64,000 nucleotides of DNA from Pseudomonas sp. P818. GTDB taxonomy: Bacteria; Pseudomonadota; Gammaproteobacteria; Pseudomonadales; Pseudomonadaceae. Shown here piece by piece: positions 1 to 64,000 of the stretch. The number at the start of each line of letters is the position of its first letter. Within the stretch, counting starts at the first letter, position 1. The DNA lies in the NCBI RefSeq assembly GCF_000418555.1, contig NZ_ATKM01000007.1:1-64000 (forward strand). The letters run 5' to 3'. Position numbers and translations under genes: made by a program. The notes under the pieces are model-generated. The model searched no databases. It was not told the DNA's origin and was given only the letters and a program-made list of their open reading frames with translations.

Positions 1-24
1 GGGGTGGTGCGGGAACTGCCATTT

Positions 25-63
25 CCCCCTCTCCCTAACCCTCTCCCCAGAGGGGCGAGGGGA
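25..63. repeat. Pseudomonas C-rich intergenic repeat (copy 1)
   Basis: A run of CCCTCTCCC motifs followed by a partly complementary AGGGGCGAGGGG arm. The same pattern recurs in the opposite orientation at 30281-30319, so it belongs to a dispersed repeat family. It lies beyond the 3' end of the GntR gene and could act as a transcription stop. No gene is visible in 1-142. Confidence 0.5.
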
Positions 64-142
64 CTGATTGCGTTCGACCCTTTCTTAAGGGAACAGCATT
101 ACGGGCTTGCCCGGGCGTGTTGCATCTGGCGGACGGAAGTCG

Positions 143-880
143 TTAGCTGATTTCCACCTGATAGCGGAAGTTGTCCGCTGCCGCGCGCGACAGGCGATAT
201 TCCAGCGGGGTGCGGTCATAGCCCAGTGCGGTTCGTTCGATCACCACGCTCGGGCTGGCCTCGGCGACATCGAGAATGGCCGCGAGCTCAGCATCGGCGG
301 CAGAAACCGTGAGGGTCTCCTTTGCCGATGCGATGCGCTGGCCGCAGTGCTGCTCGTAGAGTGGATAAAGCAGGGGCGGGAAGTCCTCCGGCGCCAGATC
401 CAGCAGCGCGCCAAAGCGTGAAGCCGGTAGCCAGATGCGCTCGTGGAACAGCGGACGGCCGTCGATCAGGCGCAGGCGCTGGAGGAAGACGCAGCGTTCG
501 CCTTCCGCCAGTTGCAATGCCTGGCGTGCTGCCGCGTCTGCGGGCTCGAGGCGGCATTCGAGGATGCGGCTTTGTGGCACCTGCGACTGGCCGTTGGCGC
601 TGACCTGACGGAAGAAGCGAAACAGCGATCCATCGAAGTTCGGCCGCCGCACGAAGGTACCGCGACCCTGCGCGCGCAGCAGCAGCCCCTCGGCAACCAG
701 GGTTTCCACCGCCTTGCGCACCGTGCCTACGGCCACACCGTACTGGCGGGTCAACTCCGCTTCGGTGGGAATGGCCTCGCCGGGTAGCCATTCGCCTGCG
801 GCAATCTTGCCCAGCATCTCGTCACGTAGCCGCTGATACAGCGGCAGGCGTTCGTCCTGTCCCAGTGCCGTGGTGCTCAT
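143..880 (-). CDS. GntR-family (HutC-type, UTRA) transcriptional regulator
   Basis: 245-residue DNA-binding regulator. The N-terminal winged helix (about residues 14-77) has the GntR signature around IPTEAELTRQYGV and ends in GRGTFV. The rest fits a UTRA effector-binding domain of the HutC subfamily, which usually senses a small acid or sugar. The frame extends 11 codons upstream, but the ATG at 880 (MSTTALGQ) is the natural start. It is divergent from the hydrolase/carrier pair, and a perfect 10-bp inverted repeat sits in the intergenic region over the hydrolase promoter. I infer that it represses those two genes; its ligand is unknown. Confidence 0.88.
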   Translation of the reverse strand: MSTTALGQDERLPLYQRLRDEMLGKIAAGEWLPGEAIPTEAELTRQYGVAVGTVRKAVETLVAEGLLLRAQGRGTFVRRPNFDGSLFRFFRQVSANGQSQVPQSRILECRLEPADAAARQALQLAEGERCVFLQRLRLIDGRPLFHERIWLPASRFGALLDLAPEDFPPLLYPLYEQHCGQRIASAKETLTVSAADAELAAILDVAEASPSVVIERTALGYDRTPLEYRLSRAAADNFRYQVEIS

Positions 881-932
881 AAACCTCAAATCCGCAATTC
901 GACCGGCCGTCACTTTACCACCGGCGGGTGCG

Positions 933-960
933 TTGACAGCACTGGAACTCTATCTATACA
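933..960 (+). promoter_or_regulatory. sigma70-type promoter of the hydrolase/carrier unit
   Basis: TTGACA (933-938) and TATACA (955-960) are separated by 16 bases and point at the gene starting at 1048. The -35 is a perfect match and the -10 is 5 of 6. The -10 is overlapped by the operator-like repeat at 956-987. Confidence 0.6.
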
Positions 961-987
961 GTCATCTATTCATATATATGACTGTAT
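956..987. promoter_or_regulatory. candidate GntR operator (10-bp perfect inverted repeat)
   Basis: ATACAGTCAT at 956-965 is exactly repeated in inverted orientation as ATGACTGTAT at 978-987, with a 12-base AT-rich spacer. It begins inside the -10 box and covers the expected transcription start, a classic repressor position. Assignment to the adjacent GntR protein is inference from position. Confidence 0.55.
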
Positions 988-1047
988 GTCTGTATAAAAT
1001 GGCTGCCTCAAGAGCAGCTCGAACAAGAACGACAGAGGTATCGCTTC

Positions 1048-1878
1048 GTGACGTCCCTGCCTTATGCCGGTATCACCGGCATCGACACCCATGCCCATAT
1101 CTTTCGCCAGGACCTGCCCATGGTTCCCGGGCGCCGCTACAGCCCCAGCTATGACGCCACCGTGGAGCAGTATCTCGCCCACCTGGACGCCTGCGGCCTG
1201 TCTCATGGCGTGCTCATCCAGCCAAGCTTTCTCGGCACCGATAACCAATTCATGGTCGAGGCGTTGCAGCGCTTCCCCGAGCGCTTGCGCGGCGTAGCGG
1301 TAGTCGAGGCGCAGATCAGCGATAGCGAACTGGACGAACTGGCCGCGGCCGGGGTAGTGGGTGTGCGCCTGAACCTCATCGGCAAGGTGCTGGAGGACTA
1401 CACCGGGCCGGCCTGGAATGGCCTGTTCCGGCGCCTGGCACAGCGTGGCTGGCAGGTGGAGATTCAGCGCGGCTTCGGCGATCTGGCGCTGATCGTGCCG
1501 GAGATCCTTGAAGCAGGGGTGACGGTGGTGATCGATCACTTCGGCCTGCCGGCACCGAGCGTGCAGCTGGACGATGGCCAGCATGACGCCTTCTTCGCGC
1601 TGCTCGGCCAGGCGCCGGTGTGGATCAAGCTGTCGGCAGCCTACCGCAGCCAGTCCGATCTGGCCCGAGCCCAGGCCATCGAGGCGCGCCTACGTGAGGC
1701 CTGTGGCGGTATCGGCCGCTTCCTCTGGGGCAGCGACTGGCCCAACACCCAGTTCGAGTCGCAGACCCGTTACGATCAGCAGTTCGCGCTGCTCGATGCC
1801 CTCTTACCCGACCCCGAGGAGCGCCGTCGCGTTCTGGTGGACAACCCCGCAACCCTGTTCGGTTTCGCCTCGGCGTAA
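1048..1878 (+). CDS. amidohydrolase_2 family metal-dependent hydrolase (2-pyrone-4,6-dicarboxylate lactonase-like)
   Basis: 276-residue TIM-barrel hydrolase of the COG3618 / Amidohydro_2 group, whose members include 2-pyrone-4,6-dicarboxylate lactonase. Visible motifs are the N-terminal HxH (DTHAH, residues 13-17), DHFG (163-166) and GSDWPN (228-233), where D230 would be the metal/catalytic Asp. It starts with GTG preceded by AGAGG (1034-1038). It lies 40 bp upstream of a MatC-like carrier and divergent from a GntR regulator, which suggests uptake and hydrolysis of a lactone or carboxylate. The exact substrate cannot be read from the sequence. Confidence 0.82.
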   Translation: MTSLPYAGITGIDTHAHIFRQDLPMVPGRRYSPSYDATVEQYLAHLDACGLSHGVLIQPSFLGTDNQFMVEALQRFPERLRGVAVVEAQISDSELDELAAAGVVGVRLNLIGKVLEDYTGPAWNGLFRRLAQRGWQVEIQRGFGDLALIVPEILEAGVTVVIDHFGLPAPSVQLDDGQHDAFFALLGQAPVWIKLSAAYRSQSDLARAQAIEARLREACGGIGRFLWGSDWPNTQFESQTRYDQQFALLDALLPDPEERRRVLVDNPATLFGFASA

Positions 1879-1918
1879 CCGTCGCTCACATCAGAACAAC
1901 AAAAGGAGTCAAACCATC

Positions 1919-3220
1919 ATGATGAGCTTGCTCGTCGTCGCCGCGATCGTTCTCGCCGTCGCGCTGGGTTACACCACCAAGATCAACATCGGCCTGTTCG
2001 CCATCGCCTTCGCCTATTTGCTCGGCTGCTTCGGCATGGGCCTGAGCCCGGGCGACATCATCAACATGTGGCCGCTGAAGATCTTCTTCGTGATCTTCTC
2101 GGTCTGCCTGTTCTACAGCTTCGCCACCGTCAACGGCACCCTGGAAAAACTCGCCGGGCATCTGCTGTATCGCTGCCGTGGCGTGCCGCACCTGCTGCCC
2201 TATGCCATTTTGCTGACCTCGGGGGTGATCGCTGCCATGGGCGCCGGTTACTACACCGTACTGGCCTTCATGGCACCGCTGACCCTGCTGCTGTGCCAGC
2301 GCACCGGCATGAGCCTGATTCTCGGCGGCATGGCGGTGAACTACGGCGCGCTGGCCGGGGCCAACTTCGTCTCCAGCCAGAGTGGCATCATCTTCCGTGG
2401 CCTGATGACCGGCGCCGGCATGCCCGAGAGCGAAGCCTTCGTCAACGCCCTGGCGATCTTCGCCAGCACGGCGATCATTCCGATTCTGGTGATTTCCGCC
2501 TTCGTCTTCCTCGGTGGCCATGGCCGCAACCTGAAGAATGCGGTACTCACCGCCGACCTGCCGGAAGCCTTCAACCGCGAGCAGAAACTGACCCTGCTGC
2601 TGACGCTGCTGATGATGGTGTTGGTACTCGCCGCGCCACTGGCGCTGCTGGCCTTCCCGGACAACGCCACGGTCAGGTTCGTCAACAGCAAGGTGGATAT
2701 CGGCCTGATCGCCAGCGTGTTCTCGGTGATCGCACTGCTGCTCAAGCTCGGTGACGAGCGCAAGGCCATCGCCTCCGTGCCCTGGGCCACGCTGATCATG
2801 ATCTGCGGTGTCGGCATGCTGATCTCGATCGCGATCAAGGCTGGCACCATCGATGCGCTGGCGTCCTGGATCGGCGGCAACATCCCGCCGCTGATGGTTC
2901 CAGTGGCATTCGGTGTGGTGGCGGCCCTGATGTCGATCTTCGCCAGCACCCTGGGCGTGGTGACGCCGGCGCTGTTCCCGATGGTGCTGCCACTGGCGGC
3001 TTCGATGTCGATCGATCCGGTGATCATCTTCGTCGCCATCGTGGTTGGTGCGCAGGCCACCTCGATTTCGCCGTTCTCCTCGGGTGGCAGCCTGCTGCTG
3101 GGCTCGTGCACCGATGACAAGGCGCGCTCGACGCTGTTCTCGCAGCTGCTGCTACGCGCCGCGCCCATCGGCTTCGTCGCCGCCATGCTGTTCAACCTGG
3201 CGCTGACCTTCCTGTTCTGA
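1919..3220 (+). CDS. MatC-like dicarboxylate carrier / anion permease
   Basis: 433-residue inner-membrane protein built almost entirely of hydrophobic segments. The N-terminal stretch (KINIGLFAIAFAYLLG, then an NGTLEKLA motif) matches the MatC_N domain of malonate/dicarboxylate carriers. The C-terminal half, with PALFPMVLPLAASM and SPFSSGGSLLLG, resembles ion-transporter superfamily permeases. The frame is open from 1574, but AAGGAG at 1903-1908 fixes the ATG at 1919. It probably imports the substrate of the upstream hydrolase. Substrate assignment (a di- or tricarboxylate) is inference. Confidence 0.8.
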   Translation: MMSLLVVAAIVLAVALGYTTKINIGLFAIAFAYLLGCFGMGLSPGDIINMWPLKIFFVIFSVCLFYSFATVNGTLEKLAGHLLYRCRGVPHLLPYAILLTSGVIAAMGAGYYTVLAFMAPLTLLLCQRTGMSLILGGMAVNYGALAGANFVSSQSGIIFRGLMTGAGMPESEAFVNALAIFASTAIIPILVISAFVFLGGHGRNLKNAVLTADLPEAFNREQKLTLLLTLLMMVLVLAAPLALLAFPDNATVRFVNSKVDIGLIASVFSVIALLLKLGDERKAIASVPWATLIMICGVGMLISIAIKAGTIDALASWIGGNIPPLMVPVAFGVVAALMSIFASTLGVVTPALFPMVLPLAASMSIDPVIIFVAIVVGAQATSISPFSSGGSLLLGSCTDDKARSTLFSQLLLRAAPIGFVAAMLFNLALTFLF

Positions 3221-3228
3221 TGCAGAAA

Positions 3229-3256
3229 AGCCCCGGCATCGCGTGATGCCGGGGCT
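3229..3256. terminator. bidirectional terminator between convergent genes
   Basis: A perfect 12-bp stem, AGCCCCGGCATC (3229-3240) with its complement at 3245-3256 and a GCGT loop. It is preceded by AAAA on the plus strand. It separates the carrier gene from the convergent gene ending at 3279. Confidence 0.75.
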
Positions 3257-3278
3257 CTATCCCCGCAAGTCCGTATCG

Positions 3279-3836
3279 CTATTTCAGCCGATAACGCGCC
3301 AGTTCATCCGGGCCCAGCAGACGCAAGCGCCCCGGCTCTAGCTGATAGATGTCTTCCGCCAGACGCACGTCGACGCCCATGTCGCGCAAGTAGTTGGCCG
3401 GGCTGAACGACTGGCGGCCATGGGCGGCCTGCGCCAGTGCCGAGTCTCCAGCGGGGAAGGGCGGCCGGCGCAGGGCGACATGGCCGTTGATGGTGCGCTT
3501 GGTGCCGGCAGCGAGCAGGTAGATGCAACTGCCCTGGCATATGCCGGCGGAAGGCACCAGCGCCTCGAAGCCGGTTTCGCGCAGCAGGCGCCCCATGCGG
3601 ATGGCTTCCGGAGCGCTGCCGCCGATGCTGTCGAGCAGCACGACCTTGCGCTTGTGCTTACCCGGATTGGCGCGCAGGCCAGCCAGCAGTTTCTCGTAGT
3701 CGCCTGGAACGATCTCTTCGGAAATCTTTGCCGCCAGCATGCCGGCATTGGCCTCGACCTCCACCTGTGCCTGGGCGGTCATAGCGGTGAACAGAGTGCT
3801 GGCGATCAGGGCGAAGCGTAAACGCTGGGCAATCAT
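3279..3836 (-). CDS. periplasmic protein of the COG3904 (ClpP/SDH-like fold) type
   Basis: 185 residues with a clear signal peptide (cleavage likely after AQA, residue 23). The centre has SIGGSAPEA followed by GICQGSCIYLLAAG, the glycine/serine-rich pattern of predicted periplasmic proteins related to ClpP-like serine proteases. I cannot assign a substrate, and the catalytic residues are not certain. The two cysteines in the CQGSC segment may form a disulfide. It stands alone, convergent with the carrier gene. Confidence 0.6.
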   Translation of the reverse strand: MIAQRLRFALIASTLFTAMTAQAQVEVEANAGMLAAKISEEIVPGDYEKLLAGLRANPGKHKRKVVLLDSIGGSAPEAIRMGRLLRETGFEALVPSAGICQGSCIYLLAAGTKRTINGHVALRRPPFPAGDSALAQAAHGRQSFSPANYLRDMGVDVRLAEDIYQLEPGRLRLLGPDELARYRLK

Positions 3837-3901
3837 CGGGTGGGTTCGTCGGTGGCTCGGGAGGTAGAAGATACCTTGCCCGAGTCACCTCACGCACCTG
3901 T

Positions 3902-5101
3902 TCAGATTGCAGTGTTCTTTCGCTGTACCTGCCACGCCCAGCCGAACAGCAACAGGCCGCCGATTGCGGTGGCGGCGCCAATATAGCCGGTCACCGTCCA
4001 GCTCATGCCGGCGCTGATGGCCAGGCCGCCGAGCCAGGGGCCGAGGGCGTTGGCGAGGTTGAACGCAGCGTGGTTGGAGGCGGCCGCCAGCGTCTGCGCG
4101 CCGGTGGCGACGTCCATCAGATGGGTCTGCAGTGCCGGGCCGAGGGCGATCATGGTGCCGATGGCGAAGATCGCCGGCAGGATGGTCCAGAGGCTGTGCG
4201 CGGCAAAGGGGAAGACCAGCAGCACCAGGGTGCTCCAGGCCAGGATCCAGGCCACGGCCCGCAGGCGCAGGCGATCGAACAGCCAGCCGCCGGCGCTGTT
4301 GCCGACGATGCAGCCGGCGCCGAACACGCCCATGGCCAGAGGAATCCAGCCGGGGCCGACCTGGGTGACGTGCAGCAGTGTGGGCGCCATGTAGCTGAAC
4401 ACGCAGAACATCCCGGCGAAACCGATGGCGCCGATGCCCAGGGCCAGCCAGATCGGCGCACGGTTGAAGGCGCGCAGCTCGCCCTTGGGGCTGCTGCGCT
4501 GCTCGTTGGGATCGGACGGCAGGAAGATCGCCACCATGACGATGGTGGTGATGGCGATGATGCCGACCAGGGCGAAGGCGTAGCGCCAGCTCATGAACTG
4601 GCCTAGCCATGTGGCCAGCGGATTGCCGATCAGGATGGCCACGGTCAGGCCGGCCAGCACCCGGCTCACCGCCTTGGCGCGCTTGTGCGGCGGCGCCATG
4701 GACGCGGCCACCAGCATGGCGATGCCGAAGTAGGCGCCGTGAGGCAGGCCGGCGATGAAGCGGAACATCAGCAGCGGCTCGTAGCCCGGCGCCAGGGCGC
4801 TGGCGAAGTTGCCGAGGGCAAAGCAGCCCATCAGCAGCAGAAGCAGGATGCGCCGCGGCAGGCGTGCACCAAGCAGGGCCAGCAGCGGTGCGCCGACCAC
4901 CACGCCGAGGGCATAGGCGCTGATCACGTGACCGACCTGCGGTTCGCTGACGCCAAGGTCGGCGGCGACGTTGGGCATCAGGCCCATGATGGCGAACTCG
5001 CCGGTGCCGATGGCGAAGCCGCCAAGGGCCAGGGCGAGTTGAATGAGAAGGATCGCGCCCGGCGACAGATGCGTCGCAGCGCTGGGGGAAGGCGTGCTCA
5101 T
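3902..5101 (-). CDS. MFS transporter, AraJ/PbuE-like drug or sugar efflux type
   Basis: 399-residue inner-membrane transporter with about 12 hydrophobic segments. The opening GFAIGTGEFAIMGLMPNVA is typical of the DHA1 branch of the major facilitator superfamily that includes AraJ, YdhP and PbuE. The loop 2-3 motif around LLGARLPRR is the conserved MFS motif A. It is expected to export small molecules by proton antiport. It lies 74 bp downstream of a co-directional LysR gene. The substrate is unknown. Confidence 0.88.
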   Translation of the reverse strand: MSTPSPSAATHLSPGAILLIQLALALGGFAIGTGEFAIMGLMPNVAADLGVSEPQVGHVISAYALGVVVGAPLLALLGARLPRRILLLLLMGCFALGNFASALAPGYEPLLMFRFIAGLPHGAYFGIAMLVAASMAPPHKRAKAVSRVLAGLTVAILIGNPLATWLGQFMSWRYAFALVGIIAITTIVMVAIFLPSDPNEQRSSPKGELRAFNRAPIWLALGIGAIGFAGMFCVFSYMAPTLLHVTQVGPGWIPLAMGVFGAGCIVGNSAGGWLFDRLRLRAVAWILAWSTLVLLVFPFAAHSLWTILPAIFAIGTMIALGPALQTHLMDVATGAQTLAAASNHAAFNLANALGPWLGGLAISAGMSWTVTGYIGAATAIGGLLLFGWAWQVQRKNTAI

Positions 5102-5175
5102 GAGTGACCTGGAAGGGAGAAGGCAAGCGCGGAATTATAATCTCCGAGTGCCGTGCCTGGATATTGCCGGCCGCT

Positions 5176-6099
5176 CTATATCGGGCTTTGAGACGAATGG
5201 TCGGCGTTGTTCAAGGCCTTCACGTAGTCGACGAAGGCGCGCAGCGGCGCCGGCACGTTGCGCCTGCTGTGGTAGTACAGGTAAGGCCCTTCGAAGTGCT
5301 GCCACCAGTCATGCAGGATGGGTTGCAGCTGGCCGCTGGCGAGATGCGCCGCGATGTATTCCTCGAAGGTGTAGAGAATGCCGTGGCCGGCGCAAGCCGC
5401 GGCGATCAGCAGGTCCTGCGATGAGCTGACCAACCTGCCCTCCGGGGCGATGCGCAAGGCGCGCCCATCCTGCTCGAACTCCCAGACACCCAGCTTGCCG
5501 CTGGCGAAGCGGTAACCGAGCAGGCGGTGCTCGTTCAGTTCGCCGGGATGTTGTGGCGTGCCGTGGCGCTGCAGATAGCTGGGCGCGGCGACTGCCATGA
5601 AGCACTGCCGGCGCGGCCCGATGGGAATGGCGATCATGTCCTTGGCCAGGCTTTCCTCGTAGCGGATGCCTGCGTCGTAACCGGCGCCGATCACGTCGAT
5701 GAAGGTGTTGTCCATGTTCACCTCCAGTGCGATGCCCGGGTAGCGCGCGAGAAAGCCATCCAGCAGCTGCGGCAGGATGTGCCGGGCGATTACGCCGGGC
5801 ACATGCAGGCGCAGCGAGCCGACCGGATGCTGCGGGTCTTCCTGCAGGTCGTTGAGTGCTGTGTTGATCTCGTCCAGCGCCGGGCGCAGGCGCTCCAGCA
5901 GTCGCGCACCGATTTCCGTCGGCGTCAGGCCGCGGGTGGTGCGGTTGAGCAGGCGCACGCCCAGCTCCTTTTCCAGGCGGCGTATGCAATCGCTGAGTGA
6001 CGAGGCTGACGTGCCGCGGCGCTGCGCTGCGGCACGAAAACCACCGGCCTCGACCACGGCGGCGAACAGGGCGATATCGGACAGATTCGGTTGGCGCAT
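5176..6099 (-). CDS. LysR-family transcriptional regulator
   Basis: 307-residue LTTR. The N-terminal winged helix (about residues 5-62) contains AAAQRRGTSASSLSDCIRRLE and RLLNRTTRGLTPTEIG. A substrate-binding domain follows from about residue 90. It belongs to the CrgA/DmlR-like group. It is divergent from the exported SDR at 6382 and co-directional with the MFS gene, so either may be its target; divergent genes are the usual LTTR targets. Confidence 0.9.
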   Translation of the reverse strand: MRQPNLSDIALFAAVVEAGGFRAAAQRRGTSASSLSDCIRRLEKELGVRLLNRTTRGLTPTEIGARLLERLRPALDEINTALNDLQEDPQHPVGSLRLHVPGVIARHILPQLLDGFLARYPGIALEVNMDNTFIDVIGAGYDAGIRYEESLAKDMIAIPIGPRRQCFMAVAAPSYLQRHGTPQHPGELNEHRLLGYRFASGKLGVWEFEQDGRALRIAPEGRLVSSSQDLLIAAACAGHGILYTFEEYIAAHLASGQLQPILHDWWQHFEGPYLYYHSRRNVPAPLRAFVDYVKALNNADHSSQSPI

Positions 6100-6169
6100 G
6101 AGCGTCGGCTGGGAAATGACGAAGGTCCGATAATGCGGCGCAGCGCCCGCTTTGCCAATCCTGGGCTCT

Positions 6170-6228
6170 GTAGCCTGGACGAAATCCGGGAAGGCATGCC
6201 AATGGCCCCGGATTGCATCCGGGCTGCG
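6170..6228. repeat. degenerate REP-type inverted pair (GTAGCC...CCGGG family)
   Basis: GTAGCCTGGACGAAATCCGG and the inverted CCCCGGATTGCATCCGGGCT face each other in the 282-bp gap between the LysR and SDR genes. The same family occurs at 23206-23227 and 30192-30253. Apart from this pair I see no gene in 6100-6381. Confidence 0.6.
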
Positions 6229-6381
6229 GTTCGCGCCTTTGAAACCCCCGGTAACTGTACGCCTGGCCGTATACCCTGTTCGGTCGTGACCGGCTTATCG
6301 AACAGTCTTTCTGCTCGCACCCTATGTCCTGCGCCGTTGCCTGATTTGGCGCATCGAGCTAACGGATAGGAGGAAGCTGCA

Positions 6382-7431
6382 ATGAGCAAGAGAAACGAAG
6401 CGGGGCTGGGCCATACGCGTCGGGATGCACTGAAGCTGTTCGGCATGCTGGGTGGCAGTCTTGCCTTGCAAGGGGTGCTGGGTGGCATACCGAGGTTCGC
6501 CTGGGCCGACCCTGCAACGGGCTGGCAGGCGACGGACATGCCGCCTTTGACCGGCAAGCGCATGCTGGTCACCGGTGGCACCAGCGGTATGGGCTTCGAG
6601 GACGCTCTGGCCCTGAGCGGGGCCGGTGCGCAGGTGATCATCGCCGCGCGTAATGCGCAGCGTGGCGCCGAGAGCATCGAACGTATTCGTGCCCAGGTGC
6701 CGGATGCGCAGGTGCGTTTCGAACAATTGGACCTGGCCGATCTGGCCTCGGTGCGCAGCCTGGCTCAGCGCCTGAATGCCGAGGGCGAGGTGTTGGACGT
6801 GCTGATCAACAATGCCGCGATCATGGCGCCGCCGCAGCGCGGCGTGTCTCGCGACGGTTTCGAGATGCAGCTGGCGACCAATTTTCTCGGCCATTTCGCC
6901 CTGACCGGTTTGCTCCTGTCGTCGCTGCGCAAGTCATCCGATCCGCGCGTGGTGACGCTGGCGAGCATCGCGGTCAATCGTGGTCGGATCAATTTCGACG
7001 ACCTGCAGTCCGAGCGCAGCTACGACCCCTATGCGGCCTACGCCCAGTCGAAGCTGGCCTGTCTGATGATGGCCTTCGAGCTGCAGCGGCGCAGCCTGGC
7101 CAACAACTGGGGCGTGCGCAGCGTCGCCGCGCATCCTGGCGTGGCCGTCACCGAACTGGTCGAGCGCGGTCCTGGACTGGAAAGCGAGTTCGCCCGCCAG
7201 TGGGCGAAGGATCGCGAGGTCTATCACTCGGCGGCGCAGGGGGCGCTGTCGTCACTGTTCGCGGCGACGGCGGCTGAAGCCGAGGGTGGTCGTTACTACG
7301 GGCCGACCGGCGAAGAGGAAAAGCGCGGTCCACTGGGGCTGGCAAGGGTGCCTGCTGCCGCGGCGGATGCCGATGATGCGGCGCGCCTGTGGTCGGTAGC
7401 CGAGCGCCTGACGGGCGTGAAATACGGCTGA
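6382..7431 (+). CDS. short-chain dehydrogenase/reductase with a Tat-type leader
   Basis: 349-residue SDR related to the retinol-dehydrogenase/protochlorophyllide-reductase-like branch. The cofactor loop TGGTSGMG (residues 64-71), the NNAAIM segment and the catalytic YxxxK (Y220, K224) are all present. Unusually, the first 42 residues form a twin-arginine leader: RRDALKLFG with the pair at 13-14, a hydrophobic stretch, then AWA-DP as a cleavage site. SDRs need NAD(P)H and are normally cytoplasmic. A GAGCT-side RBS (AGGAGG at 6369-6374) precedes the ATG. Function is unknown beyond oxidoreductase. Confidence 0.85.
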   Translation: MSKRNEAGLGHTRRDALKLFGMLGGSLALQGVLGGIPRFAWADPATGWQATDMPPLTGKRMLVTGGTSGMGFEDALALSGAGAQVIIAARNAQRGAESIERIRAQVPDAQVRFEQLDLADLASVRSLAQRLNAEGEVLDVLINNAAIMAPPQRGVSRDGFEMQLATNFLGHFALTGLLLSSLRKSSDPRVVTLASIAVNRGRINFDDLQSERSYDPYAAYAQSKLACLMMAFELQRRSLANNWGVRSVAAHPGVAVTELVERGPGLESEFARQWAKDREVYHSAAQGALSSLFAATAAEAEGGRYYGPTGEEEKRGPLGLARVPAAAADADDAARLWSVAERLTGVKYG

Positions 7432-7436
7432 ATCTT

Positions 7437-7456
7437 GGCGCGCCTCGAGGCGCGCC
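7437..7456. terminator. GC hairpin between SDR and transporter
   Basis: GGCGCGCC, TCGA, GGCGCGCC forms a perfect 8-bp stem (20-base palindrome) six bases after the SDR stop and about 7 bases before the next RBS. There is no T-run, so it may be an attenuator or mRNA-stability element rather than a terminator. Confidence 0.4.
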
Positions 7457-7474
7457 CCCTTCGAGGAATTTGCC

Positions 7475-8785
7475 ATGTCATCTTCAACGATGGCGCAGCG
7501 CGTGGCCGTGGCCATCAACGCGCAGCGCAACGAGCTGTGGCCGGCGCTGGCCGGTTTCACCCTGTTCTTCTGCCTGTTCTCGGGCTACTTCATGCTGCGG
7601 CCGATCCGCGAAGCCATGGGCATCGTCTCCGGCGTGGAGAACCTGCAGTGGCTGTTCACCGCCACCTTCGTGGTGATGCTGATCGCGGTGCCGTTGTTCG
7701 CCTGGCTGAGTTCGCGGGTGCCGCGGCTCCATTTCATCGACTGGGTGTATGGCTTCTTCACCCTGAACCTGGCGTTGTTCGCCCTGTTGTTCTTCAGTGC
7801 AGATGAAAGTGTGTGGCTGGCGCGCAGCTTCTATGTGTGGATTTCGGTCTACAACCTGTTCGTCGTCTCGGTGGCCTGGAGCCTGATGGCCGACGTGTTC
7901 GACAGCGAGCAGGCCAAGCGCCTGTTCGCCTTCATCGCCGCCGGTGCCAGTGTCGGCGGCCTGGTCGGCCCGGCGCTGAGTGCCTTGCTGGTAAGCACGC
8001 TGGGGCAGAGTGGGCTGATTCTGCTGGCCGCGGTGTTGCTGGCCGTAGCGCTGTCACTGAAGCAGGTGCTGATGCGCTGGCGCGAGGAGGGTGGCGCGGG
8101 ACGTGCCGGCGCCGTGCAGGCGGAAAGTCCGCGGCGTCCGGTACCGGGCAATCCGTTCAGCGGTCTGATGCGCGTGCTGTCTTCGCCCTACCTGTTTGGT
8201 ATCGCCGGTTTCGTCATCATGTTGGCCACGGCCAGCACCTTTCTTTACTTCGAGCAGGCCCGCCTGGTGGCCGAGCTGTTTCCGGATCGCGCCGCGCAGG
8301 TGCGGGTGTTCGGGGTGATCGATTTCGTGGTGCAGGCCGGTGCGCTTATCTCCCAGCTGTTCATCACCGGGCGCATCGCGCGACGCCTGGGTGTGCGCGT
8401 GCTGCTGGCCTGCGTACCGCTATTGGTATGCGTCGGCTTCATCGGCCTGGCCTTGATGCCGACCTTCGCCATGCTGGCAGCGCTGATGATCGTACGGCGT
8501 ATCGGCGAATACGCCTTCGTGCGACCGGGGCGGGAGATGCTCTTCGCGCCGCTGGATGCCGAGAGCAAATACAAGGCGAAGAACTTCATCGACACCGTGG
8601 TCTACCGCGCCGGCGATGCGATGAGTGGCTGGCTCAAGAGCCTGCTGGACATGCTCGCACAAGGCGCCTGGCTGGTGGCGCTGGTGGGCGCGGCCAGCGC
8701 GGCGCTGTGGGGGTTGCTCGGCTGGTATCTGGGGACCCAGGCGGACCGCAAGGCCGCCGAGCGGCAGGAACTGGTGGCTACATAG
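7475..8785 (+). CDS. MFS-like membrane protein of the NTP/NDP exchange (AAA translocase-like) family
   Basis: 436 residues with about 12 hydrophobic segments. The opening GYFMLRPIREAMG and the internal YVWISVYNLFVVSVAWSLMADVF are characteristic of the COG3202-type ATP:ADP-antiporter-like proteins found in free-living bacteria, where the nucleotide-exchange function is not established. RBS GAGGAA at 7463-7468 precedes the ATG; a second in-frame ATG is 15 bases on. It lies 43 bp after the SDR and is probably co-transcribed with it unless the hairpin between them stops transcription. Confidence 0.75.
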   Translation: MSSSTMAQRVAVAINAQRNELWPALAGFTLFFCLFSGYFMLRPIREAMGIVSGVENLQWLFTATFVVMLIAVPLFAWLSSRVPRLHFIDWVYGFFTLNLALFALLFFSADESVWLARSFYVWISVYNLFVVSVAWSLMADVFDSEQAKRLFAFIAAGASVGGLVGPALSALLVSTLGQSGLILLAAVLLAVALSLKQVLMRWREEGGAGRAGAVQAESPRRPVPGNPFSGLMRVLSSPYLFGIAGFVIMLATASTFLYFEQARLVAELFPDRAAQVRVFGVIDFVVQAGALISQLFITGRIARRLGVRVLLACVPLLVCVGFIGLALMPTFAMLAALMIVRRIGEYAFVRPGREMLFAPLDAESKYKAKNFIDTVVYRAGDAMSGWLKSLLDMLAQGAWLVALVGAASAALWGLLGWYLGTQADRKAAERQELVAT

Positions 8786-8793
8786 AGCGGACT

Positions 8794-8823
8794 TTGCAGG
8801 AGCCGCAGGCACGGCTCCTGCAA
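8794..8823. terminator. bidirectional hairpin terminator
   Basis: A perfect 12-bp stem, TTGCAGGAGCCG (8794-8805) and its complement at 8812-8823 around a 6-base loop. It sits between the convergent transporter and GST genes. There is no long T-run. Confidence 0.6.
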
Positions 8824-8828
8824 CCTCG

Positions 8829-9530
8829 TCAGCCGCGTGCCGGAATGCTCAAGCCGCGCTGCACGGCCGGGCGCGCGAGGAAGGCGTCGAGCACGCGGCG
8901 CACGTTGCCGAAGCGTTCGAACTGCACCAGATCGCCGGCCTTGTAGACGTCCACCAGGCAGCGCACCCAGGGGAACACGGCGATATCGGCGATGCTGTAC
9001 TCGCCGGCGATCCAGCTACGGCCCTCCAGGTGTTGGTCGAGCACACCGAGCAGGCGAGCGGATTCGGCGACGTAGCGATCACGCGGGCGCTTGTCCTCGT
9101 ACTCGGCACCGGCGAACTTATGGAAGAAGCCGAGCTGGCCGAACATCGGGCCGAGGCCACCCATCTGCCACATCAGCCATTGAATCGTCTCGTAGCGGGC
9201 TGCGGCGTCCTGCGGCAGCAACCTGCCGGTCTTCTCTGCCAGGTAAATCAGGATCGCCCCGGACTCGAACAGCGGCAGCGGGTGGCCATTCGGCCCGTCG
9301 GGATCGAGGATCGCGGGAATCTTGTTGTTCGGCGCCAGTGAAAGGAACTCGGGGCTGAACTGGTCATTGCTGTCGAAGCTGACCAGGTGCGCCTCATAGG
9401 GCAGGCCGATTTCTTCCAGCATGATCGAGACCTTGACACCGTTGGGCGTGGGCAGCGAGTAGAGCTGCAGGCGCTCGGGATGCTGCGCGGGCCATTTGCG
9501 GGTGATGTGAAAGGGGCTGAGGTCGGTCAT
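8829..9530 (-). CDS. glutathione S-transferase, nu-class (YfcG/YghU-like)
   Basis: 233-residue cytosolic GST. The thioredoxin-like N-terminal domain has the TPNGVKV segment of the nu/Ure2p-like class, which binds glutathione without a classic Tyr/Ser/Cys nucleophile, then KIPAI and ESGAIL. The all-helical C-terminal domain follows from about residue 110. Nu-class enzymes act as disulfide-bond reductases or peroxidases with glutathione. It is a single gene, convergent with the upstream transporter. Confidence 0.85.
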   Translation of the reverse strand: MTDLSPFHITRKWPAQHPERLQLYSLPTPNGVKVSIMLEEIGLPYEAHLVSFDSNDQFSPEFLSLAPNNKIPAILDPDGPNGHPLPLFESGAILIYLAEKTGRLLPQDAAARYETIQWLMWQMGGLGPMFGQLGFFHKFAGAEYEDKRPRDRYVAESARLLGVLDQHLEGRSWIAGEYSIADIAVFPWVRCLVDVYKAGDLVQFERFGNVRRVLDAFLARPAVQRGLSIPARG

Positions 9531-9706
9531 GTGGTTTCCATATCCAGTGGGCCTTGGGAGCGGCGATCAAAACACGAGTGGCGGCAGTGACGGAAATCGA
9601 TGCGCCTGCTAGTAGTCATCGACTCGGGCGATCCTGCCTGGTTCCCTGTGCGCGAACGAGGCGGTATGGTGCGGGTTTTCATCCACCCGGCACGGAGCCC
9701 ATCGGC

Positions 9707-10144
9707 ATGAGCCTGCACGGTACCTACGATCCCCAGAACATCTTCGCCCAGATCATTCGTGGCGACCTGCCTTGCTACAAACTCTACGAGGACGACGATG
9801 TGCTGGCGTTCCTCGATCTGTTCCCGCAATCCAAGGGCCACAGTCTGGTCATTCCCAAGCGCGCTGCCGCGCGCAATATCCTGGAAATCGACGACGCCAG
9901 CCTGGCCAAGGTCATGGCCGTGGTGAAGAAGGTCACCCAGGCGGTGGTCGACGAACTGCAGCCGGCTGGCGTGCAGGTGGCGCAGTTCAACGGCGCGCCT
10001 GCCGGGCAGACGGTGTTCCATATCCACATGCACGTGATCCCGCGCTTCGAGGGCGAGGGGCTGGGTATTCACGCGGCCAACAAGGCCGACCCGGCCGAGC
10101 TGGAGGCGCTGCAGGCGCGTCTGGCCAAACGTCTGCAGGGCTGA
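9707..10144 (+). CDS. HIT-family hydrolase
   Basis: 145-residue histidine-triad protein. The active-site HIHMHVIP places the three histidines at residues 105, 107 and 109. HIT proteins hydrolyse nucleoside phosphoramidates and adenylated substrates such as AMP-lysine. The frame is open further upstream, but the ATG at 9707 gives the family N-terminus (YDPQNIFAQIIRGDLPCYK). It is monocistronic, followed directly by a terminator hairpin. Confidence 0.9.
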   Translation: MSLHGTYDPQNIFAQIIRGDLPCYKLYEDDDVLAFLDLFPQSKGHSLVIPKRAAARNILEIDDASLAKVMAVVKKVTQAVVDELQPAGVQVAQFNGAPAGQTVFHIHMHVIPRFEGEGLGIHAANKADPAELEALQARLAKRLQG

Positions 10145-10154
10145 AAATGGTTTC

Positions 10155-10180
10155 GCCCCGGCCGAAGTATCGGCCGGGGC
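10155..10180. terminator. bidirectional terminator after the HIT gene
   Basis: GCCCCGGCCG (10155-10164) pairs perfectly with 10171-10180 around AAGTAT. It separates the HIT gene from the convergent DUF2790 gene. Confidence 0.65.
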
Positions 10181-10204
10181 ACGAAGCACGCGCTGAGCAA
10201 GCGC

Positions 10205-10471
10205 TTAGCCGTTCTGGCTACTCAGCCCGCCCCATTCCATGAAGCGCACGGCGTGCACTTCACCCTGGCTGTCGCGGTAGACCAGAACGCTCGGTACCAC
10301 ACCGCTCTTGCGGCTGTTGTCGGTGCGTTGCAGGACCTGATCGATATCCAGCTGCATGCCGTACTGGTATTCCTGTACTTCGACCTTGGGAGTGGCAGGT
10401 GCTTTCTCGCTGGCGATGGCCAAGGGGGCCAGAACGGCGAGGAGGGTGGCGTTGAAGGCTGCGAATTTCAT
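10205..10471 (-). CDS. small secreted DUF2790-family protein
   Basis: 88 residues with an N-terminal signal peptide (cleavage likely after IAS, about residue 21). It carries the YQYGMQLDIDQVL and VVPSVLVYRDSQGE segments typical of the Pseudomonas-restricted DUF2790 family. Several copies of such proteins exist per Pseudomonas genome; their function is unknown. It is probably periplasmic. Confidence 0.78.
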   Translation of the reverse strand: MKFAAFNATLLAVLAPLAIASEKAPATPKVEVQEYQYGMQLDIDQVLQRTDNSRKSGVVPSVLVYRDSQGEVHAVRFMEWGGLSSQNG

Positions 10472-10655
10472 CTTGCGTATCTCCGATCTGTGCGCCTGGA
10501 AAGGTTGGCGCCGGGTTCAGGAGAGATGAAAACACTGCGCCCTTCATTGCAGAAATCGATGCTTTTGCTAACGAAAATCGCTGTCATCGATACCTTGCCC
10601 GCAGACGCGCCAAGCCCAATACTCAGCCGGCACTCATCTGCCCATGGAGGGCTTC

Positions 10656-11081
10656 ATGCGTTCGATCCTCATCGCTCTACCCCTGGTGTTGCTGGCTGGC
10701 TGTTCGTCGTTTCGAGGTGATCCCGAGCACATCAAGCCCGTGCCGGAGGATCGTCTGCTGGCCTTCCAGGAGGCGCAGGAGAATGGCGCTCAGATCGTGG
10801 TCAATCGCGATTTCGGCATGATGGGGGGCGGCTGCTACGTGGCCATCGAAGTGGACCGCAAGGTGGCTGCGCGCATCGGCGTCGGTGAGGTCGCAACCTT
10901 CCAGGTACGGCCAGGCACGCGCGTGGTCGGCATCACCCCGGATCGCATGGACGACACCCTGTGCGGCATGGGCCGCCTGCTGCGCGAAGTGGCGGTGCCG
11001 GTGAAAAGCGGGGAAATCCAGCACCTGCGCATCGTCAGCCAGAACAAGGGCGGCTTCGATATACGCCCCGACAAGCCTTGA
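10656..11081 (+). CDS. conserved lipoprotein of unknown function
   Basis: 141-residue lipoprotein with a short hydrophobic leader and a lipobox LLAGC (lipidated Cys16). GGAGG at 10646-10650 supports the ATG at 10656 rather than the in-frame one at 10644. The mature part contains GGGCYVAIEVDRKVAARI and DRMDDTLCG. It looks like a small beta-rich domain, similar in kind to DUF2846-type lipoproteins. I cannot assign a function. Confidence 0.7.
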   Translation: MRSILIALPLVLLAGCSSFRGDPEHIKPVPEDRLLAFQEAQENGAQIVVNRDFGMMGGGCYVAIEVDRKVAARIGVGEVATFQVRPGTRVVGITPDRMDDTLCGMGRLLREVAVPVKSGEIQHLRIVSQNKGGFDIRPDKP

Positions 11082-11167
11082 TGACCGCTCTGGCGCTGTG
11101 CGGGCGGTCATACCGCCAGTGATGCCGGACGGTTAGTATTCCCTGCAGCCAATCAGGGAGCACGAAC

Positions 11168-12451
11168 GTGAATGGATTGCCGATCGCCATAGTCGGGGCG
11201 GGGACAGCTGGTCTCGCCACCGCCATATTTCTCGCCCGTCAGGGCTATGCGGTGCGTTTGCTGGAGCGGGTCGAACGACTGCAGCCGGTGGGCGCCGGGA
11301 TCCTGCTGCAGCCTTCCGGCCTGGCGGTGCTGCAGCGCCTTGGTCTGCTCGCCGAATGCACCGCGCTGGGTGCGCCGGTCAGCCGACTCTACGGCACCAG
11401 TTGCCGGGGGCGGGTGATTCTCGATACCCGCTATCACGACTGGCAGCCCGGCAGTTTCGGCCTGGGCATCCACCGCGGCGTGCTGATGACGGCGCTGCTC
11501 AATGCGGCGCAGCGCATTGGCGTGCAGGTGCAAACCGGAGTGAGCATCAGCCGTTTCGAACAGGGCAGCGGCCATGTCCGTTTGCTGCGTCAGGACGAAG
11601 AAGGCGTTGAACAACCTCTGGGGGATTTCGCCGCGCTGATCCTGGCCGATGGCACCCGTTCGACACTGCGCGCGCAGATGCAGGTGCGCCAGTGGTCGCG
11701 GCCCTATCCCTGGGGCGCTTTGTGGAGCATGTTGCCGACTGCGGCGTCGGCCGAAACCGGCGAGCTGCGTCAGTGGTATCGCGGCTGCCGGGAAATGTTC
11801 GGGCTGATGCCCACTGGTTGCACCCATCAGGCACGCGAACGGTCGCTCACCAGTCTGTTCTGGAGCCTGCCGCTCAGTGAGCACGAGACGTGGCGAGCGA
11901 GTGGCCTGGAGGCCTGGAAAACCCGTGTGAGCGCCCTGGCTGGCGAAGCGGCGCAGGCCTATCTGCAACAGATCATCGATCCCGCACAGCTGACGCTGGC
12001 CGCTTATGCCGATGTACGCATGCAGCGCTGGCACGATGGCCGCGTCCTGGCCATCGGCGATTGCGCCCACGCCATGAGTCCGCAACTGGGACAGGGCGCC
12101 AACATGGCGCTGGTCGATGCCGCCGCGCTCGCTGATACGCTCGGCAACGCGGGCGACGAGGCCCAGCATGCAATCGACTGGAACGCCATCTTCGCTCGTT
12201 ACGGTGATGCTCGCCGTGACCACCTGCGGTACTACCGCCAGGCGAGTCGGTTGCTGACGCCCTTGTTCCAGTCCAACAGCCACACCCTGGCCGTGCTGCG
12301 CGATATCGCCCTGACGCTGGCCCGGCACAACCGCTTCGGCCGCCAGCATGCGGTCAGCACCCTGGTCGGTGCGCGCAGCGGCTGGCTATGGTCCGGCGCG
12401 CAGAAGCGCGAGCTGCATGCCTGGACGGGGGAGCGGGAGGCGTGGGAATAA
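11168..12451 (+). CDS. FAD-dependent aromatic-ring-type monooxygenase
   Basis: 427-residue class A flavoprotein monooxygenase (PHBH/UbiH/salicylate-hydroxylase superfamily). The N-terminal Rossmann motif GAGTAGLATAIFLARQG (from residue 9) binds ADP, and the downstream GDCAHAMSPQLGQGAN motif contacts the FAD ribityl/pyrophosphate. It uses NAD(P)H and O2 to hydroxylate or epoxidise a small substrate, not identifiable here. It is monocistronic and convergent with the TPR gene 11 bp away. Confidence 0.85.
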   Translation: MNGLPIAIVGAGTAGLATAIFLARQGYAVRLLERVERLQPVGAGILLQPSGLAVLQRLGLLAECTALGAPVSRLYGTSCRGRVILDTRYHDWQPGSFGLGIHRGVLMTALLNAAQRIGVQVQTGVSISRFEQGSGHVRLLRQDEEGVEQPLGDFAALILADGTRSTLRAQMQVRQWSRPYPWGALWSMLPTAASAETGELRQWYRGCREMFGLMPTGCTHQARERSLTSLFWSLPLSEHETWRASGLEAWKTRVSALAGEAAQAYLQQIIDPAQLTLAAYADVRMQRWHDGRVLAIGDCAHAMSPQLGQGANMALVDAAALADTLGNAGDEAQHAIDWNAIFARYGDARRDHLRYYRQASRLLTPLFQSNSHTLAVLRDIALTLARHNRFGRQHAVSTLVGARSGWLWSGAQKRELHAWTGEREAWE

Positions 12452-12462
12452 CCTGACGCCGT

Positions 12463-13215
12463 TCAACTGCGCTGCAGATCGAGCAGCGCCTTCTGGCTCA
12501 GGTCCAGCCACTCCTTGTGCAGAACCCGGTAATGCCGGGCGGAGCGACGGGCGTGGGTGTGGATCTGCTGCAGCAGTTCGATGGCTTCGCGCTGGCGCCC
12601 CAGTCGGCGCAGCAGCAGGGCATAGCGGTAATTGGCTTCCGGGCTGGCGCTGTAGCTGCCGAGTGCGCGGTATTCCTCTTCGGCCTTGAGGTCGTTGCCC
12701 TGGCCTTCCAGCGCACGGGCATACAGCAGGTGGCCATCGGTGGAGCGGAAGTCGGGGTTGTGGGCGATCAGTTGATCGAGGCTCGCCTGGCAGCCGGCGA
12801 AATCGCCCAGGGCGAAGCGTGCTTTTGCCAGGCCGAGGAGGATGTCGGGTGCGTCGCTGTGAATGCCGCGCAATGCCATCTGATAGTGCGTGGCCGCTTC
12901 TTCGGCCTGGCCCATGCGCAGCAGCTCATCGGCCAGATTGACGCGGGTATCGCGGGTGTCGCGAATGTCCAGCTCATCGCGCAGAGCGCGCAGATGACGC
13001 TCTGGGTCGATGCTGTCGTGCAGGCGGTTGAGCGTACGGCGGCCGCGACGGCTACCGAGCAGATCCGGCAGCATGATGCCGAGGAAGTAGATCAGGCAAC
13101 CGAGACCTGGCAGGGCGATGATCAGGTATAGCCAGTAGCGTTCCTGACCACTGCGCACCACGTGGAGGCCACAGGTGACTTGGCAGGCGATGACTAGCAG
13201 AGCGAGTACAGGCAT
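12463..13215 (-). CDS. membrane-anchored tetratricopeptide-repeat protein
   Basis: 250 residues. Two hydrophobic segments at the N-terminus (about residues 1-20 and 27-47, RYWLYLIIALPGLGCLIYFLG) resemble the short phospholipase-D-nuclease N-terminal membrane anchor. About four TPR-like helix pairs follow, from residue 90. The open frame runs 30 codons further upstream, but the ATG at 13215 places the first transmembrane segment correctly. It is likely a cytoplasm-facing scaffold at the inner membrane; partners are unknown. Confidence 0.7.
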   Translation of the reverse strand: MPVLALLVIACQVTCGLHVVRSGQERYWLYLIIALPGLGCLIYFLGIMLPDLLGSRRGRRTLNRLHDSIDPERHLRALRDELDIRDTRDTRVNLADELLRMGQAEEAATHYQMALRGIHSDAPDILLGLAKARFALGDFAGCQASLDQLIAHNPDFRSTDGHLLYARALEGQGNDLKAEEEYRALGSYSASPEANYRYALLLRRLGRQREAIELLQQIHTHARRSARHYRVLHKEWLDLSQKALLDLQRS

Positions 13216-13356
13216 GGTGCGATCCAGTCCTTTGGAGTGCGGTGGGAGGCATATCAGAGCATGGATCAGCCCTGTTGTCAGGTGATGCATGCACGGCTGT
13301 GGCATACGTCACGTGGTAGGCTGCGCGGCTGATTCCATGTTCATAAGGATGCGTGC

Positions 13357-13923
13357 ATGCCGTCGTCGCTGGAGATTTTCGCCAACCTCTTCTATCTGGT
13401 TTCGGTCGTGCTGGCGGCGCGCAACTCCGTGCACACCTGGGCAGTCGGTCTGGTCGGCTGTGTGCTGTTCGGCTGGCTGTTCTTCAGCGTGCAGCTGTAT
13501 GCGGACGTGACCCTGCAGGGCTTTTTCATCGCCACCAGTCTGCTGGGGTGGTGGAGCTGGTTGCGTGGACGCGACGGTGAACCCATGCCGATCAGCCGTA
13601 CGGCCTGGCCGGGGCTGGGCCTGGCATTGTCGATCGCCGTTGTCGTGGCCGTCGCCTACGGAGCGTTGCTGCACCACTTCACCGACGCCTACGCGCCCTT
13701 TATCGATTCGCTGGTGCTGACCTTCAGCGTGCTGGCGCAGCTACTGCTGATGCGCCGCAAGCTGGAAACCTGGTACGGCTGGCTGCTGGTCAATACCCTG
13801 GCAGTGCCGTTGTTCGCCTCGCGCGAGCTGTACCTGACCGCCTTCATCTACCTGTTGTTCTGGTGCAATGCCTGGTACGGCCTGTATTGCTGGCGGCGTG
13901 AACTGAAAGCGCAGGCGGCCTGA
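13357..13923 (+). CDS. pnuC: nicotinamide riboside transporter PnuC
   Basis: 188-residue inner-membrane protein of the PnuC family with seven predicted hydrophobic segments. It has the family's tryptophan-rich motifs (LLGWWSWLRG, WLLVNTLAVPLF, FWCNAWYGLYCW). PnuC facilitates uptake of nicotinamide riboside, which is trapped by phosphorylation in the cytoplasm. The stop codon is one base before the NadR-like ATG, a tight two-gene NAD-salvage operon. Confidence 0.88.
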   Translation: MPSSLEIFANLFYLVSVVLAARNSVHTWAVGLVGCVLFGWLFFSVQLYADVTLQGFFIATSLLGWWSWLRGRDGEPMPISRTAWPGLGLALSIAVVVAVAYGALLHHFTDAYAPFIDSLVLTFSVLAQLLLMRRKLETWYGWLLVNTLAVPLFASRELYLTAFIYLLFWCNAWYGLYCWRRELKAQAA

Positions 13924-13924
13924 G

Positions 13925-14971
13925 ATGAGCAAGCGATTCGCCCATGGTCTGGTGGTGGGCAAGTTCGCGCCGCTGCATCTGGGGCACGAATGGCTGATCC
14001 GCCAGGCGCGAGAGCAGTGCGAGCAACTGGTGCTGCTCAGCTGGGCCTACCCGGAGCTTGCCGGTTGCGAGCCTGAGCGGCGGACGAACTGGTTGCGCCT
14101 GCGCTTTCCCGAATTGCCCAGTTGGGTGGTCACGCCCGAGTGGGTCGCCCAGCAGCGTGCAGGCGGCCTGGCGCTGCCGGACCTTCCTCACGAATCCGAT
14201 CCCGATGCCATACAGCGCCAGTTCGTCGCCGAGTTCTGCCTCGCGGTGCTTGGCCATCCGGTGGACGCGGTCTTTACCAGCGAGGCCTACGGTGATGGCT
14301 TCGCCGCGCACCTGAGCGAATGTTTCGGCCGGCCGGTGCAGCATGTCGAGATCGACCGCGCGCGCATTCAGGTGCCGGTGTCCGGTACGCGACTGCGCGC
14401 CGACATCCACGGCCTGCGCCAGTACCTGGCACCGCAGGTCTACGGCGATTTCGTCGAGCGCATCGCCCTGCTTGGCGGCGAGTCCACTGGCAAGAGCAGC
14501 CTTGCCCTGGCGCTGGCCGAGAAGCTGGGTACGCGGCATGCCGCCGAATATGGCCGAGAACTGTGGGAAGAGCAGGGCGGTGTGCTGGCCTATGAGGATC
14601 TGCTGCGCATAGGCCGCACCCAGGTCGACCGTGAGCAGAGCCTGGCCGGGCAGTGCCGGCGTTATCTGGTATGCGACACCACGCCGTTGACCACGCTGTT
14701 CTACTGTCGCGAGATGTTCGGCCGTGCCGAGCCCGAGCTGGAGCGCCTGGCCGAGCGGCATTACCAGCATCTGTTTTTGTGCGCCGACGACTTTCCCTTC
14801 GTGCAGGACGGTACGCGGCGCGACGAGACGTTTCGCCGTCGGCAGAACCAGTGGTACGAGCAGGAGTTGCAGCGGCGCGGATGGACCTTCACGCGTCTGA
14901 CGGGCTCGCCCACGCAGCGCCTCGAACAGGTGCTGCGGCACCTGGGCAGGAGCCCGGCGATTCAGCGATAG
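13925..14971 (+). CDS. nadR: NadR-like bifunctional NMN adenylyltransferase / ribosylnicotinamide kinase
   Basis: 348 residues. The N-terminal nucleotidyltransferase has GKFAPLHLGH (HxGH at 18-21), and the C-terminal kinase has Walker A GGESTGKSS near residue 184. The DNA-binding helix-turn-helix present at the N-terminus of enteric NadR is absent, so this is the enzymatic form only. It phosphorylates nicotinamide riboside imported by PnuC and adenylates NMN to NAD. Its 3' end overlaps the convergent solute-binding-protein gene by 10 bp. Confidence 0.85.
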   Translation: MSKRFAHGLVVGKFAPLHLGHEWLIRQAREQCEQLVLLSWAYPELAGCEPERRTNWLRLRFPELPSWVVTPEWVAQQRAGGLALPDLPHESDPDAIQRQFVAEFCLAVLGHPVDAVFTSEAYGDGFAAHLSECFGRPVQHVEIDRARIQVPVSGTRLRADIHGLRQYLAPQVYGDFVERIALLGGESTGKSSLALALAEKLGTRHAAEYGRELWEEQGGVLAYEDLLRIGRTQVDREQSLAGQCRRYLVCDTTPLTTLFYCREMFGRAEPELERLAERHYQHLFLCADDFPFVQDGTRRDETFRRRQNQWYEQELQRRGWTFTRLTGSPTQRLEQVLRHLGRSPAIQR

Positions 14972-15699
14972 CGGGAGAGAATGGCGTCGAATTCGCCATC
15001 CTCCTTCATCTGTACCAGAGCTTGCAGCAGCGCCTGGGTGGGCACGTCCGGCGCATCGCGCACGAGGCAGGAAAGCGCATCGGCGCTGAGCTCGGCCAGT
15101 GCGCGCAGGCGTTTGTCCTCCGGCAGGTCGCGGTTGAACCAGGCCAGGGCCAGCTCGTTGCTGACCGCGTAGCGATAGCGTCCGGCTTCCAGCTTCTCCA
15201 GCACCAGCTCTTGCGTGCGGGCGTCTTCGCGCTGCAGCTGGCCGCTGGCGAACAGCGGGTCCAGGCGCGGGTAGCTGTAGCCCAGCACGGTACCCAGGCG
15301 CTGGCCCGGCAGTTGCGCGAGGCTGATGTCGGCTTCGTCGTGACGGCCGACGATCAAGTCGCGCTGCACCATGAAGGGCACGCTCCAGAGGTATTGATGG
15401 TGCGTTTCGCTTAGCCAGCCCGGATTGACGTAGCAGCGCACGTCGATCTCACCCCTGGCCATCAGGCGCTGTACGCGCAGACGCGGCAACACCAGCAGTT
15501 CGGCGCGGCGGCCGACCTTCTGCGCCAGACGTGTCTGCAGGTCGTAGAGCACGCCGGACGTGGCACGGCCATCTTCGATGAGGATCATCGGCATGGCCCA
15601 GCCCTCGGTTACCGAGAAGCGCAGCGGGCGTTGTTCCTGCTCGCTGGCAACGGCGCTCAGCGAAACCAGCAAAGCGAAAAGCAGCAGACGCATGCGCAT
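14962..15699 (-). CDS. periplasmic solute-binding protein, family 3-like
   Basis: 245 residues with a signal peptide (about 1-18). The two-lobed fold of amino-acid-type (SBP_bac_3) binding proteins is suggested by VLYDLQTRLAQKVGRRAELLVLPRLRVQRLMARGEID. No ABC permease or ATPase gene is nearby, so it is an orphan sensor or scavenging protein. Its ATG overlaps the TGA of the upstream flavoprotein gene (TGATG), so the two are translationally coupled. Confidence 0.75.
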   Translation of the reverse strand: MRMRLLLFALLVSLSAVASEQEQRPLRFSVTEGWAMPMILIEDGRATSGVLYDLQTRLAQKVGRRAELLVLPRLRVQRLMARGEIDVRCYVNPGWLSETHHQYLWSVPFMVQRDLIVGRHDEADISLAQLPGQRLGTVLGYSYPRLDPLFASGQLQREDARTQELVLEKLEAGRYRYAVSNELALAWFNRDLPEDKRLRALAELSADALSCLVRDAPDVPTQALLQALVQMKEDGEFDAILSRYR

Positions 15700-17309
15700 C
15701 AGGCCGCGGCGGGATCGAAACTGTCAGCACGGGCCATGCGCCACATGCGCTCGTAGAACTCCCCCTCGATCTGGCCGCCGAGCAGTTCGCCCGGCGCGAG
15801 AAACACGTGCTGCTGGGCGAACAGTTTGATCTCGGTGGCGGACATGCGCTGCACCAGGTGCTTGGCATCGATCTGCGCCGGATGGTCGAGGCCGGCGGCG
15901 GCGAGCATCTCGGCCAGCGCCTTGAGTGTGTTGCGGTGGAAGTTGTAGACGCGCTGGGCCTTGTCCTCGACCACCAGGGCGCGCTGGCGCAGCGGGTCCT
16001 GCGTCGCCACGCCGGTTGGGCACTTGTTGGTATGGCAGCTTTGGCTCTGGATGCAGCCGATGGCGAACATGAAGCCGCGCGCCGAGTTGGCCCAATCGGC
16101 GCCGATGGCCAGCACACGGGCGATGTCGAAGGCGCTGACGATCTTGCCGCTGGCGCCGAGCCTGATCTTGTCGCGCAGGTTGCTGCCGACCAGGGTGTTG
16201 TGCACGAACAGCAGCCCCTCGCGCAGCGGTACGCCAAGGTGATCGGTGAATTCCAGCGGCGCTGCACCGGTGCCGCCTTCCTTGCCGTCGACGACGATGA
16301 AGTCGGGCAGGATGCCCGTCTCCAGCATGGCCTTGACGATGCCCATGAATTCCCAGGGATGACCCAGGCAGAACTTGAAGCCGACCGGCTTGCCGCCGGA
16401 CAGCTCGCGCAGCTGGGTGATGAACTGCAGCAGCTCGATGGGCGTGGAGAAGGCGCTATGGCGCGAGGGCGAGATGCAATCCTCACCCATGGGCACGCCG
16501 CGTGTGTTGGCAATTTCCTCGGTGACCTTGTGCTTGGGCAGGATGCCGCCATGGCCCGGCTTGGCGCCCTGGCTGAGCTTGATCTCGATCATCTTCACCT
16601 GAGGGCTGGCCGCCTGGACGGCGAAACGCTCGGGGTCGAAGCGGCCATCCGAGGCGCGGCAGCCGAAATAGCCGCTGCCCAGCTCCCACACCAGATCGCC
16701 GCCATGCTCGCGGTGGTAGGGGCTGATGCTGCCTTCGCCGGTGTCGTGATAGAACTCGCCGAGCTTGGCGCCCTGGTTCAGCGCGCGGATGGCGTTGGCG
16801 CTGAGCGAGCCGAAGCTCATCGCCGAGATGTTGAACAGCGAGGCCGAGTACGGCTGGCTGCACTGCGGCCCGCCGATCTCTACGCGAAAGCTGCACGGGT
16901 CGGTCAGCGGTGCCGGGCGCATGGAATGGCTGATGAACTCGAAGCCGTTCTGGTACACGTCGCTCAGGGTGCCGAAGGGCTTGTCCGAGCCTTCGTTCTT
17001 GGCGCGGGCGTAGACCAGCGAACGCTGCGCGCGGGAGAACGGCAGCTGTTCGGCGTCGCCTTCGAGCAGATACTGGCGAATCTCCGGGCGGATGCCTTCG
17101 ACCAGGTAACGGATATTGCCCAGGATCGGGTAGTTGCGCCTGACTGCATGGCGCGTCTGCAGCAGATCGCCGATGCCGATCAGGCTGAGCACGCCTGCTA
17201 GCAGGGTGAACGGCCACAGCCATTCATGAGCGAGGAAGGGCAGGCTGGCCAGGGTGAACAGCACGCAGAAGGCAAAGAATGCATAGCGGCTGAGCAGGGA
17301 AAGATTCAT
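15699..17309 (-). CDS. membrane-anchored FMN-binding glutamate synthase-family protein
   Basis: 536 residues. Two N-terminal transmembrane segments (about residues 8-50) precede a glutamate-synthase central/FMN-binding barrel. Recognisable parts are the GEGSISPYHREHGGDLVWELGSGYFGCR region, the SQGAKPGHGG loop, VVDGKEGGTGAAP, and a C-x5-C-x4-C cluster (in GCIQSQSCHTNKCP) that would bind a 3Fe-4S centre. It lacks the glutaminase domain, so it is a YerD-type paralogue rather than GltB. The electron donor and substrate are unknown. It is upstream of, and coupled to, the solute-binding protein. Confidence 0.82.
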   Translation of the reverse strand: MNLSLLSRYAFFAFCVLFTLASLPFLAHEWLWPFTLLAGVLSLIGIGDLLQTRHAVRRNYPILGNIRYLVEGIRPEIRQYLLEGDAEQLPFSRAQRSLVYARAKNEGSDKPFGTLSDVYQNGFEFISHSMRPAPLTDPCSFRVEIGGPQCSQPYSASLFNISAMSFGSLSANAIRALNQGAKLGEFYHDTGEGSISPYHREHGGDLVWELGSGYFGCRASDGRFDPERFAVQAASPQVKMIEIKLSQGAKPGHGGILPKHKVTEEIANTRGVPMGEDCISPSRHSAFSTPIELLQFITQLRELSGGKPVGFKFCLGHPWEFMGIVKAMLETGILPDFIVVDGKEGGTGAAPLEFTDHLGVPLREGLLFVHNTLVGSNLRDKIRLGASGKIVSAFDIARVLAIGADWANSARGFMFAIGCIQSQSCHTNKCPTGVATQDPLRQRALVVEDKAQRVYNFHRNTLKALAEMLAAAGLDHPAQIDAKHLVQRMSATEIKLFAQQHVFLAPGELLGGQIEGEFYERMWRMARADSFDPAAA

Positions 17310-17540
17310 TCAAGCTCCAGATGCGCGATTCGAGATAAGACTTTAGACCAAACGGCTATATCGGGTCATGTTCTGTCCGTCTGGACACTCTCAAGGGCTG
17401 AGGACGAACCCCATCGCCCTGTGGCACACTCAGTGGCCCGGAGCCAACCATCGCAAGAGCTTGGCCCAAGTCCCCCGATTTTCGGCCTGCGCGATTGTCG
17501 CCGGCCTACTGCCTGAGGCCGCCAGCGGCCAAGAAGAGGA

Positions 17541-18668
17541 ATGAGCGTGCATAACGTCGTGATCAGTGGTACCGGCCTCTACACCCCGGCCAACAGCATT
17601 TCCAACGACGAGCTGGTGGCATCCTTCAATGCCTATGTACAGCAGTTCAACGCCGACAACGCCGAGGCCATCGCCCGTGGCGAGATCGAGGCGCTGAGCG
17701 AATCCAGCACGGCCTTCATCGAAAAGGCGTCGGGCATCAAGAGCCGCTTCGTCATCGACAAGGACGGCATTCTCGACCCGCAGCGCATGGTGCCGCGTAT
17801 CCCTGAGCGTTCCAACGACGAGTGGGGCATCCTCTGCGAAATGGCCGTGGGCGCCGCCAAGGAAGCGCTGCAGCGCGCCGGCAAGACCGTCGCCGATATC
17901 GATGGGGTGATCGTCGCCTGCTCGAACCTGCAGCGCGCCTATCCGGCGGTGGCCATCGAAGTGCAGGCCGCGCTGGGCATCGACGGCTGGGGCTACGACA
18001 TGAACGTGGCATGCTCCTCGGCCACCTTCGGCATCCAGGCCGCGACTACCGCGATCCAGACCGGCCAAGCCCGCGCCATCCTCATGGTCAACCCGGAAAT
18101 CTGCACCGGCCACCTCAACTTCCGCGACCGCGACAGCCACTTCATCTTCGGCGACGCCGCCACCGCGGTGATCATCGAGCGCGCCGATCTGGCCACCTCC
18201 AAGCACCAGTTCGATGTAGTCGGCACCAAGCTGCTGACCCAGTTCTCCAACAACATCCGCAACAACTTCGGCTTCCTCAACCGCGCGGCGGAAGAGGGCA
18301 TCGGCGCGCGCGACAAGCTGTTCGTGCAGGAAGGCCGCAAGGTGTTCAAGGACGTCTGCCCGATGGTCGCCGAGCTGATCGCCGCACACCTGGCGGAAAA
18401 CCAGCTCAACGTCGCAGATGTGAAGCGCTTCTGGCTGCACCAGGCCAACCTCAACATGAACCTGCTGATCGCCCGCAAGCTGCTCGGTCGCGACGCCGAG
18501 CCGCACGAGGCGCCGGTGATTCTCGACACCTACGCCAACACCAGTTCGGCCGGTTCGGTGATCGCCCTGCACAAGCATCAGGACGACCTGCCCGCCGGCA
18601 GCCTGGGTGTTCTAAGCTCCTTCGGTGCCGGTTATTCCATCGGCAGTGTAATTTTGCGCAAGCGTTGA
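17541..18668 (+). CDS. beta-ketoacyl-ACP synthase III-like enzyme (PA3286 type)
   Basis: 375-residue thiolase-fold condensing enzyme. The catalytic triad is visible: Cys158 in [10 protein letters not shown], His300 in FWLHQANLN, and Asn333 in TYANTSSAG. The gene next to an ECF sigma factor matches the PA3286-PA3285 arrangement of P. aeruginosa, where the enzyme is reported to condense beta-oxidation-derived octanoyl-CoA with malonyl-ACP and so shunt fatty-acid degradation products into synthesis. That role here is by homology. RBS AAGAGGA at 17532-17538 precedes the ATG. Confidence 0.85.
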
Positions 18669-18697
18669 ACTCTCTGTAGGAATGCCTGAGGCGCGTA

Positions 18698-18838
18698 GAA
18701 CCTGTTTCACGATCTAGCGAGCGAGAGCCAGGCAAGGCGAAAGCAGCCGAAAAAGCGCAGTTTACGAGCTGTAAATGAGCATTTTGAGGTTGGTTTCAAC
18801 GCAGCATGGCCGACGCGCAGCAGATCGTGAACAGGTTC
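18698..18838. mobile_element. 141-bp MITE-like element with terminal inverted repeats
   Basis: The ends are GAACCTGTTTCACGATCT (18698-18715) and AGATCGTGAACAGGTTC (18822-18838), inverted copies differing by one extra T. The interior holds TTTACGAGCTGTAAA and no ORF of its own. A possible GTA duplication flanks it (19 bases of context: GTA before, GTAC after). I recognise the sequence style as a dispersed intergenic element of Pseudomonas. It lies in the leader of the ECF sigma gene and accounts for the apparent N-terminal extension of that frame from 18806. Confidence 0.7.
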
Positions 18839-18883
18839 GTACAGGGTTTGCTCGTGCGCGCCAGGCCCTACCATGGGAGTTCT

Positions 18884-19486
18884 ATGTCCGATACTGATCT
18901 GTTGGATCGTCTGCTCACCGGTGAGCAGAAGGCCTATCGCGAGCTGGTAGCTCGCTACCAGGGGGCGATGCGCGCGGTGGCCTACGCCATCGTCGGCAGT
19001 CGCCACGCCGACGAAGTGGTGCAGGATGCCTGGCTCGCCGTGGTGCGCAGCCTCAGTGGCTTCCAGGGGCGCTCCAGTCTCAAGACCTGGCTGCTGACCA
19101 TCACCGCCAATACCGCCAAGACCCGTCTCAAGCACAACCGCCGCGAGGTGCTGCTCGACGACCTGCCCGCACCCCATGGCACGGTGGGTGACGAGCGTTT
19201 CGCCGATGACGGCCACTGGCTGCTGGCGCCGCATGCCTGGCACCAGGACAGCCCCGAAGCCCTGCTCACCGAGGACGAACTGCGCCAATGCCTGGAACAC
19301 ACCCTGGCCAGCCTGTCCGAGTTGCAGGCCAGCGTGCTGGTGCTGCGCGAGCGTCAGGGCCTGGAGTTGGAGGCGATCTGTAATCTTCTCGACATCTCGC
19401 TCTCCAATGCCCGTGTGCTGCTGCACCGGGCACGCCTGAAAGTCTTTGCAACCCTGGAACATTTTGAGGAGACAGGCCAATGCTGA
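18884..19486 (+). CDS. ECF-family RNA polymerase sigma factor
   Basis: 200-residue sigma-70 family factor of the extracytoplasmic-function type. Region 2 spans about residues 20-85 (ADEVVQDAWLAVVRSL, then RSSLKTWLLTITANTAK) and region 4 about 140-190 (LSELQASVLVLRERQGLELEAICNLLDISLSNARVLLHRAR). GGGAG at 18875-18879 supports the ATG at 18884. The frame upstream is MITE sequence. It overlaps the following anti-sigma gene by 7 bases (ATGCTGA), so the two are coupled. Its position matches PA3285 of P. aeruginosa. Its target promoters are unknown. Confidence 0.9.
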   Translation: MSDTDLLDRLLTGEQKAYRELVARYQGAMRAVAYAIVGSRHADEVVQDAWLAVVRSLSGFQGRSSLKTWLLTITANTAKTRLKHNRREVLLDDLPAPHGTVGDERFADDGHWLLAPHAWHQDSPEALLTEDELRQCLEHTLASLSELQASVLVLRERQGLELEAICNLLDISLSNARVLLHRARLKVFATLEHFEETGQC

Positions 19487-19713
19487 CCTGCAAGGAATTG
19501 GTCGCTCACTCCAGCGATTATCTCGACGGCCAACTGACGCTGCGTCAACGTCTGGCCGTACGCGCGCACCTGGCCATGTGCGGCAACTGCCGGCGCTTCA
19601 TCCGCCAGATGAAACTGACCCAGGCGGTGATCCGGCAGATGCCGGATGAGGAGTTACCCGAACTCGACGCCCTGGCTGAGCGCCTGGCGCAGAGCCGGCG
19701 TAACCAGGGGTGA
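19480..19713 (+). CDS. zinc-finger (zf-HC2) anti-sigma factor
   Basis: 77-residue protein with the H-x3-C-x2-C zinc-binding anti-sigma motif (H30, C34, C37 in HLAMCGNC). It has no transmembrane segment, so it is a soluble ZAS-type anti-sigma, expected to release the sigma factor on thiol oxidation or metal stress. Its ATG lies within the last codons of the ECF gene (7-base overlap), which ensures equal synthesis. Confidence 0.8.
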   Translation: MLTCKELVAHSSDYLDGQLTLRQRLAVRAHLAMCGNCRRFIRQMKLTQAVIRQMPDEELPELDALAERLAQSRRNQG

Positions 19714-19763
19714 ACGGTGTGTTTGCCGGGCGGTTTGGTGTCGCTCACTTGGGCAAGTCACTG

Positions 19764-19813
19764 CGTAGGGTGGATGACGCTTTTTTCATCCACCGTTTGC
19801 AGTGGCTGTCCGG
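19764..19813. repeat. left direct repeat flanking the Abi island
   Basis: A 50-bp segment (CGTAGGGTGGATGACGCTTT... to TGTCCGG) with an internal GGTGGATGA...TCATCCACC inverted repeat. It is about 85 percent identical to 23073-23123. The stop codon and last few codons of the 19786 gene lie inside it. Confidence 0.65.
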
Positions 19814-20352
19814 GCTACTTGCTCGGTAACAAAAATGTTCAGCTGCGCACATAATTGCAGCCCCTCGAACCAAGTTAAAAACCCTTCAATCGGCTGATTG
19901 TTCATTTCAATTGTCAGAGTTTTATTTCGCCAGGTTAGGGGTAGCCCTTTGGGTGAGCGCAGATCCCATAGACCGTTATGCGCGATTGCATTTCGGTAAT
20001 GTCGAATAAATTGAATAGCCGATGACTCTGAAATATCAATTTTGTTAAATTTAGCGTATGCGCGAATAGCGTGATTTGAATCGATTATCATCTGCTTAAA
20101 GGAGTTGTCAACGACGCCCCTTGCAGCGCTATTGCTCAATGCGTCGTTGAATCCGATAGTGTAATTTGTACCGCGACGCTCATTCAGATTATCTTCAGAG
20201 ACAACGATGCCTCCATCTTCATGGATATTTATGTTATATCTACTAAGCTCAGATTTTGCTGGTTCTTTGGTTAAAAGCGCATACGCTCCAAGGCTAAACC
20301 AAAAACTATCACGAGCTGCTTTGAGTTGCGTGATCGTCTCCGTCGGGGTCAA
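19786..20352 (-). CDS. HEPN-motif protein of unknown family (putative RNase toxin)
   Basis: 188 residues from a TTG start at 20352 preceded by GGAGGA (20359-20364) at 6 bases. An in-frame ATG at 20394 has no such RBS. AT-rich and unlike the surrounding genes. Near the C-terminal third it has RHYRNAIAHNG, a canonical HEPN RNxxxH motif, the catalytic signature of HEPN ribonucleases. I do not recognise the exact family. The last codons run into a dispersed repeat (19764-19813), so the C-terminus may have been replaced at the island junction. It is last in a row of four minus-strand island genes that include AbiTii-like and AbiV-like proteins. Confidence 0.55.
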   Translation of the reverse strand: MTPTETITQLKAARDSFWFSLGAYALLTKEPAKSELSRYNINIHEDGGIVVSEDNLNERRGTNYTIGFNDALSNSAARGVVDNSFKQMIIDSNHAIRAYAKFNKIDISESSAIQFIRHYRNAIAHNGLWDLRSPKGLPLTWRNKTLTIEMNNQPIEGFLTWFEGLQLCAQLNIFVTEQVARTATANGG

Positions 20353-20370
20353 AGTAAGTCCTCCACGAAA

Positions 20371-20379
20371 GTCTAACGC
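20371..20379 (-). other. integron-type core site (GCGTTAGAC)
   Basis: On the minus strand GCGTTAGAC fits the attC/attI right-core consensus GTTRRRY. It sits just upstream of the RBS and TTG of the next gene, the geometry of a cassette boundary. No matching left half is visible; the region 5' to it is occupied by the inverted repeat at 20406-20460. Confidence 0.3.
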
Positions 20380-20405
20380 TTTGCTAAGCGGCAATGATTC
20401 GAAAA

Positions 20406-20485
20406 GGGGATAGATTTATTTTTAGGCTAGTGGCTCTGTGCTATAAATAAATCTGTCCCCATTTTTAATTGTCCCCATTTTTAAT
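20406..20485. repeat. inverted repeat plus tandem 16-bp repeat between island genes
   Basis: GGGGATAGATTTATTT (20406-20421) pairs with AAATAAATCTGTCCCC (20445-20460) with one mismatch. Then TGTCCCCATTTTTAAT occurs twice in perfect tandem (20454-20469 and 20470-20485). The GGGGACAGATTTATTT theme is a recurrent gammaproteobacterial element that I associate with mobile DNA. The TAA of the AbiTii-like gene lies in the second tandem copy. Confidence 0.65.
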
Positions 20486-21377
20486 TCAGAAATGCAGCTA
20501 ACTGAGCAAGCAAGCCGCTTGCTATAACGCTGCCGGTAATGCCTTCTAGCAAAGATCTAACTGTTTTCAGAGATTCCCTTACTATTACAGACTTTGGCTT
20601 AGGTGAAGCTATCTGGTGTTCAATTGTTGCGATCTCTGCGCGCAATTCCTCTTTTTCTGTTGAGTTTAACTGCAAGCCCTCTAACTGCTTTTTAAGTTTC
20701 TCAATGAAACCAGCTAGCTGGTTCAGATCCATGTTTACTGTTAGAGATTGCGTTGCATTCGGTGAATCCTGTTGCAGCTGAGAGTTTTGCATGCTGCCGA
20801 TATTATTAGTTACTTGGTATGTGACGGTATGTGCTGACTGCTTTTCTTTTTCTGTGAAACTCATTCCTTCTCCCAATACGCCTTGCGTTTCAAGTTGCAA
20901 TGCCCAATCAAGCACCCTATTTCTAACAGCGTCTAGAATTCCAATTACCTCTATATGAGGCACTAAAAGCGAAGGCTGCAAGGGAATGTCCATACGCTCC
21001 ATTAGCCAATTGGTAATGTGTTGAGGATAGGGCATATATAGACCCCCTGAACTACCCTTAGCCGCCAATTCATCTAGCTCACCAATAGCTTGAGAATTTT
21101 TGCGACTCGATAGTTGGTCCGCCATCTTTGGATCAGCAAAGTTCAATGGTTGCCACCCATGGTACGGATTCCAGATCTTTGGAGTGCCATGTATTTGTCT
21201 GTAATCCGGAATTATATCCTCGTTGCGAGGATAACCATTTAATTCATGGTTAATCCATTGTTGAATTTCTGGAATGTTTAGCTTTCGAGATATCACAAAC
21301 GCTTTTCTTAGCAGATCACTTACCCTTATATTGCGATTTAGCGAATCTCTTTGTAATTCCAAGACCAGTCCAGTCAT
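20481..21377 (-). CDS. AbiTii-domain abortive-infection protein
   Basis: 298 residues. The first 50 or so (LVLELQRDSLN... VSDLLRKAFVISRKLN... WINHELNGY) are the AbiTii domain signature, and RNRVLDWALQLE near residue 155 is the second conserved block. A linker with NNIGSMQNSQLQQ is followed by a coiled-coil (about 215-255) and a hydrophobic C-terminal tail (about 273-298) that could insert in a membrane. AbiTii proteins are associated with phage abortive infection; their biochemical activity is not settled. AGGAGG at 8 bases supports the ATG at 21377. AT-rich. Neighbours are AbiV-like and HEPN-motif genes on the same strand. Confidence 0.78.
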   Translation of the reverse strand: MTGLVLELQRDSLNRNIRVSDLLRKAFVISRKLNIPEIQQWINHELNGYPRNEDIIPDYRQIHGTPKIWNPYHGWQPLNFADPKMADQLSSRKNSQAIGELDELAAKGSSGGLYMPYPQHITNWLMERMDIPLQPSLLVPHIEVIGILDAVRNRVLDWALQLETQGVLGEGMSFTEKEKQSAHTVTYQVTNNIGSMQNSQLQQDSPNATQSLTVNMDLNQLAGFIEKLKKQLEGLQLNSTEKEELRAEIATIEHQIASPKPKSVIVRESLKTVRSLLEGITGSVIASGLLAQLAAFLN

Positions 21378-21409
21378 GTAATATCCCTCCTGATTCCATA
21401 ATGCTTGCA

Positions 21410-21440
21410 GCAGGGGTGCGACGTCAGGAGCGTCCCCTGC
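21410..21440 (-). terminator. hairpin between AbiV-like and AbiTii-like genes
   Basis: GCAGGGG (21410-21416) pairs with CCCCTGC (21434-21440) across a 17-base loop in the 72-bp spacer. It may attenuate read-through or mark a junction. There is no T-run. Confidence 0.35.
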
Positions 21441-21449
21441 CTGTCTTGG

Positions 21450-22130
21450 TTAACTGTTTTTTGCATGATGCACCTTCTTCCATTTCCGCGATTTCAATCC
21501 TGACCGGTAAGGCCAAAGAAACAAGGTGGGGTAATCCTCTTCATTGATAATATCGTCCATTTCCCAGATGCCCCAGTAACAATCATTTTTGACTATCAAA
21601 TTATGAGTTTTGATGAACTCATAATTTAGAAGGGAGATCATCTGTCTGGCTGTTTCCTTTTTTATCTTCTTCGTGGGAACCGAGACTCGGCTAGATGTGT
21701 CCACTTTTCCTTTCGAGCGCTCTAACCCTACGTACACTGCCTGCTGTTTCTGAAGCTCCAGTTTTCGCTCCTGAACCCTCGAAACGAAACTGGGCGCATA
21801 ATCAAAAATCTCTCGGCCAATAAAGGCGAACTGTTTCTCTGGATGCAGGTAGAGGAGCTTTAGCCATTCCTGTTCAAATTTTACGTGGTCGTCGTAGCCT
21901 GGCTCCCCTTTCTTATGGAAGCCTTCGTTTGTGATCGTGGCATAGTAGTAATGATCAACCCACTTCGCTTTGGCAAACTCCTCTAGCGATAGAACAGAAA
22001 GCTGGAACGCAGAAGGGTAAGATCCATGCTTGAACAGCAGTATTGAGTCTTCGTGCAGTCTCAAAGCATTACGCAGTGATTCAGCCGCTATCTTCTTAAA
22101 CTTAGATTCGCTCAGCCCGTTGATTTGCAT
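21450..22130 (-). CDS. AbiV-family (HEPN_AbiV) abortive-infection protein
   Basis: 226 residues. The N-terminal segment NALRLHEDSILLF, then SYPSAFQLSVLSLEEFAKAKW, is the AbiV signature (helices of a HEPN fold ending in LEExxKA). A further conserved piece, QAVYVGL, lies near residue 130. AbiV was described in Lactococcus as blocking phage translation. The gene is AT-rich and starts 25 bp after an attC-like element. It lies in a minus-strand row with AbiTii-like and other island genes, so phage defence is the likely role. Confidence 0.78.
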   Translation of the reverse strand: MQINGLSESKFKKIAAESLRNALRLHEDSILLFKHGSYPSAFQLSVLSLEEFAKAKWVDHYYYATITNEGFHKKGEPGYDDHVKFEQEWLKLLYLHPEKQFAFIGREIFDYAPSFVSRVQERKLELQKQQAVYVGLERSKGKVDTSSRVSVPTKKIKKETARQMISLLNYEFIKTHNLIVKNDCYWGIWEMDDIINEEDYPTLFLWPYRSGLKSRKWKKVHHAKNS

Positions 22131-22155
22131 GGGGCTCGATTACAGTTAACGATTA

Positions 22156-22231
22156 AGCTAACAAGCGAGCAAAAGCGTAGCTTTTGCGAGTCCAGTGAGC
22201 GAAGCGAACGGTGTTGAGCGCATTGTTATAA
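22156..22231 (-). other. integron attC-like recombination site
   Basis: The outer arms AGCTAACAAGCG (from 22156) and CGCATTGTTATAA (to 22231) pair as AACAA-GCG with AACAATGCG, leaving a single extrahelical T. The interior contains a strong GCAAAAGC/GCTTTTGC hairpin. This is the architecture of attC. It begins at the TAA of the 22226 gene, as cassette attC sites usually do. The core heptamers are only partly consensus (AGCTAAC and GTTATAA). Confidence 0.45.
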
Positions 22232-22870
22232 GCCATTGTGCAGAGCTTCCCATGTTGTTACACGCTCACGCACTTTCATCATTGCATTTTCTACAGATGC
22301 CGTGATTTCTTTCTGGTTTTTCTCCGCATCTTCCCAGTATTTTAGATAGCTTCCTTTTTCAAAAGGGTCTTTATACTGGTAATCAATTGATTCTGTGTGT
22401 GCAATTTTCTCGATTGATACTACAGCTTGGTAAATGTCCTCTGGATAAAACGGTCGTTTCTTCTCTCGTATAATGTAAAGGCTTCTTCCGGCCTCAAAGA
22501 ATCGCTTCAAGCGCTCGCGTTTTAATTCATCTTTTGTCAGATTAGGATCTTGGAAGTCCAATACTGGTCGCAAGCTTATGCTTGCATCTCTTAGGTCGAC
22601 TAAAAGTGCCGTAAGCTCGCTTAAAACTTCATATTCTTTTTCGTAGCGGAATCCGTATGTGCTTAGCTTTGCAGAAAGCTCTGCTTTGACTGACTCAAGC
22701 TGGCTTGCGTATTCATGCTTTACTGTTTCAATTTTGCTGGTTATGTCGGCAATGTCTTCTTTGGTGGCAAGGTTTTCACCCTTTTTCCCAAAATACTTTG
22801 GAAGAAAGCTTCCAGTAACTAAGCCGCCTACAAAGATGAAGAATGTCCAAGTTGCTGTTTCGAGGCTCAC
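22226..22870 (-). CDS. membrane-anchored coiled-coil protein, unknown function (defence-island associated)
   Basis: 214 residues. One N-terminal transmembrane segment (about 5-25, FFIFVGGLVTGSFLPKYFG) is followed by ATKEDIADITSKIETVKHEY and a long coiled-coil to about residue 95, then a helical cytoplasmic domain. I recognise the ATKEDI...IT..IE.VK pattern as a widespread uncharacterised family but know no function. It starts with GTG at 22870 with AGGAG upstream. AT-rich. The TAA is shared with an attC-like site. It is first in the minus-strand row of Abi-type genes. Confidence 0.6.
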   Translation of the reverse strand: MSLETATWTFFIFVGGLVTGSFLPKYFGKKGENLATKEDIADITSKIETVKHEYASQLESVKAELSAKLSTYGFRYEKEYEVLSELTALLVDLRDASISLRPVLDFQDPNLTKDELKRERLKRFFEAGRSLYIIREKKRPFYPEDIYQAVVSIEKIAHTESIDYQYKDPFEKGSYLKYWEDAEKNQKEITASVENAMMKVRERVTTWEALHNGL

Positions 22871-23072
22871 GAGGTGCTCCTTGGCTTATAACAGTGATTA
22901 GATAGATGGCGGTACTAGTTCGATAGTAGAGCCTTCCACCTAACTCCGCACCATCCCGCTTCGTTTGGCACTAAAAATCCTTACCAATCAAAATCTTATC
23001 GCTATTCTCCGACAGTCCGCTGTATTCGCTTGACCTCCTCTTTTTGCTCAGCATCGCGCCAGGTACACAGCA

Positions 23073-23123
23073 CGCAGGGTGGAAGACGCTTTTCTCATCC
23101 AATGTTTGCTGTGGCTGTTCCGG
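23073..23123. repeat. right direct repeat flanking the Abi island
   Basis: Same orientation as 19764-19813 and about 85 percent identical (CGCAGGGTGGAAGACGCTTT... to GTTCCGG). Together they bracket about 3.3 kb of AT-rich DNA. Confidence 0.65.
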
Positions 23124-23205
23124 ATCGAAAGCCTCGCGCATCCTGCTTCGCTCTACCTCCTGCATCCATGCAGTCGTAGCCGCGACTGGTGGCGGGCAAA
23201 GCGCC

Positions 23206-23227
23206 CCCGGATTTCATCCGGGCTACG
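23206..23227. repeat. REP-type element (single copy)
   Basis: CCCGGATTTCATCCGGGCTACG is identical to the right arm of the pair at 30232-30253. Confidence 0.65.
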
Positions 23228-23246
23228 AAAACTTTTTTCGCCCGCT

Positions 23247-23271
23247 GTAACGCTCGCATCCCTGCCTCGTC
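23247..23271 (+). promoter_or_regulatory. ECF-sigma-type promoter of the RiPP operon
   Basis: GTAAC (23247-23251), a 16-base spacer and CGTC (23268-23271) fit the bipartite -35/-10 pattern of ECF promoters, where an AAC core in the -35 and CGT in the -10 are usual. It is placed about 55 bases upstream of the precursor ATG. No sigma70 alternative of similar quality is visible. Confidence 0.45.
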
Positions 23272-23326
23272 CATTGCTGCGAGGGCGCCAATCCGGCCCC
23301 ACATTCGAAACCGATGGAGAGATGCC

Positions 23327-23620
23327 ATGAAACAACTCAATACCCTGACTGCCACCCTGGGCGCCGCACTGCTGACTTCCATGGCATTCACTGCCCATGC
23401 CGCGAGCAACCCCTTTGCTGCGCAGGAGCTGGCCAGCGGCTACAGCCTGGCCGCTGCCGAGAAGGCGCAGGAAGGTTCCTGTGGCGAAGGCAAATGCGGT
23501 GGCGAGATGAAAGCCGACAAGGAAGGCAAGTGCGGCGAGGGCAAGTGTGGCGGCGAGAAGAAGGCCGACGCCGAGGGTAAATGCGGCGAAGGCAAGTGCG
23601 GCGGCGAGAAGAGCGAGTAA
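23327..23620 (+). CDS. hvfA: HvfA/bufferin-type Cys-rich RiPP precursor (EGKCG repeats)
   Basis: 97 residues. A Sec signal peptide (about 1-25, ending AHA) is followed by a short spacer and a C-terminal core with six EGxCG units. Cysteines at 52, 57, 69, 74, 86 and 91 form three C-x4-C pairs (EGSCGEGKCGG then two EGKCGEGKCGG blocks) separated by lysine/aspartate linkers. In the HvfABC/bufferin systems the MNIO enzyme and its partner convert such cysteines into sulfur heterocycles, and the exported peptide binds copper. It is directly upstream of the DUF692 and DUF2063 genes. The true ATG is 23327 after GGAGAG; upstream frame is repeat DNA. Confidence 0.88.
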   Translation: MKQLNTLTATLGAALLTSMAFTAHAASNPFAAQELASGYSLAAAEKAQEGSCGEGKCGGEMKADKEGKCGEGKCGGEKKADAEGKCGEGKCGGEKSE

Positions 23621-23641
23621 AGGCGAAGGGGAGGACGGATC

Positions 23642-24484
23642 ATGCACCTCGCAAACCTCACCGGCGCCGGTCTCGGCCTGCGTCGCGGGCTGCTCGCCGA
23701 GCTGATCGACGATGACGCCAGCGGCGCCGACTTTCTCGAAGTAGCGCCGGAGAACTGGATTGGTGTCGGTGGCCGGTTGGGCAAGCAGTTGCGCGCCCTG
23801 AGCGAGCGCCGGCCGTTGCTGTGCCATGGTCTGTCCCTCAATCTCGGTGGCTTCGCGCCGCTGAATCTGGAGTTGCTGCACGCCATCAAGGGCTTTCTGA
23901 ACGAGCATGGCGTGCTGGCCTACAGCGAACATCTGTCGGCCTGTGCCGACGACGGTCAGCTGTATGACCTGATGCCGTTGCCGTTCTGCGAAGAGTCGGT
24001 GGCGCGCATCGCCGAGCGCGTGCGTATCGTGCAGGACGTGCTGGAGCGGCCATTGATCATCGAGAACGTCTCGGCCTATGCGCGCCTGCCCGGCGAACTG
24101 GACGAGGCGGATTTCGTTCGCGCCGTGCTGGAGCGTGCCGACTGCCAGTTGTTGCTGGACGTCAACAACGTCTACGTCAACAGCCTGAACTTCGGCTTCG
24201 ATGCCGAGGCTTATATCGCCGCGATGCCCAGTGAGCGCATCGCCTATTTGCATGTCGCCGGGCATTACGACCAGGCGGCAGACCTGAAGATCGACACCCA
24301 CGGTGCGCCGGTGATCGACCCGGTGTGGGCGCTGCTGAGCAGCGCTTACGCGCAGCATGGCGTGCGCCCGACGCTGCTGGAGCGCGACTTCAACTTCCCG
24401 CCACTGGCCGAGCTGTATGCCGAGCTGGCGCATATCCGCAGCCTGCAACAGGCCGTGCAACCGCTGAGCAGGTACGGCACATGA
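23642..24484 (+). CDS. hvfB: DUF692 multinuclear non-heme iron oxidase (MNIO), HvfB-like
   Basis: 280-residue TIM-barrel enzyme. MNIO metal-binding motifs are visible: CHGLSLNLGG (H62), YSEHLS (E96, H97), ENVSAYA (E141, N142), LLDVNNVYVN (D173, N175, N176), HVAGH (H204, H208) and IDTHG (D218, H220). The MNIO family uses two or three irons and O2 to oxidise precursor cysteines. In the HvfB/bufferin branch this yields cysteine-derived heterocycles on EGKCG peptides. It lies 21 bp after the precursor and overlaps the DUF2063 start by ATGA, so modification enzyme and partner are coupled. Confidence 0.9.
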   Translation: MHLANLTGAGLGLRRGLLAELIDDDASGADFLEVAPENWIGVGGRLGKQLRALSERRPLLCHGLSLNLGGFAPLNLELLHAIKGFLNEHGVLAYSEHLSACADDGQLYDLMPLPFCEESVARIAERVRIVQDVLERPLIIENVSAYARLPGELDEADFVRAVLERADCQLLLDVNNVYVNSLNFGFDAEAYIAAMPSERIAYLHVAGHYDQAADLKIDTHGAPVIDPVWALLSSAYAQHGVRPTLLERDFNFPPLAELYAELAHIRSLQQAVQPLSRYGT

Positions 24485-25191
24485 GCGGCGTTCAGCAGCA
24501 GCGCGACTTCGCTGCACGTATTCGCCAGCCTGGGGCGCAGTCTTTGCTGCCGGGCATCACGGCCGAGCGCATGGCGGTCTACGAGGAGCTGTTCTTCAAC
24601 AACGTCGCCAGCCTGGTGGGCGGTGCCTTTCCGGTGCTGCGCGGCGTTCTCGGAGCCGAGCGCTGGCAGCGGTTGCTGCGCGCGTTCTTCGCCGAGCACC
24701 GGGCGAGCACGCCGTACTTTCTCGAGATCAGTCAGGAATTCATTGCCTGGCTGCAGCAGGGTTATCGCGCCGAGCCTGATGACCCTACGTTCATGCTGGA
24801 GCTGGCCCATTACGAGTGGGTCGAGCTGGCGCTGGATGTCAGCGACGCGCAGTTGCCCGAGCACGGCTGGTCGCCACTGGCCTGGCCGCTGGCCTATCGC
24901 CGGCCGGTGCAGAGGATCGGTGCCGATCATTGCCCCATGCAGCCACCGGCCGAGCCGACCTGCCTGCTGGTCTGGCGTGACCGCCAGGATCAGGTGCGCT
25001 TCATGCAGCTGGCGCCGTTCGCCTATCAGCTGGCGTTGCGGCTGCAGGCCGGCGAGCCGTCTGGGCAGGCGCTACAGGCGCTGGCCATCGAGCACGGCCT
25101 GGCTGCCGAGCAGCATTACTTCACCAACGCCCGCGCGCTGCTGGATGACTGGCAGGCGCGCGATATCTGGTTTCCCTATTTCGAGGACTGA
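24481..25191 (+). CDS. hvfC: DUF2063 RiPP-recognition partner protein, HvfC-like
   Basis: 236 residues. The N-terminal DUF2063 domain (about 5-100) is recognisable from QRDFAARIRQP, RMAVYEELFFNNVASLVGGAFPVLRGVLG and the following RWQRLLRAFF segment. In HvfABC and bufferin pathways this protein binds the precursor and forms a complex with the MNIO that is required for catalysis. The start overlaps the MNIO stop (ATGA), so the longer frame from 24325 is not used. Confidence 0.87.
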   Translation: MSGVQQQRDFAARIRQPGAQSLLPGITAERMAVYEELFFNNVASLVGGAFPVLRGVLGAERWQRLLRAFFAEHRASTPYFLEISQEFIAWLQQGYRAEPDDPTFMLELAHYEWVELALDVSDAQLPEHGWSPLAWPLAYRRPVQRIGADHCPMQPPAEPTCLLVWRDRQDQVRFMQLAPFAYQLALRLQAGEPSGQALQALAIEHGLAAEQHYFTNARALLDDWQARDIWFPYFED

Positions 25192-25196
25192 CCACC

Positions 25197-25796
25197 ATGA
25201 TCACTTTGCTCAATCGCTTCCAGGACGCGCTGGAGGCTACCCGGCGCCTGGATTTTCTCGGCCCGCTGCTGCTGCGCCTGTATCTGGTGCCGGTGTTCTG
25301 GATGGCCGGCACGCAGAAGCTCAAGGACATCGACGCTACTGCCGCCTGGTTCGGCAATCCGGATTGGGGGCTCGGCCTGCCGTTTCCCGAGCTGCTGGCC
25401 TGGGCAGCGGCGCTGACCGAGGCTGGTGGCGCCATTCTGCTGCTGTTCGGCTTTGCCGTGCGCTGGATCAGCATCCCGCTGATCGTCACCATGCTGGTGG
25501 CCATCTTCGCCGTGCACTGGCCTTATGGCTGGCAGGCGATTGCCGACCCGTCCGCGCCGTTCGCCAACGAGCGCGTGCTGGCGGCGGCGGAGAAACTCGA
25601 GCGGGCGCGCAGCATTCTGCGTGAGCACGGCAATTACGACTGGCTGACCGCCAGTGGCAGGTTCGTGGTGCTGAACAACGGCATCGAGTTCGCCGCCACC
25701 TACCTGGTGATGCTGGTGGCGTTGTTCTTCAGCGGGGCAGGGCGCTGGTTGAGCATCGATTACTGGCTCGCGCGACGTTTCAGAATGTCCCGCTAA
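25197..25796 (+). CDS. DoxX-family membrane protein of the RiPP operon
   Basis: 199 residues with about four transmembrane segments of the DoxX type (LLLRLYLVPVFWMAGTQKL, then EAGGAILLLFGFAVRW and a C-terminal pair). DoxX proteins commonly close MNIO/DUF2063 operons; a role in redox handling or membrane export is suspected but not proven. It starts 5 bp after the DUF2063 stop. The 3' end overlaps the convergent AraC gene by 4 bp. Confidence 0.85.
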   Translation: MITLLNRFQDALEATRRLDFLGPLLLRLYLVPVFWMAGTQKLKDIDATAAWFGNPDWGLGLPFPELLAWAAALTEAGGAILLLFGFAVRWISIPLIVTMLVAIFAVHWPYGWQAIADPSAPFANERVLAAAEKLERARSILREHGNYDWLTASGRFVVLNNGIEFAATYLVMLVALFFSGAGRWLSIDYWLARRFRMSR

Positions 25797-26827
25797 CCCA
25801 GCGGATTGTCCCGGCGCCGGCTTTCGCGAAATTCGCCCGGCGTCTGCCCGGTCCAGCCCTTGAAGCTGCGGTGGAAGGAGCGTGCCTCGGTGAAACCGAG
25901 GTAGCAGGCGATGTCCTGGATCGCCAGGTCGCTGCGCAGCAGGTAGTGCTCGGCCAGTTCCTGACGCAGCTCGTCGAGGATCTGCTGGTAGCTGGTGCCG
26001 GCCTGCTGCAGGTGGCGCTGCAGGGTGCGCACGGTCATGTCGAACTTTTCCGCCACCCGTTCCTTGCGTGGCAGGCCGTCCTTGAGCAGCAGGCGCAGGG
26101 CGTTCTTCACCCGTCGCGGCAGCGGTTCGTCCTCGTCCAGCCCGGCCATCAGCGCCAGGGCGTGTTCCTCCAGGGTGCGCAGCAGGTTGGCGTCGGCCTG
26201 GCGCAGCGGCACGCCGAGGTAGTCCAGCGGCACCAGCAGGGCGTTGCAGGGTTGCTCGAACAATACCGGGCAGCCGAACAGCGCCTGGTATTCGGCCAGC
26301 TCGGTGCCGGCCGGTTGCACGTGCTCGAACCAGACTTCGCGCGGCGAATGCTCGGAGTCGGCGATCCAGCGCGCGTACAGCAGCCAGGAGGCGAGCACGT
26401 TCTCAACCATGTGCCGGCGCACCTGCGGCGCCTGATGGCGACAACTCCAGATCAGCCGCACGTGATCCTCGGCGGCTTCGAGACGGCTGGTGCCCATGTC
26501 GCCCACCAGTTTCTCGTATGGCACGATGCGGCCCATGGCCTCACCCAGGGTGGCGCAGTTCATGGCGATGTAACCGAGCACGCTCCACGAGCCGGGCTGC
26601 ACGAAACGCGCGGCGTGCAGGCCGAACAGCGGGTCGCCGGACACCTCCAGCAGATGCGCCAGCAGGCGTTCGTGCACCTCGCTGGGAATCCGCTTGCCGT
26701 TGTCGGCCAGGTCCTGTGCCTGGACACCGGCGGCCGCCAGCGCACGGTCGATATCCAGACCGAGCTGTTCGGCCTGGCGCAGGTACTTGAGCAGGGCGGG
26801 AACCGAGGTGTAGCCGAGGTTTTCCAT
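25793..26827 (-). CDS. AraC-family regulator (Arabinose_bd-type ligand domain)
   Basis: 344 residues. The N-terminal ligand domain of the OruR/PhbR-like subgroup spans about 20-210, and the C-terminal double helix-turn-helix about 240-340 (RVAEKFDMTVRTLQRHLQ and IQDIACYLGFTEARSFHRSFKGWTG). The frame is open well upstream, but the ATG at 26827 gives the family N-terminus (ENLGYTSVPALLKYL). It is divergent from the oxidase/dehydrogenase/kinase unit at 26953, its most likely target. Confidence 0.87.
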   Translation of the reverse strand: MENLGYTSVPALLKYLRQAEQLGLDIDRALAAAGVQAQDLADNGKRIPSEVHERLLAHLLEVSGDPLFGLHAARFVQPGSWSVLGYIAMNCATLGEAMGRIVPYEKLVGDMGTSRLEAAEDHVRLIWSCRHQAPQVRRHMVENVLASWLLYARWIADSEHSPREVWFEHVQPAGTELAEYQALFGCPVLFEQPCNALLVPLDYLGVPLRQADANLLRTLEEHALALMAGLDEDEPLPRRVKNALRLLLKDGLPRKERVAEKFDMTVRTLQRHLQQAGTSYQQILDELRQELAEHYLLRSDLAIQDIACYLGFTEARSFHRSFKGWTGQTPGEFRESRRRDNPLG

Positions 26828-26952
26828 GGATTCTTCTTGTTCTGCGAGGCCTGTCTTGATTGGCGATATGGCCTGTCCCGATTCGACAGTGACGGAAATC
26901 GGCGGCTGGCTAGTATAGGCAGCCATAAGTGCTGATCGGAATGGGGGATGCG

Positions 26953-28548
26953 ATGCGACGCTGGAACGGATGGGGAGACGAAGCGACCGAGGTGGAGCTG
27001 CCGGCTCATGGCGAGGCCTTTCTCGCCGAGCTGATCGGGCCGGGGCAGCGCCTGGCCGACGCCAGCCTGCAGGATGTGCTGGCGCGTGTGCCGGTCTCGC
27101 GTCTGGCCCCGCATCCGCTGATCTGCGTTGATGCCGAGGTGCGCGTGCGTCATGCCCGCGGCCAGAGCCTGCCGGACTGGCTGGCCATGCGCTCCGGCGA
27201 GTTCGGCCTGTTTCCCGATGGCGTCGCCTGCCCGGAAAGCGCCGAGCAGATCCGCGAGCTGCTGGCCTGGGCACAGAAGCATGACGTCACCCTGATCCCC
27301 TACGGCGGCGGCACCTCGGTGGCCGGCCATATCAACCCGCAGGCCGGCCAGCGCCCGGTGCTGACCCTGTCGCTGGAGCGCATGACGCGCCTGCTGGATA
27401 TCGACGAGGACAGCCTGATCGCCACCTTCGGTCCCGGCGCCAACGGCCCGCAGGTGGAAAGCCAGCTGCGCGCCCGTGGCTACACCCTGGGCCACTTCCC
27501 GCAGTCCTGGGAGCTGTCGACCCTCGGCGGCTGGGTCGCCAGCCGCTCCAGCGGACAGCAGTCGCTGCGTTATGGGCGAATCGAGCAACTGTTCGCTGGC
27601 GGCAAGCTGGAAACCTTCGCCGGCACTCTGGAGATTCCCACCTTCCCGGCGTCGGCCGCCGGCCCCGATCTGCGCGAGCTGGTGCTGGGGTCGGAAGGGC
27701 GCTTCGGGGTGATCTCCGAGGTGCGCGTGCGTATCAGCCGTCTGGCCGAGCAGGAGCGCTTCTACGCGGTATTCCTGCCCAACTGGCAACAGGCGCTGAG
27801 CGCCATTCGCAGTCTGGCCCAGGCGCGTGTGCCGCTGTCCATGCTGCGCCTGTCCAACGCCATCGAAACCCGTACCCAGCTGGCCCTGGCCGGCCACCCG
27901 CAGCAGATCGCGCTGCTGGAGAAGTACCTGGCGCTGCGCGGCGCCCGTGACGAGAAATGCATGCTGACCTTCGGCGCCACCGGCAGCCGGGTGCAGAACG
28001 CCGCCTCGCTGAAACAGGCGCGGCGCCTGCTGAAAGGTTTTGGCGGCGTGTTCACCGGCACCCTGCTGGGCAAGAAATGGGAGCACAACCGCTTCCGCTT
28101 CCCTTATCTGCGCCACGGCCTGTGGGAGCGCGGCTACCTGGTGGACACCCTGGAAACCGCCACCGACTGGTCCAACGTCGACAACCTGTTGAACAAGGTC
28201 GAAGCCAGCCTGCGTGACGAGCTGGTCGGCGAGGGCGAGCGGGTACACGTGTTTACCCACCTGTCGCACGTCTACGGCGAAGGTTCGAGCATCTACACCA
28301 CTTACGTGTTCCGCCCGGGCAGCGACTACGCCACCGCCATGGCGCGCTGGCAGCGCTTGAAAGCGGCGGCCAGCCGCACCATCGCCGAGAATCGCGGCAC
28401 CATCAGCCATCAGCACGGCGTCGGTCGCGACCACGCGCCTTATCTGGCGGCGGAGAAGGGCGAGCTGGGCATGGCCACGCTGCGCAGCCTGGCCACGCAT
28501 TTCGACCCGGAGCAGCGCCTGGCTCCGGGCGTGCTGTTGCAGGACTGA
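26953..28548 (+). CDS. FAD-binding oxidase, alkyldihydroxyacetonephosphate synthase-like
   Basis: 531 residues of the VAO/PCMH flavoprotein superfamily. The PP-loop region has PYGGGTSVAGHI from residue 117. The C-terminal block TISHQHGVGRDHAPYL (H486, H488) is the conserved motif of alkylglycerone-phosphate synthase (AGPS), where it shapes the active site. GGGGGA at 26943-26948 favours the ATG at 26953; GTG 26929 and ATG 26941 are alternatives. It forms a tight unit with a GlpD-like dehydrogenase and an FGGY kinase, which suggests glycerol-ether or glycerol-phosphate-like chemistry. Whether it makes or breaks such a bond is unknown. Confidence 0.8.
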   Translation: MRRWNGWGDEATEVELPAHGEAFLAELIGPGQRLADASLQDVLARVPVSRLAPHPLICVDAEVRVRHARGQSLPDWLAMRSGEFGLFPDGVACPESAEQIRELLAWAQKHDVTLIPYGGGTSVAGHINPQAGQRPVLTLSLERMTRLLDIDEDSLIATFGPGANGPQVESQLRARGYTLGHFPQSWELSTLGGWVASRSSGQQSLRYGRIEQLFAGGKLETFAGTLEIPTFPASAAGPDLRELVLGSEGRFGVISEVRVRISRLAEQERFYAVFLPNWQQALSAIRSLAQARVPLSMLRLSNAIETRTQLALAGHPQQIALLEKYLALRGARDEKCMLTFGATGSRVQNAASLKQARRLLKGFGGVFTGTLLGKKWEHNRFRFPYLRHGLWERGYLVDTLETATDWSNVDNLLNKVEASLRDELVGEGERVHVFTHLSHVYGEGSSIYTTYVFRPGSDYATAMARWQRLKAAASRTIAENRGTISHQHGVGRDHAPYLAAEKGELGMATLRSLATHFDPEQRLAPGVLLQD

Positions 28549-28550
28549 GC

Positions 28551-30134
28551 ATGGAACTGTGGAACGCCCGCTGGCGGGAGCGTGCGCTGCCTGAACTGGC
28601 CGCGCATGACTGGGATCTGCTGGTGATCGGCGGCGGCATCTGCGGTGCCGGCATCCTGCGGGAGGCGGCGCGACGCGGCTGGCGCTGCCTGCTGCTGGAG
28701 CAGCGCGACTTTGCCTGGGGCACTTCCAGTCGCTCGTCGAAGATGGTCCATGGCGGCCTGCGCTACATCGCCAAGGGCCAACTGGGGCTGACCCGCGACT
28801 CGGTGCGCGAGCGCCAGCGCCTGCTCGGCGAGGCGCCGGGGCTGGTGGAGCCGCTGAGTTTCGTCATGCCGCATTACCGCGGCGGCTTCCCTGGGCCCAA
28901 GGTCTTCGGCGGTCTGCTGAGCCTGTACGACGCGCTGGCCGGCAAGCGCAACCATCTGTTCTACCCGCTGCAACAGCTGCGCTACCTGGCGCCGGGCATC
29001 CGCGAGGACGGCCTGCTCGGCGGCACGCGCTTCTTCGATGCGGTGACCGATGATGCCCGCCTGGTACTGCGCGTGCTGGGCGAGGCGCGCGCCGAAGGCG
29101 CAGAGGCGCTCAATGGCATGCGCGTGGTCGAGCTACTGCGCGAGGCAGGGCAGGTGGTCGGCGTGCTGGCCGAGGATATCGAGACGGGCAACCGCTACCG
29201 CTTGCGCAGCCGCGCCGTGGCCCAGGCCACCGGCGCCTGGGCCGATCGCCTGCGCCAGCCCGGCAATGGCCGCATCCGCCCGCTGCGCGGCAGCCACCTG
29301 CTGCTGCCGGGCTGGCGCCTGCCGGTGGCGCATGCCTTCAGCTTTATGCACGCGGCCGATGGCCGGCCGGTATTCGTCTTCCCCTGGGAGGGGGCGACGG
29401 TGATCGGCACCACCGATCTGGATCATGCGGACGATCTGGACACCGAGGCGGCGATCAGTAACGAGGAGGTCGACTATCTATTGGCCGCCTGTGCCCAGCA
29501 GTTCCCGACCGCTCAGGTAATGCGCGGCGATGTGCTGTCGACCTGGGCCGGCGTGCGCCCGGTGGTGGGCGATGGCAGCGCCGGGCTCAAGCCCTCGGAC
29601 GAGAAGCGCGAACACGCGCTATGGATCGAGCCGGGCAGCGTGACCCTGGCTGGCGGCAAGCTGACCACCTTCCGCCTGCTGGCGCTGGAGGTACTGCGCG
29701 CCTGCGCGGGCTTCGTCGGCAAAACGGCGGACGATCAGGGCGGCGCGGTCTTCGCTTCGACTACTCCGACGCCGATGCCGGCATTGAGCCCGGCGCAGCA
29801 GCGGCGTCTGGCCGGCCGCCATGGCCGCCAGCTGGGCGAGGTACTGCGCCTGATCGACGAGGTGGGCGGCGATTGCGTCGCGGGTACGAACACCCTGTGG
29901 GCCGAACTGGCCTGGGCCGCCGAGGGCGAGCTGGTGCTGCACCTGGACGACCTGCTGCTGCGCCGCACGCGCCTGGGCCTGCTCTTGGCAGGCGGCGGGC
30001 GCGCCGAGCTGCCGCGCATCCGCGCGCTGTGCCAGCCGCGCCTGGATTGGATCGATGCGCGCTGGCAGCAGGAAGAGACGGATTACCTGGCGCTGTGGCG
30101 GCGTTGCTATAGCCTGCCGGATGACAGCGAATGA
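28551..30134 (+). CDS. FAD-dependent glycerol-3-phosphate dehydrogenase-like protein
   Basis: 527 residues of the GlpD/GlpA family. Residues 25-35 hold the dinucleotide motif VIGGGICGAGI. The family blocks DFAWGTSSRSSKMVHGGLRY and VFPWEGATVIGTTDLDH are present. It would oxidise sn-glycerol 3-phosphate or a related polyol phosphate to a ketone, passing electrons to quinone. It begins 2 bp after the AGPS-like stop, so it is co-transcribed. It lies with an AGPS homologue rather than glpF/glpK/glpR, so it is probably not the main GlpD of this genome. Confidence 0.83.
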   Translation: MELWNARWRERALPELAAHDWDLLVIGGGICGAGILREAARRGWRCLLLEQRDFAWGTSSRSSKMVHGGLRYIAKGQLGLTRDSVRERQRLLGEAPGLVEPLSFVMPHYRGGFPGPKVFGGLLSLYDALAGKRNHLFYPLQQLRYLAPGIREDGLLGGTRFFDAVTDDARLVLRVLGEARAEGAEALNGMRVVELLREAGQVVGVLAEDIETGNRYRLRSRAVAQATGAWADRLRQPGNGRIRPLRGSHLLLPGWRLPVAHAFSFMHAADGRPVFVFPWEGATVIGTTDLDHADDLDTEAAISNEEVDYLLAACAQQFPTAQVMRGDVLSTWAGVRPVVGDGSAGLKPSDEKREHALWIEPGSVTLAGGKLTTFRLLALEVLRACAGFVGKTADDQGGAVFASTTPTPMPALSPAQQRRLAGRHGRQLGEVLRLIDEVGGDCVAGTNTLWAELAWAAEGELVLHLDDLLLRRTRLGLLLAGGGRAELPRIRALCQPRLDWIDARWQQEETDYLALWRRCYSLPDDSE

Positions 30135-30191
30135 TGTGCGTAGGGTGCACCGTGGGCACTGGCAATCCACTGCTACCCGGGCCTGTCGCTT

Positions 30192-30253
30192 GTAGCCCGG
30201 ATGCAATCCGGGGATGAACGACGATGCAGCTCCCGGATTTCATCCGGGCTACG
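30192..30253. repeat. REP inverted pair (BIME)
   Basis: GTAGCCCGGATGCAATCCGG (30192-30211) faces CCCGGATTTCATCCGGGCTACG (30232-30253). Each arm is itself a hairpin. Related copies are at 6170-6228 and 23206-23227. Confidence 0.75.
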
Positions 30254-30280
30254 TAGCTAGATTGCGGCAACTCCGATCAG

Positions 30281-30319
30281 CTCCCTCTCCCGCTTGCGGG
30301 AGAGGGTTGGGGAGAGGGA
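30281..30319. repeat. Pseudomonas C-rich intergenic repeat (copy 2)
   Basis: CTCCCTCTCCCGCTTGCGGG followed by AGAGGGTTGGGGAGAGGGA. It contains a CTCTCCC/GGGAGAG hairpin and matches 25-63 in inverted orientation. Confidence 0.6.
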
Positions 30320-30493
30320 AAGCGTTTATTCGCAGGCCACCTGGCTCAGACGAAACACCCTCTCCCCCGGCCCCCGCTCTGCGCCCCAGCCCTTCGCAGA
30401 GCTCAGGGCGCTTCAGCGGGCGAAGCAGTGCTTCGCTATTTCCGCTTACGCCCCATAAATGGGAGAGGGGAGACATAACAAAAGGACCACACC

Positions 30494-32053
30494 TTGAGCG
30501 AACCAAGCTACCTGCTGAGCATCGACAACGGCACCCAGAGCGTGCGAGCGCTGCTGTTCGATACCCAAGGCAACCTGCTGGCCAAGGGCAAGGTGGAGCT
30601 GGACCCCTATTTCTCCAGCCAGCCGGGCTGGGCCGAGCAGGACCCGGAATACTACTGGGCCAGCCTCGGCGAGGCCTGCCGGCTGCTGTGGCAGCAGGTG
30701 GATATCGATCGCAGCCTGATCAAGGGCGTAGCGGTGACCACCCAGCGTGGCAGCATCATTCATGTCGACGAGCAGGGCGCGCCGCTGCGCCCGGCGATGC
30801 TCTGGCTCGACCAGCGCCGCGCCGATGTGCAGGGACGGATCAAGGGGCCCTGGGGCTGGCTGTTCAAGCTGGCGCGGGCCGAGGAGGCGGTGGATCACTT
30901 CCGCGCCCAGGCCGAGGTCAACTGGGTGGCTCAGCATCAGCCGGACATCGCGAATCGCACGCACAAGGTACTGCTGCTGTCCGGGTTTCTCACCCAGCGC
31001 CTGTGTGGCCGCTTCGTCGATTCCACCAGCAGCTGCGTGGCCTACCTGCCGTTCGACTACAAGCGCCTGCGCTGGGCAGCGCCGGGCGACTGGAAATGGC
31101 AGGCGCTGAAGGTGCGCCCCGAGCAGCTGCCCGAGCTGTTCAAGCCGGGCGAGCGACTGGGCAGCATCACGGCCGCCGCCAGCCGCCATACCGGTATTCC
31201 CGAGGGCCTGCCGCTGATCGCCGCCGGCGCCGACAAGGCCTGCGAGGTGCTGGGTTCCGGCGCCCTGGACGCCGGCACCGCGTGCCTGTCCTATGGCACC
31301 ACCGCGACCATCAACACCATACGCAGCCGCTATCTGGAAACCATCCCGCTGATTCCGCCGTACCCGGCAGCGCTACCGGATCACTTCAATACCGAGGTGA
31401 TGATCTACCGCGGTTTCTGGATGGTCAGCTGGTTCAAGCGCGAGTTCGGCCTGCGCGAGATGCAACGTGCCGAGGCGCTGGGCGTGCCGCCCGAGGCGCT
31501 GTTCGACGAGCTGGTCAACGCCGTGCCGCCCGGCTCCATGGGCCTGATGCTGCAGCCCTACTGGACGCCGGGCATTCGCGAGCCGGGCCTGGAGGCCAAG
31601 GGCTCGATCATCGGCTTTGGCGATGTGCATACCCGCGCGCATCTGTATCGGGCGATTCTGGAGGGATTGGCCTATGCCCTGCGTCAGGGCAAGGAGCGCA
31701 TCGAGAAACGCGCCGGCACCCGTATCGAGCGCCTGCGTGTGTCCGGTGGCGGTTCGCAGAGCGATGCGGCGATGCAGCTGACCGCCGACATCTTCGGCCT
31801 GCCGGCCGAGCGCCCGCACCTGTACGAGACCAGCGGCCTGGGCGCGGCGATCAACTGTGCGGTAGGCCTGGGGCTGCACGCCGATTACCCGAGCGCCATC
31901 GCCGCCATGACCCGCGTCGGTCAGGTATTTCAGCCGAACCCGGAGGCCCAGCGCATTTACCAGCAGCTCTACGGGCAGGTCTATCAGCGCATGTATCGTC
32001 AGCTCAAGCCGCTGTACCAGCGCATTCGCAAGATCACCGGCTATCCGGCATAA
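30494..32053 (+). CDS. FGGY-family carbohydrate kinase
   Basis: 519-residue kinase of the FGGY (glycerol/xylulose/ribulokinase) superfamily with an ASKHA fold. The N-terminal phosphate loop is LLSIDNGTQSVRALLFD, and the C-terminal signature is RLRVSGGGSQSDAAMQLTADIFGLP. The start is TTG at 30494 after AAAGGA. It is the third gene of the unit with the AGPS-like and GlpD-like enzymes, separated from them by 359 bp of repeats. It would supply the phosphorylated polyol the dehydrogenase uses. The sugar or polyol specificity is unknown. Confidence 0.85.
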   Translation: MSEPSYLLSIDNGTQSVRALLFDTQGNLLAKGKVELDPYFSSQPGWAEQDPEYYWASLGEACRLLWQQVDIDRSLIKGVAVTTQRGSIIHVDEQGAPLRPAMLWLDQRRADVQGRIKGPWGWLFKLARAEEAVDHFRAQAEVNWVAQHQPDIANRTHKVLLLSGFLTQRLCGRFVDSTSSCVAYLPFDYKRLRWAAPGDWKWQALKVRPEQLPELFKPGERLGSITAAASRHTGIPEGLPLIAAGADKACEVLGSGALDAGTACLSYGTTATINTIRSRYLETIPLIPPYPAALPDHFNTEVMIYRGFWMVSWFKREFGLREMQRAEALGVPPEALFDELVNAVPPGSMGLMLQPYWTPGIREPGLEAKGSIIGFGDVHTRAHLYRAILEGLAYALRQGKERIEKRAGTRIERLRVSGGGSQSDAAMQLTADIFGLPAERPHLYETSGLGAAINCAVGLGLHADYPSAIAAMTRVGQVFQPNPEAQRIYQQLYGQVYQRMYRQLKPLYQRIRKITGYPA

Positions 32054-32055
32054 CA

Positions 32056-32112
32056 GCGGCTACAGGCTACAGGCGGATGCTTTTGCCTGCGGCTTGCAGC
32101 CTGAAGCCTGCG
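32056..32112. terminator. imperfect hairpin repeat between convergent genes
   Basis: GGCTACAGGCTACAGGCGGA and the downstream GCCTGCGGCTTGCAGCCTG form an imperfect stem around a TTTT-containing loop. A related element is at 44967-45022; both sit at convergent gene ends. Confidence 0.45.
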
Positions 32113-32120
32113 GCCTGCCC

Positions 32121-32819
32121 TCAAGCCACATCCACCAGCACGATTTCGCTGTCTTCCTGGGCCTCGATGCGGATCAGCGTTTCATCGGCGATGGCCACGC
32201 CGTCGCGTGCCTTGGCCGCTACGCCGTTGACCGTGAAGGCGCCGGTGGCGCCCACCAGATAGGCCTTGCGACCCGGCTGCAGCACGTACTCGGCGCTTTG
32301 CCCGGCCTTGACCGTGGCCGCTACCAGGCGTGCGTCGGTGCGAATGCGCAGGGCATCGACGTCTTCCTCGTAGCCGCTGGCCAGGGTGACGAAGGCTCCG
32401 GAGCGGTCGCCTTTGGGGAACGGCTTGGCGCCCCAGGACGGCGGCAACCCGGCCTGGTTCGGCTGGATCCAGATCTGGAAGATCTTGGTGGTCTCGTCCT
32501 CCAGGTTGTACTCGCTGTGGGCGATGCCGGTGCCGGCACTCATCACCTGCACGTCGCCCGCTTCGGTACGGCCCTTGTTGCCCAGGTTGTCCTGATGGCT
32601 GATCGCCCCTTCGCGAACGTAGGTGATGATCTCCATGTCGCGGTGCGGATGAGGCGGGAAGCCCGAGTGCGGCGCGATCTCGTCGTCGTTCCAGACGCGC
32701 AGACGGCCCCAGTTCATCCGCTCGGCATCGTAGTATTCGGCGAAGGAAAAGTGATGGCGGGCATTCAGCCAACCGTGGTGAGCGCCACCGAGTTGTTCGA
32801 ACGGACGTACATCGATCAT
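32121..32819 (-). CDS. pirin-family protein (YhhW-like)
   Basis: 232-residue bicupin. Metal ligands typical of pirins are visible: H57 and H59 in FPPHPHRDME, H101 and E103 in GIAHSEYN. Bacterial pirins such as YhhW show quercetin dioxygenase activity or act as regulators. GGAGGA lies 7 bases upstream of the ATG at 32819; a TTG two codons earlier is less likely. It is divergent from the lipid-kinase gene, with 178 AT-rich bases between them. Confidence 0.88.
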   Translation of the reverse strand: MIDVRPFEQLGGAHHGWLNARHHFSFAEYYDAERMNWGRLRVWNDDEIAPHSGFPPHPHRDMEIITYVREGAISHQDNLGNKGRTEAGDVQVMSAGTGIAHSEYNLEDETTKIFQIWIQPNQAGLPPSWGAKPFPKGDRSGAFVTLASGYEEDVDALRIRTDARLVAATVKAGQSAEYVLQPGRKAYLVGATGAFTVNGVAAKARDGVAIADETLIRIEAQEDSEIVLVDVA

Positions 32820-32997
32820 GGTCAATCCTCCAGTTGCCTATGGGCTCAGTCCCATTCAGCGTCGATTGGGCGCATGATCTATGTGGAAAGATCGATTTAA
32901 AAGCGCAATATTTTCGGTCTAAATATCAGTTTATTGGATTAATTGTCGCGAAGGTCAGGCACTAGGCTTTCGTTGATCCGTTTCAAGGAGGACCGCG

Positions 32998-33924
32998 ATG
33001 CGCGAGCGCAAGGCCTGGCTGATCCTGCACGGCAAGCAGGCGTTGAATGAAGAGGTGAGGGCGGCAGTGACCGGCCTGCGTGAGCGTGGCTGGGATCTGG
33101 CAGTGCGTCTGACCTGGGAGGGGGGCGATGCCGAACGTCTGGTGCACGAAGCGCTGGCAGCCGGTTATCCGACCCTTATCGCGGGCGGCGGTGATGGCAC
33201 CCTGCGTGATGTGGTCGAGGCGTTGGTCAGGTTGCGCAGTGAAGCGAGCCTGGCTTTGCTACCGCTAGGGACGGCCAATGACTTCGCCCACGCAGCTGGT
33301 GTGCCGTTGAGGCCAGCGGCAGCGCTGGCCCTGCTCGAGGTGGAACCCGTGGCGGTGGACGTGGGCATGGCTGGCGAGCGCGCCTTTCTCAACATGGCTA
33401 CCGGAGGCTTCGGCTCCAATGTCACGGCCAATACCTCGGAGGACCTGAAGAAGGTCCTGGGTGGCGCCGCCTATCTGCTTACCGGGCTTAGCCGCTTCTC
33501 CGAAGTGCGGGCCGCTGCGGGCCGTTTTCGTGGGCCTGACTTCGAATGGCAGGGTGAATTTCTCGCATTGGGTATCGGCAATGGCCGTCAGGCCGGCGGC
33601 GGGCATCTGCTTTGCCCGAATGCGGTCATCGATGATGGCCTGCTGGATGTCAGTATCGTACCGGCAGCTCAGGACGTGGTCGGCACGCTGGGTACGCTGT
33701 TATCCGGCGGCATTCTGGGGCTGCAGAGTGTGGCGGTCAGCGCGCGACTGCCCTGGCTGGAGGTAGAGGCACTGGAAGGCCTGGATCTGAATCTTGACGG
33801 CGAGCCCACGCAAAGCAGGCAGCAGCGTTTCGAGGCCCGCCCGGCGGCACTGCGTCTGCACCTGCCGCCAGGTTGCCCGCTGCTGGGGAAGCAGGCTGAA
33901 CGGCCGCTCAGTCGTCCGGACTGA
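32998..33924 (+). CDS. yegS: YegS-type lipid/diacylglycerol kinase
   Basis: 308 residues of the DAGK catalytic family. The ATP-binding GGGDGTL lies near residue 62, LPLGTANDFA near 93, and a second conserved block LNMATGGFGSNVT near 132. YegS phosphorylates phosphatidylglycerol or related lipids in vitro. RBS AAGGAGG at 32985-32991. Its last 17 bases overlap the 3' end of the convergent response-regulator gene. Confidence 0.88.
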   Translation: MRERKAWLILHGKQALNEEVRAAVTGLRERGWDLAVRLTWEGGDAERLVHEALAAGYPTLIAGGGDGTLRDVVEALVRLRSEASLALLPLGTANDFAHAAGVPLRPAAALALLEVEPVAVDVGMAGERAFLNMATGGFGSNVTANTSEDLKKVLGGAAYLLTGLSRFSEVRAAAGRFRGPDFEWQGEFLALGIGNGRQAGGGHLLCPNAVIDDGLLDVSIVPAAQDVVGTLGTLLSGGILGLQSVAVSARLPWLEVEALEGLDLNLDGEPTQSRQQRFEARPAALRLHLPPGCPLLGKQAERPLSRPD

Positions 33925-34552
33925 TGATGCCCTCGCGTACTGCATAGAGCACCAGGCTCGGCACGTCGTGGATCTGCAGACGTTTCATGATCTGCGCACG
34001 ATGTGCTTCGACGGTCTTCACGCTCAGCCCCAGGCCGTTGGCGATGGAGCGGGTCGATTCACCACGGGTGATCAGACGCAGGATTTCGAGCTGACGTTGG
34101 GTCAGGCCGTGCTCGGAATGGGCATTGACCTTGGAGACCGCCTGCTCGATTACCGGCTGCACGATGGCCGAACTGAGATAACGATCACCGCGGCGCACTG
34201 CCTCCAGCGCCATGCGCAGTTCGAACGCTGCAGCGTCTTTCAGCAGGTAACCGTGTGCGCCTTTCTGCAGGGCCTCGAGCACCACCTCGGGGCCGGTGTG
34301 CATGGAGAGGATCAGCACCTTGCAATCCGGCGAGCGGCGATTGAGTACCTGCAGGGCCTCCAGGCCACTGACGCGCTTCATGGAAATGTCCAGCAGGATG
34401 ATGTCGGGCTCCAGTTCACGGGCCAGCTCCACGGTCTCCTTGCCGTCTTCGGCCTCGCCGACGATGGTGTAGTCGTCGATGTCCTGGATCATTGCGCGTA
34501 CACCGGCGCGGATAAGGGCATGGTCGTCCGCCAGCAGCACGCGACAGGTCAT
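33908..34552 (-). CDS. NarL/FixJ-type (LuxR HTH) response regulator
   Basis: 214 residues. The receiver domain (about 3-120) has phospho-acceptor D55 in ILLDISMKR, acidic D9/D10, and K105-region LLKDAA. The C-terminal GerE/LuxR helix-turn-helix is QRQLEILRLITRGESTRSIANGLGLSVKTVEAHR. It is the last gene of the chemosensory operon, 206 bp after cheB. No separate histidine kinase is beside it, so the upstream CheA may phosphorylate it. The ATG at 34552 is preferred over the longer frame because the receiver begins there. Confidence 0.87.
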   Translation of the reverse strand: MTCRVLLADDHALIRAGVRAMIQDIDDYTIVGEAEDGKETVELARELEPDIILLDISMKRVSGLEALQVLNRRSPDCKVLILSMHTGPEVVLEALQKGAHGYLLKDAAAFELRMALEAVRRGDRYLSSAIVQPVIEQAVSKVNAHSEHGLTQRQLEILRLITRGESTRSIANGLGLSVKTVEAHRAQIMKRLQIHDVPSLVLYAVREGIISPDD

Positions 34553-34622
34553 GGCAGCACCGCCATGGCCGGATGCGGGGGGAGGGGGAAAGCAACACAC
34601 ATGTGAGCGCTCCTTTTTCGGT

Positions 34623-34636
34623 CGGACAGATGTCCG
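34623..34636. promoter_or_regulatory. palindrome upstream of the response-regulator gene
   Basis: CGGACAGATGTCCG, extendable to TCGGACA/TGTCCGA, lies 71 bases upstream of the response-regulator ATG in the 206-bp cheB-regulator gap. It could be an operator for autoregulation or a small hairpin. Nothing else recognisable is in the gap. Confidence 0.3.
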
Positions 34637-34758
34637 AGGTTCCAGAGTGAGCGGCCAACCGATGGTGATGGGGACTTGGGTCCAGATTCAGGCTGTGAGA
34701 GTCGAGTGGCCGCCCCAGCTTCAGGGTAGACCATTCTCGGCCGAAGTCAGTTCGGGGT

Positions 34759-35850
34759 TTAACGTCCGTCGCTTCGGGCCACGTCGCTGCGCCCGTATTG
34801 CTCGATGAGCCGGGGAATGCCTTGCAGCGACTCGCTGCTCTGCGCTGCTCCCATACGCAGCGCCTCCTTGGGCATGCCGAACACCACGCAGCTGGCTTCG
34901 TCCTGAGCGACGGTACGCGCCCCCGCTTCGCGCATGCACAGCAGACCGCGTGCGCCGTCGTCACCCATGCCGGTCATGATCACACCCAGGGCGTTGTGCC
35001 CGGCATGTCTGGCCACCGAGCGAAACAGTACGTCCACCGATGGGCGATGACGGTTGACCGGCGGGCCGTCGATCACCTCGACGAAGTACTGCGCACCGCT
35101 GCGTTTGAGTTGCATGTGGCGGCCACCTGGCGCCACCAGCGCCAGACCGGGACGCACGCGGTCCATATGTCGCGCTTCGCGTACCTCGATGGCGCAGACG
35201 CTGTCCAGGCGCTGGGCGAAGGCGGCGGTGAACTTCTCCGGCATGTGCTGCACGATGACGATGCCGGGGCAGTCGACCGGTAGTTGGCGCAGCACCACTT
35301 CCAGGGCCTGGGTACCGCCCGTGGACGTACCCAGCGCCACCACCCGGTCGGTGGTGGTCAGGTGAACGGCCGGCGCGCGTTCGCTTTTCACTGCAGCGGC
35401 GGGCGGCGCTTCGACGGCCTTGCGTGGCATGGCGCGAGGTTGGCTGCGCGCGGCGATCTCGATCTGTCGAATCAGATCGCCGGACATCTGCTGCAGGCTT
35501 TCCCGCAGGCCCAGCTTGGCCTTGGTGAACACACCTACCGCACCAGCCGAAAGTGCATCCAGGGTCACCGCCGCGCCTTTTTCGGTCAGGGTGGAGCAGA
35601 TGATCGCCGGCGTGGGGCGCTCGGCCATGATCTTGCGCAGGAAGGTGATGCCGTCCATGCGTGGCATCTCCACGTCCAGCACCAGCACGTCGGGCCACTG
35701 CCTGTGCATCTTCTCCAGGGCAAACAACGGGTCGGCGGCCTGGCCGATCACCTGAATGCCGGGATGGCTCTCCAGGCAGGCCGTCAGCACCTGGCGCACC
35801 AGCGCCGAGTCGTCGACGATAAATACCTTGATCAGGGCCGCGCTGGGCAT
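34759..35850 (-). CDS. cheB: chemotaxis protein-glutamate methylesterase CheB
   Basis: 363 residues. Receiver domain (5-125) with phospho-acceptor D59 in [13 protein letters not shown], a linker, then the methylesterase domain with [11 protein letters not shown] (Ser nucleophile), QHMPEKFT (His) and [11 protein letters not shown] (Asp). It removes methyl groups from, and deamidates, chemoreceptors. The ATG at 35850 follows the CheR stop by 22 bp. Confidence 0.93.
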
Positions 35851-35872
35851 CTTGGCACTCCAGGCAAAGACA

Positions 35873-36682
35873 TCATTGGCGCTCGAAGACCGACGGGCGC
35901 AGGGTTCGCAGTGGCAGGCCGAAACCGTGCAGGCTTTCGGCGTGGCCGATGAACAACAGGCCACCCGGACGCAGGCGTTCGAGCAGGCGGGTGACGATCT
36001 CGCGCTTTTGCTCTATGCCGAAGTAGATCAGTACGTTGCGCAGGAAGATCACGTCGAATGGACCGATACCATGGGCGAGAGGACGCATCAGATTGACTTC
36101 GGCGAAGGTCACCCGGTGGCGCAACGGCTGGCTGATGCGCAGCAGCCCCTCGCTTTCCTCCACGCCACGCAGGCAGTGGCGCTTGAGCCAGCCAGGGGGA
36201 AATTGCCCGGCCTGGTCCATGGAATAGGTGGCGGTGCGTGCCCGCTCCAGCACCCGCCGACTGATATCGCTGGCGAACACCGACCAGTCCTGGGTGCGGG
36301 CGTGCTCGGCCACGGTCATCGCCATGCTGAAAGCCTCTTCGCCGGAAGAACTGGCGGCGCTCCACAGGTGCAAGGGGCGGCGCTGATTGGCCACCCACTC
36401 GCCCAGTACCGTGAAGTGTTGCGGCTCACGGAAGAAATAGGTCTCGTTGGTGGTCAGCAGGTCGATTACGGTGCGCCGCTCATCCGCTGATTCGGGACGA
36501 TTGAGCAGCTGCAGATACTGGCTGTAGTTCTGCAGCTCCAGTGAACGCAGACGACCCATCAGCCGGCCAGCGATCAAAGTGCGCTTCTGCTCGGCCATAC
36601 GGATGCCCGATGCCTCCAGCATCATGCGCTGGAGGAAGCGGAAGTCCTGATCGTTGAGCTTGGGCAGATTACCGGTGGGCAT
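35873..36682 (-). CDS. cheR: chemotaxis protein methyltransferase CheR
   Basis: 269 residues: an N-terminal all-helical CheR_N domain and a SAM-binding domain with [31 protein letters not shown] and [13 protein letters not shown]. It methylates receptor glutamates. The ATG at 36682 overlaps the CheW TGA (TGATG). No TPR extension is present. The receptors in this operon do not end in the NWETF-type tether peptide. Confidence 0.93.
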
Positions 36683-37191
36683 CAACTGGCCTGCTGGGCG
36701 AGGCTCAACTGGCGGATATCGTCGAGCGACAGCACCCGGCGAACGTCGATGATGATGGTGAAACCACCATTGTCGCGAGCCATACCAGCGATGAAATCGG
36801 TACGGATGCCGGCGCCGAAAGGCGGTGCCTGCTCGACCTCGCCCGGCTCGATGTCGAGCACCGCATCGACCGCATCGACCACCAGGCCGATGCGCTGCTG
36901 CTGTTCATCCAGATTGAGCTCGATGATCACGATGCAGGTGCGCTTGCCGGCGCGGGTCAGCTCGAAGCCGAAGCGGGCGGCCAGGTCCAGCACCGGCACC
37001 ACGTTGCCGCGCAGGTTGATCACGCCGTGGATGAAGCTCGGCATCATCGGCACCGTGGTCACCTGGCCGTACTCGATGATCTCCCGCACCAGTTCGATGG
37101 GTAGGGCGTAGCGGGCATCGCGTACACGAAACGACAGGTGCTGCACGCTATCCGGCGGCGCCGCCTGCTGGCTGGCTTGAAGACTTTGCAT
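36682..37191 (-). CDS. cheW: chemotaxis coupling protein CheW
   Basis: 169 residues, single CheW domain (about 18-160) with VREIIEYGQVTTVPMMPSFIHGVINLRGNVVPVLDL. It links receptors to CheA. The ATG at 37191 is preceded by GAGGG. It overlaps the CheR start and lies 10 bp after the receptor gene. Confidence 0.92.
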   Translation of the reverse strand: MQSLQASQQAAPPDSVQHLSFRVRDARYALPIELVREIIEYGQVTTVPMMPSFIHGVINLRGNVVPVLDLAARFGFELTRAGKRTCIVIIELNLDEQQQRIGLVVDAVDAVLDIEPGEVEQAPPFGAGIRTDFIAGMARDNGGFTIIIDVRRVLSLDDIRQLSLAQQAS

Positions 37192-37201
37192 GCCAGGACC
37201 C

Positions 37202-38845
37202 TCAGTTGAAATTGACGAACTGGCCTTCATCGGCCGGTGCCGCGGGCGACTTGCGTTCGCTGTTGCGGCGCAGCTCGCGCACGTTGCTCGGGCCGCGCTC
37301 GTCGCGCCGCGGTGCCTTGGCTGTGCTGCTGGAGCCCAGACGGAAGTAGCTGATCAGCTCCTGCAGCTGGCTGGCCTGGGCATTCATTTCCTCGGCGGTG
37401 GCGGCCAACTCCTCGGAGGCCGACGCGTTCTGCTGGGTGATCTGGTTCATCTGGCCCATGGCGATGTTGATCTGCCCGGCGCCGCTGCTCTGTTCCTGCG
37501 AGGCGGCAGTGATCTCCTGCACAAGATCGGAGGTTTTCTGAATGTTCGGCACGATCTGGTCGAGCAGGGCGCCGGCCTGTTCGGCCAGGTGCACGCTGTT
37601 GCTGGCCACGCCGCCGATTTCCTGGGCGGCCACCTGGCTGCGTTCGGCCAGCTTGCGCACCTCGGCCGCGACCACTGCGAAGCCCTTGCCGTGGTCACCG
37701 GCGCGCGCCGCCTCGATGGCTGCGTTGAGGGCCAGCAGATTGGTCTGGTAGGCGATGTCGTCGATGATGCCGATCTTGTCGGCGATCTGTTTCATCGCCT
37801 GGACCATGTCGCGCACGGCCTGGCCGCCCTGTACGGCGTCGTTGGCCGCCTTGCCGGCGATGCCGTCGGTGATCTGCGCGCTTTCGGTGTTCTGCGCGAT
37901 GGAGGCAGACATCTGCTCCACCGACGCGGTGGTTTCCTCGACGCTGGCAGCCTGCTCGGTGGCCGCCTGGCTCAGCGACTGCGAAGTGGCGCTGACTTCC
38001 TCGGAGGCCGAGGACAGCGAGTCGGCGGCGCTGCGTACGTCGGCCATCACGGTGCGCAGACGTTCGGTCATGTGTTGCATCGAAGCGAGCAGGCGGCCGG
38101 TTTCGTCACGGCTGTCGACTTCGACATTGACCGTCAGGTCGCCCTCGGCAAGGCTGTTGGCCACGCCAACCGCGCGGTTCAGCGGTCGTGAGATGGAGCG
38201 CGTGATGAAGATGCCGATGGCGAAGCCAAGCGCTGCGGCGATCAGGATCAGAACGATCATCTGGGTGCGCGAACTGATGTAGATCTGGTTGATCTGCTGA
38301 TTGGCGTCGCGGGCCCGCTCGCGCTTGTGGCCGACCACCTCGCTGAGCAGGTTGTCGATGATCTCGCCGCGGCGCGCCAGCTCGGGCATCTGTGCGCTGA
38401 TGCTGGTTTCCGTGGCCAGGGCGCCGGAAGCCAGGTAGGACCGAAGCAGTTGCTCCAGCAGCACGGCGTAGTCGTTCAGCGGTTCATCTAGGCGATTGAC
38501 GACGGCCTTGCCCTCGGCGGTGAGGAAGGAGCTCTTGGATTGCTCCACCAGCGTCTTGGTATCGCCCAAGGCCTTGAATGCCCGGTTGGCGGCAGCGTCG
38601 CGTGCTACCTCGTCACTGGCCAGCAGCGCGGCGCGCAGCGAGCGACCGGCGACGATCAGTTGGGTGTTGGCTTCCTGCAGCGCGTTCAGGCCGAGCATGT
38701 CGTTCTCGTACATGCGATCGGACAGATGGCTGACTTCGGCCAGGTTGCGAATGCCCATTACACCGATGGCGACCGTGAGGATCACCACCAGGGTAAAGCC
38801 TGCGATCAGCCTGACGCCGATCTTGAGATTGCGGATGAATTGCAT
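37202..38845 (-). CDS. methyl-accepting chemotaxis protein with 4HB-type sensor
   Basis: 547 residues: TM1 (about 11-31), a periplasmic four-helix-bundle sensor (about 32-190), TM2 (about 195-215), HAMP, and a signalling domain with the hairpin-tip [40 protein letters not shown]. The ligand is unknown. The C-terminus (GQFVNFN) is not a classical CheR-binding pentapeptide. It lies between cheA and cheW. Confidence 0.92.
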
Positions 38846-38858
38846 GGTGGGTTACTCC

Positions 38859-41078
38859 TCAGGAGCCACTGATGGCGATACGGGATTGGCGAAAATTGCC
38901 GGTACTGGCTTCAACCTGGTTCTGCAGATGACGGAACAGGCTGGGGATATCCAGGATGAGGGCGACCTGCCCGCTGCCCAGGATGGTCGAGCCGCCGATA
39001 CCCTGCAGATGCTGGAACAGCAGGCCCAACGGTTTGATCACGGTTTGCAGTTCGCCGTGCAGGTGGTCGACCACCAGCCCGGCCTGTTGCCGGCCAAAAT
39101 TGACCACCACGATGTTGCGGCGCTTGCTGTGACTGACCGGCAGCTCGAAGTGCGCCGCCAGGGAAATGCACGGCAGTGGTTTGCCGCGCAGGGTCAGGTA
39201 ACCGTAGGTGCTGTCGCCGAGTTGTTCGGCGTCCATTTCCAGGCACTCGGTGACCATGTCCAGGGGAACTACGAAGTACTCGTTGCCGAGGCTGATCAGG
39301 AAACCGTCGATGATCGCCAGGGTCAGCGGCAGGCGGATGCGGAAGGTACAGCCGGCACCCAGCACCGAGTCGATCTCGATGGTGCCGCGCAGGCCGTCGA
39401 TGACGCTGCGCACCACATCCATGCCAACGCCGCGGCCTGAGAGATCGGAGACGCTGTCGGCGGTGGAGAAACCGGCGGCGAACACCAGCGCGTGGATATC
39501 CTGTTCGGCGAGGTTGGCCTGCGCATCGATCAGGCCACGGTCGATCGCCTTCTGGCGGATACGCTCGGTATTCAGACCGCGACCGTCGTCGGCCACTTCG
39601 ATGACGATCATCCCCGACTCGTGATAGGCATTGAGCTGCAGTTGGCCCTCGGCCGGCTTGCCTGCAGCCAGGCGCTGCTCGGCCGACTCGATGCCGTGAT
39701 CGATGGCATTGCGCACCAGGTGGGTGAGCGGGTCGGCAAGCTTGTCGATCACCGACTTGTCCAGCTCGGTATCGGCGCCGCGGATCTGCAGGCGAATGTT
39801 CTTGCCCAGTTGCTGACTGACGTCGCGCACCACCCGGTGGAAGCGGTTGAAGGTGTCGCCGATCTCGATCATGCGCAGTTTCAGCGCCGCCTCGCGGATT
39901 TGCTCGACGTGCTGGTTGACGCTCTGGGTGCTCTCCACGCAAGCGGCATCGCCATGGGCCTGTGCGCGTAGCTGGGCGCCGGCGGCACTGATCACCAGCT
40001 CGCCGACCAGGTTGATCAGCTCGTCGAGCTTGTGCGCTGCGACGCGTATCTGAGTGCTTTCCTGGCTGCGTTTCTCGCGAACCGACTGCTGTTTGGCCAG
40101 GGCGGCATTGACCACTTGTGGCGGGACCATGCCTTCTTCCACCAGCAGACTGCCCAATGGCGGCTTTTCCGCTTCGGTCTTTGCCTGCAGGGCCAGGCCC
40201 TGATTCAGCTCGTGTTCGGTGAGCAGGCCGCTGGCGATCAGGATGCTGCCGATGCGTTGATCGGTTTCCGGCAGCTCCTGAATCAGGCGCAGATAATCCT
40301 CCTGCGCGCTGTTGGGCGGCAGGATGCGCAGGGTGCAGAAGTCATGGATGAACTCGAACACCTCTTCGATTTCGAGCTTGCTGGCCTCGCTGCACAGGTC
40401 GATTTCCAGACCGATGTAGCAGCTTTCCGGGTCCATTTCGGCCAGCGAGGGCAGGGCCTCGTCGATGACTTCGAGGCGAAGTATGTCGCCCAGACGAGAC
40501 AGGTACCGAACGAAGGAGGCGGGATCGAAACCGTTGCGTAGCAAATCGGCTTCGAATCGCAGGGAAATATGCCAGGCACCATCTGTGTCGCAGCTTGCGC
40601 AACGGGCGAAACGGCCTCGTTGTGCACACTTGGCAGGAGACGAGGCAACCGCAATGACCTCAGGCTCGATGCGTGCGGGAGCGCCGTAGGCCGCCAGTGC
40701 GGCGATCAGTTCGTTCTGGTGGGTCTCGTCCACCGGCAGTTCACCGGTATCAGCATCGATCAGCCCCACCATGCTGGCAATCTCGTCCAGGCAGCGCAGC
40801 ATCAGCGAGATCAGCGCTGGCTCGAGCTTGCGCTGGCCGTCGCGGACCGACATCAGCAGGCTTTCCAGGTGATGGGTGAAGCTGACCAGCGGTGTCAGCG
40901 AGAACAGCCCGGCGGAGCCCTTGAGGGTGTGCATGGCGCGAAACAGGCCATTGACGGCATCCTCGTCCTCGGGCGTCTGGTCCAGCTGCAGCAGGTACTC
41001 CTCGGCCTGTTTGATCAGATCGCCGGCTTCGTCGATGAAACCTCGGAGCAACTGGCTCCATTGTTCTCCATTGAGCAT
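38859..41078 (-). CDS. cheA: chemotaxis histidine kinase CheA with a MshEN-like insert
   Basis: 739 residues. P1 phosphotransfer domain (1-125) has His50 in AMHTLKGSAG. A central non-catalytic domain (about 168-255) follows. Then come two 24-residue repeats, 275-298 (RIGSILIASG...LALQ) and 307-330 (PLGSLLVEEG...LAKQ), that match the MshEN c-di-GMP-binding pattern. P3 dimerisation (340-405), P4 kinase (N box RNAID at 456-460, G1 DDGRG at 497-501, G2 GRGVGM at 548-553) and P5 CheW-like domain (580-720) complete it. It starts at ATG 41078; the upstream frame is the STAS gene region. Confidence 0.92.
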   Translation of the reverse strand: MLNGEQWSQLLRGFIDEAGDLIKQAEEYLLQLDQTPEDEDAVNGLFRAMHTLKGSAGLFSLTPLVSFTHHLESLLMSVRDGQRKLEPALISLMLRCLDEIASMVGLIDADTGELPVDETHQNELIAALAAYGAPARIEPEVIAVASSPAKCAQRGRFARCASCDTDGAWHISLRFEADLLRNGFDPASFVRYLSRLGDILRLEVIDEALPSLAEMDPESCYIGLEIDLCSEASKLEIEEVFEFIHDFCTLRILPPNSAQEDYLRLIQELPETDQRIGSILIASGLLTEHELNQGLALQAKTEAEKPPLGSLLVEEGMVPPQVVNAALAKQQSVREKRSQESTQIRVAAHKLDELINLVGELVISAAGAQLRAQAHGDAACVESTQSVNQHVEQIREAALKLRMIEIGDTFNRFHRVVRDVSQQLGKNIRLQIRGADTELDKSVIDKLADPLTHLVRNAIDHGIESAEQRLAAGKPAEGQLQLNAYHESGMIVIEVADDGRGLNTERIRQKAIDRGLIDAQANLAEQDIHALVFAAGFSTADSVSDLSGRGVGMDVVRSVIDGLRGTIEIDSVLGAGCTFRIRLPLTLAIIDGFLISLGNEYFVVPLDMVTECLEMDAEQLGDSTYGYLTLRGKPLPCISLAAHFELPVSHSKRRNIVVVNFGRQQAGLVVDHLHGELQTVIKPLGLLFQHLQGIGGSTILGSGQVALILDIPSLFRHLQNQVEASTGNFRQSRIAISGS

Positions 41079-41091
41079 CTGTGCCTCCGGC

Positions 41092-41418
41092 TCAGGCTTG
41101 CGCCACGGGTTTGGCAGGAAGGAGCGAGTGCAGGTGCAGTACCTCCAGCAACTCGCGCGGACCTTCGGCGGCACTGAGCACTTCCAGTCGTGTCTGGCGC
41201 TCGTTCAACTGCCGCTGCAAAGCCAGCAACAGCTGGGCGCCGGCGCTGTCCATCTCCTCCAGCTGATCCATGGCGAGTTGCCAGTGACCGCCTTCGCTGC
41301 TGCCAGTCAACGCTGCCAGAAGCGCCTCGTGGGCCTGGCGTACCTCGTAGATGGTCAGGCTGCCAATCAATGTCAGGCGTTCGGGCTGCTGCTGCGGCTC
41401 ATGAATGAGTTCGAACAT
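41092..41418 (-). CDS. STAS-domain protein (anti-anti-sigma-like)
   Basis: 108 residues, single STAS domain. The phosphorylatable serine would be S58 in MDSAGAQLLLAL. In chemosensory operons such proteins couple the array to partner-switching or localisation. It starts 1 base after the CheY stop. No cognate anti-sigma kinase or phosphatase is in the window. Confidence 0.82.
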   Translation of the reverse strand: MFELIHEPQQQPERLTLIGSLTIYEVRQAHEALLAALTGSSEGGHWQLAMDQLEEMDSAGAQLLLALQRQLNERQTRLEVLSAAEGPRELLEVLHLHSLLPAKPVAQA

Positions 41419-41419
41419 G

Positions 41420-41785
41420 TCAGCTGGCCAGCTTGTCCACGGCCGCCAGCAGTTGCTGTGGCTGGAATGGCTTGACGATCCAGGCCTTGGCACCGGCGGC
41501 CTGGCCTTCGGCTTTCTTGCCCTGTTCGCTTTCGGTGGTGAGCATGACGATGGGAGTGAAGCGGTATTCGTTGCGCGCCTTCACTTCCTTGACCAGGCCG
41601 ATGCCGTCGAGGTTGGGCATGTTCACGTCGCTGATGATCAGATTGATCTTCTGCCCGTTGAGCTTGCTCAGGGCATCACGTCCGTCCACCGCTTCGATCA
41701 CGGTATGGCCGGCGCCGGAAAGGGTCATCTTCACCAGTTGGCGCATTGAGAGAGAGTCGTCGACGATCAGAATGGTCTTGGCCAT
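41420..41785 (-). CDS. cheY: CheY-type single-domain response regulator
   Basis: 121 residues, a receiver domain only. D9/D10 in ILIVDDS, phospho-acceptor D53 in IISDVNMPNLDG, Thr in MLTTES and Lys in IVKPF are all present. It accepts phosphate from CheA. It may act as an output or phosphate sink; no CheZ or FliM partner gene is near. Confidence 0.92.
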   Translation of the reverse strand: MAKTILIVDDSLSMRQLVKMTLSGAGHTVIEAVDGRDALSKLNGQKINLIISDVNMPNLDGIGLVKEVKARNEYRFTPIVMLTTESEQGKKAEGQAAGAKAWIVKPFQPQQLLAAVDKLAS

Positions 41786-41806
41786 GCCGGGTTGCTCCTT
41801 GGCAAA

Positions 41807-42898
41807 TCAGAAAAAGGTCACGTCGTCTTGCTGCTTGGCGCTGCGCCGGCCACCGTGGCGTTCTTCATCGGTGGTAAAGCGGTCGCGCAGTTCGCGCAGC
41901 CAGCGCGTCGGGTTGGCGAGAATGCCGTCCTGCTCGCGTACTGCCTTCTGCAGGCGCTCAAGGTCGATCTGCAGGTGGTCGAGCATCTGGTCGGTGCGGT
42001 CCTGGAACTGCAGGCTGACGATGATTTCCTGGATGTCCGCCTGGGTGGTGCGGGCGTCCTGCTGCAGCTGCAGCGAGCTGCTGGACAGTTCATCGAGGTT
42101 GGCGCTGAGGCGCTGCATCACTTCGCCAGCGACCTGGTCCAGGTAGTCGAGATTGCTCTTCTCGCTGCCTGACAATTCCTCGGCGGCTGTTACCGTGGCG
42201 CGAATTGCCTGGTTGATTTCACCGACCTTCTCGCCCATGCGCTGGCCGGTCTCGGCCGAAAGGCTGGAGAGCTTGCGCACTTCGTCGGCGACCACCGAGA
42301 AGCCTCGGCCATGTTCGCCGGCGCGCGCCGCCTCGATGGCGGCATTGAGCGCGAGCAGGTTGGTTTGACTGGCGATGTCCTGCACCAGCTTGGACATCTT
42401 CTGCAGTTCGCTGGCATAGCTGTCCAGATGGGCGATGGTGCCGAGGAGCTCGTTCTTGCGCGCGCTCGCTCCATGGAACGAGGCAATGACTTCGTCCAGG
42501 CGCTGATGCGCCTCGCGCAGGTTGGCAGTCACTCCGCCGCCGCCGATGGCCTGCTCGGAGCTGCTCAGGGTCTGCTCGAGACGCCCGCTAAGCCCGGCGA
42601 AGCGTTCGAACAGACGCTGGATGTTTTCCTGCACCAGCTGGCGCACGTGACCGAGGTTCTGGCTCCAGGCCGGCAGTACCTCCAGCAACAGTGGTTCGAC
42701 ACTGGCTGCCTGCGTCGCGTCGACGGAAGCTTCATCTATGCTTGCATCATTATGCGGTGGGGCCGGGCGCGCCGGGCGGTGAAAGCACGCAGCCAGTGCG
42801 CTCAGCGCACAGCCTGTGCCGACCAGCCAGGGCATGCCGGTAAGAAGCCCGGTAAGGCTGACGGCGATTCCTGTCCATAGGGCTGAGTAGGCGAACAC
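41807..42898 (-). CDS. short methyl-accepting chemotaxis-like receptor without a sensor domain
   Basis: 363 residues. Two closely spaced N-terminal hydrophobic segments (about 4-40) with no periplasmic domain and no HAMP, then a signalling coiled coil with the tip [37 protein letters not shown]. It ends in QQDDVTFF. It is the first gene of the chemosensory operon and may sense a membrane or cytoplasmic state. Confidence 0.85.
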
Positions 42899-42962
42899 GT
42901 GGCGATCTCTATCGGAATGAGGGTGTGGTAACGATAGAGTCGGGTGGTTTTTTGCGGTATCG

Positions 42963-42994
42963 GGGGCTCCCCTAGATGCGCCTAGGGGAGCCCC
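42963..42994. other. 13-bp perfect hairpin in a divergent intergenic region
   Basis: GGGGCTCCCCTAG (42963-42975) and its exact complement (42982-42994) around ATGCGC. It sits between the divergent receptor and CheV genes, where no terminator is needed. It may lie in the cheV leader. Confidence 0.5.
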
Positions 42995-43151
42995 GATGCC
43001 GATTGTTTGCAGCGGGGCAGGCTGGTATCTGTAGAGGGCAGCGGGTATGGTGGCAGAAAGCCAAGCTACGGCTTTTTCCGGGCCTGCCGATAACCTCGTG
43101 CCAAGGCTCGCGCCTGGTCAGCATTCGTTCACATTTCAGCAGGAGCAGGCG

Positions 43152-44084
43152 ATGGCCGGCATTCTCGATTCAGTAGATCAACGCACGCAACTGGTCGGCG
43201 AGAACCGCCTGGAAATCCTCATGTTCCGCCTGGCCGGCCGGCAGTTGTTCGCCATCAACGTGTTCAAGGTGCAGGAAGTCCTGCAGATGCCCAAGCTGAC
43301 GCTGATGCCGCAGCGCCACCGTTTCGTCTGCGGCGTGGTCAATCTGCGCGGCCAGACCCTGCCGGTGATCGACCTGTCGCAGGCCATCGGCATGCGCCCG
43401 CTGGTGCCGGATGAGCGCAGCACCATCATCGTCACCGAATACAACCGTTCGGTGCAGGCGTTTCTGGTCGGTAGTGTCGATCGCATCCTCAACCTCAACT
43501 GGGAATCGATCCAGCCGCCGCCCGGTGGCGCCGGCCGCCAGCACTACCTGACCGCGATCACCAAGGTCGATGAGCAGATCGTCGAGGTCATCGACGTGGA
43601 GAAGGTGCTGGCCGAGATCGTGCCGATGAGTACCAAGGTTTCCGAGGAAAAGCTCGCTGACCCGCTGCTGGAAAAGGCGCGCGGTCGCGAGGTGCTGCTG
43701 GTGGACGACTCCAGCGTCGCCCTCAGCCAGTTGCGCGATACCTTGTCGCAACTGGGCATCCGCCTGCACATGGCCAGCGATGGCCTGAAGGCGCTCAATC
43801 TGTTGAAGAAGTGGGCCGACACTGGCGAGGTGATGACCGACAAGCTGCTGATGATCTTCACCGATGCCGAGATGCCGGAAATGGACGGCTATCGCCTTAC
43901 CAGCGAAATTCGTAATGACCCGCGCCTCAAGGACCTCTACGTGGTACTGCACACGTCGCTGTCCGGCAGCTTCAACGAGGCGATGGTGAAGAAGGTCGGT
44001 TGCGATAACTTCCTCTCCAAGTTTCAGCCGGACAAACTGGTGGATGTGATCCGTCAGCGCCTCGCTCTGGACGAGCCAAACTAG
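43152..44084 (+). CDS. cheV: chemotaxis coupling/response-regulator protein CheV
   Basis: 310 residues: an N-terminal CheW domain (about 15-160) and a C-terminal receiver (about 178-305) with phospho-acceptor near D240 in LMIFTDAEMPEMDG. AGGAG at 43141-43145 fixes the ATG at 43152. CheV couples receptors to CheA and adapts through its own phosphorylation. It is transcribed divergently from the chemosensory operon. Confidence 0.92.
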   Translation: MAGILDSVDQRTQLVGENRLEILMFRLAGRQLFAINVFKVQEVLQMPKLTLMPQRHRFVCGVVNLRGQTLPVIDLSQAIGMRPLVPDERSTIIVTEYNRSVQAFLVGSVDRILNLNWESIQPPPGGAGRQHYLTAITKVDEQIVEVIDVEKVLAEIVPMSTKVSEEKLADPLLEKARGREVLLVDDSSVALSQLRDTLSQLGIRLHMASDGLKALNLLKKWADTGEVMTDKLLMIFTDAEMPEMDGYRLTSEIRNDPRLKDLYVVLHTSLSGSFNEAMVKKVGCDNFLSKFQPDKLVDVIRQRLALDEPN

Positions 44085-44151
44085 TCCCGCAGTGCTTGTG
44101 AGCAACTGCGTCAGCTCGTATAACGGCGTTTTGCCAACAGGAAGCTGACCC

Positions 44152-44958
44152 ATGCTGAGTCTCTCGGGGCTTTACCGTTATCCGCTCAAGTCCGGCCGCG
44201 GCGAGGCCTTGCAGCGCAGTGCGGTCGATGGTCTTGGACTGCATGGTGATCGGCGCTGGATGCTGGTCGACGCCGATAACGGCCGCTTCATCACCCAGCG
44301 TCTACTGCCGCAGATGAGCCAGCTGAGCGCTCTGTACGATGCGTGCGGCGGCCTCACGCTGAGCGCGCCTGGTCGTGACGATCTGTCCGTTGCTCTGCCA
44401 GGCCCAGAACAGGACCTGCGTGGCGTCATCGTATGGCGTGACAGCCTGCGAGTGCCGGATGCCGGCGATGAAGCCGCCGAGTGGCTAAGTGCCTTGCTGG
44501 GCAAGGCCTGCCGTCTGGTCCAGGTGCCGGAAGGGCGCACCCGTCAGGTCGATACAGCCTATGCCCAGCCGGGTGATCGCGTGGCCTTCGCCGATGGTTT
44601 CCCGCTGCTGCTGATCGGGCAGGCCTCGCTGGACGATCTGTCTCAGCGTGTTGGCCAGCCGCTATCGATGCTGCGTTTCCGTCCCAACCTGGTCGTTACC
44701 GGCAGCGAGCCCTACGCCGAAGACAGCTGGAAGCGCATCCGCATCGGTGAGGTGGAATTCGACGTGGCCAAGGGCTGCTCGCGCTGCATTCTCACCACCA
44801 TCGACCCGCAGACCGGCGAGCGAGACCCCCAGCGTGAGCCACTGGCTACGCTCAAGACCTATCGTGAACGCGAGGGTGATGTGTTCTTCGGGCAGAACCT
44901 GTTGCCGCGCGGTGTCGGCGAGTTGCAGCTGGGCATGACGGTGGAAGTGCTGGAATAG
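44152..44958 (+). CDS. MOSC-domain molybdenum-cofactor sulfurase-like protein
   Basis: 268 residues: an N-terminal beta-barrel domain (about 1-110; SGLYRYPLKSGRGEALQ) and a MOSC domain containing the conserved Cys in AKGCSRCILTTIDPQTG. It belongs to the YcbX/mARC-like group, which binds Moco and reduces N-hydroxylated compounds, but no ferredoxin domain is fused here. Single gene. Confidence 0.87.
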   Translation: MLSLSGLYRYPLKSGRGEALQRSAVDGLGLHGDRRWMLVDADNGRFITQRLLPQMSQLSALYDACGGLTLSAPGRDDLSVALPGPEQDLRGVIVWRDSLRVPDAGDEAAEWLSALLGKACRLVQVPEGRTRQVDTAYAQPGDRVAFADGFPLLLIGQASLDDLSQRVGQPLSMLRFRPNLVVTGSEPYAEDSWKRIRIGEVEFDVAKGCSRCILTTIDPQTGERDPQREPLATLKTYREREGDVFFGQNLLPRGVGELQLGMTVEVLE

Positions 44959-44966
44959 AGCGGCTT

Positions 44967-45022
44967 GAGGCTACAGGCCGCAGGCTCCAGGAAAAAGCGG
45001 ATCGCCTGCAGCCTGCAGCTGC
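44967..45022. terminator. hairpin repeat between convergent MOSC and slt genes
   Basis: CAGGCTCCAGG pairs with CCTGCAGCCTG across AAAAAGCGGATCG. It shares the GGCTACAGGC...GCGGAT pattern with 32056-32112. Confidence 0.5.
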
Positions 45023-45024
45023 CC

Positions 45025-46953
45025 TTACTGATCGTCGAAGAAACGCTCGTTCCACGCCACCAGTGGGTGCGGCGCGCCCAGCTTCTGGCCGTAGATCACC
45101 GAGTAGGACAGCACGTTCTGCACGTACTGGCGGGTTTCGTCGAATGGAATGTTCTCCACCCAGACGTCGTAGCTCAGGTGATTGGCGCCGCGCAGCCATT
45201 GCCGTACACGGCCCGGTCCGGCGTTGTAGGCGGCCGAGGCGAGCACGCGGTTGCCGTTGAACTGGCCGTACACCTGGCTGAGATAGGCCGCACCCAGCTG
45301 GATGTTGGTGTCCGGGTTGAGCGCTTGTTGCGGCGACGCCAGGGGGATGCCGAACTTGCGCGCGGTTTCCTTGGCAGTAGCCGGCATCAGCTGCATCAGG
45401 CCCATGGCGCCGGCGTGGGAGCGGGCGTCGGCCATGAAGGCGCTTTCCTGACGGGTGATGGCGAATACCCAGCTCGAATGCAGGTCGCGGCGTCTGGCTT
45501 CGCGGACCAGTTCGTCGCGATGGGCCATGGGAAAGCGCACTTCCAGGTCGTCCCAGTACTGGGCCTGGCTGATGGTGCGGATGGCAGGGAAGTACCATTC
45601 CATTTCGTAGGCCAGGCGCGCCTGGGCTACCAGTTCGTCACGGCTGAACAGGCGGCTGACGTGATACCACTCGCGGCGACCGTCGACGATCTGGCCGCGC
45701 GCATGAAACTCCATGGCGCGTTTGATGCCGGCGGTGTTGCGCACTTTCTGCACGATCTTGGGATCGAGAGCCAGTGGCTGGTTGTTCAGCGCGTAGGGCG
45801 CCTTGACCTGATCCGCGGCCATGAAACCGTAGAAATCACGCTCCTTGGCCAGGGCCTGGAACAGCACCGCTGGTTGCTGGCTGTTGGGCTGCGCCAGTTG
45901 CAGGCTGCGCGCGTTCCAGTAGCGCCAGCGGTTGCTGCTGGCCAGGTCGGACGGCATGCGCTGGGTCAGCTGGTAGGCCTCTTCCCAACGGCCATGGCGC
46001 AGCAGCAGGCGTGCACGCCACTCGCTGACGGTGTTGTCACGCAGCTGCGGATCGTACTTGTCCATGACCTGCAGGCCGCGCAAGTCGAAGCGCTGTGCCA
46101 GGCGCAGGCCGATCTGGCGGGCGATGGCGACCTGTTCGTCGGCAGAGAACTTCATGCGCTGGGCATAGCCGTCGAGCAGGGCCAGGGCGTCTTCGGGATT
46201 CTGCCGGGCCAGGCGGCGCAGGCCGAGACCGACCACATCGCTCATGGCGTCATCGGCGGGGGCGAAGCGTGCGGTGTTCTTCAATAGTTCCGGTTTCTGC
46301 GCCACTTCGACCATCAGCTTGCCGCGCTCGCCGAGCGTCGGCATGCCCTTGATGAGGAAGTTGGCCAGCCCGTAGTTGCCGCTTTCCACCGCCAGCTTGG
46401 CGCGCTGCCAGCGGCGCTGCTCGGTGAGCTGGCCATTGGCGGCCCAGCGTTCGAACAGCGGGTCGCAGGCGTTGGGCTGGGACTTACCCACCAGCCAGAG
46501 TTTCTCGGCCGTGGCATTACCTTCGGCAGTCAGATCGTGGCTCAGCTGGTATTGGCCGTACAGGCAGTCCAGCTCGGTGAAATTGAGGGCGGGGTCGTAG
46601 TGATCGAGGAAGGGCTTCCAGTCGCCACGCTCGGCCAGCCAACGTAACCAGCGCAGCTTCATCCAGCTGGCCTGGGGCAGGTCGCCGTGCTCGGCGAGGA
46701 ATTTCTCGATCTCGGCATTGCTCGCCGATTTGAGGCGATTGGTCAGCTCGTCGTAGGCCAGATACGGCGTCAGCGGGTAATCGCGCAGCGCGCTGGCGTA
46801 CTGGCGATAGGGGCCGCTGTCGCCCTTGGCCAGGGCGCGCTTGGCTTCATCGTAGTACTGGCGCTGCTGGGAGAGGCTGGCGGCTTCGACACTGGCAATG
46901 CCGGTGGCGGTAAGAATCAGACAGGAAACTACAGAGAAAAAGCGACTGCGCAT
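45025..46953 (-). CDS. slt: soluble lytic murein transglycosylase Slt
   Basis: 642 residues: signal peptide (about 1-24), a long superhelical U-domain ring, a linker, and the C-terminal Slt catalytic domain with ITRQESAF (catalytic Glu), GAMGLMQLMPATAK and NIQLGAAYL...AYNAGPGR. It cleaves peptidoglycan glycan strands to 1,6-anhydromuropeptides in the periplasm. The ATG at 46953 gives a proper signal peptide. It is divergent from uup. Confidence 0.93.
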   Translation of the reverse strand: MRSRFFSVVSCLILTATGIASVEAASLSQQRQYYDEAKRALAKGDSGPYRQYASALRDYPLTPYLAYDELTNRLKSASNAEIEKFLAEHGDLPQASWMKLRWLRWLAERGDWKPFLDHYDPALNFTELDCLYGQYQLSHDLTAEGNATAEKLWLVGKSQPNACDPLFERWAANGQLTEQRRWQRAKLAVESGNYGLANFLIKGMPTLGERGKLMVEVAQKPELLKNTARFAPADDAMSDVVGLGLRRLARQNPEDALALLDGYAQRMKFSADEQVAIARQIGLRLAQRFDLRGLQVMDKYDPQLRDNTVSEWRARLLLRHGRWEEAYQLTQRMPSDLASSNRWRYWNARSLQLAQPNSQQPAVLFQALAKERDFYGFMAADQVKAPYALNNQPLALDPKIVQKVRNTAGIKRAMEFHARGQIVDGRREWYHVSRLFSRDELVAQARLAYEMEWYFPAIRTISQAQYWDDLEVRFPMAHRDELVREARRRDLHSSWVFAITRQESAFMADARSHAGAMGLMQLMPATAKETARKFGIPLASPQQALNPDTNIQLGAAYLSQVYGQFNGNRVLASAAYNAGPGRVRQWLRGANHLSYDVWVENIPFDETRQYVQNVLSYSVIYGQKLGAPHPLVAWNERFFDDQ

Positions 46954-47190
46954 GGCATTTCCAGGGGCAAGCAGAGGTATGGGGCAACACGGTCCGTGTC
47001 GTTGCATGCCTCTAGCTTAGCCTTTCACAAGGGCGCGGTGAATGCCGCCGGGCCGGATGGACACATGCAGCAAAAATGCGTTTGCCTGCATCGACACGGA
47101 GTGTTGGTACTGCGCCTGCCACCTCAGCGGAAACGGCAACAGCCGGCTGGCAACTCGGGTAGAATGCGCCGCCTGTTTCTGGAGATGCCC

Positions 47191-49116
<1,926 letters not shown>

Positions 49117-49134
49117 CGAAGGAACGAACGGGCA

Positions 49135-49821
49135 ATGGCCATCGAGTACCGCATTACTCTCGACGACAATCATCAGTTCAGCTATCGGATCGAGCTGAAT
49201 CGCGAATATGACCCCGCGCAGGCGCAGCAGGCACCTGCCTGGACACGCCTCGGGCATCAGCAGTGCAGCAATTGCCCGCTCAGTCGCGAGCAGTTCAGCC
49301 ATTGCCCGGCTGCAGTCGATCTGCATCGGGTGATCGAAGACTTTCGCGGTCTGCCGGCATTCAAGAAGGCCAGTGTCTGGGTACGCACGCCGGAGCGTGA
49401 ATATACCAAGCATGTCGGCCTGGAGGAGGGCCTGCGGGCATTGCTCGGGGTGATCATGGCTACCAGCGCCTGCCCGGTGCTGGCGCGTCTGAAACCCATG
49501 GCGCAGCACCATCTGCCCTTTGCCAACAACCAGGAGTTCATTCTGCGGGCGGTATCGCTGTATCTGACGCGGCAATACTTCAACATGCGCGAAGGGCGTC
49601 TGGCCGACTGGGAACTAAAAGGCCTGGTGCGCCTGTTCCAGCAACTCAAGCTAGTCAATCAGGCTTTTTGGCAGCGTATTCACGACACCTGTGAAGGTGA
49701 CTCCAATCTCAAGGCCTTTCTTACCTTCTTCTCGATGTCGTCGAGCATGACGGTATCGCTGGAAACCCAGCTGCAGAAGATCCGCCCGCTGGTCATGAGC
49801 GCGGGCGAGTCGTTCGAGTAG
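49135..49821 (+). CDS. conserved hypothetical protein with a Cys motif
   Basis: 228 residues. A CSNCPLS...HCPAA segment (about residues 43-58) gives three close cysteines that could bind metal. The remainder looks helical, without a signal peptide or membrane segment. I recognise it only as a conserved Pseudomonas protein following uup. The 18-bp spacing suggests co-transcription with uup. Confidence 0.68.
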   Translation: MAIEYRITLDDNHQFSYRIELNREYDPAQAQQAPAWTRLGHQQCSNCPLSREQFSHCPAAVDLHRVIEDFRGLPAFKKASVWVRTPEREYTKHVGLEEGLRALLGVIMATSACPVLARLKPMAQHHLPFANNQEFILRAVSLYLTRQYFNMREGRLADWELKGLVRLFQQLKLVNQAFWQRIHDTCEGDSNLKAFLTFFSMSSSMTVSLETQLQKIRPLVMSAGESFE

Positions 49822-49837
49822 GGCAGAGGCCAATAAG

Positions 49838-49904
49838 CTCGCCACTGAAGCGCCTCCCACGGGCAGAGCCAACGCGGCTACTGTGGGAGGGGCTTCAGCC
49901 GCGA
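49838..49904. repeat. REP-type inverted pair (GTGGGAG family)
   Basis: CTCGCCACTGAAGCGCCTCC and, inverted, CTGTGGGAGGGGCTTCAGCC face each other in the gap between convergent genes. This is the common Pseudomonas GTGGGAG...GC REP type, distinct from the GTAGCCC family above. Confidence 0.65.
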
Positions 49905-49911
49905 CGCGATC

Positions 49912-50361
49912 TCAAGCGCCTTTTTCGCCTTTCTTCAGACGCACGGCGAGCACATCGCAGGGCGCTCCGTGTAGCACGTCATTGGCCGTGGAACCCAGCA
50001 GCAGGGCCAAGCCGTGGCGGCCATGGCTGCCGACCACGATCAGATCGCAGCCTTGTTCTTCGGCCAGGCGGTGGATTTCCTGACGCGGTTGGCCATACGC
50101 CAGATGGCGCTGGTCGGCGGTGAGTTCCGGGTACTTGCCGGTGAAGCTGTCCAGGCGCTCGCGGGCCTGTTCGAACTGCTGTTGCTGCAGCATCGACAGA
50201 TCCATCGGCACGTCACCGCCAAAGGCCATGGCCATCGGTTCGACGATATGCACCAGGGACATCTTGGCACCGCTGGCCTGGGCCAGCTTCTGCGCACGAA
50301 CCACTACGGGGTCGCATTCCTCGGTCAGGTCGACGGCGACCAGAATGTGCTGGTAGGGCAT
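49912..50361 (-). CDS. universal stress protein UspA family
   Basis: 149 residues, a single Usp domain. ATP-binding-type motif GSHGRHG...LGSTANDVLHGAPCDVLAVR near the C-terminus fits G-x2-G-x9-G(S/T). Cytoplasmic stress-associated protein. Single gene. Confidence 0.9.
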   Translation of the reverse strand: MPYQHILVAVDLTEECDPVVVRAQKLAQASGAKMSLVHIVEPMAMAFGGDVPMDLSMLQQQQFEQARERLDSFTGKYPELTADQRHLAYGQPRQEIHRLAEEQGCDLIVVGSHGRHGLALLLGSTANDVLHGAPCDVLAVRLKKGEKGA

Positions 50362-50450
50362 GGTTGGATCCTCCTCGAAGGGGCAAATGGCTATGCGGCA
50401 AGTATGGCCCCGTTGTGCACCATAAGGGGCGGATTGTCATCATTCAGGCA

Positions 50451-50477
50451 AAGAAAAGCCCGGTGCGAGCACCGGGC
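50451..50477 (-). terminator. intrinsic terminator of the 50513 gene
   Basis: GCCCGGTGC/GCACCGGGC, a 9-bp perfect stem, followed on the minus strand by TTTTCTT. It lies 36 bases after the stop codon. Confidence 0.8.
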
Positions 50478-50512
50478 GGGGGCAGGGCCAGGCAGGCCGG
50501 AAATCATTGGCA

Positions 50513-51334
50513 TCATTGTTGGCCGGCGGCGTACTGCGCCGCAACGCCTTCCAGGCCCTCGATGATGCTGTCGGAATACTTGCTGATCAAGAAAGGTACT
50601 GTGTTCTCATTGTAGTTGCGCAGGGATTTCTCGATGTAACGCCATTTGGTTTCGATGGAGCCCAGCGCTGCGGTGATCTGCGGGGTGTTCTGCTGGGCGG
50701 CGCTGAGGTTGTCGAGTTGACTGGCGAACTCGCCGACCAGCTCATCGATGGCCCGCTCTTCGCCGCCGCCAAAGAAACTGGTGCCGACCGAGGCACTGCG
50801 TGACGCATAGTCCAGCGCGATGTTCTGCATCAGCAGGCTCTGCTCGCGGCTCTTCTGGGTCAGTGGCGGTACGCTGAAGCCGCTTTCTTGCTGAATCTTC
50901 TGGTACAGCTCCTGACTAATGGCCATGAGGCGCTGGTTGTTGGCGGCCAGGTCCGCGACCGGTTGCAGGTCGGTATAGCCCTGGCGCCGCATCGCCTCCA
51001 TCAGGGCTTGCAGCCCGCTGCGGTAGCTCTGCCAGTCCTTCTGCAACTGAGTGTGCAGCGCCTTGCTGGCGTCACCCGGCATCTCGCCCAGGCCGTCAAG
51101 GTGCGTCTGGCCCTCCTGCAGGGATTCGCCAATCATCCGCGCGTAGCGCTGGTCGCCTTCCATGCCGTTGTACATGTAGAAATCGCCCAGGCTTTTCTGC
51201 GTCGCCAGGCGCAGTTGGTGCAGGCGCAGCAGATCATCGGCCGGCGCTGCGTTGAGCAGGGTGGAGGTGAGCGATGCCAGGAGGAACAGGAGCAGAGTGC
51301 TCAGCGGAAATGCAAGCGAACGGCGGCTCGACAT
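50513..51334 (-). CDS. secreted protein of unknown function
   Basis: 273 residues with a signal peptide (about 1-29, cleavage near NAAPA). The mature part is helical, with regular heptad-like segments resembling a receptor-type four-helix sensor (type IV pili methyl-accepting PilJ-like N-domain character). GGAG 7 bases upstream supports the ATG at 51334; the long upstream frame is not credible. Probably periplasmic. I cannot assign a role. Confidence 0.7.
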   Translation of the reverse strand: MSSRRSLAFPLSTLLLFLLASLTSTLLNAAPADDLLRLHQLRLATQKSLGDFYMYNGMEGDQRYARMIGESLQEGQTHLDGLGEMPGDASKALHTQLQKDWQSYRSGLQALMEAMRRQGYTDLQPVADLAANNQRLMAISQELYQKIQQESGFSVPPLTQKSREQSLLMQNIALDYASRSASVGTSFFGGGEERAIDELVGEFASQLDNLSAAQQNTPQITAALGSIETKWRYIEKSLRNYNENTVPFLISKYSDSIIEGLEGVAAQYAAGQQ

Positions 51335-51800
51335 TGGTGACTCCGTGTGGCCCATCTTGGGGCTCGATTTGTTTTTGTATTGCTCGCGGATGGCCCTGTG
51401 CCAGCCGAAAGTGAGACGAATGTACCCGTAGCTTGGGCGTTTGGCTAGGCGCTCCGGTGCGCCAGCGACACCCGGGAGAACACGCGCAATGGCGCGATAT
51501 TGACGCGGTTTATCGAAATTCGCTGGAGCCCGCGAATGACCAGGCCTGCAGAAAACGTCGGGAAAACGACGAAAACTGGCCAATTGACAAGCGCAGGCTT
51601 TTCCCTGATGGTGTGCACACCCAAATCAAACGGGCGTATGAATTGAGCGTTTGCCTGGTCAGGCGCGCCATTACAGCCCGAATATCGCGTCGGTGGGTGT
51701 GTCGTACCGATTGGAGCTATGCTCGCGGCTATGCCGTGAGCTGGCCTGCCGGTTGGCTCCGATGTGTACTGTTCAGCTTCCATACCGTGGAGATCAGTTG
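51335..51800. other. 466-bp upstream region of fadBA
   Basis: No convincing gene; the reading frame that joins fadB from 51651 lacks an RBS and reads as leader. It holds a TTGACA (51584-51589) with a poor -10, and the PsrA-like operator at 51627-51653. Confidence 0.6.
51627..51653. promoter_or_regulatory. candidate PsrA operator in the fadB leader
   Basis: Two overlapping boxes, CAAAC-GGGC-GTATG (51627-51640; 9 of 10 to CAAAC-N4-GTTTG) and GAATT-GAGC-GTTTG (51640-51653; right half perfect), share one base and have a 13-bp period. This is the same geometry as the two perfect boxes upstream of psrA. Confidence 0.5.
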
Positions 51801-53948
51801 ATGATTTACGAAGGTAAAGCCATCACGGTTAAGGCTCTTGAGAGCGGCATCGTCGAATTGAATTTCGACCTCAAGGGTGAGTCCGTCAACAAATTCAACC
51901 GTCTTACCCTCAACGAGCTGCGCGCCTCCGTCGACGCGATCAAGGCCGACGGTTCGATCAAGGGCGTGATTGTCACCAGTGGCAAGGACGTGTTCATCGT
52001 CGGTGCCGATATCACCGAATTCGTCGACAACTTCAAACTGCCCGACGAAGAGCTGGTGGCTGGCAACCTGGAAGCCAACAAGATTTTCAGTGATTTCGAA
52101 GACCTCGCCGTGCCCACCGTCGTCGCCATCAACGGCATCGCCCTGGGTGGCGGTTTCGAGATGTGCCTGGCCGGTGACTACCGCGTAATGAGCGAGACCG
52201 CCAAGATCGGTCTGCCGGAAGTCAAACTGGGCATCTACCCGGGCTTCGGCGGCACCGTGCGCCTGCCGCGCGTGATCGGTACCGACAACGCCGTCGAGTG
52301 GATCGCCTCCGGCAAGGAAAACCGCGCTGAAGACGCGCTGAAAGTCGGCGCCGTCGATGCCGTCGTCGCCCCCGCCAAGCTCAAGGAAGCCGCGCTGGAT
52401 CTGGTCAAGCGCGCCATCTCCGGCGAGCTGGACTACAAGGCCAAGCGTCAGCCCAAGCTGGAAAAGCTCAAGCTCAATGCCATCGAGCAGATGATGTGCT
52501 TCGAGACCGCCAAGGGCTTCGTAGCAGGTCAAGCGGGCCCGAACTACCCGGCTCCGGTCGAGGCGATCAAGACCATTCAGAAAGCCGCCAACTTCGGCCG
52601 CGACAAGGCCCTGGAAGTCGAGGCCGCCGGCTTCGTCAAGCTGGCCAAGACCTCGGTCGCCGAGAGCCTGATCGGCCTGTTCCTGAACGATCAGGAACTG
52701 AAGAAGAAGGCCAAGCACCACGACGAAATCGCCCGTGACGTGAAACTGGCTGCCGTGCTCGGCGCCGGCATCATGGGTGGCGGCATCGCCTACCAGTCGG
52801 CCTCCAAGGGCACCCCGATCCTGATGAAGGATATCCGTGAAGAGGGTATCCAGATGGGCCTTTCCGAGGCTTCCAAGCTGCTCGGCAAGCGCGTCGAGAA
52901 GGGCCGCATGACCCCGGCGAAGATGGCCGAAGCCCTCAACGCCATCCGTCCGACCATGTCCTACGGTGATTTCGGCAACGTCGACATCGTCGTCGAAGCC
53001 GTGGTCGAGAACCCCAAGGTCAAGCAGATCGTGCTGGCCGAAGTGGAAGACGTGGTGCGCGAAGACGCCATCCTGGCCTCCAACACCTCGACCATCTCCA
53101 TCTCCCTGCTGGCCCAGGCGCTCAAGCGTCCGGAAAACTTCGTCGGCATGCACTTCTTCAACCCGGTGCACATGATGCCGCTGGTGGAAGTCATTCGTGG
53201 CGAGAAGTCCAGCGAAGTGGCCGTGGCCACCACCGTTGCCTACGCCAAGAAGATGGGCAAGAACCCGATCGTGGTCAACGACTGCCCCGGTTTCCTGGTC
53301 AACCGCGTGCTGTTCCCGTACTTCGGTGGCTTCTCCAAGCTGCTGGGCTTCGGTGTCGACTTCGTGCGCATCGACAAGGTCATGGAGAAGTTCGGCTGGC
53401 CCATGGGCCCGGCCTACCTCTCCGACGTGGTCGGCATCGACACCGGCCACCACGGCCGTGACGTGATGGCCGAAGGCTTCCCGGACCGCATGGCGGTGGA
53501 AGGCAAGACCGCTGTCGACGTGATGTACGAAGCCAATCGCCTGGGCCAGAAGAACGGCAAGGGCTTCTACGCCTACGAGACCGACAAGCGCGGCAAGCCG
53601 AAGAAGGTCTCCGACCCTGAGGCATACGAGCTGCTCAAGTCCATCGTGGTCGAAGAGCGCGAAGTCACCGACGAGGACATCATCAACTTCATGATGATCC
53701 CGCTGTGCCTGGAAACTGTTCGTTGCCTGGAAGACGGCATCGTCGATACCGCAGCCGAGGCCGATATGGGCCTGATCTACGGCATCGGCTTCCCTCCCTT
53801 CCGTGGCGGTGCGCTGCGCTACATCGATTCCATCGGTGTAGCCGAGTTCGTCGCCCTGGCCGACAAGTACGCCGAGCTGGGCGCCCTGTACCACCCGACC
53901 GCCAAACTTCGCGAAATGGCCGCCAAGGGCCAGAAGTTCTTCGGTTAA
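51801..53948 (+). CDS. fadB: fatty acid oxidation complex alpha subunit FadB
   Basis: 715 residues, the standard length. N-terminal enoyl-CoA hydratase/isomerase (1-190) with [18 protein letters not shown] and [13 protein letters not shown], and L-3-hydroxyacyl-CoA dehydrogenase (about 310-715) with the NAD loop [15 protein letters not shown] and catalytic His in [17 protein letters not shown]. It forms the alpha2beta2 beta-oxidation multienzyme with FadA. GGAG at 8 bases precedes the ATG at 51801; the frame upstream is leader. fadA follows by 30 bp. Confidence 0.96.
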
Positions 53949-55154
<1,206 letters not shown>

Positions 55155-55169
55155 GCGCAAGCGGACAGA

Positions 55170-55200
55170 AACCGGGGCCCAGTGCCCCGGTTTTGCTTTT
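55170..55200 (+). terminator. intrinsic terminator of fadBA
   Basis: AACCGGGGC pairs with GCCCCGGTT around CCAGT and is followed by TTGCTTTTT. Confidence 0.9.
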
Positions 55201-55227
55201 TAAGGCTTTTTTATCGGGAACCTCTCA

Positions 55228-55470
55228 ATGCAGTTGCAGCCAGGACTCTATCGCCACTACAAAGGCCCGCAGTACCGCGTATTCGGCGTGGCACGCCATT
55301 CCGAGAGCGAGGAAGAGGTGGTGGTCTATCAGGCCCTGTACGGCGAGTTCGGCCTGTGGGTGCGGCCGCTGAGCATGTTCCACGAAGAGATCGAAGTGGA
55401 CGGCAAGCGCGTTCCACGCTTTGCTTTGATTCAGGCCGAAGTCAGCCCTATCGGCAGTTCGGAAGCCTGA
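55228..55470 (+). CDS. DUF1653 family protein
   Basis: 80 residues, a single compact DUF1653 domain: PGLYRHYKGPQYRVFGVARHSE, VVYQALYG and WVRPLSMFHEEI. Function unknown. The same gene lies between fadA and topA in P. aeruginosa. Confidence 0.85.
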   Translation: MQLQPGLYRHYKGPQYRVFGVARHSESEEEVVVYQALYGEFGLWVRPLSMFHEEIEVDGKRVPRFALIQAEVSPIGSSEA

Positions 55471-55575
55471 CTGCGCAGTCCCTGCGCTTGACCTTCGCTT
55501 GGTCACCACTATATATAGCGGGGCCTCAAGGCTCCCTGCCTTCTATATTTCGCAATTTTAGGAATTCTCTGATCC

Positions 55576-58182
55576 ATGGGCAAATCGCTGGTCATCGTGG
55601 AATCCCCGGCCAAGGCCAAGACCATCAACAAGTATCTGGGCAGCCAGTACGTGGTGAAGTCGAGCATCGGCCACATCCGTGACCTGCCTACCAGCGGCTC
55701 GGCAAGCGCCACCAAGGAGCCGGCCAAGCGCGGCAAGGCCGCCGCCGAGGCGCCTGCGCTGTCGCCCAAGGAAAAGGCCAAACGTCAGCTGTTCGCGCGC
55801 ATGGGCGTCGACCCCGAGCACGGCTGGAAGGCCAAGTACGAGATCCTGCCCGGCAAGGAAAAGGTGATCGAAGAACTGCGCCGCCTGGCCAAGGATGCCG
55901 ACACCATCTATCTCGCAACCGACTTGGACCGCGAGGGGGAGGCCATTGCCTGGCACCTGCGCGAATCCATCGGCGGCGATGACGCCCGCTACAAGCGCGT
56001 GGTGTTCAACGAGATCACCAAGAAGGCGATCCAGGAAGCCTTCTCCAAGCCCGGCGAGCTGGATATCAACCGCGTCAACGCCCAGCAGGCGCGGCGCTTC
56101 CTCGACCGCGTGGTGGGCTACATGGTCTCGCCGCTGCTGTGGGCCAAGATTGCCCGCGGCCTGTCCGCAGGCCGCGTGCAGTCGGTGGCGGTGAAGCTGG
56201 TGGTGGAGCGCGAGAAGGAAATCCGTGCCTTCGTCCCGGAAGAATACTGGGAAGTGCATGCCGATCTCGGCACGGCGAAGAACGCCAAGGTGCGTTTCGA
56301 GGTGGTGCGCGAGGGTGGTGCGGCGTTCAAACCGGTCAATGAAGCCCAGGCCATGGCCGCACTGGAGAAGCTCAAGGTCTCCAGCTACAGCGTGGTAAAG
56401 CGCGAAGACCGCCCGACCAGCAGCAAGCCGTCGGCTCCCTTCATTACCTCCACCCTGCAGCAGGCGGCGAGCAACCGCCTGGGCTTCGGGGTGAAGAAGA
56501 CCATGATGATGGCCCAGCGTCTCTACGAGGCCGGTTACATCACCTATATGCGTACCGACTCGACCAACCTGTCGAACGACGCAGTGGAGATGGTGCGCGG
56601 CTTCATCGGTAGTGAGTACGGCGACAAGTACCTGCCGGGCAAGCCCAATCTGTATTCGAGCAAGGAAGGCGCTCAGGAGGCGCACGAAGCGATTCGTCCG
56701 TCCGACGTCAACCTGCGTCCGACCCAGCTGTCGGGCATGGAGCGTGACGCCGAGCGCCTGTACGACCTGATCTGGCGCCAGTTCGTGGCCTGCCAGATGC
56801 CGCCGGCCGAGTACCTGTCCACCAGTGTCACAGTGGCTGCCGGCGATTTCGAACTGCGTGCCAAGGGCCGCATCCTCAAGTTCGACGGTTACACCCGCGT
56901 TCTGCCGCAGCAGAGCAAGCCGGGCGAGGACGATGTCCTGCCGGAGATGAAGGAAGGCGAGGGGCTCAAGCTGATCCAGCTCGATCCCAGCCAGCACTTC
57001 ACCAAGCCGCCGGCGCGCTATTCCGAAGCCAGCCTGGTCAAGGAACTGGAAAAGCGCGGCATTGGCCGCCCGTCCACCTATGCGGCGATCATCTCCACCA
57101 TTCAGGATCGTGGCTACGTGACGGTGCACAACCGCCGTTTCTATGCCGAGAAGATGGGTGACATCGTCACCGAGCGTCTCGACGAGAGCTTCGCCAACCT
57201 GATGGATTACGGCTTCACCGCCACCATGGAAGAGCATCTGGACGATGTGGCCCAGGGCGAGCGCGAGTGGAAGAACCTGCTCGACGAATTCTACGGCGAC
57301 TTCAAGAAGAAGCTCGAAGCGGCCGAGGCGGGCGAGGGCGGCATGCGTGCCAACCAGCCGACCCTGACCGACATTCCGTGCCGTGAGTGCGGCCGGCCGA
57401 TGATGATTCGTACCGCCTCCACCGGCGTGTTCCTTGGCTGCTCCGGCTATGCGCTGCCGCCGAAGGAGCGCTGCAAGGCCACCATCAATCTGGTGCCGGG
57501 CGACGAAATCGCAGCCGACGACGAGGGTGAATCCGAGTCCCGCGTGCTGCTGGGCAAGCACCGCTGCCCGATCTGCTCCACGGCCATGGATGCCTACCTG
57601 CTGGACGAGACCCGCAAACTGCATATCTGCGGCAACAACCCGGACTGCACCGGCTACGAGATCGAGCAGGGTCAATACCGCATCAAGGGCTATGAGGGCC
57701 CGAGCCTGGAATGCGACAAGTGCGGCAGCGAAATGCAGCTCAAGACCGGCCGTTTCGGCAAGTTCTTCGGCTGTACCAATCCGAGCTGCAAGAACACCCG
57801 CAAGCTGCTGAAGAATGGTGAGGCCGCACCACCGAAGATGGATAAGGTGGACATGCCCGAGCTCAAGTGCGAGAAGGTGGACGACACCTACGTGCTGCGC
57901 GACGGTGCATCGGGCCTGTTCCTTGCTGCCAGTCAGTTCCCCAAGAACCGCGAGACGCGTGCGCCATTGGTGCTGGAAATCGTCCCGCACAAGCACGAGA
58001 TCGATCCGAAGTACCACTTCCTTTGCGACGCTCCGCAGAAGGATCCGGATGGTCGTCCGGCGGTGATCCGCTACAGCCGCAAGACCAAGGAGCAGTACGT
58101 GCAGTCCGAGGTGGACGGCAAGCCGACCGGCTGGCGTGCGTTCTACGATGGTGGCAAGTGGAAGGTCGAGGACAAGCGCTAG
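55576..58182 (+). CDS. topA: DNA topoisomerase I
   Basis: 868-residue type IA topoisomerase. TOPRIM domain at the N-terminus ([19 protein letters not shown], then [13 protein letters not shown]), catalytic Tyr in [13 protein letters not shown], and C-terminal tetracysteine zinc domains (CRECGRP..., CPICSTAM..., CDKCGSEM...C). It relaxes negative supercoils. Confidence 0.96.
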
Positions 58183-58312
58183 CGTTTGGTCACGATCTGC
58201 CGTGCTTCGGCCTGGTGTCGTAATCGCGGCGCCCTGAATGCCTGACGAGATGCGCGTTTGGCTGCTGGCCGAAGCGCGTATCATGAGTCGATCTGCTGTG
58301 GAGGTCGCCGTA

Positions 58313-58831
58313 ATGGCCAAAGAAATCTACACCCGTACCAATCAGAAGATTTTCTTCGCCGGTATTGCCCTGGATAACTGGCGCAAGGCCGAGGCGTCCT
58401 CCGCGTTCAACGTTCAGGCGCTGGTGCAGGCCGAACGCGAGGCTGCACTGTTTCATCTGTACGGCGGCCTGCTCGGGTTGTGTCACGAGATCGCTGGCTA
58501 CTACCGCATGAGCGACGCAGCGCCTTCGCGTGTCGAGGCTTTCGTTCAGCAGGCGGTGCTCGAGGGCGCGCCTAGCCCCGAGCTGGCTGAACTGGTGGAG
58601 CTGGCGCAGCAGCGCGAAACCTGGCTGGCCGAGTTGCTGGCTGCCTATGCCGAGCTGTTTCAGCCGCCGCGCGAGGAGCGCAAGGCCAAGGTCGATCCAT
58701 CGATGCCGCTGATCACGGCCGTTAGCGTCGGCGAAGAGCCAGTCGAGCTAAGCCTCGATGATGTCGATGCCTGGCGTCAGCAGCTCAAGGCCTTGGTATT
58801 GCGTTTCCGTGAAGGTCTCAGCGAGTGCTGA
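58313..58831 (+). CDS. conserved hypothetical protein, DUF6586 type
   Basis: 172 residues, mostly helical, no signal peptide. GGAGG at 58300-58304, 8 bases upstream, supports ATG 58313 over the longer frame from 58238. It sits after topA, as PA3010 does in P. aeruginosa. Function unknown. Confidence 0.8.
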   Translation: MAKEIYTRTNQKIFFAGIALDNWRKAEASSAFNVQALVQAEREAALFHLYGGLLGLCHEIAGYYRMSDAAPSRVEAFVQQAVLEGAPSPELAELVELAQQRETWLAELLAAYAELFQPPREERKAKVDPSMPLITAVSVGEEPVELSLDDVDAWRQQLKALVLRFREGLSEC

Positions 58832-58911
58832 TGGCGTATTACTGGACCAGCGGGCTGGGGATGACTCCGGCTGACTGTTACAATGTCGTGTTTTTGCACA
58901 GAGACTGAGCC

Positions 58912-59151
58912 ATGCCTACATCCTTTCTGGAAATCGTCGAACTGCCCGATGGGCGTATCGCCCTGCGTCGCGCAGAGGATGAAGAGGCGCTGGTGACCTT
59001 GGACTTCTCCGCTGATGCCAAGGCTTTCCTGCAGGGTCAGCACATCGAGGTGGCCAAGGCCATGCTCAATGTCGGAGTGCAGATGGCCGGTCGAATGGCC
59101 GAAGGTGATTTCAGCAGCGAAGAAGAGGAAGGGCCGAGAGTCCTGCACTGA
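58912..59151 (+). CDS. small conserved hypothetical protein (PA3009-like)
   Basis: 79 residues: a beta-rich N-terminus (SFLEIVELPDGRIALRRAED) and an acidic C-terminal tail (SSEEEEG). It has no recognised domain. It is conserved in position between topA and the sulA-lexA operon. A strong terminator follows. Confidence 0.75.
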   Translation: MPTSFLEIVELPDGRIALRRAEDEEALVTLDFSADAKAFLQGQHIEVAKAMLNVGVQMAGRMAEGDFSSEEEEGPRVLH

Positions 59152-59176
59152 GGCTGAGGCGCTACGACACAACGCA

Positions 59177-59207
59177 AACGGGGCTCATTGGAGCCCCGTT
59201 TTCATTT
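59177..59207. terminator. terminator between the small ORF and sulA
   Basis: AACGGGGCTC (59177-59186) pairs perfectly with 59191-59200 around ATTG, followed by TTCATTT. It serves the plus-strand gene and probably also the convergent sulA. Confidence 0.85.
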
Positions 59208-59218
59208 GTGAGCCTGAT

Positions 59219-59689
59219 TCAGCCCAGGCTGATATTGAGGCTCTGTGCTCCACCGCTAACGGCGGCCTGTGCCAGGCGTTGGCGAGTACTGCGTTCGACA
59301 GGGTGTAGCCAGCTGATGACGGTATGGCTGCGGCCCAGTTTTAGGGCTTCCTCGGCCAGCTCCAGGGCGCTTTGCCCTTGCCGTGGTTGCAGCAGCAGGA
59401 TGCGTTCGCGGTTTAGCCCGGCATCGCGTAGCCAGCTTTGCGTGAGGCTGGCGGGTGGCGCCACCAGGGTCAGCCAACGAGCGTCCTGGTTCTGGCTCAG
59501 CTCGCGCAGGATCGGCGCTAGCAAGTGCAGGCAGTGGCCGGCAGCGCCGCGCAGAGCCAATTCACTGAAAGCCTGATCATCCTCGCTGTGGGCGATGCCG
59601 TCAGCAACCAGTGGCTCGCTCGACGCGCCAGCAAGGAATGCGTCGAAAAGTGGGAGTTGTGGGCGCTCGAACGACTGCTGCATTTGCAT
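59219..59689 (-). CDS. sulA: SOS cell-division inhibitor SulA
   Basis: 156 residues with the SulA fold: RGAAGHCLHLLAPILRELSQ, DARWLTLVAPPASLTQSWLRDAG and SALELAEEALKLGRSHTVISWLHP. It binds FtsZ and blocks septation during the SOS response. It lies 9 bp after lexA on the same strand and has no LexA box of its own, so it is read from the lexA promoter. Confidence 0.9.
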   Translation of the reverse strand: MQMQQSFERPQLPLFDAFLAGASSEPLVADGIAHSEDDQAFSELALRGAAGHCLHLLAPILRELSQNQDARWLTLVAPPASLTQSWLRDAGLNRERILLLQPRQGQSALELAEEALKLGRSHTVISWLHPVERSTRQRLAQAAVSGGAQSLNISLG

Positions 59690-59698
59690 GGCGTTTCC

Positions 59699-60313
59699 TC
59701 AGCGGCGGATTACACCGACACTCAAACCTTCGATGACCAGATCCTGATGTTCCAGATCCACTTCGATCGGGGCGAACTCAGGGTTCTCGGCGATCAGCCA
59801 GACCTTGTTGCCCTCGCGCTTGAAACGCTTGACCGTCACTTCATCGTCGATACGGGCGACGACGATCTGGCCGTTGCGTGCTTCGCGGGTGGTGTGTACG
59901 GCGAGCAGATCACCATCGAAAATACCGATGTCCTTCATGCTCATGCCGCGTACGCGCAGCAGATAGTCGGCCTTGGGCTGAAAGAACGCCGGGTTGATCT
60001 GGCAGGATTCCTCGACATGCTGCTGCGCGAGGATAGGTGCACCGGCTGCGACACGGCCGATCACCGGCAGGCCTTCATCCTCGTTCGCCGCGCCAGCTTC
60101 GAAACCGGGAATGCGAATGCCGCGCGACGCGCCAGGGGTCATCTCGATGGCGCCCTTGCGGGCAAGTGCCTTGAGATGCTCTTCTGCCGCGTTGGGTGAT
60201 TTGAATCCCAGTTCCTGGGCTATTTCTGCGCGGGTGGGTGGGTAGCCGTTGTCTTCCAGGCAGCGTTTGATGAAGGCGAGAATCTCGGCTTGGCGTGGCG
60301 TCAGTTTCAGCAT
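59699..60313 (-). CDS. lexA: SOS repressor LexA
   Basis: 204 residues: N-terminal winged helix (1-65, [26 protein letters not shown]), cleavable Ala-Gly in VAAGAPI, catalytic Ser in [13 protein letters not shown] and Lys in DEVTVKRF. It represses SOS genes and self-cleaves with RecA. Two LexA boxes lie upstream. Confidence 0.96.
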
Positions 60314-60322
60314 GGCTGGGCT

Positions 60323-60357
60323 CTGTCTTTTTATACAGTGACTGGGATTATATACAG
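60323..60357. promoter_or_regulatory. double LexA (SOS) box of lexA-sulA
   Basis: Box A CTGTCTTTTTATACAG (60323-60338) fits CTGT-N8-ACAG exactly. Box B CTGGGATTATATACAG (60342-60357) fits CTG-N10-CAG. They are 3 bases apart, and box A ends 10 bases before the lexA ATG. Confidence 0.9.
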
Positions 60358-60481
60358 TAAGAGCGGCTTGGCAATGCTCTATTTGCGAGTGCCGGCTTTT
60401 GGCTTGTTACCCGCTTTGGCTAATCTGCGTCTCTGCTTGTTGTAAGCTGTGACCCGCCGGACAAAAGACGGCTGGTGCGGC

Positions 60482-60511
60482 TTGACAATGGGGTGAGCTG
60501 AAACGTATGTT
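60482..60511 (+). promoter_or_regulatory. psrA promoter
   Basis: TTGACA (60482-60487), an 18-base spacer and TATGTT (60506-60511). The -10 lies within the operator boxes, which fits autorepression. Confidence 0.6.
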
Positions 60512-60526
60512 TCAAACAAGTGTTTG
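60500..60526. promoter_or_regulatory. tandem PsrA operator boxes
   Basis: GAAAC-GTAT-GTTTC (60500-60513) and CAAAC-AAGT-GTTTG (60513-60526), two perfect palindromic boxes sharing one base. They match the known PsrA motif (G/C)AAAC-N2-4-GTTT(G/C). Confidence 0.85.
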
Positions 60527-60540
60527 TCAGGTGATAACTC

Positions 60541-61248
60541 ATGGCTCAGTCGGAAACCGTTGAACGCATTCTTGATGCTGCGGAACAGCTGTTCGCGGAA
60601 AAAGGCTTCGCCGAGACTTCGCTGCGTCTGATCACCAGCAAGGCCGGGGTCAACCTGGCGGCCGTGAATTACCACTTCGGTTCCAAGAAAGCGCTGATCC
60701 AGGCGGTCTTCTCGCGTTTCCTCGGGCCATTCTGCGCCAGCCTGGAAAAGGAGCTCGATCGCCGTCAGGCCAAGTCCGACAGCCAGGTTTCCCTGGAGGA
60801 GTTGCTCGAGCTGCTGGTCGAGCAGGCGCTGGCGGTGAAGCCGCGCAGTGGCAACGACCTGTCCATCTTCATGCGCTTGCTGGGCCTGGCCTTCAGTCAG
60901 AGCCAGGGGCACCTGCGCAAGTACCTCGAAGAGGTGTACGGCAAGGTTTTCCGCCGTTACATGCTGCTGGTACACGACGCCGCACCGCGTATTCCCCCGC
61001 TTGAGCTGTTCTGGCGCGTGCACTTCATGCTCGGCGCTGCCGCGTTCAGCATGTCCGGCATCAAGGCTCTGCGTGCGATGTCCGAAACCGATTTCGGCGT
61101 CAACACCTCGATCGAGCAGGTGATGCGCATGATGGTGCCGTTCCTGGCAGCCGGCATGCGATCGGAAACCGGGATCAACGATCCGGTGCTGGCCAGTGCG
61201 CAGCTCAAGCCGCGTAGCAAGACGCCGAGCGCCGCGCCCAAGGTCTGA
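60541..61248 (+). CDS. psrA: TetR-family fatty-acid-responsive regulator PsrA
   Basis: 235 residues: N-terminal TetR helix-turn-helix (KGFAETSLRLITSKAGVNLAAVNYHFGSKKALI) and a ligand-binding C-domain. PsrA senses long-chain fatty acids, activates rpoS and represses beta-oxidation genes and itself. Two perfect boxes lie in its promoter. Divergent from lexA. Confidence 0.93.
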   Translation: MAQSETVERILDAAEQLFAEKGFAETSLRLITSKAGVNLAAVNYHFGSKKALIQAVFSRFLGPFCASLEKELDRRQAKSDSQVSLEELLELLVEQALAVKPRSGNDLSIFMRLLGLAFSQSQGHLRKYLEEVYGKVFRRYMLLVHDAAPRIPPLELFWRVHFMLGAAAFSMSGIKALRAMSETDFGVNTSIEQVMRMMVPFLAAGMRSETGINDPVLASAQLKPRSKTPSAAPKV

Positions 61249-61297
61249 CCGGTCAGCAGGTGGGCTTGGCTTCACCCTTCGGCTAAGCTAGCGGCCC

Positions 61298-61825
61298 ATG
61301 TCCGATCTCGATCTACTCCACATCTCCATTGCCGACCAGATGCTCTACGGCTTCAGTGCCGGGCAACTGGTGCTGCGCTTGTCCGTATCCACTGCACGTA
61401 ACGGCGCGGGCGAGCGCAATGGCTCTGGTTGCACCCCGCGTGGACTTCATCACGTGCGCGCAAAGGTTGGCGCCGGTTTGCCGCTGGCTGCGGTACTGCG
61501 CGGCCGTCGCTGGACGGGGGAGGTGTGGTCTCCGCAGCTGCACGAGCAGTTCCCCGGTCGTGACTGGATTCTTACTCGCATCCTCTGGCTAAGCGGTCTC
61601 GAACCGGGGCGCAACCGTATGGGCGAGGTTGATACCTTCCGTCGCTACATCTATCTACATGGCACGCCGGACACGGAACCCATGGGCGAGCCGTTGTCCC
61701 ATGGCTGCATTCGTTTGCGTAACGCCGACATGCTGGCGCTCTTCGACCGCGTGCCGCATCACTGCAAGGTGCGCATCGACGAGGCGCCGTGTCCGCAGTG
61801 GGCGGAAAACACGGCTTTCAAATAA
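61298..61825 (+). CDS. L,D-transpeptidase (YkuD) domain protein
   Basis: 175 residues, essentially a single YkuD domain. The catalytic motif HGTPDTEPMGEPLSHGCIRL has the active-site His and Cys. L,D-transpeptidases cross-link peptidoglycan or attach proteins in the periplasm, but no signal peptide or membrane segment is visible here. It is followed by nagZ 11 bp after its stop, so it is probably linked to cell-wall turnover. Confidence 0.85.
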   Translation: MSDLDLLHISIADQMLYGFSAGQLVLRLSVSTARNGAGERNGSGCTPRGLHHVRAKVGAGLPLAAVLRGRRWTGEVWSPQLHEQFPGRDWILTRILWLSGLEPGRNRMGEVDTFRRYIYLHGTPDTEPMGEPLSHGCIRLRNADMLALFDRVPHHCKVRIDEAPCPQWAENTAFK

Positions 61826-61836
61826 GGAATAGGTTC

Positions 61837-62835
61837 ATGCAAGGCTCTTTGATGATGGACATCGCCGGCACCTGGCTGACTGCCGAGGATCGCCAGATGC
61901 TGCGCCAGCCCGAGGTGGGTGGTCTGATCATTTTTGCTCGCAACATCGAATCGCCGCGCCAGGTCCGCGAGCTGTGCCAGAGCATTCGTGCCGTGCGTCC
62001 GGATCTGCTGCTGGCGGTGGACCAGGAGGGCGGCCGAGTGCAGAGGCTGCGCCAGGGTTTTCTGCGGCTGCCGGCGATGCGCGCGATTGCCGATAACCAC
62101 AACGCCGAAGAGCTGGCCGAGCATTGCGGCTGGCTGATGGCGACCGAGGTGCTGGCGGTCGGGCTGGATCTGAGTTTTGCCCCGGTACTGGACCTCGACC
62201 ACCAGCGTAGCGCAGTGGTCGGCAGCCGCGCCTTCGAGGGCGACCCGCAGCGCGCGACGACGCTGGCTGCCGCGTTCATTCGCGGCATGCATCAAGCGGG
62301 TATGGCTGCGACCGGCAAGCACTTCCCCGGACACGGTTGGGCCGAGGCAGACTCTCACGTGGCTATCCCGGTCGACGAGCGCAGTCTCGATGAGATCCGG
62401 GCCTGCGACATGCAGCCGTTCAGGCGCCTGGCTGGCGACCTCGATGCGGTGATGCCGGCACATGTCATCTATCCGCAGGTCGATGAACAGCCGGCGGGCT
62501 TCTCCCGTCGCTGGCTGCAGGACATCCTGCGCGGCGAGCTGGGCTTCGATGGCGTGATCTTCAGCGATGATCTGTCCATGGCGGGTGCGCACGTGGCCGG
62601 CGACGCCGGAAAACGTATCGAGGCGGCTCTCGCAGCCGGCTGTGACATGGGGCTGGTGTGCAACGACCGGGGCTCGGCCGAACTGGCCCTCAGCGCACTG
62701 CAGCGCCTGCAGGTCAGGCCAGCTGAGCGCCTGCAGCGTATGCGTGGGCGGGGTCATGCCTGCACGGATTACCGTCAGGCACCACGCTGGTCGGCGGCTG
62801 TGGCGGCGCTCAGAACTGCGCAGCTGATCGACTGA
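61837..62835 (+). CDS. nagZ: beta-N-acetylhexosaminidase NagZ
   Basis: 332-residue GH3 enzyme. LAVDQEGGRVQRL and the KHFPGHGWAEADSH motif carry the catalytic His-Asp dyad, with the Asp nucleophile in FSDDLSMAG. It removes GlcNAc from 1,6-anhydromuropeptides in the cytoplasm, feeding recycling and AmpC induction. TAAGGA at 61824-61829 supports the ATG at 61837. Confidence 0.94.
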   Translation: MQGSLMMDIAGTWLTAEDRQMLRQPEVGGLIIFARNIESPRQVRELCQSIRAVRPDLLLAVDQEGGRVQRLRQGFLRLPAMRAIADNHNAEELAEHCGWLMATEVLAVGLDLSFAPVLDLDHQRSAVVGSRAFEGDPQRATTLAAAFIRGMHQAGMAATGKHFPGHGWAEADSHVAIPVDERSLDEIRACDMQPFRRLAGDLDAVMPAHVIYPQVDEQPAGFSRRWLQDILRGELGFDGVIFSDDLSMAGAHVAGDAGKRIEAALAAGCDMGLVCNDRGSAELALSALQRLQVRPAERLQRMRGRGHACTDYRQAPRWSAAVAALRTAQLID

Positions 62836-62839
62836 GGGG

Positions 62840-62865
62840 CAGGGCAGCCAGGCAGGGCTGCCCTG
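62840..62865. terminator. terminator between nagZ and csiV
   Basis: CAGGGCAGCC (62840-62849) pairs perfectly with GGCTGCCCTG (62856-62865) around a 6-base loop, between convergent genes. Confidence 0.6.
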
Positions 62866-62873
62866 AGGCCCGC

Positions 62874-63398
62874 TCAAAGCGGGCTGATGCGCACCAGTGC
62901 GCCCAGGCTGCCATGATCCAGATAGGTCAGGCTGTTGTCCTTCAGGCGCTGGGCGATTTTCATGTGCTCGCTGCTTTCCAGCAGACCGTCGGCGCTGAAG
63001 CGATTGATCCACAGTTCCAGATCCAGGTCGGCGAAGCGATCCTGGGTGAAGGCGAGGGTGCCTTCGACCGGATAGTGGCCGAGGTGCGCTTCGCCACTGC
63101 TGACCGCGACGCGGCTTGGCGTGCTGCTTAGCGTCTGGCTCCAGGCCTTGTGCAGGAGGACCTGATAGCCATTGCCCGGCTTGAGTTTGGCGGCTTCATT
63201 GTCGAGGCTGGTGGGGCGTTCACTGCCGGCGATTGGCAGTGCGGTGCCTGCCCAGTCGTCCGGCGCGATCTTCGGCGCGATGACCGCATCCCCGGCCTGG
63301 CGGAATACCAGCAGCTCGACCTGGTACAGGCGTTCGGCGAAGGCGCTCGGTGCGAGCAGACAGAGCAGCAGGGCGATCAGGTGCAGTGGGCGCATCAT
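62874..63398 (-). CDS. csiV: CsiV family peptidoglycan-associated protein
   Basis: 174 residues with a signal peptide (about 1-21, ending AFA). The mature protein opens with RLYQVELLVFRQ, the CsiV family start, and continues as a beta-rich domain. AAGGA 7 bases upstream fits ATG 63398. It starts 11 bp after the mfd stop, as in other pseudomonads. Confidence 0.8.
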   Translation of the reverse strand: MMRPLHLIALLLCLLAPSAFAERLYQVELLVFRQAGDAVIAPKIAPDDWAGTALPIAGSERPTSLDNEAAKLKPGNGYQVLLHKAWSQTLSSTPSRVAVSSGEAHLGHYPVEGTLAFTQDRFADLDLELWINRFSADGLLESSEHMKIAQRLKDNSLTYLDHGSLGALVRISPL

Positions 63399-63409
63399 GT
63401 GAGAGTCCT

Positions 63410-64000
63410 TCAGGTGGTGGGCGCAAGGCGCTCGAACAGGGCTTCCAGGGTGTTGAAGCGTTCTTCCGCGCGCTCCATCGGCACCTGGATCTTGAAGACG
63501 GTGGCGCCTTCGAACTTGTAGCGTTTCGGTTGGGCCTGGATCAGTTTGATCAGGGTCAGCGGGTCGACGCAGGTTTCCGCGGCGAACTCGATGCGGCCGC
63601 CCTGCGGGCCGGCGTCGACCTTGGTGATACCGAGCTTCTCTGCTTGCAGCTTGAGCATTGTCAGGCGCATCAGGTGCTTGGTTGGCTCCGGCAGCAGGCC
63701 GAAGCGGTCGATCATCTCCACCTGCAGCTCCTTCAGACCGTCCTCGTCGGTGGCCGAGGCGATGCGCTTGTAGAGGATCAGGCGCGCATGCACGTCGGGC
63801 AGATAGTCCTCGGGAATTCGCCTTTCCATGTAGAGAGTGAAGCCAGCGCCGGCACGCGCAGGTTGATCTCCGGGCCGCCGCCCAGCGGCTGGTCGAGGTT
63901 GGGCTGCTCGCCTTTCTGGATGGCCTTGACCGCGCGCTCGAGCATTTCCATGTAGAGAGTGAAGCCGACCGCCTGGATCTGCCCGCTCTGACCATCGCCG
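63410..64000 (-). pseudogene. mfd: mfd (transcription-repair coupling factor), C-terminal part, frameshifted
   Basis: This is the 3' end of mfd; the rest lies beyond the window. The intact C-terminal frame (63410-63829) has IPEDYLPDVHARLILYKRIA and the following MIDRFGLLPEPTK, the end of the TRCF domain. The upstream part (to 64000) reads in another frame with GQIQAVGFTLYMEMLERAVKA and QPLGGGPEINLRVPAL. Between VPAL and IPEDYL, 26 extra bases shift the frame. They contain a perfect 22-bp copy (63823-63844) of the segment at 63945-63966. As written the gene is broken; this may be real or an assembly error. Confidence 0.8.

Follow-up and report, generated by a model that had tools for sequence, protein, structure and literature searches.

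The 64,000-nucleotide stretch of Pseudomonas sp. P818 DNA analysed here (positions 1 to 64,000 of contig NZ_ATKM01000007.1; the window) carries an hvfABCX operon whose product is very probably an oxazolin/fontiphorin-type captophorin and for which control by a sigma/anti-sigma pair is proposed. The genes with their order and families, the tree group and specificity residues of the enzyme, a conserved promoter element and a conserved neighbourhood were observed directly (Table 1). Judged from its sequence, the operon belongs to the oxazolin/fontiphorin ("captophorin") class already in print, and it adds one Pseudomonas member to this class, to which tens of thousands of MNIOs are assigned (PMC13097082). 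The HvfABC-type interpretation of an earlier note on this DNA is supported and is refined to the EGKCG/oxazolin captophorin branch.

Table 1. Features of the hvf region in the window
Feature	Coordinates	Strand	Remarks
beta-ketoacyl-ACP synthase III gene (fabH3-like)	17541..18668	+	NF005703 673.5 bits; synteny marker 5' of sigma
ECF sigma factor gene	18884..19486	+	Sigma70_r2 1.9e-14, r4_2 2e-9; proposed regulator
zf-HC2 anti-sigma gene	19480..19713	+	77 aa; PF13490 E=1.5e-11; overlaps sigma gene
insert: 202-aa ORF, AbiTii, AbiV, 214-aa ORF	19786..22870	-	between regulator pair and operon
ECF-type promoter element TGTAAC-N16-CGTCCATTG	23246..23276	+	81 bp 5' of hvfA start codon
hvfA	23327..23620	+	97-aa precursor, six EGxCG units; NF050137 E=4.5e-19
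hvfB	23642..24484	+	280 aa, MNIO (DUF692/PF05114), predicted 5-thiooxazole installer
hvfC	24481..25191	+	236 aa, DUF2063 + NGO1945_C partner protein (PME1)
hvfX	25197..25796	+	199 aa, DoxX-family membrane protein

The four genes, read directly at 23327-25796 on the same (+) strand, are as tightly packed as had been claimed: 21 bp separate hvfA from hvfB, hvfB and hvfC overlap by 4 bp (spacing -4 bp; the hvfC ATG at 24481 lies over the hvfB TGA) and 5 bp separate hvfC from hvfX. The left edge drawn earlier, 23247, is no gene start and falls inside the promoter element; hvfA starts at 23327. In profile searches HvfB, HvfC and HvfX each exceeded their own NCBIfam (NCBI) cut-off. Chance gene calls are unlikely given the E values for PF05114 (HvfB, 2.5e-97), DUF2063 and NGO1945_C (HvfC, 1.4e-23 and 1.6e-24), DoxX (HvfX, PF07681, 2.5e-23) and KCGExKCG_twice (HvfA, 4.5e-19), together with a 51-bp tandem repeat in the DNA. 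Scans for sigma-70 promoters and terminators at the operon gave chance level only.

The six EGxCG cysteines reported for the precursor (52, 57, 69, 74, 86 and 91) were found again in the translation of HvfA. Five of the units are EGKCG, as the label "EGKCG precursor" had it, whereas the first is EGSCG, which is absent among the motifs tested with FonBC in the sections of PMC13097082 consulted. The N-terminus, judged by eye, resembles a signal peptide and ends ...AHA-AS. A search against HvfA families, suggested earlier as a check, placed HvfA over the cut-off of the KCGExKCG model NF050137 but below that of the HvfA equivalog NF050188 (58.7 vs 95 bits), and the protein was therefore filed under the wider EGKCG family, not as an HvfA equivalog. 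Synonymous/non-synonymous codon differences between hvfA and five near relatives with equal precursor length were 9/3, 8/1, 13/1, 14/2 and 2/3, thus mainly synonymous against four of the five but not against the fifth.

HvfB passed the HvfB equivalog model NF003818 with 406.1 bits (cut-off 360). Its recognisable DUF692 metal motifs, already pointed out in the earlier note, align with PDB 3BWW (H62, H97, E141, N175, H204, D218, H220, E247); the aligned motif residues are probably metal ligands, and for the counterparts of N175, D242 and H244 of the published HvfB this role is named (PMC13419390). The MNIO clade test set in advance was run as a tree of 148 MNIOs that included the window and left out loci L001-L031, a labelled Buf1 enzyme and an MbnB outgroup; precursor typing and EF-hand calls used simple motif patterns, by which 39 of 147 loci stayed untyped. 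With support of 100 the tree split into a group of 99 rows (all 76 loci typed Lys-Cys, the window and 22 untyped) and a group of 49 rows (all 32 loci typed Cys-Lys and 17 untyped), and the window HvfB groups with the EGKCG-precursor (Lys-Cys) MNIOs, separate from the Cys-Lys enzymes.

Residues R14-R15, D249 and F250 of the window HvfB correspond to R15/R16, D249 and F250 of FonB, which have been reported as specificity and catalytic residues (PMC13097082). ERDFN occurs in 76/76 Lys-Cys loci, in 0/32 Cys-Lys loci and in 22/39 untyped ones; the RR pair was found in 58 of the 76 Lys-Cys loci, with different pairs in two and 16 unmatched by the search pattern. For the EGKCG branch, 5-thiooxazole chemistry with -4 Da per Lys-Cys motif has been described, NMR shows 5-thiooxazole for fontiphorin, oxazolin and gonophorin, and native MS revealed up to four Cu (PMC13097082). 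By analogy, the HvfA product is predicted to bind Cu(I) through 5-thiooxazoles, six at most.

The DUF2063 partner with its 4-base overlap and the DoxX protein were likewise recovered. HvfC reached 268 bits with NF050145 (cut-off 142) and is a relative of PDB 3DEE (E=7e-13); the gene of this DUF2063 PME1 partner adjoins the MNIO gene. HvfX gave 235 bits with NF050144 (cut-off 80) and three hydrophobic segments in a simple hydropathy scan. Among 77 Lys-Cys rows, HvfX was seen beside EF-hand-fused precursors in 1/17 and beside precursors without EF-hand in 33/60; antagonism between EF-hand and HvfX was dropped as a claim because a tree-based test with four supported pairs only had no power.

The promoter and the sigma/anti-sigma pair go beyond the earlier note, the conserved promoter being the newer point. 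The core of an ECF-type promoter, TGTAAC-N16-CGTC(C/T)A, lies 73-85 bp 5' of hvfA in the window and in 17/17 Pseudomonas relatives, which were collected by MNIO or precursor, blind to the element. In the window alone the element is weak evidence (17 of 100 shuffles gave a match at ≤1 mismatch), and it is the sole zero-mismatch match within the genome. Of 249 genus genomes, 19 had a single site each for the strict pattern, vs 38 control hits; 11 of the 19 sites precede hvfA (11/249 genomes), and the other eight were set aside because they fall within long open frames, on either strand. At ≤2 mismatches, four sites were found genome-wide vs 50 for the reversed control pattern. In three genomes TGTAAC-N16-CGTC was found 3, 5 and 4 times vs 13, 18 and 13 for the control, the hvfA site being the only one recognised in all three. 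Since such counts do not rise above the reversed control, they are uninformative, and site position is what matters.

A further TGTAAC-N16-CGTC site (C5:970239) lies between two same-strand frames. The two-mismatch site C4:41810 is located 5' of a glutamate-cysteine ligase gene, ~107 bp from the likely TTG start, and its first bases overlap the 3' end of the thioesterase gene ahead of it; the two remaining two-mismatch genome sites fall inside open frames. A promoter test on 25 regions is partly circular, as the core was derived from 18 of them (window and 17 relatives) and four of the seven later-added regions belong to genomes in which a match had been found beforehand; the three regions added for other reasons showed the core in one case and an altered second box in two. 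The second box is altered at the hvfA genes L263 and L264. The way the 13 representatives were selected fixes the letters TGTAA and GTC, so that only the additional letters are informative.

On family features, namely Sigma-70 regions 2 and 4 and a ZAS motif, the gene pair upstream of the insert is predicted to encode an ECF sigma factor and its anti-sigma factor. The sigma start at 18884 was inferred within an open frame that starts at 18806. In the anti-sigma, C4-X25-H30-X3-C34-X2-C37 matches the ZAS motif (C/H-X23-26-H-X3-C-X2-C), and an HxxxCxxC protein overlaps the sigma gene in 30/30 sigma loci examined. The insert between pair and operon (PF18864 4.6e-47, PF18728 2.9e-25; abortive-infection genes AbiTii and AbiV called by PADLOC) varies in its contents among relatives; in 7/17 relatives, collected blind to the pair, promoter and operon lie directly behind ECF sigma and zinc-finger anti-sigma genes. 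From synteny, motif and precedent we infer that the window sigma reads the hvfA promoter. The precedent is the H. influenzae hvf operon, which is under such a pair, so the same control is proposed for the window: RpoE2 is accompanied by the 67-aa ZAS anti-sigma HrsE, and HOCl induction of the DoxX/UPF0276/DUF2063 operon was abolished without rpoE2 (PMC7907618). In the literature covered, which excluded subscription papers and the ECF classification, no paper linked this sigma to hvf in Pseudomonas.

Alternatively, the element could be read by another ECF sigma (e.g. SigX) or by a conventional regulator, with the nearby pair a mere neighbour; we rate this as a serious possibility, a little short of even. 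The sigma gene is found in 151/249 genus genomes but the strict promoter precedes hvfA in only 11/249, so the sigma must have another role in many species; the pair is common in genomes without the promoter, and it is unlinked in some hvf genomes. A sigma gene was absent from the examined DNA of 6/24 hvf loci, one of which stops at a contig edge. With 22 sigma region-4 matches, 19 of them over the cut-off, the genome holds other candidate readers, and the fabH3-ECF-anti-sigma operon of PA14 is induced when SigX is over-expressed (PMC3875570). The contiguity in 7/17 loci speaks against a mere neighbour, as does the presence of the sigma in 11/11 genomes with the strict hvfA promoter, a figure to be read against related species and the 151/249 background; moreover, a strict element occurring once in the genome fits a broad regulon poorly. 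No site at ≤2 mismatches was detected within 3.2 kb around the window's sigma gene (L196), and five of the genome's 22 sigma-factor loci had two-mismatch sites, none fewer.

Control by the neighbouring pair can be worded as one joint proposal for a single lineage, to which we give an even chance: the PA3285/ECF293-like sigma and its soluble zinc-finger anti-sigma would switch on the operon via TGTAAC-N16-CGTCTA, a promoter for which the genome has few further good sites, and anti-sigma oxidation or zinc loss, with no copper sensor, would set the output. If this is true, the sigma gains its first target operon, and the regulator-operon wiring has outlasted the insertion of changing defence genes. 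The next-best genome site, before the glutamate-cysteine ligase gene, would then possibly point to a small thiol/metal-stress regulon.

Chemistry, export, copper binding and physiological role are transferred from relatives. HvfA would be synthesised with a Sec signal and bound by HvfC, which would also enable a mixed-valent di-iron centre in HvfB; HvfB would oxidise up to six EGxCG cysteines to 5-thiooxazoles (-4 Da each). Once exported, the product may bind periplasmic Cu(I) and act as a loose-copper sink under envelope/oxidative stress, and HvfX may be a helper of some kind in the membrane. Transcription would start from the ECF-type promoter by the sigma when the anti-sigma releases it.

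Copper, called the established ligand in the earlier note, holds as such for purified relatives, but copper as the inducing signal is not established (PMC12538549, PMC7907618). The operon might serve a non-copper role, either envelope defence against oxidants (HOCl) or a zinc-shortage response, with metal binding secondary, and the zinc-finger anti-sigma could sense oxidation or zinc loss. P. aeruginosa PA3281-PA3284 are presumably hvf genes. For PA3282, PA3283 and PA3284 a table in a P. aeruginosa zinc paper gives values of 4.1, 5.0 and 5.0 (PMC4542158), HOCl induces the H. influenzae hvf genes via RpoE2 (PMC7907618), and Microbulbifer EGKCG proteins were undetected after copper addition (PMC12538549). 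The characterised EGKCG products bind copper, however, and we consider a non-copper role possible but less likely than not. The significance of the operon may lie in how EGKCG clusters are turned on, given the lack of detection under copper in Microbulbifer and the HOCl induction in H. influenzae; the conserved promoter and the pair make regulation directly testable in environmental Pseudomonas.

A strict bufferin (Buf1 with DUF2282 or Buf2 with Cys-Lys) instead of an EGKCG captophorin is very improbable: bufABC and doxX share the gene order with the window, the MNIOs are closely related and published similarity networks leave both types unseparated up to a high threshold (PMC12452194), but HvfB failed the BufB equivalog model (254.8 bits, cut-off 310) while passing the HvfB model, DUF2282 was not found in the genome, position 250 of HvfB is Phe and not Asp, the enzyme falls in the tree group opposite to that of the Cys-Lys enzymes (no labelled Buf1 included) and the precursor motif is Lys-Cys, so that of the earlier designation "HvfABC/bufferin" the first half stands and the second, in its strict sense, does not.

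Bufferins Buf1 and Buf2 are, like the product predicted here, exported MNIO-modified copper-binding RiPPs with equal gene order; they differ in their DUF2282 or Cys-Lys precursors, and sigma and NrsF genes, not a zinc-finger anti-sigma, have been reported in Buf1 clusters (PMC12452194). HvfABCX/oxazolin of H. influenzae has the same four protein families, a signal peptide, a required DUF2063 partner and six cysteines in three double EGxCG repeats; its HvfA has three AEGKCGEGKCG motifs with six modified cysteines (PMC13419390), whereas the window precursor is under the equivalog cut-off, begins with EGSCG and belongs to another host. Fontiphorin FonABC of Fontimonas thermophila shares EGKCG repeats, the RR and DF residues and the 5-thiooxazole predicted here, but comprises A, B and C genes only and seven modified sites (PMC13097082), compared with six sites and a DoxX gene in the window. 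Bulbicupramide MmrABC of Microbulbifer likewise combines an EGKCG precursor (five to eight cysteines) with MNIO and DUF2063; it is described as mmrA-C (PMC12538549), and no HvfX relative was found in the Microbulbifer loci L051 and L079.

As to the regulators, the PA14 pair of P. aeruginosa may be orthologous to the window pair, on the basis of gene order; PA14_21550/PA14_21560 shows the same fabH3-ECF-anti-sigma order (PMC3875570). PA3285 was placed in ECF293 (PMC8999054), whereas the HrsE pair is related to ECF group 13, and rpoE2 lies beside msrAB in H. influenzae (PMC7907618) while the window pair is near the operon. Like the window pair, RpoE2/HrsE joins an ECF sigma to a small anti-sigma, and in H. 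influenzae this pair controls hvf.

The four genes hvfABCX lie on one strand and span 23327-25796 (see table). An earlier note on this DNA had placed the left edge of a copper RiPP operon at 23247, which is not a gene start; the rest of its description, a precursor followed by MNIO (DUF692), DUF2063 and DoxX genes, held, and the precursor cysteines, read from the sequence, are 52, 57, 69, 74, 86 and 91, as it had given them. Pfam matches of the operon proteins were MbnB_TglH_ChrH, DUF2063 with NGO1945_C, and DoxX. The NCBIfam models HvfB (406.1 bits, cut-off 360), HvfC (268, cut-off 142), HvfX (235, cut-off 80) and, on the precursor, KCGExKCG_twice (67.8, cut-off 19.5) were passed; the precursor stayed below the cut-off of the narrow HvfA model (58.7 against 95) and the enzyme below that of the bufferin BufB model (254.8 against 310). 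Searches of the host genome, which is near P. chengduensis (MNIO 98% identical), revealed a single MNIO, a single EGKCG precursor, a single above-cut-off HvfX and no match to DUF2282. EGKCG precursors are common in the genus (81 of 199 genomes); an MNIO was found for 95 of the 143 class genomes and for 43 of 57 relatives. Relatives differ in how many EGxCG units they have, with five cysteines at locus L145, seven at L146 and six in the window, which suggests gain and loss of repeat units.

Coordinates of the hvf operon and of the features upstream of it
Feature	Position	Strand	Remark
ECF sigma gene	18884-19486	+	profile match
zf-HC2 anti-sigma gene	19480-19713	+	77 aa; overlaps the ECF sigma gene
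Insert (AbiTii, AbiV, two ORFs without family)	19786-22870	-	between anti-sigma gene and hvf promoter
Putative ECF-type promoter element	23246-23276	+	upstream alignment of window and 17 relatives
hvfA	23327-23620	+	97 aa
hvfB	23642-24484	+	280 aa
hvfC	24481-25191	+	236 aa; 4-base overlap
hvfX	25197-25796	+	199 aa

When the upstream DNA of hvfA was aligned for the window and 17 relatives, which had been gathered through their MNIO or precursor, regardless of promoter, distant relatives were poorly conserved except for one sharp block: TGTAA(C/T), 16 bases, NGTC(C/T/A)A(G/T)TG. This block, which the earlier note did not mention, stands 73-85 bp ahead of the start codon in 17 of 17 relatives. 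ECF promoters typically carry AAC in the first box and CGTC in the second, spaced by 16 bp, and by this layout the hvfA element would be typical of an ECF-type promoter. Among 13 representatives, A, T and G after GTC were invariant though not required, with an A-rich stretch ahead of the first box. Of seven hvf loci added later, the core was present in all four taken from genomes known to match and in one of three picked for other reasons; in the other two, L263 and L264, TGTAAC and TCTATTG keep their spacing and GTC is absent. Altogether the core occurred in 23 of 25 regions against 3 of 5000 dinucleotide shuffles, a measure of rarity and not an independent test because 18 of those regions had served to define the core. 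A related pattern was found in 16 of 17 clade relatives; it was seen at 0 of the 59 other Lys-Cys (EGKCG-type) loci, at 1 of 32 of the Cys-Lys type and at 2 of the 39 left untyped. Taken by itself, the match in the window lacks significance, as 17 of 100 shuffles contained one too. In the host genome the zero-mismatch element occurs once, and looser matches (4) were fewer than those of a reversed control pattern (50). The strict element was detected in 19 of 249 genus genomes, 11 times before hvfA and 8 times within long open frames. The second-best genome match, with two mismatches (L187 4811-4841, minus strand; contig position C4:41810-41840), lies ahead of a glutamate-cysteine ligase gene, some 107 bp from its likely start, and is a lead to a possible second target. 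Immediately upstream of the hvfA promoter, at 23203-23227, an inverted-repeat-like short sequence, CCCCCGGATTTCATCCGGGCTACG, was seen, which recurs slightly changed in the upstream alignment of near relatives and is possibly a REP-like element.

We propose, as a testable reading of gene order and motifs, that the neighbouring ECF sigma pair controls hvf. At 30 of 30 sigma loci, the top scorers from 151 genomes that had a match, the sigma gene is overlapped by one for a small HxxxCxxC protein, as in the window. Among the 17 hvf loci, gathered regardless of sigma, ketoacyl synthase, sigma, anti-sigma, promoter and hvfABCX are contiguous in seven (L036-L039, L041-L043); in five (L033, L142-L145), as in the window, 2.3-4.4 kb of other DNA separates anti-sigma and promoter; and in five no sigma gene lies within the stretch examined (L032, which stops at a contig edge, L034, L035, L040, L146). 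The seven later loci, several of them chosen because sigma and operon lay close, included four contiguous ones (L258, L259, L265, L267), two contiguous ones with an altered second box (L263, L264), and L260 with no sigma gene in the stretch examined. The genomes to which L146 and L260 belong (G118 and G154) encode the pair elsewhere. The sigma is encoded in each of the 11 genomes where the strict element precedes hvfA, compared with 151 of 249 genus genomes overall, which is weak support because the species are related. Another ECF factor might instead recognise the hvfA promoter: the sigma is much more widespread than the strict promoter (151 of 249 against 11 of 249 before hvfA) and must have other duties, and its own gene has no such element.

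The DNA separating the neighbouring pair from hvfA differs in content across five close relatives and is therefore a variable insertion spot. The same spot holds a TIR-TPR-SEC-C gene in L033, a transposase in L142, a NERD-SEC-C gene in L143, DUF3916 and YcxB-like genes in L144 and DUF6037 in L145, besides further ORFs (10 of the 20 listed were scanned). From these matches, it appears that defence-type genes are often taken up here.

For the enzyme, 147 MNIOs from loci L032-L178 were aligned with that of the window, the precursors being typed by motif as 76 Lys-Cys, 32 Cys-Lys and 39 untyped. FastTree split them in two with support 100: one group united the window with every one of the 76 Lys-Cys rows and with 22 untyped rows, the other held all 32 Cys-Lys and 17 untyped rows. 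The window MNIO sits within an 18-row Pseudomonas clade (support 100). The available part of PMC13097082 ties Arg15, Arg16, Asp249 and Phe250 of FonB to EGKCG recognition and catalysis; their counterparts in the window HvfB are R14, R15, D249 and F250. ERDFN was found in 76 of 76 Lys-Cys loci; the Cys-Lys loci had ERDDN (16), ERDAN (1), ERDSN (1) or left the pattern unmatched (14), and the untyped loci had ERDFN (22), ERDDN (3), ERDAN (1) or no pattern match (13).

By eye, 24 of the 30 best-scoring genus precursor loci represent a second type in which the precursor is fused to EF-hand-like motifs (loci concerned include L002, L003, L147, L148, L067, L069 and L104), and HvfX was not found near such loci where checked. 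A second Pseudomonas MNIO set, mostly with such fused precursors, sits among Lysobacteraceae and away from the window clade, which suggests a separate acquisition. Four Methylophaga loci (L045, L046, L047, L049) have genes for an HvfB-group MNIO and a DUF2063 protein; upstream, no EGKCG precursor was recognised, and one is perhaps encoded elsewhere. In L045 and L047 a TGTAAC-N16-CGTC match lies 65-74 bp ahead of the matched MNIO stretch.

Judging by gene order, the window sigma pair is presumably the orthologue of PA14_21550/21560 and PA3285, and PA14_21550 is probably PA3285. In the available text of PMC3875570, SigX over-expression induces this fabH3-ECF-putative anti-sigma operon of P. aeruginosa PA14, and its ECF factor did not activate fatty-acid genes. 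PA3285 is placed in ECF293 and predicted under PvdS in the corresponding part of PMC8999054; the accessible portion of PMC3832394 calls it a factor without anti-sigma, at odds with PMC3875570 if the two genes are the same. A precedent is the H. influenzae DoxX/UPF0276/DUF2063 operon, which is hvf: according to PMC7907618, its HOCl induction needs the ECF sigma RpoE2, which a ZAS anti-sigma of 67 aa, HrsE, holds back, and SigE control of the corresponding Neisseria DoxX cluster is cited. The window anti-sigma (C4-X25-H-X3-C-X2-C) fits the ZAS motif quoted there.

The chemistry and function of the window peptide are predicted from relatives. In the parts available, PMC13419390 reports that HvfA carries six 5-thiooxazoles, put in by HvfB with a mixed-valent di-iron centre and with HvfC as required partner, and PMC13097082 describes 5-thiooxazole in fontiphorin, oxazolin and gonophorin, for fontiphorin a loss of 4 Da at each Lys-Cys motif, and Cu binding, putting forward the name "captophorins". 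In vivo, a copper role for EGKCG peptides is tentative (PMC12538549; PMC13097082). PMC12452194 describes about 2,000 'Buf_EGKCG/oxazolin' precursors, of which one type is built from repeats 17 residues long, each with two EGKCG motifs; the clusters consist mainly of genes for a precursor, an MNIO, a DUF2063 and a DoxX protein. The operon in the window is alike, and its hvfA repeat of 51 bp, i.e. 17 codons, matches the 17-residue type; thus, by analogy, it joins this already published class, for which it is ordinary.
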